NCBI GenBank assembly: GCA_900299185.1
Contig: OMIV01000090.1
Span: 1 to 53,935, forward strand
Length of the DNA stretch: 53,935 bases
Source of the DNA: Planctomycetaceae bacterium
GTDB lineage: Bacteria; Planctomycetota; Planctomycetia; Planctomycetales; Planctomycetaceae
Direction: 5' to 3'
Below the pieces are notes generated by a model. That model did not search any database, had not been told where the DNA came from, and was given only the letters and a program-made list of their open reading frames with translations. Positions 1 to 53,935 of the stretch are shown here, piece after piece; positions within the stretch are counted from its first letter, which is position 1; each line of letters opens with the position of its first letter. A program made the translations under genes and the position numbers.

Positions 1-346
1 GCGATAAGAAACCAGTCGACATCCGAAATCGCGTGGCGAGACAACATGTTGAGCCTTCCGTGGCAGGAGTGGAAAACCGACCTCTATCCCATACTCCTCT
101 CTAATGTCCACACGGCCTAAGAGTTTGAGTTCATCACTGTAGGCACCGTGATGAGCACTTCGGAATGAGCTAGTGAACTCGTTTGAAACGATGGAATTGG
201 TTGTTCGACGTGCAGGCTCAGGGACTCAACTGAGTTTGCGAAACTCTGCCTCGGGGTCAGTTGTCGGAGTGAGTTGGCTTTACTAAATTTGCGCCCGCTT
301 TGACCGGGTGAGCAACCACGCAAGCTCTTATTCCTGGTCGAGCGAC
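1..346. other. Noncoding left edge of the window
   Basis: I see no convincing gene here. The open frames are short and lack both a ribosome-binding site and recognisable protein content. The only signal I can propose is a weak promoter for the tRNA downstream. Confidence 0.5.
261..289 (+). promoter_or_regulatory. Possible sigma70-type promoter of tRNA-Leu
   Basis: TTGTCG (261-266) and TAAATT (284-289) are 17 bases apart, a fair match to -35 and -10 boxes. Transcription would start near 296, about 50 bases before the mature tRNA. This rests on pattern matching only. Confidence 0.25.
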
Positions 347-430
347 GCCGGAGTGGCGGAATGGCAGACGCGATGGATTCAAAATCCATTGTCCCCAAAG
401 GACGTGTCGGTTCGAGTCCGACCTTCGGTA
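347..430 (+). tRNA. tRNA-Leu (anticodon CAA)
   Basis: An 84-base type II tRNA. The acceptor strand GCCGGAG pairs with CTTCGGT and is followed by discriminator A. The anticodon stem ATGGA/TCCAT (373-377/385-389) holds the loop TTCAAAA, so the anticodon at 380-382 is CAA and reads UUG. A long variable arm (GTCC/GGAC around 391-402) and a T arm GTCGG-TTCGAGT-CCGAC complete the cloverleaf. CCA is not encoded: the next bases are GCT. A strong terminator follows within ten bases, so this is a single-gene transcript. Confidence 0.97.
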
Positions 431-438
431 GCTCAAAC

Positions 439-476
439 AAAACGGCCACCCAATAGGGTGGCCGTTTTCGTTTTCA
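439..476 (+). terminator. Rho-independent terminator of tRNA-Leu
   Basis: A perfect 13-bp stem (439-451 with 456-468, core CGGCCACCC/GGGTGGCCG) with an AATA loop, followed by a T-rich run. It lies just after the tRNA. Confidence 0.93.
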
Positions 477-725
477 TAGAGCACTCCTGCCGCTTCGAAG
501 TGCGTCCGACCGTCGTCTGGCTGCGACTTTGGTGACGAGTTGTTGAATCGGCCTGCGATAACGCGTTTGGCGGTTGGATGTGGATGTCTGACTTCGTCCT
601 TCAGCGACTGGTCGGCTTGTGATAGGTTCAAGCCGATGCGGCGAGCATGAGCGACCATCCACGAGAGCTGTGTCGAATTCCGGCTGCTGCTTTGTCTTCG
701 TTCCATGACTGATAAGGAACTTTTC

Positions 726-1940
726 ATGCGTCGAATCTTGGCATTTTTGGTTGCTCTGACATTGTCAGTTTCTGCTGTCGCCGACGAGCCGAAGTTAGAA
801 CTTACTCTGCATGAAATGGCGGTAGTCGCTCGTAAGGCCGGACTTAAGAAGTTGGTTTTCGTCGCTCGTCTCGATGCCTCTTCCGGCCAGGCGACCGACG
901 GAGATCTCGATAACGTCGAGCAAATGGCACTCACGGCGTTGAAGAAGGAAAACGCCATCGAGGGAACGACGAATGACAACGCGCGGGAGGCAGCTCGGAA
1001 GGCGAAGGCTCGCCGAGCCCTGACAGTTGATGAGGCTAAGGTCATCAAGAATGCTGCGGCGACTGAAGGTGTTGTGGCTTTGGATTATCGAGAAGGCAAA
1101 GAGCGATCGACCGTTCGCGTGCTGTTGTCTGATGGCGTGAAGACTCACTTTTCAGAGGTTGTCGCGCTGACCCGAAAGGTCGAAGCCGTGGCGGCGGGCT
1201 TACCGATTCAGAAAGCTCCTGCGGGGAATAATGGCGGTGGTCTAGCGGGCAAGGGGCAGGGCGGTCCGATCGGTGGAAATGGAGGGCAGCTCTTGCAGTC
1301 GATTCCCAATGGTGCGAGCGGCTATGCGATCGCGATGGCAGGTGGGAACCCAAACTTCGTTCGGACTCCCAATACGAACGTGACCAGCGGCTCCAACGGC
1401 GGAGCCACTTCCTCGAACTCGACCACTGCAGGCGGCAAAGGGCAGGCATCATCAACCGGTAAGGCTACGGCCGGTGGTACGACAGCAGGCGGAGCCGTTG
1501 CTGCTGGTGGCGCTGGAACAACTGCGCCGACTCAGCCTGGTGCGGCCGCGACGGAAGTGGGGCAGAAGATTTTGCAGTTCGCAATCAGCCACCTTGGTCA
1601 GCAGGTTGGAAATGGTGAGTGCTGGACCTTGGCCGCAGAAGCCATGAAGGCGGCCGGTGCTCAGCCACCCGACGGTTACACGTTCGGGGACGAGATCCCG
1701 CTTCGCTCGATCAAGCCTGGGGACGTGTTGCAGTTCACGACCGCTCGGTTCGATGAGCCCGGCTTCTACGCAATCATGGGGGCTCCCAATCACACTGCGA
1801 TCGTTTACTCAGGCACCGGAGACCGAGTCTTCATCCTGCAGCAGAACTTCAATGGCAACCGCACGGTTTCAACGTTCGACATCAACCTGGCGAATCTCAC
1901 GTCGGGACGAGTCCAAGCATTTCGACCGCGCCCTCGATAG
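726..1940 (+). CDS. Secreted protein with a C-terminal cysteine-peptidase-fold domain
   Basis: Start chosen at ATG 726, because AAGGA (714-718) sits 7 bases upstream and the protein then opens with a clean signal peptide (MRRILAFLVALTLSVSAVADE). An in-frame ATG at 705 lacks both. Order of parts in the 404-residue product: signal peptide (1-20), a small alpha/beta region (to about 160), a long Gly/Ala/Thr/Ser/Asn linker (about 166-276), then a compact C-terminal domain. That last domain has a Cys in GECWTLA (about 299) and a His in NHTAIV (about 356), spaced and set like the active site of NlpC/P60- or CHAP-type papain-fold domains. The motif KPGDVLQF just before the His strand is also typical of that fold. 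The export signal and fold suggest action in the periplasm or at the surface on peptide or amide bonds, but no substrate can be named. It has no partner gene nearby. Confidence 0.72.
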   Translation: MRRILAFLVALTLSVSAVADEPKLELTLHEMAVVARKAGLKKLVFVARLDASSGQATDGDLDNVEQMALTALKKENAIEGTTNDNAREAARKAKARRALTVDEAKVIKNAAATEGVVALDYREGKERSTVRVLLSDGVKTHFSEVVALTRKVEAVAAGLPIQKAPAGNNGGGLAGKGQGGPIGGNGGQLLQSIPNGASGYAIAMAGGNPNFVRTPNTNVTSGSNGGATSSNSTTAGGKGQASSTGKATAGGTTAGGAVAAGGAGTTAPTQPGAAATEVGQKILQFAISHLGQQVGNGECWTLAAEAMKAAGAQPPDGYTFGDEIPLRSIKPGDVLQFTTARFDEPGFYAIMGAPNHTAIVYSGTGDRVFILQQNFNGNRTVSTFDINLANLTSGRVQAFRPRPR

Positions 1941-2018
1941 TCCAGCTGCTTAAGTCGCTGCATGCGGTGATGTCATTTCGCTTACACGCGACCGTCTTCT
2001 GATTGCGAGTCGCTGGCT

Positions 2019-2297
2019 TTAGTGTTGCGAGCTATCAGGCTTGTCTTTGTTTAGAATCGCACTGGCGATGCCACCGAGTTGCGATAGCGTGCGGTGTGCT
2101 CCGAGCCAACGCTGAGTATCAACTCCGAGATAGGTCAGACTTCGCAGCAGCAGGATCGTGGCAATGATCTCATCGAGGTTGCCGACCACCGGGAGATTGT
2201 CGGGACCAAATTCGACAATGCCCGCTCCGATATTCAACAAGTAGAGCCCCGACATTACTCCGACCACAGCTGCAGTCAGCTTCTTAATCGTCGGCAT
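2019..2297 (-). CDS. Small membrane-associated DUF1232-like protein
   Basis: 92 residues from ATG 2297, preceded by AAGGAG at a good distance on the minus strand. The longer frame to 2378 has no such site. After a short basic start the protein has a hydrophobic segment (VVGVMSGLYLLNIG), then the stretch FGPDNLPVVGNLDEII and a second hydrophobic segment (ATILLLRSLTYLG). The P-D-x-x-P-V-x-G-x-L-D-E pattern followed by a hydrophobic helix is the signature of DUF1232 (YkvA-like) proteins, small bacterial membrane proteins of unknown role. It is downstream of panD on the same strand, but a large palindrome separates them, so shared transcription is doubtful. Confidence 0.7.
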   Translation of the reverse strand: MPTIKKLTAAVVGVMSGLYLLNIGAGIVEFGPDNLPVVGNLDEIIATILLLRSLTYLGVDTQRWLGAHRTLSQLGGIASAILNKDKPDSSQH

Positions 2298-2352
2298 CGG
2301 ATGCTCCTTTTGAAGTACGGTCTTGAGTAATGCGCGAACTGCCGCCAAACAC

Positions 2353-2424
2353 AATAGGGACGAGTAAGATCGAGACAAACTGGTCGCTGAGCACCAGTCT
2401 GACTCGATCTTACTCGTCCCTATT
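2353..2424. repeat. Bipartite perfect palindrome
   Basis: The 22 bases at 2353-2374 are the exact reverse complement of 2403-2424. Inside them is a second stem, ACTGGT (2379-2384) with ACCAGT (2393-2398) around an 8-base loop. It lies between the stop of panD and the start of the DUF1232-like gene. It could act as a transcription terminator, but the size, perfection and internal second stem look more like a mobile palindromic repeat of the REP/MITE kind. Confidence 0.85.
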
Positions 2425-2441
2425 TCATTGGCTGAGAGTGG

Positions 2442-2798
2442 TTATAAGGTCGCTGCCGGATAGCGAGTTTCTCTGGTGACCGAGTTATTGGCATCCAAGA
2501 ACAACACGACGGCTCCGCTGAAACGCTCTTCTTCGCGGAACGTCCACAGCAAGACTTCGTCATCTACTTCGCCCAGCCGAGCGGCGGCACCGTTGAGTAC
2601 GAACTCGCCTTCTGGACCAGGCAAGGCGTAAGTGTCCCAGCGAGTCCCCGTCGACTTATTGACGAGATAGACGCGCTCATATGGTTGAATGTCCGCACGC
2701 TGCATGAGGCTTGTGGGAATCGTTGCGGAGCCTTCGTATTCGAGACTCTTGCCAGTGATCCTCAAGCCGTGGAGCTTTGCTCCGACAAATTCACGCAT
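2442..2798 (-). CDS. panD: Aspartate 1-decarboxylase (pyruvoyl enzyme)
   Basis: 118 residues, close to the usual 115-130 for PanD. The enzyme turns L-aspartate into beta-alanine for pantothenate and CoA synthesis. It is made as a proenzyme that cuts itself between Gly and Ser to form the pyruvoyl group. The cut site is visible as YEGSA (Gly23-Ser24). Residues known from the E. coli enzyme are kept: Lys8 and His10 in AKLHG, Arg53, Thr56 and Tyr57 in TRWDTYAL, and Asn in LNGAAA. The start codon lies 3 bases after the stop of the CaMKII-AD gene, so the two are almost certainly co-translated. All catalytic residues are present, so it is probably active. I cannot tell from the window whether another panD copy exists. 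Confidence 0.9.
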   Translation of the reverse strand: MREFVGAKLHGLRITGKSLEYEGSATIPTSLMQRADIQPYERVYLVNKSTGTRWDTYALPGPEGEFVLNGAAARLGEVDDEVLLWTFREEERFSGAVVLFLDANNSVTRETRYPAATL

Positions 2799-2801
2799 GC
2801 C

Positions 2802-3197
2802 TTACTTTCCCGGAGCCGAGCGGTGGAAATGGACGTGAAGCCAACGTCCATCCTTCTTTTCCCAGACGCGAGTCTCTTCGATCGCGACGCATGTGGGTGA
2901 GCCGTCGCCGAGGATCTTTTGAACGACTCGAACGTAGGTCACCACCGCCGCGGAATCGCCCATCATTCGAACTTTGGGCGAGGCCATAGTTGATTGCTTC
3001 GCAGGCTTGGTCGGGCTTCCGGGCATGTCGAAATAGAACTTATGGAATGGCAATCCTTCGACGAGTTGCCCCAATGCTTCGGGCTCGAAGCAGCTCAAAC
3101 CTTCGTCGCAAAGCTTGGCGTATTCGGCCCAGTTACCTGCATCGATCACGGACAAGAGCTGCTTGCTCAACGCCAACAATTCCGATTCACCCGACAC
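2802..3197 (-). CDS. CaMKII association-domain (NTF2-like) protein
   Basis: 131 residues forming one domain. The order LLALSKQLLSVIDAGNW, then ELCDEGLSCFEPEA-type text, a middle FHKFYFD, and the end EETRVWEKKDGRW followed by LHVHFHRS is the pattern of the CaMKII association domain, an NTF2-like fold that assembles into rings in animals and occurs alone in bacteria. Bacterial stand-alone members have no settled function. Some NTF2-like relatives bind small ligands in a deep pocket. The gene runs straight into panD with a 3-base gap, so a link to beta-alanine or pantothenate metabolism is possible but unproven. No signal peptide, so cytoplasmic. Confidence 0.85.
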   Translation of the reverse strand: MSGESELLALSKQLLSVIDAGNWAEYAKLCDEGLSCFEPEALGQLVEGLPFHKFYFDMPGSPTKPAKQSTMASPKVRMMGDSAAVVTYVRVVQKILGDGSPTCVAIEETRVWEKKDGRWLHVHFHRSAPGK

Positions 3198-3264
3198 GGA
3201 AGCATCCTTTGAAAGAGAACATGGAGCATCTCGAAGCGAGCGTGACTGCCCGACGCGAGAGAAC

Positions 3265-3291
3265 TTGGTGTCTCGGTCGATGAGACACCGA
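3265..3291 (-). terminator. Hairpin after the prenyl synthase gene
   Basis: GGTGTCTC (3267-3274) pairs exactly with GAGACACC (3282-3289) around a 7-base loop, with two more weak pairs outside. It sits about 25 bases past the stop codon of the prenyl synthase on its strand. There is no clear T run, so it may be a weak terminator or an RNA end stabiliser. Confidence 0.45.
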
Positions 3292-3313
3292 ATTCAAGTT
3301 TATGAAAATCGAC

Positions 3314-5191
3314 CTAAGCCAGCGGTAAGGCGACCAACATGTCTTGCTCGGCTGGGGCTGGAGCTTCGTCGTCTTCTGGCGCGAGAACGGTGTCGACCAA
3401 GAAGTAGAGCAACTGTCGGAGCTTCTCATTCTCGGTCTCATCAGCCAGCGACTCAGCGCGGGCTCGAGACTTATCGACGAGTGCTTCCGCCTTTTCGAAG
3501 ACGCCGCACTCTTCGAAGATCCGACGCAATCGTTCGACTCGCTGAGGATCATTGGCATCGCCCTCGATGATGTCCTGCAAGGCTTCTCGCTGGGAGAAGT
3601 TCGCTGCTTCGATTGCCATAGCGAGCAGTACGGTGGGACGAAGTGCCTTCGCATCTTGGCCGGCGACGAGCTTGTTATTCTTGTCTCCGCGCCAGTCCTT
3701 CAAGTCGTTTAGGACTTGGAAGCCAACTCCCAGATGGCGGCAGAAGGCGGGGACCATCTCTTCGTTTACACCCAATGGGCCTGCCATTCGAAGGCCCGAA
3801 TACAACGCTGCTTCGAACGCTGGCGATGTTTTCAAGGCGTAGATTTGAAGGGCATCCAGAGCGGTCAGTTCAATCGTCGGACGACGTTGCCATGCCATCT
3901 CGGCGCCTTGTCCGTCGCACAGTTTGATGTGGGCTTGGGACATTCGATCGAGCACGTCGCAGGCGACGTCAGGTCCGAAATCTTGGCGGACAGAGTTGAG
4001 CAGCTTATAGCCCAAACCGATCAAGTGGTCGCCAACGTTGATTGCTGTGCCGAGGTCATACTCGCGATGCACCGTCGGACGTCCGTAACGGAAAAGATCG
4101 TCGTCTTCGATGTCGTCATGTACGAGCGACGCTTTGTGGAAGGCTTCGATCGACATAGCGACTCGACAAACCGAGTCCGGCACAGGCAGACGATCAACCT
4201 TTTCCAATTGAGTCTTCTGCAGGACGCCACCCGTCATGGAGTCGTACGCTGCCAAGGTGATGAACGGTCGGAACCGCTTACCGCCATTGGCCAGCCAGTC
4301 ATAAGCAATCTTCTCTGTGAAGGCGATCGGGCTATCAGCGCGAGCCGGATCCTTGGTGCGGACTCGTGGCAATAGTCGGTCGAAGTCGCGCTCGAACAAG
4401 AAGTTGCCCGCACGAATCAGAGGCAGGAAGCTCGGCGTTTCAGGCTCGGGCATGGGTTCGTACTTATCGAGCACCTCAAAGACCCAGCTTTGATCGAGCG
4501 TGGTGTTCTTGCAGTCGCCTGAGTGCAGCGGAATGGCATACGAAGGCACGCCCGCGATGAGCACTTTGTCGATCGCCTTCTCCAACACGTTCAAACAGGC
4601 GACACCCAGAATGCCATCGATGTATCCGCTGACGATGATCTTCAAGACGATTGGAGAACCTTCAGCCACAAGCACCTTGTAGCCCAGCTTCTCGGCTTTG
4701 ACCTTATAGTCCGCGATCGAACATGCGCCGCAGGTTTCGCAGTCGAGTCCGAATTCGTCGTAGTCCGCTGGGCAACCTTCGGCATGCTTTAGGCAGTGCG
4801 GCAACAACAGCATGCGGCGGTTGAACGGGATCGACAGGAACTGCCGCTTCCAGAAGAAGTTGCCGATGAGTACCGCTGCAAAGCCCACGTAACTCTCGGA
4901 CATACCCAAGCGACTAAGCAGATCTCGGGACCAATCTTCCAAGTCAGCTTTGGTGAATTGGCGGCTGCGATCCAATGTCGCGGCGTACTTCTCGGCTTCA
5001 GCTTTGAGGAGTTCTCGTTGTTCGAGCGATTGAGGTACGGCCTTGAGATGCGTTGTGCTTTGGCGACGGCGACGTCGTCTAACCGGCGCTTCATCGACTT
5101 CCATCGGCACGCCGGGCACTTCGTCGCTATCAGTTTCGGAAGTGGCAGTCTCAACAGAGGCGATCAACACGGTGGGCTCCTGAGGCAGCAA
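3314..5191 (-). CDS. DUF116 domain fused to a polyprenyl diphosphate synthase
   Basis: 625 residues, about twice a normal prenyl synthase. Residues about 1-50 are a charged, Arg-rich tail. About 85-240 match DUF116, a Cys-rich domain: LLLPHCLKH, the cluster CETCGACS (Cys151, 154, 157), more Cys at 133, 140, 199 and 227, and GSPIVLKI. About 255-600 are a trans-isoprenyl diphosphate synthase: GGKRFRP (303-309), the first Asp-rich motif [10 protein letters not shown] (356-365) and the second site NDLKDW (495-500). The second half should lengthen an allylic diphosphate with isopentenyl diphosphate; chain length cannot be read off safely. The first half may hold a metal cluster. The first codon of this frame is TTG (5191). 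A GTG at 5170 has AGGAG six bases upstream and may be the true start. It begins within 40 bases of the end of the terpene cyclase gene, so they form one transcript. Confidence 0.9.
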
Positions 5192-5208
5192 AAACAGTCG
5201 AGCGACTG

Positions 5209-7128
5209 TTAGGAAGGCATTTCTTCTGGTCCACTGACTTCGACGGATCGACGGAGGGCCGAGACGGCGAAGACGAGCGGATAGAGTCGCTCAAAATACC
5301 ACAACTTGGCGAAATAAAAACCTAGGGGTGAAGGCTCTGTCAGAGAACCGTCATACAACCGATTGATTAACCAGCCGATCCCGCCGAATGCTTGCGACCG
5401 GTATTGTTCAAAGTCGAGCAGGACTTCGGCGGCCAGAGCTGTTTCCTCGACGGAAGGCGCGATCCCTGCTGCTCCGCCCCATCCGCCGTCGGGGTTTTGG
5501 ATGCTCGCGAGAAAGCTCGCTCCGCGCTGAGCCTCATTCGTTTCGAGCCGCCGACAATCGCGATAGGCCATGAGTACGCGGCTGGTCCCATAGGTCGGAT
5601 TCTCGTCGTCCTGAGCATGCTGATTGCCGAACCACAGCGGCAGCCATGAGCCGTCACGGCGTTGGGTCTTCGCAAGAAAGCCAAAGCCATCTATCGCTGC
5701 AGCGCAAGCGGTGTAAACAAGGGACTTTTTGAAGGCGCGCCTATGATGCGGCGGTGTGTTGAGTGGAAGAGATTCTGGATAGAAACAGTCCCACCATCGG
5801 ATCGCGATTGCACGAAGAACGTGTGCTGTGATGTCAGGAGAGCTTCGATCAAAAGGTAATGTGCCCCAACCCCGACAAAATGTTGGCCACCCGCCATCTA
5901 CGTTCTGAAGATCGATTAGCCACTTCAATGCACCGTCGTTTGCAGCGCATACCGGCGGCGAGTTCTGATGAAATTTACGGCAGTGTCGCTCTCGAGCTTC
6001 TTCGTCTTCGGGATATGGAACATCCCACTGAACTAGGTGGTATAACGCCAGCATCGCTCCCGGAGTGTCATCCGCATCCGGCACACCTCCGGGCAGATCG
6101 GTCCATGCCCAGCCTCCGGGCGCGGCATTCGTGAAGGGATGCACGTCGCGGTATTGCTGCCCCAGCAACCACTTCATGAGGTCGGGACGCAATGACTCTG
6201 GCACGTCGTCCTTGAGAGCGTTGATTGCCAGCGTCGTGACCCAAGTCGCTAAGTTCGTGTCGATCGGCCAGCTTCCATCGGGACGCACGGACTCGCAGAG
6301 GAACCTCACTCCGCGTCGTACGACGACATGATCGACGAGCCCCTTCGCCACCAAACTCATCGTGACAAAGCTCGTCAGCGGAGCGGCTTCGAGGAAGCCT
6401 CCGTTCGGCGGCTGAATGCGTTCGAGCACTTGCAGGCTCTTGTTGATCGCTCGATTGCGTAGCCAACGGACGAGCGGATTCCAACTCGGTGCGAAGTGAT
6501 GCTTCACTTGCCCGATCGCGATCAGAGCCGGCAACGCGTAGCTCACAACAGGTAATTTGACCGCCGCATAAAACCGCGCCGGCAAGCAAGCCAACTCAAA
6601 TGGCAGCGACGAAACCTCGCGCCAATCCACGAGCCCCGCCAACGCACAATGAGTGAGGAGCGGCACCGAGAACGTCTTGTCCTTGCCGTACCGTCGGCGA
6701 ACAGCCTCAACCCCGCCGAGTTTGTCGATGTAGTTCTTAGCACAGGAAACGGCGTCTTCGGCCCCAGCCACTGACCACTGACCACTGACCATCGACAACA
6801 CCGCATGACACAGCATCGTCGTTGAGATGTTACTCATGCTCTTCGTTGTATCGCCCCAGCCGCCGTCTTGGTTCTGATGCTCAACGAGCCATCGTGCTCC
6901 GCCTCCGATGAGTTGCTCGAAATCGGCATTGATCTCGAAGTCGCGCGCACTGCGACCGGCCTTCACCACTTGCAGCAGGGCCATCATCGCCGTTGCGGTC
7001 GAGAGCGCGGATGTGGAGAGTTCTCCGTACCAATGAGCCGATTGGCCGTTGATGGAAACGCATTGATCAAGCAGCAGTTGCTTGGCTTTGTCGTAGGCCG
7101 AGCGGATCTCAGCAGCGCTGGGTGACAT
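5209..7128 (-). CDS. Class II terpene cyclase of the squalene-hopene cyclase family
   Basis: 639 residues from ATG 7128; a GTG at 7170 would add 14. The length fits squalene-hopene cyclases. The proton-donating motif DADDT (about 351-355) is intact, which marks protonation-started (class II) cyclisation. Several QW-type repeats that stiffen the double alpha-barrel are visible, including QDGGWGD, RPDGSW, NVDGGW, RRDGSW and NPDGGWGG. Such enzymes are monotopic membrane proteins acting on squalene or other long polyprenes. The region before the motif, [13 protein letters not shown], differs from the textbook hopene cyclases, and the next gene is a polyprenyl synthase rather than a squalene synthase, so the substrate may not be squalene. 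Residues near 113-122 come from a CCACTGA tandem repeat in the DNA. Confidence 0.85.
6768..6791. repeat. Tandem heptamer CCACTGA inside the cyclase gene
   Basis: Three exact head-to-tail copies of CCACTGA (6768-6774, 6775-6781, 6782-6788) plus a partial fourth. On the coding strand they read SGQWSV-like residues within the cyclase ([10 protein letters not shown]). A 7-base unit in a coding region shifts frame unless whole sets are gained, so its presence is notable. Confidence 0.85.
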
Positions 7129-7207
7129 CGTGATTGGCGTCGCGAGGAAGAGCGGCCAGGAACTCGACACTGTGCCGAGCTACTGGCCGCCGTAGCAGTC
7201 ATAAGAG

Positions 7208-8752
7208 TTACTTGTCGGTGCGAAAGGCGTTCGCGGGCAGACCATCTTTATTGAAGAGGTTGGCCCAAGTATGACGCGAGCCCCAGGCATATCGCACGGC
7301 TGTCGGACTCTTTACATCCTGGCAACTCACGATAACCGTTTCGCCATCGATCACAGCGTCGGCCCAATGAAACGACTTGCCGTCTCCAGAAACCGCAAAG
7401 CCTTGCAGCTTGTCGCCGTGCTTAAAGAGCAAGCCACCTCGAACATGGTTGAAGTGAATACGCACCTTCTCACCTTCAACCACGTGCGACTTATAAGTTG
7501 GGCCACTGATCGCGACGTCTTGTTCATAGACGAAGCCCAGTGCAACTTGAGCGGCTCGCGTGCCATAGCCTGACTTGTTGGTGGGATGGATTCCCGGACC
7601 CAAATCCGTGCTGCCGACCATCGCCGTGCGAGGGTGCTCGGCGATGCGTTGATGGAGTTCGCGATACAGCCCCTCGCCGGTGGCGGGGACCGCTTTGGGC
7701 AGCGGCGTGAACGCGTCCGCTTTGTCGGTCACTGGGTCTTGAGGATCGAACGCGCAGCCTCCTCCGCTTTGCTTTTGCACGTAGAGGAAGGGGAACTCGC
7801 CTTGGCCCCAATCCTTGCGCCAACCTTTGATGAGTGCGCTCATCGCGTAGTACTGGTCGAGACCGGTGATGGCCGTGCCGCTTTCACCTTGGTCCCAAAG
7901 GACTCCTCGAATCGCGAACGGCTGATAGGGCCGAATGTGAGCTTCGTAGAGATTGCCAATCTTGCCTCGGCATTCGCCTGCGGGCTGCGGTTCAGGCGGC
8001 GCGCTCGGCACTTTCTTTCCAGCTTTGGCGTCGGCTCCGTATTGCTTCTCCCAAGCCGCGAGATCGGCTTTGTGTTTCTCTCGCAGCATGTCGAGCGGAT
8101 AGGACTCGGCGAACTTCTTGATGGACTGCTGAGCTGCCGCGTCGTTGGCCAAATGGTCCGCCGTCAGCCAATAGCCCGACGGCGTGCCACCGACAGCTCC
8201 CACCATGATGCCGACCGGCATATCGAGCTTCTGCTGCAAGCGGACTCCAAAAGCGAACAAGATCGCGGACGCACCGCCGTTGTTTTCAGGAGTGGCTAGA
8301 GCCCACTTGCTGCGAACACCGCGCATCAATCGGAGTTTGGGGTAGGTCTCTTTAGCGAGCTTATCCAACACCGGGTCACTCTTGGCATAACCGCTGACCG
8401 TACCTTGCATGTTGGACTGACCCGATCCGACCCAAACTTCTCCGACAAGTACGTCGTCGAGTGTGATGGTGTTCGAGCCAGCTATCGTCATGACGTCGGG
8501 GCCGCCGACCTTCAATGCATCGAGCTTCACACTCCACTTGCCATCGGCGCCGGCCTTTGTGGATTTCATTTGGTCACGAAACTTGACCGTGACCTCTTCG
8601 CCACTGACCGCCGTGCCCCACACGGGGACGCTCTGACCGTGTTGCAAGACCATGTGCGAGTCAATGACGGGTGGCAACGTGACCGCAGCCTGAGCAGACA
8701 TTGCTCCCATCGAAACTAGAGCTGCCGAGAGAATGTTTCGCCATAAACGCAT
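7208..8752 (-). CDS. Secreted sialate O-acetylesterase family enzyme
   Basis: 514 residues from ATG 8752, with a strong GAGGAGG site six bases upstream on the minus strand. A signal peptide (1-22, ending MSAQAA) directs export. An N-terminal beta domain (about 24-100: VIDSHMVLQHG, VPVWGTA) is followed by the SGNH/GDSL-like hydrolase core with the nucleophile in GSGQSNM (Ser113) and a late GIHPTNKSG block carrying the catalytic His. This is the DUF303 / 9-O-acetylesterase layout. Such enzymes remove acetyl groups from sialic acids or from plant and algal polysaccharides; in planctomycetes the latter is more likely. There are 79 bases between this stop-side region and the cyclase start, so read-through into the cyclase unit is possible. 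Confidence 0.88.
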   Translation of the reverse strand: MRLWRNILSAALVSMGAMSAQAAVTLPPVIDSHMVLQHGQSVPVWGTAVSGEEVTVKFRDQMKSTKAGADGKWSVKLDALKVGGPDVMTIAGSNTITLDDVLVGEVWVGSGQSNMQGTVSGYAKSDPVLDKLAKETYPKLRLMRGVRSKWALATPENNGGASAILFAFGVRLQQKLDMPVGIMVGAVGGTPSGYWLTADHLANDAAAQQSIKKFAESYPLDMLREKHKADLAAWEKQYGADAKAGKKVPSAPPEPQPAGECRGKIGNLYEAHIRPYQPFAIRGVLWDQGESGTAITGLDQYYAMSALIKGWRKDWGQGEFPFLYVQKQSGGGCAFDPQDPVTDKADAFTPLPKAVPATGEGLYRELHQRIAEHPRTAMVGSTDLGPGIHPTNKSGYGTRAAQVALGFVYEQDVAISGPTYKSHVVEGEKVRIHFNHVRGGLLFKHGDKLQGFAVSGDGKSFHWADAVIDGETVIVSCQDVKSPTAVRYAWGSRHTWANLFNKDGLPANAFRTDK

Positions 8753-9042
8753 GAGGTGCCTCCTCGTGGGGTGAAGCAGATCGCTGGATTCATTTCGGGG
8801 AAGCTGATGTAACGCTGCGGTCAGAGCAACCGTGTCAGAGTTCTTATCAAGCGAACTGACGCCGAGGCATTGCTTGGCTTCAAGTAGAGTGTCGCCGGGC
8901 GGTTCGAAGTCGGGCCATACGATCGATCTCTCAACTCAGTCTGGAACGAGACGACGTTCTTCTCGTGTAGCTTCTCGATAGGATTCCCCGTGAGTCACAG
9001 GCCTGGCTGTGTCGTGAAACCTACAACTCTGAGGTTGCTCTT

Positions 9043-10245
9043 ATGGCGGACTCTGTTGGCGACGCTAATCCTGAAGTTCGTCCCAAGCGACGGATCGGAT
9101 TGGTGCTTTTCGTCGTCTCTTTGTTGGTGCTCGGGCTGGGTGCGTTTGGCATTTGGAAGAGCAACAACTTCGACTCCGTTGAGGTGCTCGACTACTTCAT
9201 CTGCACGGGGATGATCGACGGTCGCCCGTTGCTGGCCGAGCTGAGTTTTCAGAAGGACAAAGACGTGCTCGCGTTGATTGTCTTCCCTGATGGCCGCCAT
9301 TGGTCGCTGGCCGGACGACGTTTCGAGAACGGCCAGTACTCGTGGAACTTGCTTGATCCCGAGAGCAACGTTGTGGGCCAGTTGAGAGGCGAGTGGGACT
9401 CAAAGACCGGCAAGTTCAGCGGGCGTTTGATTGGTAGCGGCTCTCACGAGAAGCCTGCCATTGTTGAGTTGCAGCGCGTCGCGCAGTTCGTGCGTCATGT
9501 CGTTGCCAGCGGACTTCGAGTTGGGCCGTTCGGTCGTCGCTTAGTTTTCGATTTCACACAGCCGCGATTTGAGGAACGCACAGGTAACGGCGAGTTCTGC
9601 CAGGGCGCGATGCTCAATCAGCAGTTTGAGCACTTATTCGAATCACAAATCGAAGAGGCTTTGCCGCACATCCGAAACTTAGACGAGTGGCTCAAGCTAG
9701 TTCGTGACTCGTGGGACGAAGGAAGTGAGAGGTTTTACGTGGCCTCGACTCATTTGGTTGCAATCAGCAATACGGTCGCATCCGGTCGGCAACCGTGGAC
9801 TTATTTGGCGGACTCCGATTCTTGGTCAGGTTTGATGTTGTTTTCGTACAACTTAATTGGAGTTGAAACGGATGAATTTCGAAGTGAGGACGTATTCGTT
9901 GCAGACAAGGTAGACGGCGAACAACTTCGAGATTTGATCATGAACATGGCGGTTCGAACCAAAGTCGGGAAGTTCGCCGTCGAACAGGAAGTAAATTCGA
10001 ACGATCAAACAGACGGGGAAGGCTCGTCATCTCATAATGCTCCTTCGAGGAAGTTGATCTTCACGTCGTTCTGTTTGGAGCCAGGCGGGATCCGCTTCCT
10101 TTGTACCCATGACATTCTCGGACATGGTTACTTCTCGGATGACTTCGAGGTGCTTGTTCCGTGGAGTGAGCTGCGGCCGTATCTCAAGAGTGATGGACCA
10201 GCGAGATACTTCATGTCGTTCGAACAAGATGCGTCGCAGCAATGA
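9043..10245 (+). CDS. Membrane-anchored protein with a C-terminal DUF3298-like domain
   Basis: 400 residues, ATG 9043, with GAGG (9031-9034) eight bases upstream. A basic start (RPKRR) precedes one membrane helix (about 19-38, IGLVLFVVSLLVLGLGAFGI), so most of the protein faces outward. The last 70 residues, with SFCLEPGGIRFLC and VLVPWSELRPYL, follow the DUF3298 pattern found in RsiV-type anti-sigma factors and YiaD-like envelope proteins, where a beta-rich domain sits outside the membrane and often binds lysozyme or cell-wall material. The middle has no match I recognise. No sigma factor is adjacent, so a signalling role is not supported by context. Confidence 0.6.
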   Translation: MADSVGDANPEVRPKRRIGLVLFVVSLLVLGLGAFGIWKSNNFDSVEVLDYFICTGMIDGRPLLAELSFQKDKDVLALIVFPDGRHWSLAGRRFENGQYSWNLLDPESNVVGQLRGEWDSKTGKFSGRLIGSGSHEKPAIVELQRVAQFVRHVVASGLRVGPFGRRLVFDFTQPRFEERTGNGEFCQGAMLNQQFEHLFESQIEEALPHIRNLDEWLKLVRDSWDEGSERFYVASTHLVAISNTVASGRQPWTYLADSDSWSGLMLFSYNLIGVETDEFRSEDVFVADKVDGEQLRDLIMNMAVRTKVGKFAVEQEVNSNDQTDGEGSSSHNAPSRKLIFTSFCLEPGGIRFLCTHDILGHGYFSDDFEVLVPWSELRPYLKSDGPARYFMSFEQDASQQ

Positions 10246-10474
10246 CCGTGGCGCGATAAATGCGCGATGGAATGCGTCGCTGGCCATCGGGAGCGAACAA
10301 ACTCAACTCGCGTAAGTTTGGTTCTGTGGGGAACCATCAAAGATGCCTTGCGTCGCTGGTTGCAGGGAGCTTAAGTCCAACCAGCAGAGTCGCTGAGTTT
10401 CGTTTGAGTCGTCTTGAATCGACGATCGAATTCTTGGCTGCGGTCTTTGTGCTCGAATGATCGAAGGGTTGCCG

Positions 10475-11884
10475 ATGCTGCGAATCTTGGGTGCTCAAAG
10501 TCGTTTGTGTGACGGACTGTCGCGGCGAGAAATGTTGCGAGTCGGTGGGCTTTCGACGTTGGGGCTAGGGCTCGACCAATTGCTGGGTGGTCGCGAGGTC
10601 GCACAAACGATGGCGGGGCAGGGCGGTGCGGTTCTTAAGAAACCGAAGTCTTGCTTGGTGCTGTTTTTGATGGGTGGAGCTCCTCAGCATTCGACGTTCG
10701 ATCCAAAATCTGATGCGCCTGCTGAGGTACGCGGTGAGTTCGGTGCCATCAACACTGCGGTGCCGGGAACTCAGATTTGCGAGTTGTTTCCTCGCACCAG
10801 TTTGCTGACCGATCGCATGGCGATCCTGCGAGCAATTTCGAGTGGCGACAACGCTCACTCGTCGAGTGGTTATTACATGCTGACTGGCGTGCCGCACGCT
10901 CCGCAGAACGTCGAGAATGCAAACCCCGGCTTCCCCAACAACTATCCCAACCTCGGTGCGATCGTTCGCAAGTTGACTCCCGAACGAGGCAGTTTGCCAG
11001 CTTCGATTCGATTGCCGCATCGCATCTTCAACACCGATGGCAGCGTATGGCCCGGACAAGATGCGGGGTTCCTCGGGCGGCATGTGGAGCCTTGGTTGCT
11101 GAATTGCCAACCTGCGACGAAGGATGATCGAGTTACAGAGTTGGCTTTGCATGCCGATGTCTCGGACGTGCGATTGCTGGGCCGTCACTCGTTATTGGAC
11201 CGGCTGAATCGACAGCTGGATGAAGCTCGCAACGGAGTCGGCGCGTATGACCGGTTGGCTCAGCAAGCCTTCGACATGCTGGGATCACCACAAGCTCGCA
11301 ACGCGTTTCAGCTTGATCTTGAACCCGAGTCCGTGCGCGACCGCTATGGTCGGTCTCAGTTCGGTCAGAGCGTGTTGCTAGGTCGTCGACTGATTGAAGC
11401 CGGAGTTTCTTTGGTCCACGTGAATTGGTACCGAGGCCCCGAAGAGCCATCTGATGCTCCGTGTTGGGACAGTCATGCGAGGGAGTCTCAACGACTTAAG
11501 ACGGTACTTGCTCCGCCAGCCGACCAAGCGATCTCGGCGGTCATTGAGGACCTCGAACAGCGCGGCCTGCTTGATGACACGTTGGTCGTGTGCATGTCCG
11601 AGTTCGGTCGCACGCCGCGTTTCAACGGGGCGGCAGGGCGAGACCATTGGGGGCACGTCTACTCGGCGTTCCTGGCCGGAGCGGGCATCAAGGGCGGAGT
11701 GGTGCATGGCGCGTCGGACGCGATCGGTGCATATCCCGCCGCGGGGCGAGTCACGCCAGCGGACTTAAACGCGACCATCTTCCATTGCTTGGGCATTGAC
11801 CCGCATACCGAGATTCAAGATCCGCTCGGTCGCCCAACTCCGATCAGTCGCGGCGATGTCATTCACGCGATCGTGAACTCGTAA
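10475..11884 (+). CDS. DUF1501 family protein (exported, alkaline-phosphatase-like fold)
   Basis: 469 residues from ATG 10475; an ATG at 10457 would add six. A twin-arginine-like export signal is present (SRREMLRVGG followed by STLGLGLDQLL). The body carries the DUF1501 hallmarks: VLFLMGGAPQHSTFDPK, SSGYYMLTG, VVCMSEFGRTPR and GRDHWGH. DUF1501 proteins belong to the alkaline phosphatase/sulfatase clan, and the HWGH and EFGRTP blocks supply metal ligands of that fold. Activity is not established for the family. In planctomycetes they usually follow a DUF1553/DUF1549 cytochrome-like gene; here that partner is absent. Confidence 0.85.
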   Translation: MLRILGAQSRLCDGLSRREMLRVGGLSTLGLGLDQLLGGREVAQTMAGQGGAVLKKPKSCLVLFLMGGAPQHSTFDPKSDAPAEVRGEFGAINTAVPGTQICELFPRTSLLTDRMAILRAISSGDNAHSSSGYYMLTGVPHAPQNVENANPGFPNNYPNLGAIVRKLTPERGSLPASIRLPHRIFNTDGSVWPGQDAGFLGRHVEPWLLNCQPATKDDRVTELALHADVSDVRLLGRHSLLDRLNRQLDEARNGVGAYDRLAQQAFDMLGSPQARNAFQLDLEPESVRDRYGRSQFGQSVLLGRRLIEAGVSLVHVNWYRGPEEPSDAPCWDSHARESQRLKTVLAPPADQAISAVIEDLEQRGLLDDTLVVCMSEFGRTPRFNGAAGRDHWGHVYSAFLAGAGIKGGVVHGASDAIGAYPAAGRVTPADLNATIFHCLGIDPHTEIQDPLGRPTPISRGDVIHAIVNS

Positions 11885-12210
11885 CGAGTCGAGCTTCAAT
11901 GAGGGCGAAGTGCTCGCAATTCTGCTCGATGATCTTGCTGACGCGACGCATGTCGGCGTTCTTCGTGGTCGGGGCTCTAACTCAGCTTGGGGAACGGCAG
12001 GCAAAACTTACCGGTAATTTGCTGGTACGCTCGGTTGAGGTAGCGGAAGAAGAATGATTGATGAGTATTGGAAAATGAAAAATGCAAAGTGCCAGATTGC
12101 AATCCGGGCCCTTCATTTTGCAGTCTTCAATCTCCATTTCTCATGACTCATTTCTGCATATGGGGGCCGCACTGTGATTGGCCGCTGAACCACGTCGCAC
12201 GGGTAAGTTT
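11885..12210. other. Intergenic region with an AT-rich repeat island
   Basis: Between the converging DUF1501 gene and the amidase. The only structure I see is an AT-rich island at about 12069-12145 built from short words such as AAAATGAAAAATGCAAA and, on the other side of ATCCGGGCCC, CATTTTGCAGTCTTCAATC. The two halves are partly reverse complements. A short minus-strand reading frame here (30 codons) has no support as a gene. Confidence 0.5.
12069..12145. repeat. AT-rich imperfect inverted repeat
   Basis: The left half is rich in GAAAATGAAAAATGCAAA-type words, the right half in TTCATTTTGCA and CTCCATTTCTCAT words, with ATCCGGGCCC in the middle. It differs sharply in base composition from its surroundings. 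It looks like a simple-word repeat island rather than a terminator. Confidence 0.55.
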
Positions 12211-13623
12211 TCAACGGCCAATCGCCTTCGGGAATTTGCGGTGCCAGTCGGTGAGTTGCTGATAGCGACCAGCGATGGCCAGCAACTTGTTCTCGTCAAA
12301 CGCGCGACCAACGAACTGCAATCCGGTTGGTAAGCCACCTTCTCCAAAACCGTTGGGGACTGACAGACCGGGCAGGCCGCAGACGTTGCTCGCGCCGCCG
12401 ATGTCGGCAGTTAGTCGGGCTTTGCCTCGGTACTCAGGCCAATCGACATCATTGGGATAGGCGACTGTGGCCAGTGTAGGAGTTACGACAGCGTCAAATG
12501 GCTTGAGCAGTTCATCCATCGCTCGTTGCAGCTTCGGTCGAATGCGAATGGCGTTGATGTAGTCCTTGGCCGGAATGACCATCTGAGAATGCAATCCCCA
12601 ATGATCTTCGGGGGCGGTCATCTCCCAGATGTCTCCCGTCGTGATGAGGTCTTCAAAGGCCGCCGCAGCTTCACTGCTGAGGATGATCGAAGCCGTCTCG
12701 GTAAAGGGCAGGGATGGCAATTCAATTTCTTCGATCGTGGCGAAGGTCTTGAGGACTGCGAGCGATGCTTCGAAGTTGGCTCGAACTTCGGGTTGAGTCT
12801 GGCTCGCCACATCCTTGAGCACTGCCAGCTTGAAGCGGCGATTGGGATCAACGGATTCGGGGTATGAGTAAGAGCGAGTTGCTGCGGATGGATCTTGGGG
12901 ATCAGGTCCGGCGATCGCGTTGAGGACCAAGCCGCAGTCATCAGCGGTGCGGCACATCGGACCGAGCTTGTCCATCGTCCAACTGAGAGCCATCGCGCCA
13001 TGCCGACTGACACGACCGTAAGTCGGACGTAGCCCGGCGATTCCGCAGAAGCCGGCGGGGGTCATGATGGAGCCCCATGTTTCCGAGCCGATGCCAAAAG
13101 GCACCAGGCCGCCACCGACAGCAGAGCCGGGACCGGTCGATGATCCACCACTCCAACGCTTCTTGTCCCACGGATTCAAACCCGGTCCTGTGAAGGATGC
13201 GTTGGCTTGCCGATATCCGAGCCCTCCCGCGATCTCGACCATGGCCAACTTGGCGCAGTGCACGGCTCCGGCTTCACGCAGCTTGACGATGACGGTGGCG
13301 TCTTCGTCGAAGTCTTGTTTCTCAAAAGGCTTGGCTCCCCATGTTGTGGGATGGCCTTTGACCGCGATCAGATCCTTCGAGCCAAAAGGAATGCCGTGCA
13401 GGGAGCCTCGATCTTTGCCCGCCGCGAGTTCTGCGTCCGCTTGCTTCGCCTGCGTGATGGCTATGTCACGAGTCAACGTGACGACGGCATTGAGTTCTCG
13501 ACCAATGCGATCGAGTCGTTCCAGGAAGAACTCGGTCAGTTGAACGGTGGAGAATTCTTTCGCTCGAAGTTTGGCTCCGAGTTCCCGAATCGAGAGGAAT
13601 GCGGTGTCGACAGGTAGTGGCAT
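12211..13623 (-). CDS. Amidase-signature family hydrolase
   Basis: 470 residues from ATG 13623, with GGAG eight bases upstream on the minus strand; a longer frame to 13689 lacks one. The Ser-cisSer-Lys triad of the amidase signature family is readable: Lys83 in PFGSKDLIAVKG, the cis-Ser in GGSSTGPGS (about 161-162) and the nucleophile Ser185 in GSETWGSIM, followed by PAGFCGIAGLRPT. The family includes GatA, fatty-acid amide hydrolases and many amide and ester hydrolases. It is unlikely to be GatA, because the GGSSGGS motif is changed to GGSSTGPGS and there is no gatB or gatC beside it. No signal peptide is clear. Substrate unknown. Confidence 0.85.
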   Translation of the reverse strand: MPLPVDTAFLSIRELGAKLRAKEFSTVQLTEFFLERLDRIGRELNAVVTLTRDIAITQAKQADAELAAGKDRGSLHGIPFGSKDLIAVKGHPTTWGAKPFEKQDFDEDATVIVKLREAGAVHCAKLAMVEIAGGLGYRQANASFTGPGLNPWDKKRWSGGSSTGPGSAVGGGLVPFGIGSETWGSIMTPAGFCGIAGLRPTYGRVSRHGAMALSWTMDKLGPMCRTADDCGLVLNAIAGPDPQDPSAATRSYSYPESVDPNRRFKLAVLKDVASQTQPEVRANFEASLAVLKTFATIEEIELPSLPFTETASIILSSEAAAAFEDLITTGDIWEMTAPEDHWGLHSQMVIPAKDYINAIRIRPKLQRAMDELLKPFDAVVTPTLATVAYPNDVDWPEYRGKARLTADIGGASNVCGLPGLSVPNGFGEGGLPTGLQFVGRAFDENKLLAIAGRYQQLTDWHRKFPKAIGR

Positions 13624-13790
13624 CGGAAGGCTCCGCAGTGGGACTGACCAAGTCACAAGGAATCTCAAGCCGTGCAATAATTCGTACAAGCACCCGCGTC
13701 GTCACGTCGCAGTCGTTGCCACATGGCTTTCGTTTCGTAGTTGTTCCCCAAGCTCAGCTCGCAGGTCGAGCTGCTTGGCTGCGACCGGCT

Positions 13791-16547
13791 TTACTTGTTG
13801 CGCTGAAAGATCGGTGCGTAGATTGGTTCCACTGTTTCGTTGGGACCGGCGATCGGCAGCTTGGCGGCGAACTTTATGGTGCGAGGCGCTTCGCATTGTT
13901 TGTCATTGCAAGCTTGGTAACGGACTGAAAGCTCTAGTCCATCCTCGGTGGCGGTGGTGTCACTTGGCACCGCTAGCTTGCCGATGATTGTGACTTCGCC
14001 GCTGTAGACACGCAGCGGATCGGTAACACCCTCGGTTTTGAACTCAGCCCCAATGGGATACTGCCAGCGAGCGACTGTCGAACCGACCGATGACTTCAAC
14101 GTGATCGTTGTGGGAACGAGGAACTTGGCACCGGACGGATTCGCGTTGATGTGCCAGTTGTCATCAACAGCCAGCACGATCGCGATCTCCGTGGTTTGAC
14201 CGGGCACTAACTTGCTGTTCGAGAGATACGCCTTGGCGGTGACTCGCTCGGGCTTGGTTGTTTCGGTCTTCGTCTTATCGGGCGAAGGAGTTTCAACCGA
14301 CGGAGCTTCTTTCATTGGAGCAGGAGCCGGTTTTGATTCCGATGGATCAACCGGTAGTCGCTTGGGTTCTCGCGGCGACTTGGAGTTATCGCCGGGAGTT
14401 GGTGGCTCGTTGGTTGGAGCTTGGTCGGGGGCCTTTACGGGCGGCTTCTTCAAGCGATCGGTGAGCGTACGGAAGTCGCGTCGATCCACGAACTCTGACA
14501 ATGCGATTGTCATGTTGGCGAACCCGCGCGGCGTCTTCTTCAGTGGCCCGGCAAACGCTTCGAGCGTTTCTTGAGCGTACTGCCGGTACTTCTCGTCGCC
14601 AGTTAACGAAGCCAATCGCAGATGATTGCGAACGGTCACACTGTTGGCCGACGGGCTTGGTCCATCAAACCCATCTTTGAATCGCACGAACAACTTGTCG
14701 TGGTCTTCTGCGGTGAAGAAGTAACCCTTGCCCGCTTCATCCCAGAACAGCTTGTGTTGAGTGTCCGTGAGATGTCTGGCAGCGTTCAGCCACTTGGCAT
14801 CTCGCGTCGTCCAATGCAACGCCAACAAGCCTTCAATCAAGTAGGCATAGTCATCCAAGAAGGCGAGTTGCTTGGCTTGGTCAACTCGATGAGTTCTCTG
14901 TAATCGCCCTTCTTTTTCTCGCATGTTGGTGAGCACGAACATCGCAGTTCGCTCGCTGGCTTCCAGGCAATCGCGGCGACTGAAGATGCTTCCGGCATTC
15001 GCCAACGCGCGAATCGCCAAGCCGTTCCAACCGGCCAGGATCTTGTCATCAACCAGAGGCTTCGGTCGCTCTCTTCTGACGGCGAGCAACTTGCGACGTT
15101 GCTCGGCCAATCTGAGGTTCAGCTCACGCGGTGGAATGCGTTCTTCGACAGCCAGTGCCTCAATGGGTTGAGGCGTGAAGAGGACGCTGCCGTGCTCGAA
15201 CGTGGAAGCTTGATTGAGACCATACGCGCGCCGGAACAAGCCGGCGTCTGGCCCGAGGACTCGATCGATCTCTTGTGTCGACCACACGTAGTACTGGCCT
15301 TCGATCGTGTTGGTCTCGGCATCAATGGCCGAGAAGAACCCGCCATTGTTATCGCGCATTTCAGACATCAACCAAGTGATGATGTCGTCGGCGACTTCTC
15401 GATACAGCGGCTTGTTGGTGAGCCGAAAAGCTTCGGCATACACATCGAGCAGTTGCGCGTTGTCATAGAGCATCTTTTCGAAGTGTGGGACGCGCCACTG
15501 ACGGTCGGTGCTATATCGATGGAAGCCACCTGCGAGATGATCTCGAATGCCACCGGCGGCCATCACATCAAGAGTGTGATACAGCACCTTGGCAGCCTGC
15601 GGGTCTCGATGCTCGCGCACTTCGTCTAACAACAGAGCTAGTCGCGGAGTGGCCGGGAACTTGGGAGCGTCCGGTTGATCGAGCGAGAAGTCGATGCCGC
15701 CAAACTCAGGATCATGCGATTGCGAGATCGAGCGGACGATCGTCTGCACGGTTTCGCGATTAAGTGGAGCACGCTCGATATCGAAGCCGCCACGCATCTC
15801 GCGACGCACAAGTTCCGCAAGCGTCTTGGCATTGTTCTCAACGTCGGTGCGTTGTTTCTTCCAGGCGTCGATCACTAAGCCCGCCACCTTGGGAAATCCA
15901 AACTGCTTGCCGATGTCTTGAGGTGGGAAATAGCTGCCTCCCGCAATGGGTTGACCATCGGGGGTTAAGAACATCGACAGTGGCCAGCCACCGCTGCCGC
16001 CACCTTGCGAGAGCGCGAGATAGATTTGCAACGAGGTCATGTAGACCTCGTCGATGTCCGGCCGCTCTTCACGATCAACTTTCACGTTGATGAAGTTTGC
16101 ATTCATCAACGCTGCGATGTCTTCATTCGAAAAGACCAGACGCTCCATCACGTGGCACCAATAGCAACTGCTGTAACCCACCGAGAGGAAGATGGGTTTG
16201 TTGTCGCGCTTGGCCGCTTCAAATGCTTCCGGTCCCCACGGATACCAATCGACGGGATTGTGGGCGTGTAGCAAAAGATACGGGCTCGACTCTTTGGCCA
16301 GTCGATTGGTCTTGCGCGCGGGCTTGCTGGCTGGCTTCTCTTCGGACTCGCCTGAGACCTGCAAGATCTCCAACGGAAACATCTTCGGAGCGCTGGGTAT
16401 CGAGGTACTCTTGGGTTTGTCTGGTTGAGTTATGACTCGCGACGTTGCTTTGTTGGAAGGATCGTTGGTGGAACGCTGACAGCCCACGCTCGATAGCGCG
16501 AGCGCCATAACCAAGACAGCGAGGCATGCAGTCCGTGCGCGCTTCAT
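13791..16547 (-). CDS. YyaL/DUF255 thioredoxin-domain lipoprotein with a DsbD-N-like C-terminus
   Basis: 918 residues from ATG 16547; earlier in-frame ATGs (16562, 16595) would spoil the export signal. A lipoprotein signal ends at LSSVGC (Cys23). Residues about 75-230 are the DUF255 thioredoxin-like domain: [20 protein letters not shown] and the active CxxC in SSCYWCHVM (Cys128, Cys131). About 240-700 are the helical six-hairpin glycosidase-like region of the YyaL/SPATA20 family. After a Pro/Lys/Glu-rich linker (about 700-785) a domain with [11 protein letters not shown] and [14 protein letters not shown] resembles the N-terminal domain of DsbD. Together this suggests an envelope thiol-disulfide protein. 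The plain YyaL family is about 680 residues; the C-terminal addition explains the extra length. Confidence 0.85.
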
Positions 16548-16945
16548 TCCACTCGGTTCCATGTGCTTGTCGATGAGCAAATCTGCTGATGTCATTGTCG
16601 ATGAATTTACTGCGAGCGAGGTGCTCTACATGCTTCATCTCTATCGTTATTAGACTCATGAAGTCTCTCAGAACAATCAGCAACGCGACTCATCGCGACA
16701 TTCAACAATCATCCACAGCTCTACCCGTTTGGACCTCCATGAGGTGCGATGAGTGTAGCGACAACACGCACTGCTCCCAGTCGAGTTGTCGAGTGGATTC
16801 TCTGCAAAATTTTGGACCTCATTGAGAGGTCATTCGGAGTGCCGAAATGGCGTGAGATGTCGATTGCGTTTCGAAGGTCGAGCGATAACCTACGCCCCGC
16901 CCTGGCCGGTTCGGCCCTTTGCTCACCTCGAACAAGGAGCGCGTC
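16548..16945. other. Divergent intergenic region
   Basis: Upstream region shared by the YyaL-type gene (minus) and the DUF3500 gene (plus). It should carry both promoters, but I cannot point to clear boxes. A small hairpin GACCTC-ATTGA-GAGGTC lies at 16815-16831. No gene seen. Confidence 0.45.
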
Positions 16946-17992
16946 ATGCATCGCGAGCGAGTCTGTTCCGATTGCGAGACTGAGGCCAGCGGCCTCTCAC
17001 GTCGTCGATTCGTCCAAACGATTGGTGCCGTCGCCGCAAGTTCGGTGGCCTTGCCCAACGTGATCCGTGCTGACGAAGCGGCCGATGCTAAAAAGCCAGA
17101 GACGCTCGTTAAGAAGCTCTTTGATTCTTTGACGCCTACTCAACGCGAAGAAGTCTGCTTCGCCTGGAATCACGAAGACGATCGAGGTTTGTTGCGAACA
17201 CACGTTTCGAACAACTGGCACATCACCGACGTGAAGAAGCTGAATGTCGTCAGTGACTTCTTCACCAAAGACCAGCAAGGAATGATCGAAGCGATCTTCT
17301 ACGGTCTCTACAACCCCGCATGGCATGACCGTCTCAAGCAGCAACTCAAAGACGATGCTGGCGGCTATGGCAAGGCACAGTCGATCGCTCTGTTCGGGAC
17401 TCCGGGCAGCGAGAAGTTTGAGTTCGTAATGACCGGTCGCCATCTCACGATTCGGTGTGACGGAAATTCCACAGAGAGTTATGCCTTCGGTGGTCCAATC
17501 TTCTACGGTCACGCCGCGAAGGGCTTCAACGAAGAAGCCAATCACCCCGGCAACGTCTACTGGCATCAAGCTCTGAAGGCCAACGCGCTCTATCAAATGC
17601 TCGATGGCAAGCAACGTGAGAAAGCGTTGCTGGAGAAGACACCGGGTGAGAGCCAAGTCGGCTTCAAAGGCAATAAGCTCAAGCCAGGGTTGGCATGCTC
17701 GGACCTTAGCGCCGGTCAAAAGAAGCACGTCCAAGAAGTCTTGTCTCTGCTGCTCGAACCGTATCGCTCGACGGACCAGCAAGAGGCGATGTCCTGCTTC
17801 AACAAGCAGGGCGGTTGGGAGAGTTGCAACATTGCGTTCTATAAGTCCGACGACATTGGAAACGATGGCGTTTGGGATAACTGGCGTTTGGAAGGTCCAT
17901 CGTTCGTGTGGTACTTCCGCGGAGCTCCCCACGTGCATGTGTGGGTGAATGTGGCGGACAACGCCGATCAAAAGCTCAACGCTCAAGGTTGA
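16946..17992 (+). CDS. DUF3500 family protein with a Tat export signal
   Basis: 348 residues. Start chosen at ATG 16946 because AAGGAG (16934-16939) sits six bases upstream. A twin-arginine signal is plain: SRRRFVQTIGAVAASSVALP, with cleavage after IRADEA likely. The mature part has the DUF3500 core: TPTQREEVCFAWNH, a GLYNPAWHDRLKQQ block, then RHLTIRCDGN, AFGGPIFYGH and, near the end, GAPHVHVWVNVAD. The conserved His and Asp residues hint at metal binding. The family is common in planctomycetes and other environmental bacteria with no agreed function. The next gene downstream starts 88 bases later on the same strand. Confidence 0.85.
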   Translation: MHRERVCSDCETEASGLSRRRFVQTIGAVAASSVALPNVIRADEAADAKKPETLVKKLFDSLTPTQREEVCFAWNHEDDRGLLRTHVSNNWHITDVKKLNVVSDFFTKDQQGMIEAIFYGLYNPAWHDRLKQQLKDDAGGYGKAQSIALFGTPGSEKFEFVMTGRHLTIRCDGNSTESYAFGGPIFYGHAAKGFNEEANHPGNVYWHQALKANALYQMLDGKQREKALLEKTPGESQVGFKGNKLKPGLACSDLSAGQKKHVQEVLSLLLEPYRSTDQQEAMSCFNKQGGWESCNIAFYKSDDIGNDGVWDNWRLEGPSFVWYFRGAPHVHVWVNVADNADQKLNAQG

Positions 17993-18079
17993 AAATATTC
18001 ACTCGCCGCGTTGTCTGTTTCGGATGACGCGGCTTCTATTGAGCACCCCATCTCGCGTTCCGCTTAACAGCCTTCTGCT

Positions 18080-19066
18080 GTGACTAGTGTCGAACGCCGC
18101 TCATTCCTTCAACTCATTTCTAATGCTTGTAGCGAAGAGGGCATCTTGGATCAGCCAGGGAAGTTGCCGTGTCTTGAGGCCAAGAATTCGGGCCGTCAGA
18201 ACTCAGCGAAGTCGATTCCTGCACCTCGCTTCTCACTCAGTCAGATTTCAACCTATCGCTCATCTTGGGAAGAAGACCTACGCGGTCTAGATGCTTCTCC
18301 GATGGGTGCGGTGGGTATCTGGTTGCCGAAGCTCGCCGAATTCGACAACAAAGTTGTGCTGCGAAGACTGCGTGAAACAGAACTCTCCGTTTCCAGCGTC
18401 TCGTACGTGGGCGGCTTTACCGGGAGCAACGGCGAGTCATTCGCTCAAGCTCTCGATCACGCTTACGAGACCATGTTCATGGCCTCGGCGATGAAGGCCA
18501 AGTGCGTTGTCGTCACGCCAGGTTCACGAGGTCGCTACACCGCCAAGCACGAACGCAAGTTGGTCACGCAGACTGTTCGCGAACTCGCCTGTCTGGGTCA
18601 TGAATTGGGACTCGATGTGGCGGTCCTCCCGATGCGTGCTGAGCTGTCTCGGCGTTGGACCTTCCTGCATTCAATTGAAGATGCACGCAGCTTGCTCGCT
18701 GACGTGAATCATCCTCGTGCAGGCTTAGCGATCGATTCGTTCCAGCATTTGAGTTCTGCTGCCGACGTTCTCGAACTCGGTGCGTTGGCTCGTGAGATTA
18801 AGCACGTTCAATTGAGCGACCTGAATTTGGATGACCGCACTGAGTATTCCCGATCTTTGCCGGGTGATGGGGACTTGCCATTGCTGGAGTTGGTCAGCTC
18901 ACTACAGGCCAACGGATATCGCGGTTACTTCGACATTCAAGTTTGGTCGCGAGATGTCTGGGGACAGCCGCATGAAGCGGTCGTGCAACAGTGCGATGAT
19001 TGGGTTCGCATGGTGCAGATGGCGATTGGAGCAGCCAACGACGCGATGGTGGTTGGTCGAGTTTAG
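18080..19066 (+). CDS. Sugar phosphate isomerase/epimerase-like TIM barrel
   Basis: 328 residues, starting at GTG 18080. From about residue 50 the text follows the xylose-isomerase-like (AP endonuclease 2) TIM barrel: WEEDLRGLDASPMGAVGIW, KCVVVTPGSRG, AVLPM, AGLAIDSFQHL, HVQLSDL and GYRGYFDIQVW. The conserved Glu, His and Asp residues at strand ends are the usual metal site. It probably interconverts or handles a sugar derivative, and the oxidoreductase just downstream is a common partner for such enzymes in sugar catabolism. The first residues, VERRSFLQLIS, look like the start of a twin-arginine signal, but the hydrophobic core that should follow is missing. Confidence 0.75.
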   Translation: MTSVERRSFLQLISNACSEEGILDQPGKLPCLEAKNSGRQNSAKSIPAPRFSLSQISTYRSSWEEDLRGLDASPMGAVGIWLPKLAEFDNKVVLRRLRETELSVSSVSYVGGFTGSNGESFAQALDHAYETMFMASAMKAKCVVVTPGSRGRYTAKHERKLVTQTVRELACLGHELGLDVAVLPMRAELSRRWTFLHSIEDARSLLADVNHPRAGLAIDSFQHLSSAADVLELGALAREIKHVQLSDLNLDDRTEYSRSLPGDGDLPLLELVSSLQANGYRGYFDIQVWSRDVWGQPHEAVVQQCDDWVRMVQMAIGAANDAMVVGRV

Positions 19067-19091
19067 GCAGTCTCACGGAATGTGAATCGTG

Positions 19092-19121
19092 CTGATTGAT
19101 CGGCTGGGTTCGATCAGTCAG
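19092..19121 (+). terminator. Hairpin after the TIM-barrel gene
   Basis: CTGATTGATCG (19092-19102) pairs with CGATCAGTCAG (19111-19121) with one G-T pair and an 8-base loop. It starts 25 bases after the stop codon. No T run follows, so termination here is only a suggestion. Confidence 0.4.
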
Positions 19122-19323
19122 AGCAGCCAATGGGGCGAATGAAGTCACTGCGATTTTCATTCGTCCTTTTTGTCTTTATGCACCGCTGTCTTGCGAACTT
19201 GCTCGACTGGTTGTTTGCTGCCGTCATTCGTGCCAACGCTGCGCGTTGAGTCTTGTTGTTTGAGTCGGCTGATTTGTGCCGCTTGAGTTCACTCTCTTCA
19301 AAACCTCTTAAGGAAACACCTAC

Positions 19324-20607
19324 ATGTCTTCGCGTCTGCATCGTCGGTCCGTATTGAAAGGTGCTTTGGCTGTTGGGGCCGGAGCGTATTTGAATCCTGG
19401 CTTTGCCGCCGAAGAGAGCAAGTCGGCGAATGGGAAGCTGAACGTTGCCGTGATTGGACTCGGCGGTCAGGGCAAGTCGAACTTGAACGGCGTCTCGAAG
19501 GAGAACGTCGTCGCGCTGTGTGACGTCGATGACACTCGCGCGGGCGATGCTTACACGCGGTTTCCTCAGGCCAAGAAGTTCTATGATTTCCGCGAGATGT
19601 TCGACCAAATGGCGAAGCACATTGACGCGGTTGCGATTAGCACTCCCGATCACATGCACTTTCACCCGGCTCGTTTGGCGATGAGCCTGGGCAAGCACGT
19701 TTATCTTGAGAAGCCGATGGCGCACTCCGTCTGGGAAGTTCGCGAGCTGACCAAGCTGGCGGCTGAGAAGAAGGTTGCCACTCAGTTGGGAGTGCAACGT
19801 CACACGCTCAAGAGCATTCACGACGCGGTCGAGATTATTCGAGCGGGAGTGATTGGCAATGTGACCGAGGTGCATGCTTGGGTTGGTGGCAATCGCGGAA
19901 TGCCCGATATGCCGAAGAAGTTTCCCGAGGTGCCAGCCAACTTGAAGTGGGATCTGTGGCTTGGACCGGCTGCCGATCGGCCCTACGCACCGGACTACTG
20001 TCCTTACAACTGGCGCTTCTGGTGGGACTTCGGCACGGGCGAGGCTGGCAACTGGGGCTGTCATATTCTCGACATCCCGTTCTGGGCATTGAATCTCAAG
20101 TATCCAACACGCGTCGAAAGCGACGGCTCGGAAGTTGATTCACAACGCACTCCCAAGTCGATGCATGCGAAGTTCAACTTCCCAGCTGATGGAGATCGTC
20201 CGGCAGTCGCGTTGCATTGGTATCACGGCACGCCGCCGATCTTGGAGACATTGGGAATTAAGAAGCCTAAGGGCAACAACGTCTTCATCGGTGAGAAGGG
20301 GATGTTGGTCGCGGGCTTTGACACGTTCACTCTGTTGCCCGCTGACAAGTTCGCGGACTTCAAATTGCCCTCACCAACAATTCCGAAGTCGCCTGGGTTC
20401 CATGTGGAGTGGCTTAATGCGTGCCGCGGATGCCAGTTGGCTACATGTGATTTTAGTTACTCAGGTCCGCTCAGCGAGACCGTCTTGTTGGGCAACGTGG
20501 GGTGTCGAGCGGGATCGTTCGATTGGGATGCCAAGACACTCACCGCAAGCACTTCGAAAGCTCAAGAGCTGATTAAGCCCGCCTATCGCAAGGGCTGGGA
20601 AGTCTAA
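19324..20607 (+). CDS. Gfo/Idh/MocA family oxidoreductase with Tat-like signal
   Basis: 427 residues, ATG 19324, with AAGGAAA eight bases upstream. An export signal HRRSVLKGALAVGAGAYL opens the protein. Then a Rossmann fold for NAD(P) follows: NVAVIGLGGQGKSN, ALCDVDD, AISTPDHMH and the family signature YLEKPMAHS, which holds the catalytic Lys region. The C-terminal alpha/beta domain carries GGNRGMPDMPK and WDLWLGPA and CHILDIPFW. Members oxidise or reduce sugars and inositols; in planctomycetes exported members are very numerous. The isomerase-like gene just upstream may act in the same pathway, though a hairpin and about 250 bases lie between them. A strong terminator follows. Confidence 0.9.
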   Translation: MSSRLHRRSVLKGALAVGAGAYLNPGFAAEESKSANGKLNVAVIGLGGQGKSNLNGVSKENVVALCDVDDTRAGDAYTRFPQAKKFYDFREMFDQMAKHIDAVAISTPDHMHFHPARLAMSLGKHVYLEKPMAHSVWEVRELTKLAAEKKVATQLGVQRHTLKSIHDAVEIIRAGVIGNVTEVHAWVGGNRGMPDMPKKFPEVPANLKWDLWLGPAADRPYAPDYCPYNWRFWWDFGTGEAGNWGCHILDIPFWALNLKYPTRVESDGSEVDSQRTPKSMHAKFNFPADGDRPAVALHWYHGTPPILETLGIKKPKGNNVFIGEKGMLVAGFDTFTLLPADKFADFKLPSPTIPKSPGFHVEWLNACRGCQLATCDFSYSGPLSETVLLGNVGCRAGSFDWDAKTLTASTSKAQELIKPAYRKGWEV

Positions 20608-20624
20608 GCGAAGAGCTTTGTGAC

Positions 20625-20678
20625 GAGGCCATGAGTGACGGAGTTCGATGTCCGTCGCTCATGGCCTCTTTGGTTTTG
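20625..20678 (+). terminator. Strong rho-independent terminator between converging genes
   Basis: An 18-bp stem with one mismatch (20625-20642 with 20651-20668; GAGGCCATGAG against CTCATGGCCTC) and an 8-base loop, followed by TTTGGTTTTG. It serves the oxidoreductase gene and may also stop the gene arriving from the other side. Confidence 0.85.
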
Positions 20679-20707
20679 TGTTGAAGAGTAGGCAACCACA
20701 AGCGTCG

Positions 20708-22594
20708 TTACTTGGGCTTGATCCACAGCCAGATGGTTTCGTAACGGCCATCGAGCATTTGGTTGACGCCAATCGCCGACGGCCGCGCTCCTTCAGTTGC
20801 GAGCTTCTGCCACTCGGCAATGTTCTTGCTCGGTTGGTCGGTGTGGCCCTCGAAGTAGGGAACGTTCTGTTTCTTGCGATAGGCCATGATGTATTGAGTG
20901 CCTCTCTTTGGTTGATCGACAAGTCCCACATCGATGGGCAGCCCCTTGATGGCCGTGGTCTGTTCTTGGACCCAATGCAAAGGCCCGGCACGCAGCGTCC
21001 ATTCGCCGGGTTCCATGATTCGGACCACTAAGTCAGATCTCAGCATGCCATCTGGATGTGGAAAGCGTTGAAACGTCAGCGGCATCGCCTTCATGGTGTT
21101 CAAGGCTTCGACTTCACCTTTCGAAAGGAAGTCGAGCACGACTTTGGCTTCCACGGACTTTGGTAGTGGCTGCTTGACCGACACCAACACGTGACGCGAT
21201 TCCGTGCTTTCGATCGGGACATACCCCGCCACATCAATCGGAATGAAGCCACGCTTTGAGTTCTCGGCAACGCGGTTCGTCACTTCAGCCGCCGAGCCCG
21301 AGAAGACTTCGCCTTCGAAGCCGTCCTTGATCCAGATGGCTGCGACTTCAACGCCGTTCTTGGTCACAAACGGTCGGAAGCGAGTCGGGCGAAAGTTGCG
21401 TTTGGCGAAGGCGTTGGTGAGGTCCAGCGCATCCTTGAGCTTCGCAGTTTGGCAGATCGCGAAGTCCGGTCCGAGTAAGCCATGCGATGCTTCGAGACTC
21501 GCTTTCAAGCTGTGAAGATTCACATTCAATGGCATGCGACTGAGCTTGTCGGGAGTCGACTTCCATTCGGATTCCGAGAGACGTTGGTCGGCCTTGGTCT
21601 TGGCCAAGGCTTTGAGATTGGGCGCGGCGTACTCGTACCACTGCCCCGCGCGTTGCTTGAACGCCGACTTCAGTCCGGGCACGGTTTGCTTTTGGCTGAT
21701 GTCCCACCAATCGTTGGCAAGCTTGTAGGCGTCGTCGGCAGCAAGAGGCTCGATGGCTTGCACTGCCTGTTGATCGGAGATGGCGGCGGCTTTGATCAAC
21801 GAGTCGTCGCTCTGAGCGAGATAAGGCAGGGCTCGTTGCCAATCGGAATGAGCCAGAAGCTCATAGCGACCGACGATGCCGTTGGCTGCAGTGTCATTGG
21901 CGTTCGTCTCCAGAGTCTTCCGAGCGGCGATGTACTTATCAGCTTGCTTCTTGAGTTCTGTTAGATCGCTGCGCGCTGCTGTGGCTTTCTTGGCGAGGTC
22001 TGCTGATTTGAGTTTGGTTGCCAGCGAACTCACGAGGTCGACGTACTGAGTTGCAATGTCGATGCGCTCGGCCCGAGTCGCCTCGATGATGAGTTCGAGA
22101 GCCACGTCGGCGAGTCGTTGATGATAGGCCGAGTCTGTCGGTCCCTTGCTGAGGTCTTTCAATGTCTGGGCGGTGAGCGATTGGTCGTCGACCTCGTATC
22201 GCTCGGACAACTTGCGAACGATGTCTCGCGAAAGTTCTATGTTCGAACCTTTGACCGCGGTCGCGAGTGCTTGAGTCAGCAGCACGTAGTCATTGGCTTT
22301 CGAAGCATCTTCATGTTGCACGTTGCTCAGCATGCGTTCGGCCAACGCCGTGAGTTGAGCACTCGATCGCGCGGAGTTGAGTTCAGATTTGAAGAGTTCC
22401 TTAACCTCTGCCTGAGCCGTCTTGAGTTCGCTGGCAGATGGAACCGCTAAGCGATCCGCTGCGATCACATTGAAAGGTCCGATCGAAAGACCGAGGCCGA
22501 TAGTCAATGCGCCTGCAAGTTGACGGCGGCTGATTGCTATTCGCCGTCTGAGACGATTGAAGAACGCGACTGGCTGGATGTTCGCAGACAACAT
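20708..22594 (-). CDS. Secreted hypothetical protein, planctomycete-type
   Basis: 628 residues from ATG 22594, with GAGAGG six bases upstream on the minus strand. It has an N-terminal export signal (basic FNRLRRR, then a hydrophobic stretch GALTIGLGLSIG ending in AADR). The middle is helical and repetitive; one block, NGIVGRYELLAHSDWQRALPYLAQ, is cut here as GIVGRYELLAHSDWQRALP and resembles a phrase often found in planctomycete exported proteins. The last 230 residues include FRPTRFRPFVTKNGVEVAA and GFIPIDVAGYVPIE, much like the bacterial tandem-repeat domain seen beside protein kinases. No catalytic residues are evident, and I do not recognise a function. Confidence 0.7.
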   Translation of the reverse strand: MLSANIQPVAFFNRLRRRIAISRRQLAGALTIGLGLSIGPFNVIAADRLAVPSASELKTAQAEVKELFKSELNSARSSAQLTALAERMLSNVQHEDASKANDYVLLTQALATAVKGSNIELSRDIVRKLSERYEVDDQSLTAQTLKDLSKGPTDSAYHQRLADVALELIIEATRAERIDIATQYVDLVSSLATKLKSADLAKKATAARSDLTELKKQADKYIAARKTLETNANDTAANGIVGRYELLAHSDWQRALPYLAQSDDSLIKAAAISDQQAVQAIEPLAADDAYKLANDWWDISQKQTVPGLKSAFKQRAGQWYEYAAPNLKALAKTKADQRLSESEWKSTPDKLSRMPLNVNLHSLKASLEASHGLLGPDFAICQTAKLKDALDLTNAFAKRNFRPTRFRPFVTKNGVEVAAIWIKDGFEGEVFSGSAAEVTNRVAENSKRGFIPIDVAGYVPIESTESRHVLVSVKQPLPKSVEAKVVLDFLSKGEVEALNTMKAMPLTFQRFPHPDGMLRSDLVVRIMEPGEWTLRAGPLHWVQEQTTAIKGLPIDVGLVDQPKRGTQYIMAYRKKQNVPYFEGHTDQPSKNIAEWQKLATEGARPSAIGVNQMLDGRYETIWLWIKPK

Positions 22595-22728
22595 GATGGG
22601 CCTCTCGTAGACGTGAGCGAGCATGACTCAACGCGACAATGAGGCGGAAGATAGCCGGGCAGCTTGGGAGTGCGACCACTCACACGCTGGCTGTGAGGCA
22701 AGTCGTTTGATGAGCAACTCACCAAATG

Positions 22729-22765
22729 CAAAGAGGCCGAGTTGCTGATCAACTCGGCCTCTTTG
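22729..22765 (-). terminator. Terminator of the DNA-binding-like gene
   Basis: A perfect 15-bp stem (22729-22743 with 22751-22765) with a 7-base loop. It lies 20 bases beyond the stop codon of the gene at 22784-23587 and would end its transcript. Confidence 0.8.
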
Positions 22766-22783
22766 AGGAATCGCATTGAGACG

Positions 22784-23587
22784 TTAGCGCAGCGACGCGG
22801 TCTTATCGATGACGTTCTCGATCGCCGTGAGGAATCGCTCGCGGACCTTCTCTGGGACTTGGTCAAAGTTGCGAACAAAGTCATCCGTCAGCAGCCGAGC
22901 ACAGCGTTCGAGCGCACCGGTCATGCGCTTGACGGTGTCGTCGATGCTCATCTTACCGGGACCGAAGTCATCGCCTTGGTCTTTGGGGCCAGGTGATCCG
23001 GCATCTTTGCGGAACGGCGCGTACGGTTCGACGCTGGCACCGTCATCTCCGGCTTTCACAACGTCGACTCGATTGGCACTGGCTTGGCTCTCGACGAGCG
23101 AATCCGACGAACCTCGGCCTGCATCGTCTCCGAACTCTTCCGAAGCTCGTTGCAAGAATGGCTCGCCGAAACCCATCGAGTCTGCGGCACTGAGTTCTGA
23201 TTCCGATTCGACGGTCAGATCTTCGCCATGCTGCATGCGTCGCCAAGCCTTCATCTCTGCCACGGTGGCGTCTTGCTCGTCAGCCCATGCCAAGCATTCG
23301 GCGGAGTCTTCCCACGTCAACGAGACATAGAAGTGGGACCACTTCAAGTTGCTGTAGTTCTCTTGAACGTCAGCAAAAGTCTCCCACACACGACGGCGTT
23401 GATAGACCTGATCGCCGCTGAGTCCGACCATGTTGCCGAAGTCGGCATCGGTGCGTCCCTTGGCGAATTTCTTGGTCCACTTGGCGGCGCATTCGCCGAC
23501 GGTCCAGTTGCAGGAACTCAGTGCTTGCTGAGCGATCTGGACAAGTTGCTGTTCGGTCTCAACACGTTCTTCGACTGCGGTACTCAT
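22784..23587 (-). CDS. Conserved hypothetical protein with a ParB/DUF3102-like helical part
   Basis: 267 residues from ATG 23587. I do not recognise a named family. Residues about 25-120 look like a DNA-binding helical module: DADFGNMVGLSGDQVYQRRR reads as a helix-turn-helix, and the following LKWSHFYVSL and CLAWADEQDATVAEMKAW resemble the helical pairs of KorB/ParB-like and DUF3102 proteins. A low-complexity, acidic and Ser/Gly-rich linker (about 130-215) leads to a helical end (KRMTGALERCARLLTDDF) that could form a dimer. No signal peptide, so it is cytoplasmic. It has its own terminator downstream and a leader with several hairpins upstream, which suggests regulation at the RNA level. Confidence 0.55.
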   Translation of the reverse strand: MSTAVEERVETEQQLVQIAQQALSSCNWTVGECAAKWTKKFAKGRTDADFGNMVGLSGDQVYQRRRVWETFADVQENYSNLKWSHFYVSLTWEDSAECLAWADEQDATVAEMKAWRRMQHGEDLTVESESELSAADSMGFGEPFLQRASEEFGDDAGRGSSDSLVESQASANRVDVVKAGDDGASVEPYAPFRKDAGSPGPKDQGDDFGPGKMSIDDTVKRMTGALERCARLLTDDFVRNFDQVPEKVRERFLTAIENVIDKTASLR

Positions 23588-23606
23588 AGGATGCCTCTTG
23601 AGAAAG

Positions 23607-23640
23607 AAAGACCCGGCTGCCAGATGACAGTCGGGTCTTT
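23607..23640 (-). promoter_or_regulatory. Terminator-like hairpin in the leader of the DNA-binding-like gene
   Basis: AAAGACCCG (23607-23615) pairs with CGGGTCTTT (23632-23640), extended inward to about 13 bp. On the minus strand it is followed by CTTTCTTTCTC, then AGG and the start codon within 20 bases. That position suits an attenuator or a structure that hides the ribosome site. Confidence 0.5.
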
Positions 23641-23670
23641 GTGCGGATCAAGAGAAGAGGCCTCCGTTCC

Positions 23671-23759
23671 CCCGCCCTCCGAAAGGATGGCGGGCACGGG
23701 TCTGCAGCGACCCGGACCTCCATGAGTCACGCCGAGCCATATCCGTGCTCAGCGGGTCG
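23671..23759 (-). ncRNA. Hairpin-rich element, possible cis-regulatory RNA
   Basis: Three stems: CCCGCC/GGCGGG (23671-23676/23689-23694); CGGGTC/GACCCG (23697-23702/23709-23714); and CGACCCG/CGGGTCG (23708-23714/23753-23759), the last with an inner stem around 23723-23751. The second and third share the same strand at 23708-23714, so they cannot form together. The strand and any function are inferred from its place upstream of the minus-strand gene. Confidence 0.4.
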
Positions 23760-23955
23760 GGAAGATACAAGTCGGAATGCACAATCTCAACCGCCCTCAA
23801 GAGCGTGTTTTCGAAAGATTCTCAGGGCTCATCATCAAGTTTCTCGCATCAACACTTTCCGCACTTTTGGCAAGCGCGAGACAAGTTTCTTGTTCTTGCC
23901 CTTGAGAGAAACAGGACTGTTGACTCGGGGCTAAGCGGCTTGCTTTTCGGGACTC

Positions 23956-23978
23956 GTAATGTGTGGAAGACGCATTAC
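23956..23978 (-). terminator. Hairpin after the DUF58 gene
   Basis: GTAATGTG (23956-23963) and CGCATTAC (23971-23978) pair with one G-T pair and a 7-base loop, about 55 bases past the DUF58 stop on its strand. No T run. Confidence 0.35.
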
Positions 23979-24032
23979 ATCATCGTTCTTAGGTGAAGAC
24001 TGACCGATGCGATTAACGCGAGGTCGAGCGAG

Positions 24033-25355
24033 TTAGAGTCGTTCGATGTTGCCGTTGAAGACGCTGGCCACGTTGAGCTGAGTGACCTCACCGAAGTCCC
24101 CAGGAAGCGGCGCGGATGTTGGGGCATCACGAACGATGATGAGCTTCAACTGGCAACCTGACTCGATGATTGTTCGCGCGAGCTGCTCTCGCGTTTTATC
24201 CCAATCGAGCAGGATCAAGATGGCCGTGGTGATGGAGGACAGCTCGTCGGCAATGGCAGGGCTAAGTGTCAGAAAGGGATTCGACGGGCAGGCATCAACT
24301 GCGGCGAGAATGTCGAGCACATCGTCGAAGTGCGCGAGGTTGCGGCCGGCTCGAAACACATAGAGTCGCGACCCGGCAGCAAAGAGATCGATCAAATGCT
24401 CGGTAGCTGCCAGAGAGTCCGCTACAGCCGCCGCAACTTGTACTGCGGCTTCGAGTGCTTGCTTCAGACTTGCGTGCGTTGACGCGGTGGCCGCATCGTT
24501 TGAGTGACTCTTGGGCGTTGAAGCTGCCGCTCGTGTGAATGGATTGAATCGTTTCCAGCCTCGCTGTGGCGGCTCGGGCACATACGTGTCGAGAACCAAG
24601 GCGATGCGGCAGTAGTACTCTTCTTGGTACTCGCGAATGACAGGCTTGCCGAGTCGCGCCCACGATCGAAAGTCTAACCGACGCACGGGCTCACCAGGGA
24701 CGTACTCGCGGTTGCCAATGTACTCAGGCGATTCGCCAACATTGGAACTCAAGGCAATGCCACCCGGCTGATATCGCGTCCCGACGGGAACATCGAGGTG
24801 CTGGATGGGATGAAAGCTCGGCACCACTACGACCGAGCCCAGTGGAAAGCGAGTTGATCCACTACGCATCAAGTTGAACGGGAAGGTGGTGTGCGGTCGG
24901 AGTTCCGGCAGGTCGTAAAGGCCACGACTCAACGGGCGAAAGATGAGAGGTATGTTTCCTGATTCGCCGGGACCAAGACGAGGAATCGCGATGTCAGCGG
25001 ACTCAAACTTCCATGCGGCCGGCATATCGAGAAGCCACAACATGACGTCGTAAGTCGGACGCCATGCAGAGAGATTGGTGATGGTCAGCTCGGTTCGCAG
25101 TTGGTCGCCAGCGGTGACTCGTCTGGGGAGTTGACCGGTGACTTTAAGCTTCGTTCTCACGGCCAAATTCATGAGCCAGATCACGACATAAGCCATGAAC
25201 AGAACGCAGAAGATCTGATAGACCGGCACCATGACCGTCGCCATGCCGACGGAAGTGACGAGCACACAGAAGAAGAGCGTTCGGCCTGCCGGAGTGAGTT
25301 CGTACTTCCAGAGGTAGCGCGAGTAGCGAACGGTGATGGGCACATATTGCGGCAT
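24033..25355 (-). CDS. DUF58 domain membrane protein
   Basis: 440 residues. The N-terminus has a short cytoplasmic part (LTPAGRTLFF) and two membrane helices (about 28-65). Next comes a beta-sandwich region (about 70-190: LRTELTITNLS, LPELRPHTTFPFNLMRS). About 205-245 hold the DUF58 signature: NREYVPGEPVRRLDFRSW and GKPVIREYQEE. The C-terminal half follows a von Willebrand A-like fold (RIALVLDTYV). DUF58 proteins usually sit in operons with a MoxR ATPase and a transglutaminase-like protein and help assemble complexes at the envelope. Those partners are not in this window. The Prs gene upstream is on the same strand with 89 bases between. Confidence 0.88.
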   Translation of the reverse strand: MPQYVPITVRYSRYLWKYELTPAGRTLFFCVLVTSVGMATVMVPVYQIFCVLFMAYVVIWLMNLAVRTKLKVTGQLPRRVTAGDQLRTELTITNLSAWRPTYDVMLWLLDMPAAWKFESADIAIPRLGPGESGNIPLIFRPLSRGLYDLPELRPHTTFPFNLMRSGSTRFPLGSVVVVPSFHPIQHLDVPVGTRYQPGGIALSSNVGESPEYIGNREYVPGEPVRRLDFRSWARLGKPVIREYQEEYYCRIALVLDTYVPEPPQRGWKRFNPFTRAAASTPKSHSNDAATASTHASLKQALEAAVQVAAAVADSLAATEHLIDLFAAGSRLYVFRAGRNLAHFDDVLDILAAVDACPSNPFLTLSPAIADELSSITTAILILLDWDKTREQLARTIIESGCQLKLIIVRDAPTSAPLPGDFGEVTQLNVASVFNGNIERL

Positions 25356-25444
25356 GGAGATGTCGCCAAAGCTTATGGCATTGCGGCTACTGACATGCTG
25401 GTCGTGTTCGCTAAACGCTCAAGCCATCGTCTGCGTGATCGAAA

Positions 25445-26392
25445 CTAGTCGAACAAGCGGCTCACGGACTCATTGCGATGAATGCGCCGAATGGCTTCAC
25501 CCAACAACGGAGCAACTGAGACGACTCGAATCTTTTCAATCATCTGACTTGGTGGAATCAGCAAGCTGTTGGTCACGACCACTTCTTTGATCGGTGCTTC
25601 GCTGAGCTTACGCATGGCATCGCCGCACAACACGGCATGCGTCGCGCTGACATAGACTTCTCGGGCTCCGTAAGCGGCTGCGACTCGGGCGGCACCCACG
25701 ATCGAACCAGCGGTGGAAATCATGTCGTCAAAGAGCACCGCAACTTTGCCAGCGATGGGACCGCCAATGAGATTTTCTTGGCGAGTCTCGAAGGCGTTGG
25801 ATCGTCGCTTATCGACGATGGCTAATTGCCCGCCGAGATTCTCGACGTGCTGCAAGCTGCGTTTAATGCTGCCTTCATCCGGGCTCACGATCACAAGGTC
25901 TTCGCGCGGAATCTCCTTAGATCGGAAGTAGTCATCTAAGACCGGCGCCGCATAGAGGTGATCCACTGGCACATCAAAGAAGCCTTGGATCTGCGCCGCA
26001 TGCAAATCCATCGTGAGCACTCGAGTTGCTCCGGCCTTCGTGATGAGGTTGGCAACGAGCTTAGCGGTGATCGGGACTCGGCCTGCATCCTTGCGATCTT
26101 GACGTGCATAGCCGAAGTAGGGAATGACCGCCGTTATGCGCTCTGCACTCGCTCGCACGCAGGCGTCAATCATCACCAGCAGTTCCATCAAGTTGTCGTT
26201 GACCGATGGGCCGGTGGGCTGAATGAGAAACACATCGCGACCGCGAATGTTCTCATTGAGCTGACAGCAGATCTCGCCGTCCGGGAAGTTGCCGAGCGTC
26301 ACTGCTCCCAAAGGCAACCCGAGATATTCGGCGATAGAGCGGGCCAACTGCGGATGAGCTCGACCACTGAGAAGAACGAGTCCTTCGTGCAT
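25445..26392 (-). CDS. prs: Ribose-phosphate pyrophosphokinase
   Basis: 315 residues, the standard length. It makes PRPP from ribose 5-phosphate and ATP for nucleotide, histidine and tryptophan synthesis. The family text is clear throughout: LGNFPDGEICCQLNENIRG, IQPTGPSVNDNLMELL, YFGYARQDRK (ATP and Mg site), TMDLHAAQIQGFFDVPVDHL and the PRPP loop VLFDDMISTAGS. Near residue 195 it has VDKRRSN, part of the catalytic flexible loop. Start is ATG 26392. Cytoplasmic, hexameric in relatives. Nothing unusual. Confidence 0.96.
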   Translation of the reverse strand: MHEGLVLLSGRAHPQLARSIAEYLGLPLGAVTLGNFPDGEICCQLNENIRGRDVFLIQPTGPSVNDNLMELLVMIDACVRASAERITAVIPYFGYARQDRKDAGRVPITAKLVANLITKAGATRVLTMDLHAAQIQGFFDVPVDHLYAAPVLDDYFRSKEIPREDLVIVSPDEGSIKRSLQHVENLGGQLAIVDKRRSNAFETRQENLIGGPIAGKVAVLFDDMISTAGSIVGAARVAAAYGAREVYVSATHAVLCGDAMRKLSEAPIKEVVVTNSLLIPPSQMIEKIRVVSVAPLLGEAIRRIHRNESVSRLFD

Positions 26393-26723
26393 GCCAATAT
26401 CTCGCGACCGTCAAAGTTAATCGTGCGAAGCCGAGCTCGGCGGCGACTTCAACATCGAGACACGCAGTTCATCGTTCTCGATAGCCTCGGGAACCGGCTC
26501 AAGCGGCGGGACTGTCGTGATTGGCTGAATTGAGTTCAAGCAAGGTCGCTGAAGGCTTCAGATTTGAGCGAAACTTTCGGCCTCCAGGCGTTGTTATTGG
26601 AGTGTGTGTTTCGGACGCTCTTAACGATTGAGTTTGATAACACCGCACTCGCGACCGACGAGTCGCTGACGACATGGTCCGATGTGCGAGTTCTCGTTCT
26701 TGAATTCCAAAGGGGATGGTGTG
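26393..26723. other. Divergent intergenic region
   Basis: Between prs (minus) and the EF-hand gene (plus). It should hold both promoters; I see no clear boxes, hairpins or genes. The only firm element is the AAAGGGGA ribosome site (26709-26716) of the EF-hand gene. Confidence 0.4.
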
Positions 26724-27191
26724 ATGGCGAATGTGCGAACGAGTTTGTTGTGCCTCTTCGCGACCTTTGTTGCCGTGAGCTCTGCGTACTCTCAGGGCCA
26801 ACCGCCGATGCAAGATCCTGAGACCGTTTTTCAGCAATTGGATGCGAACAAGGATGGCAAACTGACCTTGGGGGAAGGTGGGCAGGGAAGTCAGCAATTT
26901 CTTCGTCGACTTTTTGAGATGGCCAAGAAGAAGGATGGAGAGTCCATCAGTCGCGACGAGTTTCGACGCATTGCCGAACAACATCGTCGCGGCGCTGGTG
27001 GTGGTGGCACAGGTAATCCGCCACCTCGACCGATGCCGCCGAATCAACCCGAGGGCGAGCCGCGGCCAGCTCCAGGAGATGGTCGGTCAGTTGACCCGCT
27101 ACCCGGCTTGTTGCGGGTGCTCGATGAGAACCGAGACGGCAAGTTGTCGCGCACGGAGCTGAGTCGACTGGTGGAACGATTCAACGATTGA
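26724..27191 (+). CDS. EF-hand protein, N-terminal part, ending at an in-frame TGA
   Basis: 155 residues from ATG 26724 (AAAGGGGA seven bases upstream) to a TGA at 27189-27191. A signal peptide (MANVRTSLLCLFATFVAVSS, cleavage after YSQG) directs export. Calcium-binding EF-hand loops are visible in QQLDANKDGKLTLGE and RVLDENRDGKLSRTEL, with a weaker one near KKDGESISRDEF; a Gly/Pro-rich linker lies between. The frame stays open after the TGA and at once reads DRNRDGQLDADEL, which is a complete further EF-hand loop. So the TGA falls at the residue just before the loop of an EF-hand, and this is one gene cut in two by a nonsense codon, or recoded, rather than a natural end. Confidence 0.75.
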   Translation: MANVRTSLLCLFATFVAVSSAYSQGQPPMQDPETVFQQLDANKDGKLTLGEGGQGSQQFLRRLFEMAKKKDGESISRDEFRRIAEQHRRGAGGGGTGNPPPRPMPPNQPEGEPRPAPGDGRSVDPLPGLLRVLDENRDGKLSRTELSRLVERFND

Positions 27192-27782
27192 GATCGCAAT
27201 CGCGATGGCCAACTTGATGCTGATGAGTTGCGAGCCATCGATAGTGATACGGCGGATCGTCGACCTGCTGGGGATGCGCCGATGAATGATCCGTCGCGGC
27301 GGCCTGCAGTTCAGCCAGCGGGGAGAGATTCATCGGGTAACTCGGCAGAACGCAGCGGCGGACGTCGTCCAACGAACGGCTCGACAAGCACGGGTCCGAC
27401 GAATGCCACGCTTCAAAATCGCCTCGCTGGCACTTGGCGTGGTTGGGTCGTTGATGGACGCGGCGAGAATCCGAATGCCGGTCACATGGAGATGGAGTTG
27501 AGAGTTGAAGGCAATCGTATGTTTGGTCGCGAGGTGGGATCGAATCGCGCACCCGAGGGATTGGGCGACGGCACGTTTGTGGTGACCGGGACGGGCAACT
27601 CAGGCAACCTCGATGCTGTGCAAACTGCGGGGCAGCATGCCGGTCGCGAGTATCCTGGCATCTTCGAAATCGACGGCGACACGTTGAAGTGGTGCGTCAA
27701 CAATCGCAATGGTTCGCGGCCAACGTCGTTCGAGTCCGGTCGTGGCAACTACTTCATGATCCTGCGACGTCAAGGACGGTAA
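27192..27782 (+). pseudogene. C-terminal part of the EF-hand gene: last EF-hand and TIGR03067-like domain
   Basis: Same frame as the gene upstream, directly after its TGA, open to TAA at 27780-27782. It starts with the EF-hand loop DRNRDGQLDADEL, then a Pro/Ser/Arg-rich linker, then a beta-barrel-like domain: LAGTWRGWVVDGRG, FEIDGDTLKWCVNN and RPTSFESG, the pattern of TIGR03067, a planctomycete domain of unknown function. As a separate gene it would have to start at TTG 27228 or ATG 27282, neither with a good ribosome site. It therefore looks like the second half of one interrupted gene. Protein-level conservation of both halves suggests the break is recent, a sequencing error, or read through. 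Confidence 0.7.
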
Positions 27783-27824
27783 TAGTTCGCACAGCAGTGA
27801 GTGCGAGCCATTCTTTCAATGAGA

Positions 27825-27878
27825 AAACCCCGCTGAGATCGCGCGAGAGTGAGGTGCGGTCTTAGCGGGGTTTTCTTG
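27825..27878 (+). terminator. Terminator of the EF-hand gene
   Basis: AAAACCCCGCT (27825-27835) pairs exactly with AGCGGGGTTTT (27865-27875) around a 29-base loop that can pair further, ending in a T run. It lies about 40 bases after the TAA. Confidence 0.85.
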
Positions 27879-28024
27879 CTATCTTGTCGGCAATCTAAAG
27901 ACACAAAGAGTAGCCAGGTCGTTGTGCGTCGCTGCGACGTCAGTCGAGGGAAGATTGGCCCGCAAGTCGGTCGTTTCAAAGAAGTCGGGAACGGATTCAC
28001 GACCGACTCGCATCTCACTCGTGC

Positions 28025-28630
28025 CTAGAACTTACGCACGATTCCCACGATCACGCCTTGCACGGCAACAGCGGCGGAATGAATCGCTTTCTTGCTGCTG
28101 GTGAGAGGCTCCAAACGCACGCCGCGCGAATCCGTGAAGTAGCGACGCAACACAGCCTTCTGACCATCAACGATCGCCAACACGCGATCGCCGTCGCGAC
28201 AGCTGTTTTGCTTACGGATGATGACGAAGTCGCCAGCGTCAATGCCGTCGTCTCCGAAGGAGTCGTCCTTGATCTTCACGCAGGCATGATCGCCGCTGCC
28301 AAAGACGTCCATGAAGTCGACTGAGTCGCCTTCCTTCGCTGCGATCAACGGATGGCCATTGGTCACTTGACCGACTAGGTTCAAGCTCGTCGCTCGGTGA
28401 GGCTTGTCGGCCAGTTGAATCGCGCGAGACATGTGAGACTCACGTTGAATGAGCCCCTTCTTCTCCAACGCCTTCAAGTGGCACATGACTCCGTTTGGCG
28501 ACTTAATTCCGAACTCGACGCCAATCTCACGAACGGTAGGTCCGTACCCTCGATTGAGGATCTTGTCCTTGAGGAACTCGTAGATGTCCCTCTGTCGCGG
28601 CGTCAATGACGCCAACTTCGCGTTTGCCAT
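28025..28630 (-). CDS. lexA: LexA family SOS repressor with altered cleavage residues
   Basis: 201 residues from ATG 28630 with GAGGG eight bases upstream; the frame to 28687 lacks a site. Residues 1-75 form the winged-helix DNA-binding part: LTPRQRDIYEFL, GYGPTVREIG and SPNGVMCHLKALEKKGLI, all typical of LexA. The S24-type self-cleavage domain follows, but three points differ from the classic enzyme. The cut site, normally Ala-Gly, reads TNG (Asn91-Gly92). The nucleophile Ser124 is kept, in KDDSFGDDGI. The general base Lys appears as Arg162 in AVLRRYF, judged by aligning with the B. subtilis block ATVKRFY. LexA represses DNA-damage genes until RecA filaments trigger its self-cleavage; here the rate of cleavage may be low or differently controlled. 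I found no SOS box upstream. Confidence 0.9.
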   Translation of the reverse strand: MANAKLASLTPRQRDIYEFLKDKILNRGYGPTVREIGVEFGIKSPNGVMCHLKALEKKGLIQRESHMSRAIQLADKPHRATSLNLVGQVTNGHPLIAAKEGDSVDFMDVFGSGDHACVKIKDDSFGDDGIDAGDFVIIRKQNSCRDGDRVLAIVDGQKAVLRRYFTDSRGVRLEPLTSSKKAIHSAAVAVQGVIVGIVRKF

Positions 28631-28877
28631 CGCTTTTGCCCTCGCAATGCAAAAACTTTCGAATAGGGCTGCCACGTAGTTGTCCACACTGGAAAACGGT
28701 GAGCCCCAGTAAAGCGCGCGAAGGCTAACGAGCGGTCAGCATAATTCAATGCCCTTCAGCATCACTTCTCCCTCCACGACGTGACTACGCCAAGCGAGTG
28801 TGCCAACGTTTTCAAGTGCTATTTCGGAGCCAGGATTTGCTTGCAAATAAGGCTTTTTATAAGCGTTGTGATCCCAG

Positions 28878-29870
28878 TTATTGAGTCTTCCGAATGCGTG
28901 CTTCGAGCCAACTGCAGGCTGCCTTGGGGAGTCCTTCATGACCTCCCACGAAGATGGTGACTCGCGCCTGCTTGCTTTGTCGTCGCATGATGATGTCACG
29001 GCCGTACGTCTCATCTACGACTTGATCTATTGGCTTGGGTTTTGACTCCTGACCGGCACTTGCCAACTGACTCAACTCTGCATCTGTCACCACGGGAGTG
29101 CCGTTCGCTCGCGCGATGACATTGAATGCCAGCAACGAATGAGAGATCGGTACCGAGCCTTTGTGACCGTCGAAAACTCCGGCAGCGATGTCGAGCGGCA
29201 AGTCGGTCGCGCGGTGCAATGAGAATAGCGGCGAACGATCACGATAGTCCGCATCGCGGGTCGCGTTCTCATCGGGCGGACCGCCGAGGCTATCCAAGAT
29301 GTTTTGAGCGTAGTTGTCTGGCTTTCCGTCTTTCGTGTGAAAGCGGTACCACTCGGCGATGTCTGAAATGCCAACCCAGGCCGACGCTGCTGAGAATCGA
29401 TCCGCGTGATGACCCGCCATCAACATCGTCATGTGTCCGCCGCCAGAGACGCCGGCTAAGTACAATCGGCTCTTGTCGACTTTGAATTCTCTCTGCATGA
29501 AGTCGACGGCATCCAAGATGTCCTGTCGGGCGAGCTTCGAGCCACACGCCTGAGGAGTCTTGTTGACCCCTCGAAAGTTAGGTTGGAGATAGAGCCAACC
29601 TCGTTGCATGGCTTCCGCGTGCCAGTCGTCGTGCTTCTGATTGACATCGCCACTCCATGTGTGAAGCAGTACCAAGAGTGGAGTGGACTTTGACTTCGCA
29701 GACTCCGGAGCCCAATACCGCACCGGTTGCTGATGGTCGTCAGCGGAGCTGGCAACCTTGGCTGTGATCAGCGGAGGAACAACGACCTGACTTTCCTGCG
29801 CGCTCGTTGATGAAATTCGAATGAGACACCAAATGACAACTAGCATGAGGCGAATCGATTTGCTCATCAT
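28878..29870 (-). CDS. Secreted alpha/beta hydrolase (S9/esterase type)
   Basis: 330 residues from ATG 29870 (AGGGA just upstream; GTG 29873 and ATG 29867 are alternatives). Signal peptide: a hydrophobic run (LMLVVIWCLIRISS) ending TSAQE. The alpha/beta hydrolase core shows LLVLLHTWSGD, the oxyanion strand, the nucleophile elbow LAGVSGGGHM (Ser142), an acid in VFDGHKGSVP and a late His in VGGHEGLP. This order is that of prolyl oligopeptidase-type hydrolases and acetyl-xylan or feruloyl esterases. An exported esterase acting on polysaccharides or peptides is the best guess. It is 247 bases upstream of lexA on the same strand; no shared function is evident. Confidence 0.85.
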   Translation of the reverse strand: MMSKSIRLMLVVIWCLIRISSTSAQESQVVVPPLITAKVASSADDHQQPVRYWAPESAKSKSTPLLVLLHTWSGDVNQKHDDWHAEAMQRGWLYLQPNFRGVNKTPQACGSKLARQDILDAVDFMQREFKVDKSRLYLAGVSGGGHMTMLMAGHHADRFSAASAWVGISDIAEWYRFHTKDGKPDNYAQNILDSLGGPPDENATRDADYRDRSPLFSLHRATDLPLDIAAGVFDGHKGSVPISHSLLAFNVIARANGTPVVTDAELSQLASAGQESKPKPIDQVVDETYGRDIIMRRQSKQARVTIFVGGHEGLPKAACSWLEARIRKTQ

Positions 29871-30207
29871 CACCGTCCCTGTTTGAGGTGGTTTCTCGGA
29901 AGGTACTTCGTCGCCAGTTTACCCCCCTGTCGGCAAGTCACAGAGAGAGCCTTCGATTTGCTTTGGGTACGTCGTTGGCTTTTGCGCGGCAGAGGATCAT
30001 GTCCATCGTTGCGCGAGGCAACTCAATTGCTTTGCCTGTCCGGTAGAGCTGGTAAGACGGGAAGGTTGGGTTTGCTGGATGACTCATTGATGAGTCACTA
30101 CAAGCCTGCTCGTTTTGACTGGCAGAAATTCGTTCACACGGGATGCGGGGTGCTTTGGTGGCGCTTCGTTCCCAAAACATTTGGGCCACGGCCGCGGAGC
30201 ACACACA
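29871..30207. other. Divergent intergenic region before the giant gene
   Basis: Contains the upstream regions of the hydrolase (minus) and the giant repeat protein (plus). I see no hairpin or clear promoter boxes. GGAG at 30196-30199 is the ribosome site of the giant gene. Confidence 0.4.
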
Positions 30208-33200
30208 ATGTCGAAGTCGCGTTGGGAGCAGTCGGTTTGGGGAGCGTTCATTGCCAAATTCTCGGGACTCGTTCGTCCCGCTAAGAAGAGCCGACGGCGT
30301 TTGTCTCAACGATCAAGCCTGTCGAATTCTCCTGCCGAGCTTCTAGAAGATCGCACGGTACCGACGATCGGTGCCAGCTTTGGTTTAGGCACGCTCTCAA
30401 TTCTCAATGCGACTGCCGCTGCGGAATCTGTCGTCGTGACCGCTGGTTCGACTTCAACCAACGTCTCGGTCAACGGCACGACGGTCGCCGTCATTCCAGG
30501 TGCGACGAGTTCGACAATCACGACGGTCGACTTCTCGGCTAGTGGCGCCTCGACGGACTCGCTGCAGATCGTCGGCTTGAACGGCGCGCTCACGGTCAAT
30601 CTCGGAAACACCGGCGCCCTGACCGTGAACTCGGGCAATCTCACCGTCAATTCGACGGGGCCGTTCTCATTCGGCAATACCTCGGTTAATGGCACGCTCT
30701 CGGTCACAACTTCGAACGACGCGGTGAGTGATACAGGCAAAGTGATCGTCAGCGGCGCTGTGAGTATCAATGCGGGAACAGGTGACATCACTCTCGATAG
30801 CGTTGGCGACAGCTTCGGCTCGCTGACTCTTACTGGCGACGACATCACGATTGCTGAGGCGACAGCGACGGATCTCGCCGCGGTGACGGCAGCATCGACC
30901 TTCTCACTGACCTCAGGCGGTACTGTGACCGACAGCGGCACTGTCGCCGTCACTGGTGCAGCAACAATTACAGCGACGGGGAAAGATGTTGCTCTCGACT
31001 CGGCCGCCAATGACTTCAGCACGATCTTGGTCAGTGCTGCGAACATCACGTTGCGCGACACTAATGCGATCGACCTCGGCACTGTGACCGCAACGGGAAC
31101 TTTGCGAGTGACCGCCGGAACGACGATCACCGACGCGACGAAGGTTAACGCAGCCGGTGCAACAACACTCTCTGGTTCTGTCATCACGCTAAACTCGACT
31201 TCAAATACGTTTGGCTCGCTGGCAATAACTTCGACCGGAGCGACTACGATCGTCGAGAATGCAGCGACTGACATTGCAGCCAGTTCAATTGGCGGTGCTC
31301 TTAGCATTACCTCGGCGGGAGCCGTGACGGACAGCGGCAAAGTCTCAGTGACGGGCAGTGTTACAATCGACACATCTGTGCTTGTTCCAGGCAGCTCTTA
31401 CCCGATCACTCTCGATCAATCGCTTTCAACGTACGGGGCGTTGATTCTCACTGGTACGAGCATTCTCGTTGTTGAAGGCGCCGCGACCAACATTGGTGCG
31501 ACGACAGCAACGGGTACGTTGACGGTTCAATCGGCAGGTGCGATCACTCAGTCGGGCGTTATCGCGGCGACAGGTACGACCACATTCATCGCCTCGGGTA
31601 ACGACATCACTCTCGCTAATGCAGCGAACGCCTTTGGCACAATTGCCCTGCGAGGTGCCAATGTTGCCATTAGTGAAGGCGCAGCTACGAATCTCGGAGC
31701 GAGCACGATCACCGGAACGCTGTCAGTGACGTCGACGGGAGACATCACCGACTCGGGGAAAGTTAATGCCGTTGGTGCGACAACATTCTCAGCCGCTGGC
31801 AAGAACATCACAGTCGATTCGCCAGGTGGTACGTTTGGTTCGCTAGCGTTGACCGGCGCTAACGTGACGATCGTCGAAGGTGCGGCAACTGACCTCGCGG
31901 CAAGTACCGTGAGTAATAATTTGACTCTCACGTCGAGCGGCATTGTTACTCAAAGCGGACAAGTCCAAGTTACCGGCATTACTACGATCAACGCCGGCGC
32001 CGGTGCAATCACCCTCAGCGACGCCACTAACGTCTTTGGTTCGCTGACATTGACTGGTTCCAATGTGACCGTTTCGCAAGTTGGTCCAATGGCCCTCAAT
32101 AAGGTCACTGCTAACGGTGCTCTCTCGCTGACCTCGACGACGACAATTGACGACTCGGGAACGATCGCTTCAACGGGTAGTACGACCCTATCCGGTACCG
32201 CAATTACTCTTAACTCAGTTGCAAATACCTTCGGCACTCTGCTGATTAACGCGACGGGCGGGGCGACGATCGTTGAAAATGCGGCAACCGATATCGGTGC
32301 CTCGAGCGTCACAGGTGCGTTGACCGTGACTTCGACAGGCGGCTTTACAGATAGTGGCAACATCTCCGTTTCGGGTGTCGCGACATTCTCATCGGCGAGC
32401 AAGCCGATTTCCCTGGATGCAACAGGCTCGAACTTCGGCTCGCTCGTGCTGACCGGATCTGATGTCGCCGTTCGCGAGGCTAGCGCGACGCAACTTGATG
32501 GAGTCACTGCGAGTGGGAATTTCACACTCTTGTCGGGCGGTGCGATCACCGACGCTGGCGCGATCAGCGTCACGGGTAAGGGAACTTACACTGCCGGCAC
32601 CGGCGCTAGTATCACTCTGAATGACACGAATAACTACGGCTCCTTCGCGGCCAGCGGCGTCAACATCACGTTAATCGAAGCGAGTGCAACCGATCTTAGC
32701 ACTGTGACTGCAACCGGTACGTTGAACGTCACCTCATCCGGTGCGATTACGGACTCGGGCCTTGTGACAGCAACAACCAGCACCACGCTCAGTGCAGGCG
32801 GCAACGCGATCACACTCGACGTTGCGAATTCGAAGTACGGCCCACTGGCCTTCACGGGCTCGAACGTCAGCCTCGTGAATACCGGAGCGCTCGATCTTGC
32901 TGCGAGTTCAGCGAGTGGCACATTGACGATCGCGGCCAAGAGTCTGACGGATAGCGGCAACCTTGCGATTACTGGCAAGACGACTATCAGCACTGGCACC
33001 GGCGCAGTGACGCTCGACAACTCAAATACCTTCGGCACGCTAGTGCTGACTTCGGGCACAACGATCATCAACGAGAACGCGTCGACGGATCTCGGAGCGA
33101 ACAAGATCGCGGGTGCCTTCACGCTGACTTCAGCCGGAGCAGTGACGGACAGCGGCACGCAGATCGTCTCGGGTGCCACAACGATTACAGCAGCCGGAAA

Positions 33201-36200
33201 TGACATCACGCTCGACGATGTGAAGAACGCCTTCAGCGGCACACTCGCCTTCAACGGAGACGATGTGCAGATCGTTAATACGCTCGGCATCACTCTCGGT
33301 TCGGCGACGACGACTTCTTCACTGACGATGCAAGCTAAGGGTAATATCAGTGACACCGTCGCTCTCGCACTCACTGGCACCACGAGCTTGAACGCGATCG
33401 GTGGAACGATCGTCCTCAATGACAGCGGCACCCTAGGGGCGATCTCGCTCAGCGGTAAGGGAGCGACCATCGTCAATACGGGAGCGGTGGCCCTCGGAAC
33501 GACTACTCTCAATGGTGCCTTGGGAGTGACGGCCGGCGGTGCCGTGAATCAAGCCAACGCGATGACGATCGTCGGCAACCTCACGGTCGATGCCGGTACC
33601 AACAACATCACGCTGACAAACGCTGGCAACACGTTCTTGCGAGCTGCTCTTACGGGCGCCGCCGTCAGTCTGCGTGACTCGGGTGCTCTCGATCTCGGAG
33701 CCGTGACAGCAACTGGTGCATTGACCTTGCAAGCAGGCGGAGCGATCAACGACTTCGGCCTCATTACAGCGGGTTCAACGTCGATCACTGCCGGTGCCAA
33801 CAGCGTCACGCTCGACAACACGACTTCGGACTACGGCACGTCGATCAGCTTTGTGTCCGCAGGCAGCGTGCTTATCAACAACACGAGTGCGATCAATCTC
33901 GGAGCCAGCACGATCTCCGGCGCCTTGAACGTGACCGCAGCCGGTATCACCGACGGCGGTACGCTCGCTGTGACGGGAACAGTGACACTCAACGCAGGCA
34001 CGAACGACATCACTCTCAACAGCGCCAACAACACCTTCGGCACGCTGAAGCTGAACGCTGCCAACGCAACGATCAGCGAAGGGCTCACCGGTGCATCGAC
34101 CGACCTCGGTGCGACGACGCTGTCAGGCAGTCTGACTGTGACGAGCGATCAAGCGATTACCGACAGCGGAGCGCTCGCCATCAGCGGTGCGGTAACACTG
34201 ACTTCAAACAACAACGCAGTCATCACGCTCGATACCGCGACGAATAACTTCGGCGGTCAGATCGGGGCGACGGGCGGTGCGCTGACGATCGTTGACACAA
34301 CGGCGGTTGATCTTGTTACGACGAAAACCAACGGCGGTGCATTGACGATTACAGCCGGTGGCGCGGTCACTGACAGCGGCACGATCACGGCGGGAACCGG
34401 AACCGTTACGATCAACGCCACCGGCTTCGACATCACCCTCGATGATCCTGCTGGTACTTACGGCACGATGTCGCTGAAGGGAGCCAACGTCGAAATCGTT
34501 GATTCGGCAGCAGCTGACATCGGCGCTTCGACGATCACTGGCACGTTCGATTTGACCGCAGGTGGATTGGTGACTCAGTCCGGTCCGATCACTGCGATTG
34601 GCACGACAACGATCATGGCAACTGGCTTCAATATCACGCTCGGAAACGCAAGCAACGTCTTCGGTTCGTTGTTGCTCGATGGTGCCGCCGTGACGATCAG
34701 TGAGGGCTCGGCGACTGATCTCGGAGCTAGCACGGTGACAGGAACGCTCAGCGTCACATCGACTGGAGCGATCACTGATACCGGAGCGCTCACGGTGATC
34801 GGCAACGCGACCTTCACGACGGGAACGACGAAGGCGGCCATTACTCTCGATGATGGCACATCTTCGTTTGGCGGAACGATTTCTCTCACGGGCGGAAACG
34901 TAGCCGTCCGTGACACAACTGCGGTTGACCTTGCTCTTGTTGCCGCGACTGGCTCGTTGTCCGTTACGGCCGGTGGAGCCATTACAAACTCGGGCAACGT
35001 TAGCGTCGCGGGTGCAGCGACCTTCGATGCAACTTCAGCGAATAACATCACGCTGAATACCAACACGGTCGACTTCGGATCGTTCAATGCGAACGGCAAC
35101 ACTATCGACATTGCCGAAAACTCTTCGGCTGTGCTCGGAACTGTGACTGCTGCGACTGACTTCACTTATGTCGCGAACGGAGCGATCACTGATTCAGGCG
35201 TCGTGACGATTACCGGCAACACCACTATCGACGCGACCGGCAATGCAATCACCCTCGATACACCGACGTCGAACTACGGCAACGGCACGGGCACGATCGC
35301 TCTCGATGGCTCGAACGTCGCTTTGAGAACGAATTCCGCTGCGGTGCTCGACGTCATCCAAACAACGGGTTCATTGGCGATCACAGCGACTGGCAACATT
35401 AGCGAGTCCGGTGCTCCCAACATCGACGTTGGAACGACAACGAGCCTTGATGCCGGCAGCGGGGACATCAACGTTGTTGCGGCAGCGAATAGCTTCGTCG
35501 GAGCGATCAGCCTGCGGGGCACGAATGGCACACTCACTGTCGGTGCGGCAGTTGATCTCGGGACCGTGAATCTTGGCGGCACGTTCGACCTGACATCGAA
35601 TGGTGCGATCACCGATAGCGGAGTCGTTCATACGACCGGTATTACAACGCTCGATGCCGGAGCAACTACGAATGACATCACGTTGGATTCCGTGGCCAAC
35701 ACCTTTGGTCAACTGGTTGTTGTGGCTGCGGACGACGTCGTCATTGTCGAAGCTGCTGCAACGAGTTTCGGTGATGTTGCCTCGACAACTCTAACCGTCA
35801 CTTCTAGCGGAGCGATCACTCAAGCTGCTGGCGGCACTGGTATCGTCCTTGCCGCGGCAGCTGCTTCTACCGCGGCATCTTTCACTGCACCGGGCTTCTC
35901 AATCTCGCTCACAAATGTCGGAAACGACTTCGGCGCTGCGACTGCCATCACAAACCTGAGAGGGCTTAATGTCGCGATCACTGATGTTGATGACTTGGAA
36001 CTCGGCACAACAACTGCCACCGGTAACCTTACGGTCGTGGCTGGAAGTGACGTCACCAATACCGGAATCATTACGGTCACAGGCACGTCAAATATCGACG
36101 CGACTGCGACGGGCAACATCACCGTTGGCAGCGGCGCTTCGAAGTTCGGCGGCAACGTGACCTTGAACGGCCTCGCCGTTGATATTACGGCTGGCGGAGC

Positions 36201-38046
36201 CTTGAACTTCGCAGCGGTTACTGCGGTTGGCACGCTCGACATTACGGCAGCCGGCGCGGTGAGCGATACTGGTAAGATCGACGTAACGGGTATTACAACG
36301 ATTGCAGCGAGCGGCAATACGATCACGCTCGACACTGCGACGAATTTGTTCCTGCTGGACCTCGTGTTGACTGGCACCAACATCGCGATCACGAATAGCG
36401 CGGCTGCGGGTACAGTGCTCGGAGCGATCAGTGCGTCGGGAACCTTGACGATCAACTCGACAGGTGCGGGCGATGTCACGGATTCCGGTGCCGTTGTGGT
36501 GGCAGGAGCGACGACGATTAGCGCTCCGAACACAAACGACATCACACTTGCCAATGCTGGATCGCGTTACACGCGGCTCAATCTGAGTGCCAACAACATT
36601 GACGTGACGAATGGTCGCGCGACTGAATTGGGTACTGTCACAGCAGCTACGAACTTGACCGTGACATCGACTTCGGGCGCTGTCACTGATTCTGGCACCG
36701 TCACTGTTGGCGGCGTTACGACAATCGACGCCGGTAACTTCAATATCACGCTCGATTCAGCGGCGTCGGCTTACACCGGCAACCTGATCCTCGACGGTTA
36801 CAACATCGCTGTGACCAACAACCGAGCAACAGCTCTCGGCCTGACGACGGCGTTGAACAACCTCAGCATCACGTCGGCGGGCAACATCGACGATAACGGC
36901 GTGTTGACAGTTGCGGGCAAGTCGAGCTTCAGCGCTGTCGCCAATGACATCACCCTCAATCAAGCGTCCTTCTTCACTGGGGCTCTGAGCTTCGTCGGCG
37001 ACGACGTGGCCGTTTCGGCTCTTGCTGGAGCCAATGCGATCCTCGGAAACGCGACTCTGACCGGCGACTTGAGCTTCACTTCCAACGGTATCTTGTTGCA
37101 AAGCACGGGCAGTGTTTTGGCTGTCGCAGGCGACGTGACACTCAATGGCGGGGCGTCGAATGTCGAAGTCGTGCTCACGGGCTCGTCAATCGGCGGAAAT
37201 CTGATCCTCACCGGCGACACGCTCATCGTCACGACAAGCGGCGCAGTCTCGCTTGGCAATGTCACAGCAGCTACAGACTTCACACTCACGACGACCGGAG
37301 CCGTGACTGACGCTGGAACAGTGTCCGTCGGAGGCTTGACCAACATCGATGCTGGAACGGGCTCGATCGTTCTCGATGCAGCAGGTTCGGCCTACACCGG
37401 AGCGATCACACTGGCTGGCGCGAACGTCGCGTTCACGAACAGCGTGGCAACGGCCTTCGATGGCATCACTGCGACCGGGACATTGTCCATTAACTCGCAA
37501 GGAACCGCGATCACCGACAATGGGGCGATCAACGCGACAGGTACGACGACGATTAACTCGGGCGCTGCCTCAACGATCCTTGACGACATCGGTTCGACGT
37601 TCGGCACACTGAACTTGACGGGTACTTCGGTCGCCGTGACGGATGCCGGAGCTGTTGATCTTGGAACGGTCTCAGTGACGAATCTCACCATCATCGCGGG
37701 TGGAGCGATTACGGATAGCGGCGTGCTGACGATTACTGGAGCGACCGACCTGACGGCCAGCGGTTACTCGATCACTCTCAACTCTTCGACATCGACCTTC
37801 ACCGGTACGTTGGGGTTGGTTGGTACCAACATTGATGTGACTGCGAATGGTGCGATTGACTTCGGCACTGTGACTGCGAATGGCAATCTCAACATCGTGG
37901 CGAACGGGGCCATCACCGACACTGGAGCGGTTGTGGTCACAGGCAACACGGTGATGAATGCTGGTACGAACGCGATCACTCTGGATAACGCCGGTCGCAG
38001 CTTCGGCGGCACCGTGTTGATGTTCGGTAACCCGGTTGCGTACTAA
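30208..38046 (+). CDS. Giant repeat surface protein with LEDR-type N-terminal motif
   Basis: 2,612 residues from ATG 30208 (GGAG eight bases upstream); a frame start at 30115 adds an unlikely leader. The first 60 residues are basic and carry ELLEDRTVP (44-52), the planctomycete relative of the LEPRxLL motif found at the start of giant exported proteins. The rest is about 35 full repeats and one partial repeat of 64-80 residues, each shaped as (I/V)TDSG-x-VTGATTI, then NDITLDNAxNTFGSL, then LTGANVTI, ATDLG and a TGTLSVTSxGA end. This is a Ser/Thr/Gly/Asn-rich beta-helix like the body of filamentous haemagglutinin-type adhesins. Its large size and lack of Cys and aromatic residues fit a surface fibre. 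The last repeat stops early, and no beta-barrel or sorting signal is visible at the C-terminus. A terminator follows. Confidence 0.85.
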   Translation: MSKSRWEQSVWGAFIAKFSGLVRPAKKSRRRLSQRSSLSNSPAELLEDRTVPTIGASFGLGTLSILNATAAAESVVVTAGSTSTNVSVNGTTVAVIPGATSSTITTVDFSASGASTDSLQIVGLNGALTVNLGNTGALTVNSGNLTVNSTGPFSFGNTSVNGTLSVTTSNDAVSDTGKVIVSGAVSINAGTGDITLDSVGDSFGSLTLTGDDITIAEATATDLAAVTAASTFSLTSGGTVTDSGTVAVTGAATITATGKDVALDSAANDFSTILVSAANITLRDTNAIDLGTVTATGTLRVTAGTTITDATKVNAAGATTLSGSVITLNSTSNTFGSLAITSTGATTIVENAATDIAASSIGGALSITSAGAVTDSGKVSVTGSVTIDTSVLVPGSSYPITLDQSLSTYGALILTGTSILVVEGAATNIGATTATGTLTVQSAGAITQSGVIAATGTTTFIASGNDITLANAANAFGTIALRGANVAISEGAATNLGASTITGTLSVTSTGDITDSGKVNAVGATTFSAAGKNITVDSPGGTFGSLALTGANVTIVEGAATDLAASTVSNNLTLTSSGIVTQSGQVQVTGITTINAGAGAITLSDATNVFGSLTLTGSNVTVSQVGPMALNKVTANGALSLTSTTTIDDSGTIASTGSTTLSGTAITLNSVANTFGTLLINATGGATIVENAATDIGASSVTGALTVTSTGGFTDSGNISVSGVATFSSASKPISLDATGSNFGSLVLTGSDVAVREASATQLDGVTASGNFTLLSGGAITDAGAISVTGKGTYTAGTGASITLNDTNNYGSFAASGVNITLIEASATDLSTVTATGTLNVTSSGAITDSGLVTATTSTTLSAGGNAITLDVANSKYGPLAFTGSNVSLVNTGALDLAASSASGTLTIAAKSLTDSGNLAITGKTTISTGTGAVTLDNSNTFGTLVLTSGTTIINENASTDLGANKIAGAFTLTSAGAVTDSGTQIVSGATTITAAGNDITLDDVKNAFSGTLAFNGDDVQIVNTLGITLGSATTTSSLTMQAKGNISDTVALALTGTTSLNAIGGTIVLNDSGTLGAISLSGKGATIVNTGAVALGTTTLNGALGVTAGGAVNQANAMTIVGNLTVDAGTNNITLTNAGNTFLRAALTGAAVSLRDSGALDLGAVTATGALTLQAGGAINDFGLITAGSTSITAGANSVTLDNTTSDYGTSISFVSAGSVLINNTSAINLGASTISGALNVTAAGITDGGTLAVTGTVTLNAGTNDITLNSANNTFGTLKLNAANATISEGLTGASTDLGATTLSGSLTVTSDQAITDSGALAISGAVTLTSNNNAVITLDTATNNFGGQIGATGGALTIVDTTAVDLVTTKTNGGALTITAGGAVTDSGTITAGTGTVTINATGFDITLDDPAGTYGTMSLKGANVEIVDSAAADIGASTITGTFDLTAGGLVTQSGPITAIGTTTIMATGFNITLGNASNVFGSLLLDGAAVTISEGSATDLGASTVTGTLSVTSTGAITDTGALTVIGNATFTTGTTKAAITLDDGTSSFGGTISLTGGNVAVRDTTAVDLALVAATGSLSVTAGGAITNSGNVSVAGAATFDATSANNITLNTNTVDFGSFNANGNTIDIAENSSAVLGTVTAATDFTYVANGAITDSGVVTITGNTTIDATGNAITLDTPTSNYGNGTGTIALDGSNVALRTNSAAVLDVIQTTGSLAITATGNISESGAPNIDVGTTTSLDAGSGDINVVAAANSFVGAISLRGTNGTLTVGAAVDLGTVNLGGTFDLTSNGAITDSGVVHTTGITTLDAGATTNDITLDSVANTFGQLVVVAADDVVIVEAAATSFGDVASTTLTVTSSGAITQAAGGTGIVLAAAAASTAASFTAPGFSISLTNVGNDFGAATAITNLRGLNVAITDVDDLELGTTTATGNLTVVAGSDVTNTGIITVTGTSNIDATATGNITVGSGASKFGGNVTLNGLAVDITAGGALNFAAVTAVGTLDITAAGAVSDTGKIDVTGITTIAASGNTITLDTATNLFLLDLVLTGTNIAITNSAAAGTVLGAISASGTLTINSTGAGDVTDSGAVVVAGATTISAPNTNDITLANAGSRYTRLNLSANNIDVTNGRATELGTVTAATNLTVTSTSGAVTDSGTVTVGGVTTIDAGNFNITLDSAASAYTGNLILDGYNIAVTNNRATALGLTTALNNLSITSAGNIDDNGVLTVAGKSSFSAVANDITLNQASFFTGALSFVGDDVAVSALAGANAILGNATLTGDLSFTSNGILLQSTGSVLAVAGDVTLNGGASNVEVVLTGSSIGGNLILTGDTLIVTTSGAVSLGNVTAATDFTLTTTGAVTDAGTVSVGGLTNIDAGTGSIVLDAAGSAYTGAITLAGANVAFTNSVATAFDGITATGTLSINSQGTAITDNGAINATGTTTINSGAASTILDDIGSTFGTLNLTGTSVAVTDAGAVDLGTVSVTNLTIIAGGAITDSGVLTITGATDLTASGYSITLNSSTSTFTGTLGLVGTNIDVTANGAIDFGTVTANGNLNIVANGAITDTGAVVVTGNTVMNAGTNAITLDNAGRSFGGTVLMFGNPVAY

Positions 38047-38460
38047 CGACAAATCGTCGGTAGAGCTCTAAGTTAGAAGCCGGTCGTGCGTCGCACGGCC
38101 GGCTTCTGGCGTTTCTGTGGGGCACGATGAGCGGAGAGCCGTTTTTTCGAACTGGTAAAGATGAGACTGCGATCAACGACCTCAGCGTGCTCTACTTCTC
38201 TGTGGTGAGTAATTCTTTTACCACCGAGGAGCAGAGAACGCTGAGTAAAGTCGCCGAGGCCAGGTTGATCACATCGGTGCCAACTGCGGCGTTTGTTGTT
38301 CGGCTCGGCGCGTGCCTCTTCTTTCTGAGTATCAGTACGGATGCGGAACGCCAAAGATCGCAGCCTCAATGGCGATGGTTGACAGGCTGGATGCCGATTC
38401 CGCTTTGGTTGCGATTGAGATCGTCGGGCACTCGAGGCTGTTTGTTCGAAAGGGATTCTG
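38047..38460. other. Intergenic region after the giant gene
   Basis: Holds the terminator at 38075-38107 and the upstream region of the dehydrogenase. Otherwise I see no conserved structure. The open frames here are short or run through the neighbours' shadows. Confidence 0.45.
38075..38107 (+). terminator. Terminator of the giant gene
   Basis: A 15-bp stem (38075-38089 with 38093-38107; AGAAGCCGG against CCGGCTTCT) with one G-T pair and a 3-base loop, 28 bases after the stop. T-run is short. Confidence 0.75.
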
Positions 38461-40890
38461 ATGCGCGTTCTGGGGATCAGCGTGGTGCTGTGGCTCGTGG
38501 CGATGACGGTCTCGGCAGAGTCCTTGCCGCCGGTGCGATCAACAGCAGGTGGTGCTTCCAAGCCCACGAACATCGATGCTCTGACCAAGCTCAAGGCCGA
38601 GTTTCGAAAAGTGCCCTCGCGAGTAATGGGTGCTCCCGAGCCGCCGCCTCTGTATCAAGCTCAGCGAGTGTTGCCGGATCTCAAGCTGACGCATTCCGTC
38701 GGTGCGTTTCGAGTTCCCGGAACGAGCCGCGTTGTGCTCATTGAGGCGACTTCGAAGAAAGATGATCCGACCAAATTGTTGAGCTTGGACTTTGCAGCGG
38801 CCAAGCCCGAGCCGACTCGCTTGCTGGACTTCGAGCCGGAAACTGCCGCCTTCAGCATCGCTTATCACCCGCGCTTTGCCGAGAACGGTTTCCTTTATGT
38901 AGGACTTAATGCACCGGGGCTGGTCGAGGACAAAGAGAAGTATCTCTACAAGGGCAAGTTCACGAAGGTCGTGCGCTATACGATGGCTCGGCAGGCTCCA
39001 TTCAGCATTGATCCGAAGTCGGCGACGGTCATCATTCAATGGCCTTCGAATGGGCATAACGGAGCCGGTGTCGACTTTGGTCGTGACGGCATGCTCTATG
39101 TCACGTCGGGCGATGGCACGAGCGACTCAGATACGAACCTGACGGGGCAGGGGCTCGATCATTTGCTGGCCAAGCTGCTGCGGATTGATGTCGATCATCC
39201 GACCGACGGCCAGCAGTATTCGGTTCCGAAAGACAATCCGTTCGTAGGCCAAGCCAACGTGCGACCGGAGACGTATGCCTACGGCTTCCGCAATCCGTGG
39301 CGGCTCTTCATTGATCGTCAGCGAGACCACATTTGGATCGGTCAGAACGGACAAGACTTATGGGAGCAGGTCTATCTGGTGGAGCGCGGCGCGAACTATG
39401 GCTGGAGTGTCTACGAGGGCGGTCATGTGTTTTATGCGGAGCGAAAGCGCGGTCCGCATCCGATCCAGAAACCGACCTTCGATCATTCTCACTCAGAAGC
39501 TCGCTCGTTAACGGGCGGCATTGTTTATCGAGGCAAGAAGTATCCCGACCTGCATGGTGCCTACCTCTATGCCGACTATTCGACGGGCAAGATTTGGGCG
39601 GCCAAAGTCGATGACTCGCGGAAGGTGATGTGGCACCAGGAGATCGCTGACACAACGTTGGCCATCACATCCTTCTCGGAAGACGATCAGGGCGAGATTC
39701 TGATCACGGACTATCAAGGCGGTGAGAAGGGCGGCCTCTACACGCTGGTCCCAAACAAGGCGGGTTGGAATCCCGATGAGTTTCCCAAGCAGCTAAGCCA
39801 AACGGGGCTCTTCGAAAGCGTGAAGGGACATCGTCCTCATGCGGGCTTAATCCCATATTCGGTCAACGCTCAGTTGTGGTCCGATGGGGCTCATAAAGAG
39901 CGGTTCATTGCGTTGCCGCCAGAGATGAAGACCAAGGGGAAGGACGAGCAAGAGCCTGCTCAGATTGGTTACGCCGGTAGTCGAGGTTGGGACTTTCCCG
40001 AACACACCGTGCTGGTGAAGTCGTTCGCTATCGAACGAGTGGAAGGGCAGCCCGACACGAAACTGTGGGTCGAAACACGATTGCTCGTGAAGCAAGACGC
40101 GGAGTGGGTGGGCTACACCTACGCGTGGAACGCCGACCAAACGGACGCGACGCTCGTCGGGGCAACCGGTGCTGATCGGGACTATGAAGTTCGTTCCGCA
40201 ACGGGCGATGCCAAGAAGCAGACGTGGCATTTTCCCAGTCGCGCCGAGTGCATGGTCTGTCATAGTCGAGCCGCCCGTTATGTCCTTGGTCCCACGCTCG
40301 TGCAGATGAATAAGGAGCACGACTACGGGGGAGTGACCGGACATCAGATGGCTGTGTTGGATTGGTTGGGAGCCATCAAGCTGAATGACGGCGATCGACG
40401 AGCAGCCAAACAAGAGACGTTGAAAGATGCGGGCTTGAGTGACAAAGAGGTTGCCGAGGAACTGAAGAAATACGACGCCGACAAAGCAAATCGTCCGCCA
40501 ATTGAGATCAGCTCGAAGTCCACTCGCTATCCGCGCTTGGTTGATCCTTATGACTCAGCGGCTGATCTGGCCGCGCGAGCCCGATCGTATCTGCACGCGA
40601 ATTGCTCGCATTGCCATGTCGAGGCCGGTGGTGGCAACGCTGCGATGGAACTCGAATTCAGTCGCACGCTCGATCAAACCAAGACGGTGAATGTCGATCC
40701 GCTCCACAACCGGTTTGGCATCAAGGACGCGAAGGTCGTCGCACCGGGTGAACCTGAGCGATCAGTCTTGCTGACTCGTATTTCTCGCCGCGGTACGAAC
40801 AGCGGTCAGATGCCGCAGGTGGCAACGAGTAAGGTCGATGAGCGAGCGGTGGAAATGATCCGTGCTTGGATCAAGAGCTTGCCCAAGTAA
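38461..40890 (+). CDS. Exported sorbosone-dehydrogenase-like protein fused to a di-heme region
   Basis: 809 residues, ATG 38461. Signal peptide MRVLGISVVLWLVAMTVSAE. Residues about 60-430 form the beta-propeller of the glucose/sorbosone dehydrogenase family: FSIAYHPRFAENGFLYVGL, NGHNGAGVDFGRDGMLYV, AYGFRNPWRLFIDR and RGANYGWSVYEGG. A second part (about 445-809) carries two c-type haem sites, CMVCH (597-601) and CSHCH (715-719), in the style of the SO_2930 di-haem family (QLWSDGAHKERFIALP). The two parts together suggest a periplasmic sugar or alcohol oxidation with electron transfer through haem. Whether the propeller binds PQQ is not shown by motif. The MBL gene begins 93 bases after it on the same strand. 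Confidence 0.85.
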   Translation: MRVLGISVVLWLVAMTVSAESLPPVRSTAGGASKPTNIDALTKLKAEFRKVPSRVMGAPEPPPLYQAQRVLPDLKLTHSVGAFRVPGTSRVVLIEATSKKDDPTKLLSLDFAAAKPEPTRLLDFEPETAAFSIAYHPRFAENGFLYVGLNAPGLVEDKEKYLYKGKFTKVVRYTMARQAPFSIDPKSATVIIQWPSNGHNGAGVDFGRDGMLYVTSGDGTSDSDTNLTGQGLDHLLAKLLRIDVDHPTDGQQYSVPKDNPFVGQANVRPETYAYGFRNPWRLFIDRQRDHIWIGQNGQDLWEQVYLVERGANYGWSVYEGGHVFYAERKRGPHPIQKPTFDHSHSEARSLTGGIVYRGKKYPDLHGAYLYADYSTGKIWAAKVDDSRKVMWHQEIADTTLAITSFSEDDQGEILITDYQGGEKGGLYTLVPNKAGWNPDEFPKQLSQTGLFESVKGHRPHAGLIPYSVNAQLWSDGAHKERFIALPPEMKTKGKDEQEPAQIGYAGSRGWDFPEHTVLVKSFAIERVEGQPDTKLWVETRLLVKQDAEWVGYTYAWNADQTDATLVGATGADRDYEVRSATGDAKKQTWHFPSRAECMVCHSRAARYVLGPTLVQMNKEHDYGGVTGHQMAVLDWLGAIKLNDGDRRAAKQETLKDAGLSDKEVAEELKKYDADKANRPPIEISSKSTRYPRLVDPYDSAADLAARARSYLHANCSHCHVEAGGGNAAMELEFSRTLDQTKTVNVDPLHNRFGIKDAKVVAPGEPERSVLLTRISRRGTNSGQMPQVATSKVDERAVEMIRAWIKSLPK

Positions 40891-40983
40891 GACGCCTTGG
40901 CGTTGAGTTAGCGCTGCTGGCTCTAGCGTGGTGGCTGTGAGTCGGTATCGGCTTCGAAGTCCATTTCCTCGTAAAGCTGACTT

Positions 40984-41796
40984 ATGAAACTTGGCAGACT
41001 CGAACTTCTCACTGTCAGTGGCGGCAAGTATTGGATTGATGGCGGGACGATGTTTGGTGTCGTGCCGCGGGTGATGTGGGAGCGACAGTGGGAGCTTGAT
41101 GATCAACATCGCATTCCGCAGCGGACCAATTGCCTGCTGGTGCGAACTGGCACCAAGAACGTGCTAATTGATACGGGCTTTGGATCCAAGCTGACCGACA
41201 AGCAGCGACGGCATATCAATGCCGAAAACGGCGACCCGCTGCTGGCTAGTCTCGCTGAACGAGGTCTCGCTCCGGCTGATATCGATGTCGTTCTTTTTAC
41301 TCACCTGCACTTCGATCATGCAGGTGGGGCGACTCGCTATGACGAGACCGGGAAGTTGGTCCCGACGTTTCCTCGGGCCGAGTACGTCGTGCAGCGACGC
41401 GAGTGGATGATTGCGACGGCTCATTTACCAGAGCATCGCGGGGCTTATAGCGACGACAACTTTTTGCCGTTTCGAGACTCTGGACAACTCCGTTTGATCG
41501 ATGGTGATGTCGAGATCGAGCCCGGCATTCGGTCGTTGGTGACTGGAGGGCATACCGACGGGCATCAAGCCATCGTACTGGAGAGCGATGGCGACACGGC
41601 GGTGTATGTCGGTGATATCTGCGCGACGTATCGGCATCTGCCTGTGATGTGGGTTCTGGGTTACGACGTCCACATGCAGCAGACGCGTCGCGCGAAGTTT
41701 GATTTGCTCGGCCAAATTGCAGACAAGAACTGGCTGGCCATGTTTCCGCACGATCCAAATCTCGCCGCAGCGCGGTTACGGCGAGATTCTCAGTAG
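40984..41796 (+). CDS. MBL-fold metallo-hydrolase
   Basis: 270 residues, ATG 40984. The metal motif HLHFDHAGG and its preceding LFTH strand, an upstream IDTGFG, then GGHTDGHQAIVLES and YVGDICATY are the zinc ligands and strands of the metallo-beta-lactamase fold in the right order; the C-terminal MFPHDPN likely adds another His. N-terminal IDGGTMFGVVP is typical of the quorum-quenching and SoxH/GloB-like subgroup. No signal peptide, so cytoplasmic. The substrate (lactone, thioester or other) cannot be deduced. Confidence 0.9.
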   Translation: MKLGRLELLTVSGGKYWIDGGTMFGVVPRVMWERQWELDDQHRIPQRTNCLLVRTGTKNVLIDTGFGSKLTDKQRRHINAENGDPLLASLAERGLAPADIDVVLFTHLHFDHAGGATRYDETGKLVPTFPRAEYVVQRREWMIATAHLPEHRGAYSDDNFLPFRDSGQLRLIDGDVEIEPGIRSLVTGGHTDGHQAIVLESDGDTAVYVGDICATYRHLPVMWVLGYDVHMQQTRRAKFDLLGQIADKNWLAMFPHDPNLAAARLRRDSQ

Positions 41797-41864
41797 GACT
41801 TCGTTGTGGCTGACGGCATCGAATCGCTGTAGATGATCTGCCAATGCCAAGGGCGTCGTAGGTA

Positions 41865-43463
41865 TCAGCCGAGGAATTGGACTTCGATATCGACCAGTGC
41901 ATCGCCGATTTTGGACAGCGTTTCGAGGAGGTGATCTCGATCTGGTCCCTTGCTCTTGGTGACTCGCTGGAAGAGTTCTTCCCATTGAGTGAAGAGGGTT
42001 TCGTTGAGTCGTTCCAATTCCGCTTCCGGCGTTGGTTGCACGAGCACGGCATGCATCGCGCGAGCAGTGGCTCGGAATCGACCGCATTGTTCCAGCAATG
42101 AGCGGCGGTCGGCCTCAGGGATGCCTCGATTTGTCGACAGCCATGTATTGACGTCGTCATTGAAATGATCGGCGAGATGCTCGATCTCAGCCGCTCGCCG
42201 CCGAGCGTCGTCGCGATCGAAGACGTTCGGAATGCCGAGCGGCTCGCGGAGCGCCACCAATCTTTGTTCGATGACAGCGATCTGCTGTTGAAGTTGGCTG
42301 CTCTTCACATTGCGGAAGTGTCGCGAAAACGACACCCATGCTCCGAGCAGATCATCGTAGGCATCTAAGATCTCTTCGCGACGATCCGACCGGCGGGCAC
42401 ATTCTTCGAGGTGCTCGCAATAACCATGAAAGTCAGACGCTGCTCCGGTCGCAAATTCTCCAGCAGGCAAATGCAACAAGATGCTGAGATTGATTGAATC
42501 AAAGAGTCGATCAACGTCTGCATGTACTCCGGCGGCCAGTTGATTAATGAGTTCTCGATTGAGTCCGCGTGGCAACCACAACAGCTCTCGAATCTTCTGA
42601 TCGACTTGCTGCACAGCCACGACTTCACGCTCGATGTACCGACTGTGCAAAGCACACAGCCGAGCGTTAAGCGGCTCCCACTGCCGCGTGAAGGCTTGGT
42701 AACGCTCGGCAATAACTCGAAACGGAACGTTGTCGAGAATCACATCGGCAAACGCATTGGCCGCTTGCTGAGCTAACCCGGCATCGCGAATGAGATCACG
42801 ACCTTGCGGTAAGGCTCTTGTTTCGAACGCCACGTCTTCGACCAAACTTCTCATGTGAGCCGACAAGGATTCGGCGGAACGCACGAGCAACCGTCGGTCG
42901 AGCGTTGGTTCGACGGCAAGCACTTTGCAGAGTGCTCCATGCTGTTCGTCGAACCGATTGAAGTGCTCGCAGCAGTTCGGGGGCAGACGTGGCGTCTGCT
43001 GTAATTTGAGTAACAGGATGCGCCATTCACGATCGAGATTCGCGACTTCTACTGCCAAGGCGCGGTGGTCGTGCAGGACTCGACTGCGAGCGGCGACGCT
43101 GTCTGCTCGGACTTGAAATTTGAGTGCGTCAGCCAGAACCCCTCGCGCGGCGGGATTGGTTTCAGCTTCGCGTTGTAAGGCCAGGCTCAATCCGGCGGCT
43201 TCACGCTGCATCGCTTCCAGTCGCTGACGAGCTTCGAGGATCTCAACCGTGGGCCGTCCACCCGGTGGTGGCGGCGGCAATGGAGCACGCTCATCTCGCA
43301 AGCCGTGTCGTTCGACTTGTGAGTCGAGCAAGATGCGCAGGACTCCATTCACCAGTTCCTTCTTGCGCTCCTTGTCATCCGCCAGAGATGTTCGAACGGT
43401 TGCCAAGACCAGCAACCCTAACAACGCAGCTCGCAGCCACGCTGAGGACGCGAGACGAATCAT
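41865..43463 (-). CDS. Secreted helical hypothetical protein
   Basis: 532 residues, ATG 43463. Signal peptide MIRLASSAWLRAALLGLLVL, ending near TSLADD. A proline-rich strip (PLPPPPPGGRP, about 62-72) is followed by long helical, Leu/Arg/Glu-rich text that probably forms helical bundles or coiled coils. Cys residues are few (NCCEHF, CEHLEECARR). I recognise no family or catalytic motif. It stands alone on its strand, with the gene at 43776 divergent to it. A periplasmic structural or scaffolding role is only a guess. Confidence 0.65.
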   Translation of the reverse strand: MIRLASSAWLRAALLGLLVLATVRTSLADDKERKKELVNGVLRILLDSQVERHGLRDERAPLPPPPPGGRPTVEILEARQRLEAMQREAAGLSLALQREAETNPAARGVLADALKFQVRADSVAARSRVLHDHRALAVEVANLDREWRILLLKLQQTPRLPPNCCEHFNRFDEQHGALCKVLAVEPTLDRRLLVRSAESLSAHMRSLVEDVAFETRALPQGRDLIRDAGLAQQAANAFADVILDNVPFRVIAERYQAFTRQWEPLNARLCALHSRYIEREVVAVQQVDQKIRELLWLPRGLNRELINQLAAGVHADVDRLFDSINLSILLHLPAGEFATGAASDFHGYCEHLEECARRSDRREEILDAYDDLLGAWVSFSRHFRNVKSSQLQQQIAVIEQRLVALREPLGIPNVFDRDDARRRAAEIEHLADHFNDDVNTWLSTNRGIPEADRRSLLEQCGRFRATARAMHAVLVQPTPEAELERLNETLFTQWEELFQRVTKSKGPDRDHLLETLSKIGDALVDIEVQFLG

Positions 43464-43775
43464 GCCGGAACTCCTTTACCAAGCGGGGGATTCGAAAACG
43501 GATTAGTCGCAATATGTCTGTGCCGCATCACAGCGAGACGTCCGGTTGGGTTGCTGTCGCATCAAAGTGGCTTTGGCAAAATCGATCCCAGTAAGAGACC
43601 GGGATCTCGAACGATCAGGCACACTCGCGAGGATGATGGCGGGCCATCCGATTTGTCGCCATACCCTTGCGGCTGAATCGAATTCAGGACGCTGCGAACT
43701 TACGATCGCGTCCCGCCTTCCGACTCGTTGGCAGTCGCCTCCCACCAACACCCACACTCCTTACCGAGTTCTCCG
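43464..43775. other. Divergent intergenic region
   Basis: Between the helical protein (minus) and the PPC protein (plus). No hairpin, repeat or gene that I can support. Confidence 0.4.
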
Positions 43776-45440
43776 ATGAACATTCTCAAGACGCTTTGCT
43801 GTGGCTGGGTCATTGGTGCTTGCTGCGCTGATGCCAGGGCCGCCGCACCCGATGTGAAGTCAATCTTCCCGCTAGGCGGTGCAATTGGGACGACGTTTGA
43901 TGTGGCGCTGACCGGCAATCTTCCGCAGCCGGGGACGCAGGTTTGGGCCGATCGTCTGGGGTTGAGCTTTGAAGTTGTCGAGAACGGCAAGTCACTGAAG
44001 GTCTCCGTTGCGAAAGATGCTGCTCCCGGTTTGCATTGGTTGCGCTTTCACAATGCAGAAGGAGCTTCCGGGCTGGTGCCGTTTGTCGTCGGGACGTTGC
44101 CAGAAGTGACTGAAGTCGAGCCGAACAACACCTTGGCCAAAGCTCAGACGATCGCAGCTTCGAGCGTCATCAACGGGAAGCTCGGAGAGAGCGGCGACGT
44201 CGACGCGTTCTCGATGCCGCTCAAGGCGGGTCAGCAGTTGGTGGCCGCGATTGATTCCAATTGGAGGCTCGCTTCTCCGGTCGACATCGTGGTGCAGGTA
44301 CTCGGCCCAGATGGGTTCGTGTTTGAGCAGAACGACGATGACCACGGCAATGATCCGTTCGTGGCATTCACAGTGCCTCGTGACGGCAATTGGACGGTGC
44401 GAATCTTTGGTTTTCCGACAACACCTGATAGCTCGTTTCGGTTTATCGGCGGAGCCAACATGGCTTATCGCCTGACATTGACGACGGGGCCGTTCGCCAA
44501 TCACGCGATGCCTTCGGTCGTTCCCGCTGAGGGCGGCAAGGTTGCTCTGTCGGGTTGGAATCTGCCGACCGACATGCAGCCGGTGTCAGTCGGGCTACAC
44601 GGTGTGCCGTGGCTGGGCAATGAGGCCATCGGGAATACCGTGCGAGTCGATTCGTTCAAAGGAGTGATCGCCGTCGAGCAAGCTGAGCAAGCAGCGGTTC
44701 TTCAAGAGTTGACACCCGGAAGTGTGATCTGCGGCGTGATCTCGAAGCCGCGCGAAGAAGATCTCTTTCGGTTTAAGGGGACCAAGGGCCAGAAGCTTGA
44801 ATTCGATGTCGACTCACGATCGCTCGGGTATCCGCTCGATCCAGCGATTCGGATCTACAACGCCGAGAAAAAGGTCGTTGTTGAGTCCGATGATGCTCCG
44901 GGCAAAGAGGCGGACCCGCTGCTGAAGTTCTCGGTTCCAGCCGATGGCGAGTATTCGATTGGCATTCGAGACATCTTCGGCCAAGGCAGTCCTCGTCACG
45001 CCTACCGCCTCGCGTGTCGAGTGACGACACCCAGTTGCAATCTCAGCACGAAGGCCGATGCGTTGGTGGTCGAGATCGACAAGCCGCTTGAAATTCCCGT
45101 CACCTTGACTCGCACTGATGGTTTCGCAGAGGAAGTCAGCGTCAGCATCGAAGGCTTGCCAAAGTCCGTGATGGCCGAGCCCGTGGTGTCGGCAGCGAAA
45201 GGCGAGACCGCTGCGGCCGTGAAGCTCGTGCTGAAGAACGACGGGGCAGAAGCGTGGAGCGGCCCAGTTCGCATCCTAGGAAATCATCCCAAGAGTGAAG
45301 GCCAACCCCTAATCGCGAGCTTCGCCAACGCGACCTACAAAACCGAGACCCGCCAGATTTGGCTGACGGTCCTCAAGAAACCCGAGCCCAAGCCGGAAGC
45401 CAAGCCTGCCGAAGAGAAGAAGCCTGAAGAGAAGAAGTAG
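43776..45440 (+). CDS. Secreted protein with two PPC domains
   Basis: 554 residues from ATG 43776; the frame opens earlier at 43728, but only the later start gives a signal peptide (MNILKTLCCGWVIGACCADA, cleavage after RAAA). After an Ig-like opening (VKSIFPLGGAIGTTFDVAL) come two bacterial pre-peptidase C-terminal (PPC) beta-sandwiches: one about 105-235 (TEVEPNNTLAKAQTI, GDVDAFSMPLKAGQQL) and one about 310-410 (EEDLFRFKGTKGQKLEFDV, LDPAIRIYN). The final 25 residues are Lys/Glu/Pro repeats (PKPEAKPAEEKKPEEKK). PPC domains are usually added to secreted peptidases; here there is no catalytic domain, so it is more likely a binding or structural protein. The gene before it is divergent and the next begins 347 bases on. 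Confidence 0.82.
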   Translation: MNILKTLCCGWVIGACCADARAAAPDVKSIFPLGGAIGTTFDVALTGNLPQPGTQVWADRLGLSFEVVENGKSLKVSVAKDAAPGLHWLRFHNAEGASGLVPFVVGTLPEVTEVEPNNTLAKAQTIAASSVINGKLGESGDVDAFSMPLKAGQQLVAAIDSNWRLASPVDIVVQVLGPDGFVFEQNDDDHGNDPFVAFTVPRDGNWTVRIFGFPTTPDSSFRFIGGANMAYRLTLTTGPFANHAMPSVVPAEGGKVALSGWNLPTDMQPVSVGLHGVPWLGNEAIGNTVRVDSFKGVIAVEQAEQAAVLQELTPGSVICGVISKPREEDLFRFKGTKGQKLEFDVDSRSLGYPLDPAIRIYNAEKKVVVESDDAPGKEADPLLKFSVPADGEYSIGIRDIFGQGSPRHAYRLACRVTTPSCNLSTKADALVVEIDKPLEIPVTLTRTDGFAEEVSVSIEGLPKSVMAEPVVSAAKGETAAAVKLVLKNDGAEAWSGPVRILGNHPKSEGQPLIASFANATYKTETRQIWLTVLKKPEPKPEAKPAEEKKPEEKK

Positions 45441-45787
45441 TCGCCGACGCGCAGTTGAAGAGCTGATGTCGCCGCAGATGGAGTCTGGCGAATTGCTCTT
45501 AATTAGATTTGAGTTTCGCTTCGTGGAGAAGATCTCGGCGCGGGCCTTTTTTGTCTGCAAATCACTCGAAAACCGTTGCTTGCCGGAGGCTGGGTAACTC
45601 TCCACAATCGCCGCCCGTTTTGTTGGGTAACACGAAGCGTCGAGGAGTCGTTTGGATTTGCTCGATGACGGCGGCATGTGCCGTTGATGGCGTCGCTCAA
45701 CAAGCGGTTGAATAGCAAGAAGCGTACTGCCGCTGGACTTCGTCTGTTCGAAGTCGCCCATGAGGGGGGGAGTGGGGCGCTGTCGAC
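45441..45787. other. Intergenic region before the 1,344-residue gene
   Basis: No gene is supported here. The phrase GGGTAAC appears twice (GCTGGGTAACTC and TTGGGTAACACG, about 45590-45630), which may be chance. A run of G near 45764-45776 lies just before the next start codon. Confidence 0.4.
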
Positions 45788-48700
45788 ATGCTGGGTCCGC
45801 GAATGTCCACACTGATGCCTGAGCCGAATCCATCGACTGATACCAGCAAGCCTTTCGAGAAGGTGCTCGGCTATCTCAACTATTCGAGCGGCAAGCCGGA
45901 CCTGGCCTTCCTTTCGAATCTGAATGTCATTGGCTCGACGATCGAGCACGCGACAAGTTGGGCAAATCTGCAGGCTGCGCTGTCCAGCAAGCTCGCTGAG
46001 TTGAAGCAGACTTCACCAGCCTTCAGCGACGCTGCGCAAGCTGACGCCGTACTGCAGCTCGTCTTTGAAAAAGTCATTCCCGGCTATCGCGCGTTTCATG
46101 TGGATCTCTTCTTCCACCTCGAAAATGAACGCTTTCAGAATCTCTTCTTCCTCGGGCGAGTCTTCGAAGCGACGTTGGCTCAGCAAGGACCGTGGGACGA
46201 AGTCGACCGCGTGGTGAATGGTGCCATCGAGCATCTCAACGACTTCATCGGTTATCGCCCGTTGGCCGTGCTTGAAAACGGACGGCGGATGACTCCGTAT
46301 GAGCATGAACGCTACCGACCGCTGCCCATTTACATTGCCGGAGCAGGTCCGCTGACCGGGCCGTATCAAGCGTTGATGACTGAGGTCATCGAGTTGCTGA
46401 AGGTCGTGCCGCCGACGGTGTCGACGACGGCTCACTTCGACGTGTCACGCATGGATGAACTCGCGATTGATGTGCGAGCTTACGACCATGATCACCCGAT
46501 GTTTAAGCGGACCAATTACCTCTTCGGGGAATGGGATCCGCATCACATCGATGGCAAGGGCTTCTTTCGCCGCTTCATCGTTCGTCAAATCATTCTCGAT
46601 GCGCTCTTGGCTTGGATTCAAACTCAGAGCGATCAGCAAGAAGCCATCTTCGATGCTGCATCGGTGCTTTGTGGCACCATGTTGATGGCGTCGGCGATCA
46701 GTGGTGATGGGCCGAGTTGCCATGACTCGACCGTGACCTTGTCGTCGTTGTTGCCTAAGGTCGCGCGGCAGCGAGATGAGTTCTATCTGAAGCTGATGCA
46801 AAGCTTGCAGGGCAAGCGTCGCAAACGAATCACTACGGAATCGCAGGCCGCTCAGCAGCCCTTCGGTCACGTGCGACAGTCGCTCAATCTGCACTTGGCT
46901 CATTACGGAGCACGGCAGGTTCAGCATCGCAACTTGGCTCAATGCTTTGCTCGCATGGGTTATGCCGAAGCGGCTCGCGCCGAAGCGTCGGGCATTCCGT
47001 GTGCGTCGGCTCGCTTCTGTTGCGAGATTCAATGGCGACTGACTTCGGCCACCAAGTTGTTGCAACAAGGTCAGCCCACAGCGGCGAATGTTCTGTTGGG
47101 CGAGATTGAAGAGCACCTCCATCGCGCCATTCATTGCGGTGCCTTCGTCGATCCGTGGAACATCCTCGGGTTTGCGGGCAACTTCCCGTTGTTCTCGTCG
47201 CGCGAGGACAGCATTCCTGATCAACGCGTCGAGTCGCTGCTGGAATTGATGGAGCGAATCTTCGGCGTCTTTACTCGCACGCTCACGGAAGCGGCTGCTC
47301 AAGGTGAGAACGCACTCGTCGAGAATCTGACGTCTCGCTTTGAGAAGTTGGCCGACTATTGGGATCAGTTCGCAAGCTATGTCATCGACGACTTGCCCAA
47401 GGTTCGAGGCCGTGAGAGTTTTGAATCCGCGACGATGGTGGCCACCGCGTTGGCCGAGTGGCGAGCAGCCGGTGAAGCTGCGGGCAACATCTCGTTTTGG
47501 CGTAAGCACGTGACTCAGTTCACGTCGCCCAAAGCTTATGCCTGCGTGGTCGAAGCTCTCCTTCAGAAGGGTGATTACGTCGCGGCGATGGCGTTGCTCG
47601 TGCAATGGCTGAGCTGCGCGGAAGAGATCGGTTTGGAGTCCGGGCCGTACTCCATTCATGCCTTGCTGATTGACTGGATGAATCGGCTGACAACTGGTGC
47701 CGACAACAAGACTCGTCGTCCCGTTGATTGGGCCGCGATTAGGCGTCTGTTCGACTTCCTGGAAGCCAATGCTGGCGAGTTCTGGGACGTGCCGCAGTTG
47801 GACGCGTTCACGATCGCTCCGCAGAAACGCACGAAAGACAACGACGATTGGGACGAGGAACTCGCAGCCGGTAACGAGAACGAACGCGACGACGAAGACG
47901 ATCTCTTCGGAGCTGCCTACGACGGCATCGTCTACAAGGACTCTGCAGAAGACGGCACCGACGGGGCGCTGGCCGATGGAGCTTCTCCATCCGGAAGCAC
48001 CGAGTTCGAAAACTTGAATCGGCAGCTTGAGCCGCGCATCAAGTTCATCATGGCGCTGGCTCAACTTTGGCAGATCTCGGCAGGAGCGTTGTCGGTCGAG
48101 CACGTGCAAAAGTCGGGCGAGACACCGAACCCGCTGCAGCCCGATCAGATCGATGCGCTAGCTGGCTGGTGGCGTCGAGTCCGCCAGTTGGAACGCGAAC
48201 TCGCGCATTTGATGGAAGCCATCAGCACGTATCCCATCGATGTCGCAACCGGGGATCATGACGGCAACGTCGAGTACGACATTCAGCTCCAGACGAAGTT
48301 CTATCTGCTCAACACGATCATCACGGCACACATCAATTGCCGGATCGCGGAACTCGGCCTGCTGTGTTTGCTGCCTCAAGGCTTTGAAGTTACCGAAGTT
48401 CCTGAAGACGATCGCAACCTCGTCAACTTCTATCGCTCGGTGATGTCGCAAGACATTACTGAAGTACGGCGACTGTTGGGGGCACAGTTCCGTCGGTTGT
48501 CTCGTAAGCCATTGCTGTATGTGCCGTTTGATAATGGCGGAGCCCCCAAGCAAATCTTGTCGGCTCGTACCGTTCAGGCCGAGCTGCGATTCTTGCTCAA
48601 GCAACTGCCGCGACTGGGACTCTTCCGCGAGACCTGGCATGTCGTCAGGTTGGCTCATCGCATGGAGCGAGAAACCCGTCCGAGCCAAATGGCGGTGACC

Positions 48701-49822
48701 GAGTTTGATCGCATCTTCCGCACGGGCTTACGCAACACGATGGAGTGCTTGTTACAGTCCGCCGAGCATTGGCAGGGCGGGGCGTTCTCGGATGACGACC
48801 TAGTCACGCTGATGCACGACATCCTTTCGCACTACAGCGACCAATGGCTGCGACACAGTCAGACCATGCGGTTGTCGTCGGTCGAAGCGTTACGCAACGA
48901 AGTGCTGTGGTTGGAGATTCAAGACTTCATTTCGAAATTCGGCATGGACTTGTTCCATCCCAAATCACTGACGCTCGGCAATGTGCGAGTCATCTTGCAC
49001 AACGGCGTTGAGTGGTATCTCGATCAACTGCGTGAGCAAGAAGACCCGCTCAATCCCAGCAAGCTGCTGCAGGCGATTGAAGATGGCGAAGTCGAAGAGG
49101 GCGATGTCGTCGAATACATCGACGTCGTGTTCTCGGCCATCGTCGATAAGTTCGATCGCTTCCTGGAATACAACACCACGACCACTCAGTCCGACTACGG
49201 CGACAAGTTCCACGTCTTGTTGGACTTCTTACGGATCGAAGCCGCTTACGATCGGCAGGCTTGGGAAAAGATCCCCGAGAGCATCGCTCATCGAGCATTG
49301 GCGGCGTCCACTCGCGAACGAGCGTTGCACTTCTGGGAAGAGCTGTTGGAGAACGAATCGCGGGACGATGCCGAGCGGCATGTCGAAGCTCTGCGCGAAC
49401 TCGAGCACAAGTACGGCGTGCATTTGCCGACGGTTGCTGATCGGCTCAACGAGCGATTCCTTAAGCCGCTGGCGGTTAATCGCATGCTGACGTTGGTCGA
49501 ACCTGCGATGAGCAACGATCCCCATGCGTCGCGTCGGTTTGCTCGGCTGCAAGAAGAGATCCGAGCTTACATGCACGACCAAACGGGCTCCGCGATCGAC
49601 ATCCCGCAATGGCTTCAAGACATCGAACGGGAAGTCAGTCGGTTGGAAGCTCCGGCTGATTACATCAAGTCGCCCGAGCTTGAGTTGCGATTGCCAATCT
49701 GTTTGGTGACCGAGCAAGAAGTTCGCGATCAGCTTCATAGTTGGGGGCAGTCGGTGACGGGATCAGAAAAGAGTTCGCCGGGCAAAGGCTCCGGCAAACG
49801 ACGTCGGCACGAGGATACTTAG
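45788..49822 (+). CDS. Very large cytoplasmic protein of unknown family
   Basis: 1,344 residues. The first codon may be ATG 45788; ATG 45803 and 45815 are close alternatives. There is no signal peptide and no membrane segment. The protein is helix-rich throughout with Leu-rich repeats of text such as VLQLVFEKVIPGYRAFHV, LFFHLENERFQNLFFLGR and VARQRDEFYLKLMQSL, and reads like a long array of helical repeats. An acidic low-complexity strip lies about 670-730 (NDDWDEELA, NERDDEDDLFG) and another acidic part about 1090-1120. The C-terminal tail is basic (GKGSGKRRRH). I do not recognise the family or a catalytic motif. Its size and the lack of neighbours in the same direction suggest a scaffold or assembly factor, but that is speculation. 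A minus-strand open frame of 554 codons opposite it is a shadow. Confidence 0.7.
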   Translation: MLGPRMSTLMPEPNPSTDTSKPFEKVLGYLNYSSGKPDLAFLSNLNVIGSTIEHATSWANLQAALSSKLAELKQTSPAFSDAAQADAVLQLVFEKVIPGYRAFHVDLFFHLENERFQNLFFLGRVFEATLAQQGPWDEVDRVVNGAIEHLNDFIGYRPLAVLENGRRMTPYEHERYRPLPIYIAGAGPLTGPYQALMTEVIELLKVVPPTVSTTAHFDVSRMDELAIDVRAYDHDHPMFKRTNYLFGEWDPHHIDGKGFFRRFIVRQIILDALLAWIQTQSDQQEAIFDAASVLCGTMLMASAISGDGPSCHDSTVTLSSLLPKVARQRDEFYLKLMQSLQGKRRKRITTESQAAQQPFGHVRQSLNLHLAHYGARQVQHRNLAQCFARMGYAEAARAEASGIPCASARFCCEIQWRLTSATKLLQQGQPTAANVLLGEIEEHLHRAIHCGAFVDPWNILGFAGNFPLFSSREDSIPDQRVESLLELMERIFGVFTRTLTEAAAQGENALVENLTSRFEKLADYWDQFASYVIDDLPKVRGRESFESATMVATALAEWRAAGEAAGNISFWRKHVTQFTSPKAYACVVEALLQKGDYVAAMALLVQWLSCAEEIGLESGPYSIHALLIDWMNRLTTGADNKTRRPVDWAAIRRLFDFLEANAGEFWDVPQLDAFTIAPQKRTKDNDDWDEELAAGNENERDDEDDLFGAAYDGIVYKDSAEDGTDGALADGASPSGSTEFENLNRQLEPRIKFIMALAQLWQISAGALSVEHVQKSGETPNPLQPDQIDALAGWWRRVRQLERELAHLMEAISTYPIDVATGDHDGNVEYDIQLQTKFYLLNTIITAHINCRIAELGLLCLLPQGFEVTEVPEDDRNLVNFYRSVMSQDITEVRRLLGAQFRRLSRKPLLYVPFDNGGAPKQILSARTVQAELRFLLKQLPRLGLFRETWHVVRLAHRMERETRPSQMAVTEFDRIFRTGLRNTMECLLQSAEHWQGGAFSDDDLVTLMHDILSHYSDQWLRHSQTMRLSSVEALRNEVLWLEIQDFISKFGMDLFHPKSLTLGNVRVILHNGVEWYLDQLREQEDPLNPSKLLQAIEDGEVEEGDVVEYIDVVFSAIVDKFDRFLEYNTTTTQSDYGDKFHVLLDFLRIEAAYDRQAWEKIPESIAHRALAASTRERALHFWEELLENESRDDAERHVEALRELEHKYGVHLPTVADRLNERFLKPLAVNRMLTLVEPAMSNDPHASRRFARLQEEIRAYMHDQTGSAIDIPQWLQDIEREVSRLEAPADYIKSPELELRLPICLVTEQEVRDQLHSWGQSVTGSEKSSPGKGSGKRRRHEDT

Positions 49823-49855
49823 GCCGTTACGGACAGAACCCCAGAATCGACGTGG

Positions 49856-49874
49856 GGCACGTTTTCAACGTGCC
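49856..49874 (+). terminator. Hairpin after the 1,344-residue gene
   Basis: GGCACGTT (49856-49863) pairs exactly with AACGTGCC (49867-49874) around TTC. It lies 33 bases past the stop codon. Hairpins built on this word are common between planctomycete genes; without a T run, termination is not certain. Confidence 0.5.
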
Positions 49875-50004
49875 GAAGTTCGAGTGCGTGGAGCACATTA
49901 GAAGCGTGCTTCACGAGTTCTGTCGGAAACGTTACATCGGACGAGTCGGATAAGTGATAGGTCGTTAGAGCGTTCGTTTCGCACGGTGGAACAAGGAGTC
50001 GCTC

Positions 50005-51414
50005 ATGCATACCAGCGTTGCCGCTCACTTGGCTCAGGCCATGACTCGCCGCGATGTCATGACTCGCATGGCGGGTGGCTTTACGGGACTCGCACTGAGT
50101 TCGTTAATCGGTCGAGAGTCATCCGCAGCGGGAGCACGAACGACTCACTACGCACCGCGCGCGAAGGCTGTGATTCAACTCTTCCAACATGGAGGACCAT
50201 CGCACGTCGACCTGCTGGATGAAAAAACGGAACTCAATAAGCGGCACAATGAGAAGATGCCCGAGTTCTTCACGGACCTCGTCAAGATCTCCGCGCATGG
50301 CAAATTGCTGGGCTCGCCGTTCAAGTTCAAACCGGCGGGTGACTGCGGTCTGCGTTATTCAGAGGTGTTGCCGCATACCGCCGAGTGCGCGGACGACATT
50401 GCGGTCGTGCGTTCGATGTTTTGCGAACACAACAACCACGAGCAGGCGTTGTGGCAAATGCATACCGGACGCATCGTGTCGGGACGTCCGACGATCGGTG
50501 CTTGGGTGAGTTATGCACTCGGCGCTGAAAGCGAAAACCTGCCCGCTTACGTCGTGCTGCGGAACGATGGCTCGCTGCCAATTGACGGAGCTCGTAATTG
50601 GTCGAGTGGCTTCTTGCCGCCGCGTTATCAGGGCGTCCATTTTCGGCATACCGGCACGCCGGTGCTGTATCTCACTCCGACGGGGAACGTCCCCGAGTCG
50701 ACTCAGTCCATGCGGCGAGATTTGTTACAGCAGCTCAACGCCGAGCATCTCACCAAGCACGAACGCTTGGCTGCGGATCTCGAAGCGCGAATCGCTAGCT
50801 ACGAGATGGCGGCACGCATGCAACTCAACGCGGGCAACGCCCTCAACGTCGCTGAAGAGACGCCCGAGACGCAGGCTCTCTATGGTGTCGACAAGGCTCC
50901 GACAGATAGCTATGGGCGACGTTGCTTGATTGCTCGACGTTTGGTTGAACGCGGCGTTCGCTATGTGCAGATCTTCGTCGAAGGTCAGATTTGGGACACG
51001 CACTCCAAGAACGCCGAAGGCACTCGCAGATGCTGCGAGCAGACCGATCAGCCCGTCGCTGGTTTGCTGAAGGATCTGAAGCGTCGTGGCTTGTTGGATT
51101 CAACGTTGGTTGTCTGGGGCGGTGAATTTGGTCGCACTCCAGTCAGTCAATCAGGTGATGGACGGGACCATCACAAGCAGGGCTTTTCGGTGTGGTTGGC
51201 TGGCGGTGGCATTAAGGGCGGGCAGGCTTACGGTGCGACCGATGATCTGGGCTATCACGCGGTTGAGAACCGTACTTCCGTGGCCGACTTGCACGCGACG
51301 ATCCTGCATCTGCTGGGGCTTGATCATCGCACGGTGACATATCACTTACATGGCCGTGACGAGCGACTGACCGACATCTACGACGCTCGGGTGATCGAGC
51401 CTCTGTTGGCCTAA
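50005..51414 (+). CDS. DUF1501 family protein, second copy
   Basis: 469 residues, ATG 50005, with AAGGAG six bases upstream. It opens with a twin-arginine-like signal (TRRDVMTRMAGGFTGLALSSL). Family marks include VIQLFQHGGPSHVDLLDEK, LWQMHTGRIVSGRPTIGAWV, VVWGGEFGRTP and GRDHHKQGFSVWLAGGG. It is clearly different in sequence from the copy at 10475: that one has SEFGRTPR and GRDHWGH at the matching places. As for the first copy, the fold belongs to the alkaline phosphatase/sulfatase clan, and the usual DUF1553 partner is missing. The MoeA gene starts 97 bases downstream, with its own leader hairpins. Confidence 0.87.
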   Translation: MHTSVAAHLAQAMTRRDVMTRMAGGFTGLALSSLIGRESSAAGARTTHYAPRAKAVIQLFQHGGPSHVDLLDEKTELNKRHNEKMPEFFTDLVKISAHGKLLGSPFKFKPAGDCGLRYSEVLPHTAECADDIAVVRSMFCEHNNHEQALWQMHTGRIVSGRPTIGAWVSYALGAESENLPAYVVLRNDGSLPIDGARNWSSGFLPPRYQGVHFRHTGTPVLYLTPTGNVPESTQSMRRDLLQQLNAEHLTKHERLAADLEARIASYEMAARMQLNAGNALNVAEETPETQALYGVDKAPTDSYGRRCLIARRLVERGVRYVQIFVEGQIWDTHSKNAEGTRRCCEQTDQPVAGLLKDLKRRGLLDSTLVVWGGEFGRTPVSQSGDGRDHHKQGFSVWLAGGGIKGGQAYGATDDLGYHAVENRTSVADLHATILHLLGLDHRTVTYHLHGRDERLTDIYDARVIEPLLA

Positions 51415-51433
51415 GGTCGGTCCGCACATAAGA

Positions 51434-51480
51434 GCGAGTCGCAGAGCGACTCGCCTACGTAGCTAAGTTGCTCTGCGACT
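51434..51480 (+). promoter_or_regulatory. Alternative hairpins in the leader of the MoeA-like gene
   Basis: GCGAGTCG (51434-51441) pairs with CGACTCGC (51447-51454). The same strand region AGTCGCAGAGC (51437-51447) can instead pair with GCTCTGCGACT (51470-51480). The two stems exclude each other. The words are also typical of planctomycete palindromic repeats, so this may be a repeat rather than a switch. Confidence 0.45.
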
Positions 51481-51511
51481 GAGAGGTTGTGCAACCCTTC
51501 GAGGAGAGTTC

Positions 51512-53479
51512 ATGTCCGCTCAACGTTCTGCTGAATGGCGGGACTCGATTCAACAGAAGCAGTTTCTCGACGTCATCACTCGCGACGAAGCCGTCGTTCG
51601 CTTCCGTCAGCATCTTGATCTGCGGCCGGTCGGTACTGAGCGAGTCTCGTTAGCGAACTCACTGCAGCGTGTGCTGGCCTGTGATGTCGTCTCCACAATC
51701 GACGTGCCGGGGTTCGATCGGTCAAACGTCGATGGCTTCGCAGTGCAGTCGGCGGATACCAGCGGCGCGATGGAAGAATCGCCGTGCGAATTGCTTGTGA
51801 ATGACGAAGTGCTGGCACCGGGAGTTTGTCCGACTCAAGCGGTAGAGCAGGGCCGTGCGACTCCGATCGCGACCGGCGGCATGATTCCTCGCGGAGCTGA
51901 TGCCGTTGTGATGATCGAGCACACCGAAGCGGCGCTTGATGGTGAGATCGCCAAGCTCAAAGTCACTCGCGCCGCAGCCCCCGGCCAGTTCATCACCTTT
52001 GCTGGGACGGACATTGCACGCGGCGAGACCGTGCTGCGAGCCGGTCAACGACTGACTTCGCGCGAGATCGGTGTGCTGGCCGCGCTGGGCTGGAACGATG
52101 TGGATGTCGTGCAGCGACCCAAAGTGGCGATCATCTCGACGGGCAATGAGATCGTTGCTCCTGGGCAACCATTGACGCTCGGTTCGGTCTATGACTCGAA
52201 CGCCGCAATCGTTGGAGCTTCGGTACTCGAACTGGGGTGCGAGCCCATCTATCTCGGCACCGTCCGCGACGACCTGCAGCACCTGCAAGCAATCATGCGC
52301 GACGCGTTGCAGTGTGATGCCGTCATCTTGTCGGGGGGCACGTCGAAGGGCGCAGGCGATTTGTCCTATCAAGCCGTCAGCGAACTCACTGATCCGGGCA
52401 TCGTCGCTCATGGTGTGGCATTGAAGCCCGGCAAGCCGATCTGCCTGGCGGTCACGCGCGGTAAGCCAGTCGTGGTTCTACCCGGCTTTCCAACGTCAGC
52501 GATCTTCACGTTTCAAGAGTTCGTGGCACCGGTGCTTCGCGAACTTGCAGGCCAACCGCCTGAGTCCCGGCAATCGTTACCCGCCAAATTGCCGTTGCGA
52601 GTTCACTCCGAGAAAGGTCGGACCGAGTACCTGCTCGTCAGCCTGGTGCCAAGCGACACCGGCCTAGTGGCGTGGCCGATGGGCAAGGGATCGGGCTCGG
52701 TAACGACCTTCAGCTTGGCCGATGGCTTCATCACGATTGACCAACACACCGAAATCATTGAAGCCGGAGCCGATGTCGAAGTGCGGCTGCTGGGCCGTGA
52801 TGTTGCGCCTGCAGATCTAGTGGTGATTGGTAGCCATTGCGTGGGTTTGGACTACCTGCTGAGCGAACTTCGGCGGCGGCATGGCGTGACGTCGAAGGTG
52901 TTGCATGTCGGCAGCTTGGGTGGTGCGGCGGCGGCCAAACGGGGTGAGTGCGATATCGCCGGAGTCCACGTGATGGATGCTGAATCTGGCATCTACAACC
53001 AGCACTTGTTGACCGACTCGGTGACGTTGCAGCCCGGCTATCGAAGGTCGCAAGGAATTGTGTTTCGACTGGACGATCCACGGTTCACGGGACGGTCCTT
53101 GGCCGAGGTCACGGCGCTTCTTCTGACTGATGCGCATTCATCTCGTGCGCTGACGATGGTGAATCGCAACCCCGGCAGCGGCACGCGCATCTTGATCGAC
53201 AAGCTGCTGAACGGTGCTCGGCCCGACGGCTACAACGTCCAAACGAAGTCGCACAACGCTGTCGCCACTGCCGTCGCTCAACACCGAGCCGACTGGGGTG
53301 TGGCAATTGCTACCGTCGCCCGCGACTACGGCCTGGGATTCATCGCCCAGCAAGACGAGCACTACGACTTCCTAATCCCCACCGCCCGCCGCTCCCGCCC
53401 CGCCGTGCAAGCGTTCTTAGGACTGCTCGCCGACCCCGCCCTCCAAGCCGAACTCACTCGCCGAGGATTCCACTGTTAA
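51512..53479 (+). CDS. moeA: MoeA molybdenumtransferase fused to a periplasmic-binding-protein-like domain
   Basis: 655 residues, ATG 51512, with GAGGAG eight to nine bases upstream; plain MoeA is about 410. Residues about 1-415 follow MoeA, which inserts molybdate into adenylated molybdopterin: VDGFAVQSAD, ATGGMIPRGADAVVMIEH, GTDIARGETVLRAGQRL, VAIISTGNEIV, ILSGGTSKGAGD and VVVLPGFPTSA. From about 430 a second domain reads LVVIGSHCVGLDYLLSEL, RGECDIAGVHVMD, LTMVNRNPGSGTRILID and HRADWGVAIATVA, which is the PBP-like domain of MoeA-LysR-type fusions and of molybdate-responsive regulators. There the domain may sense molybdate, tungstate or a cofactor. Cytoplasmic. No DNA-binding part is present, so it is not a transcription factor itself. 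Confidence 0.93.
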   Translation: MSAQRSAEWRDSIQQKQFLDVITRDEAVVRFRQHLDLRPVGTERVSLANSLQRVLACDVVSTIDVPGFDRSNVDGFAVQSADTSGAMEESPCELLVNDEVLAPGVCPTQAVEQGRATPIATGGMIPRGADAVVMIEHTEAALDGEIAKLKVTRAAAPGQFITFAGTDIARGETVLRAGQRLTSREIGVLAALGWNDVDVVQRPKVAIISTGNEIVAPGQPLTLGSVYDSNAAIVGASVLELGCEPIYLGTVRDDLQHLQAIMRDALQCDAVILSGGTSKGAGDLSYQAVSELTDPGIVAHGVALKPGKPICLAVTRGKPVVVLPGFPTSAIFTFQEFVAPVLRELAGQPPESRQSLPAKLPLRVHSEKGRTEYLLVSLVPSDTGLVAWPMGKGSGSVTTFSLADGFITIDQHTEIIEAGADVEVRLLGRDVAPADLVVIGSHCVGLDYLLSELRRRHGVTSKVLHVGSLGGAAAAKRGECDIAGVHVMDAESGIYNQHLLTDSVTLQPGYRRSQGIVFRLDDPRFTGRSLAEVTALLLTDAHSSRALTMVNRNPGSGTRILIDKLLNGARPDGYNVQTKSHNAVATAVAQHRADWGVAIATVARDYGLGFIAQQDEHYDFLIPTARRSRPAVQAFLGLLADPALQAELTRRGFHC

Positions 53480-53935
53480 CGGCATGAAATCAGCGAAAGC
53501 CCGTTATTCCAAACTCATCCAGCGTTTCAGTGCGGTGATCTCATTGTTTCATTACGAGTTGTGAAAGAGATCTGAACTCTGTTTCGGAGTGATCTAATCA
53601 GTGAGTTTCGAAGTTGTCGACGACTTAAGCATCTCTGTGCTTCGACCGAATGACTCATCAGGAAGAGTTTGCAAAAAAGCCACGAGATTTTCGGTCGAAC
53701 GTAGCCTGACATTTCATGTTACCGCGCGACGTTGCGATCGACTTTGACGGGTTGCTCGTACTACTGACCTCAGTGTTCTTCTACGTGACTTCAACCACAG
53801 AGGCTCGCGTTTTAATTGCACCAATGTTGCACTCGATTCGGTGCAACCAAAGAGTTCGCAGGAGTTATCAGTTCATATCAGCGACCTTGATGAGTCGTTG
53901 GTGACAGAAACGAAAAACCCTCGCAAGTTGAGCAC
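53480..53935. other. Noncoding right edge of the window
   Basis: A hairpin TAACGG/CCGTTA with a 20-base loop lies just after moeA (from 53478) and may mark its end. A stem GTTGCAC/GTGCAAC (53826-53832/53841-53847) is also present. The open frames of about 60 codons on either strand have no ribosome site or recognisable content. Confidence 0.4.

Follow-up and report, generated by a model that had tools for sequence, protein, structure and literature searches.

A single in-frame TGA in an otherwise intact gene for a probable secreted EF-hand and TIGR03067 protein of a Planctomycetaceae bacterium

An interrupted gene

At positions 26724-27782 of the window (the whole stretch of DNA analysed here, 53,935 nucleotides of contig OMIV01000090.1), a Planctomycetaceae bacterium appears to carry a single gene that encodes a secreted planctomycete protein with a signal peptide, EF-hands and a TIGR03067 domain, and that bears one premature TGA. 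From comparison with related sequences, we put the probability at about 0.87 that this is one interrupted, otherwise intact gene, in which the stop is either a private nonsense change or a one-base error in the sequence or its assembly, the two being taken together. Of the two, we hold a real mutation to be the likelier, at roughly 60:40. This division is a judgement and no result separates the two, as the searched genomes include no closer relative by which a true mutation could be told from a sequence error. A real change would probably be a recent one in the sampled strain. In that case, the main product would be an exported EF-hand protein cut short before the last EF-hand and the TIGR03067 domain, and the gene would probably be turning into a pseudogene. 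Most likely, the premature stop is an ordinary event, with no sign of special decoding.

Structure of the gene and position of the stop

The features of the region are as follows.

26724-27782, forward strand: whole frame, with ATG at 26724, TGA at 27189-27191 and TAA at 27780-27782, in the same frame throughout
26724-27191, forward strand: N-terminal half, with signal peptide, canonical EF-hand loops from residues 40 and 134 separated by a degenerate one, and a Pro/Gly-rich linker; ends at the TGA
27189-27191, forward strand: in-frame TGA, just ahead of the first position of the last EF-hand loop; 4 of 4 relatives that cover the site have Leu
27192-27782, forward strand: C-terminal half in the same frame, with EF-hand loop DRNRDGQLDADE, linker, TIGR03067 domain and TAA
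27282-27284, forward strand: in-frame ATG, candidate restart site for the C-terminal half, which would then be without signal peptide; GGGGA 7 nt upstream
about 27821-27877, forward strand: strong hairpin terminator after the TAA

The signal peptide, judged by eye, is of the Sec type (MANVRTSLLCLFATFVAVSSAYSQG). Canonical EF-hand loops are found at residue 40 (DANKDGKLTLGE), at residue 134 (DENRDGKLSRTE) and, just past the TGA, from residue 157 (DRNRDGQLDADE), with the degenerate loop sitting between the first two. The TGA itself takes the place of residue 156, the last one before the third canonical loop begins. As the last two canonical loops start 23 residues apart, the TGA removes the second of two paired EF-hands. 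A low-complexity linker joins the third loop to the TIGR03067 domain. The N-terminal half matches Pfam EF-hand_5 (1.2e-12). The C-terminal half matches the planctomycete domain TIGR03067 of NCBIfam (E 5.2e-13; 49.2 bits, where the cut-off is 40.15 bits), but in the present gene this domain lies beyond the premature stop. The parts by which we recognise the orthologue group (a signal peptide by eye, EF-hand loops and TIGR03067) thus all stand in one register, in a frame that is cut by the TGA. An earlier note, made from the sequence alone, had described a frame with signal peptide and calcium-binding loops that stops at this TGA and then reads on through an EF-hand and a TIGR03067-like domain; its coordinates proved exact and the profile matches agree with it.

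The main start, ATG 26724, has GGGGA 7 nt upstream. Past the TGA, 196 codons stay open up to the TAA, for which a simple base-composition estimate gives a chance of about 8e-4, and the C-terminal half contains no further stop or frameshift. The strong terminator that the note had seen after the frame was recovered as a hairpin of 24 pairs (about -44 kcal/mol) with a short run of T behind it. Our pattern scan did not list it because its 9-base loop and 24-pair stem lie beyond the limits of the scan. No terminator was found at the TGA (27189-27191). The gene is present in one copy in the genome. Elsewhere in the window, positions 30115-38046 hold a 2643-codon frame of many short similar repeats, which resembles a large secreted or surface repeat protein.

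Uninterrupted relatives carry leucine at the stop position

Across 170 genomes of the family, our search found full-length orthologues without the stop in three genomes (L003 in G030, L032 in G114 and L033 in G173), with 45-48% identity over the alignment, and a fourth orthologue (in G113) that is divided between two contig ends. An order-level search covered the same number of genomes and gave the same result. These relatives come from planctomycete metagenome-assembled genomes, two of which are labelled Planctomycetaceae, one Planctomicrobium and one Schlesneria. The aligned orthologues keep all parts of the protein, and the three uninterrupted proteins share the order of the parts and the conserved residues with the present gene. 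In the TIGR03067 part, 60-64% identity with the relatives is kept.

At the position of the TGA, all four relatives that cover the site, the uninterrupted proteins among them, have leucine (codons CTC, CTC, CTG and CTC), in line with the hydrophobic residue that had been expected at the codon before loop position 1. As the intact orthologues all carry leucine here, the reading as one gene is right. One detail of the earlier proposal fails: a one-base change from TGG or TTA to TGA had been suggested, and the relatives have CTC or CTG. More than one base change separates either of these from TGA, and the original codon can therefore not be read from the relatives. Among the orthologues compared, the stop is private to this genome (absent in 4 of 4). 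A premature stop that is absent from intact orthologues, as found here, is one mark of a pseudogene or nonsense allele.

The same comparison bears on whether the two halves are separate adjacent genes, which nothing favours except the stop itself. The orthologues are single frames and the TGA splits an EF-hand, which makes this reading highly improbable; for the family, the single-frame orthologues refute it. The note had named relatives that end at this point and carry the second half as a separate gene as the observation that would speak against one interrupted gene, and these orthologues are the opposite of that.

The only other same-genus genome found (G001) has no orthologue at 1e-25, and its site beside prs holds neither a copy nor a remnant of the gene. 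The neighbours of the present gene are not conserved at the orthologue loci, viral contigs contained no relative, and literature searches brought up nothing on this protein. In another genome of the family, the match to an EF-hand protein (L004:1501-2091; G009:C600:1528-2118) holds two in-frame TAG codons.

TGA is a normal terminator in this genome

Decoding of TGA as an amino acid, whether selenocysteine or another one through reassignment, is extremely improbable in this organism. Two places did slightly exceed the cut-off of the tRNA-Sec model (49.7 bits, cut-off 47), but ARAGORN reads one of them as tRNA-Ser(UGA) and finds no tRNA at the other, which has an identical score and lies at a contig end. 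We rejected the selenoprotein reading, as these matches amount to a tRNA-Ser and a contig-end fragment and no SelB over the cut-off was found in the genome. A UGA-reassigned code was rejected because TGA is in use as a terminator, ending 389 of 1005 coding-like frames, and RF2 is retained. Since TGA works as a normal terminator, RF2 is there and no SelB passed the cut-off, we see no support for recoding or for selenocysteine. The pattern used for tRNA-Trp found none.

Other in-frame stops in the same genome

We surveyed 1.15 Mb of the same genome (G000; 383 contigs, 97% complete) for neighbouring same-frame segments that are both coding-like. As a single-codon coding score was too weak, a dicodon score was used instead. 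The survey is not exhaustive, nor is it specific: many of the listed pairs are ordinary adjacent genes, the second of which has its start immediately behind the stop, and the EF-hand/TIGR03067 gene itself fails the filter, the 40 codons past its stop scoring 0.02.

Among the listed pairs are three further genes, all for conserved proteins, that are interrupted by a single stop, and in each the frame runs on in register past it. A TGA lies inside an FGE-sulfatase (SUMF1-like) domain (L103:7744-7746; G000:C27), where the Pfam domain extends across the stop (E 4.5e-60); the first in-frame start codon after it comes 44 codons later. A TAG lies inside the HATPase domain of a CheA-like kinase (L097:2297-2299; G000:C21), again spanned by the Pfam domain (E 3.3e-19); the nearest homologues of this gene, both in other genomes and as paralogues in the same genome, are without a stop. 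A TAA lies in a leucine-rich-repeat array (L120, minus strand, reverse-complement position 2749-2751; G000:C44), at a position where the other repeats mostly have Ser. As single in-frame stops of the TGA, TAG and TAA types were all found, nonsense codons of every kind seem to form a low background in this assembly. They are not pervasive, since most genes are clean: among the matches listed, in-frame stops occur in none of 8 sulfatases and 1 of 6 FGE domains.

Restart, read-through and selection

The C-terminal half could be translated separately by a restart at ATG 27282, giving two products. Like the main start, this ATG is preceded by GGGGA at a distance of 7 nt. However, it lies 90 bases past the TGA, its Met is not conserved in the linkers of the relatives, and the relatives make one protein; the product would also be without signal peptide and without the last EF-hand. 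We regard such a restart as improbable.

In functional read-through, ribosomes would sometimes pass the TGA, yielding a short and a long secreted form. The intact downstream frame, which is conserved in the relatives, would fit this, as would the otherwise undamaged C-terminal half, and in-frame stops in bacterial genes under purifying selection have been reported as widespread (PMC7918605). As here, the frame in the cases of that 2021 study is intact before and after a single stop; their stop is common to related species, whereas the present one is private to one genome. The RNA just past the TGA folds somewhat better than shuffled sequences (z -1.95), but this is a weak signal, which might stem from coding constraint alone. 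Programmed read-through is marked by a conserved stop with selection downstream, and here none of the 4 orthologues that cover the site has the TGA. Moreover, the interrupted genes of this genome use all three stops. As the stop is not conserved, TAG and TAA interruptions occur elsewhere and no selenocysteine machinery was found, read-through is without positive support, and we give it a low probability. Of the three explanations in the earlier note, nonsense mutation and sequence error therefore both fit, while short and long secreted forms gained no such backing. It is very doubtful that this lineage-specific UGA within an EF-hand serves as a leaky switch by which either a secreted EF-hand protein or a longer one with TIGR03067 is made. 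Proof of read-through would make the gene a rare bacterial case in which a stop controls the domain content of a secreted protein. As a caution, a private single premature stop in a draft genome needs read support before recoding is claimed.

The orthologues are too distant for dN/dS to be useful. In a three-taxon count with one set of relatives, changes unique to this lineage were slightly in excess in the TIGR03067 part (25 of 39) compared with the N-terminal half (23 of 55; Fisher p 0.04, uncorrected). If anything, this speaks against continued constraint on the part beyond the stop, as read-through would require; it leans towards relaxed constraint on this lineage and proves nothing.
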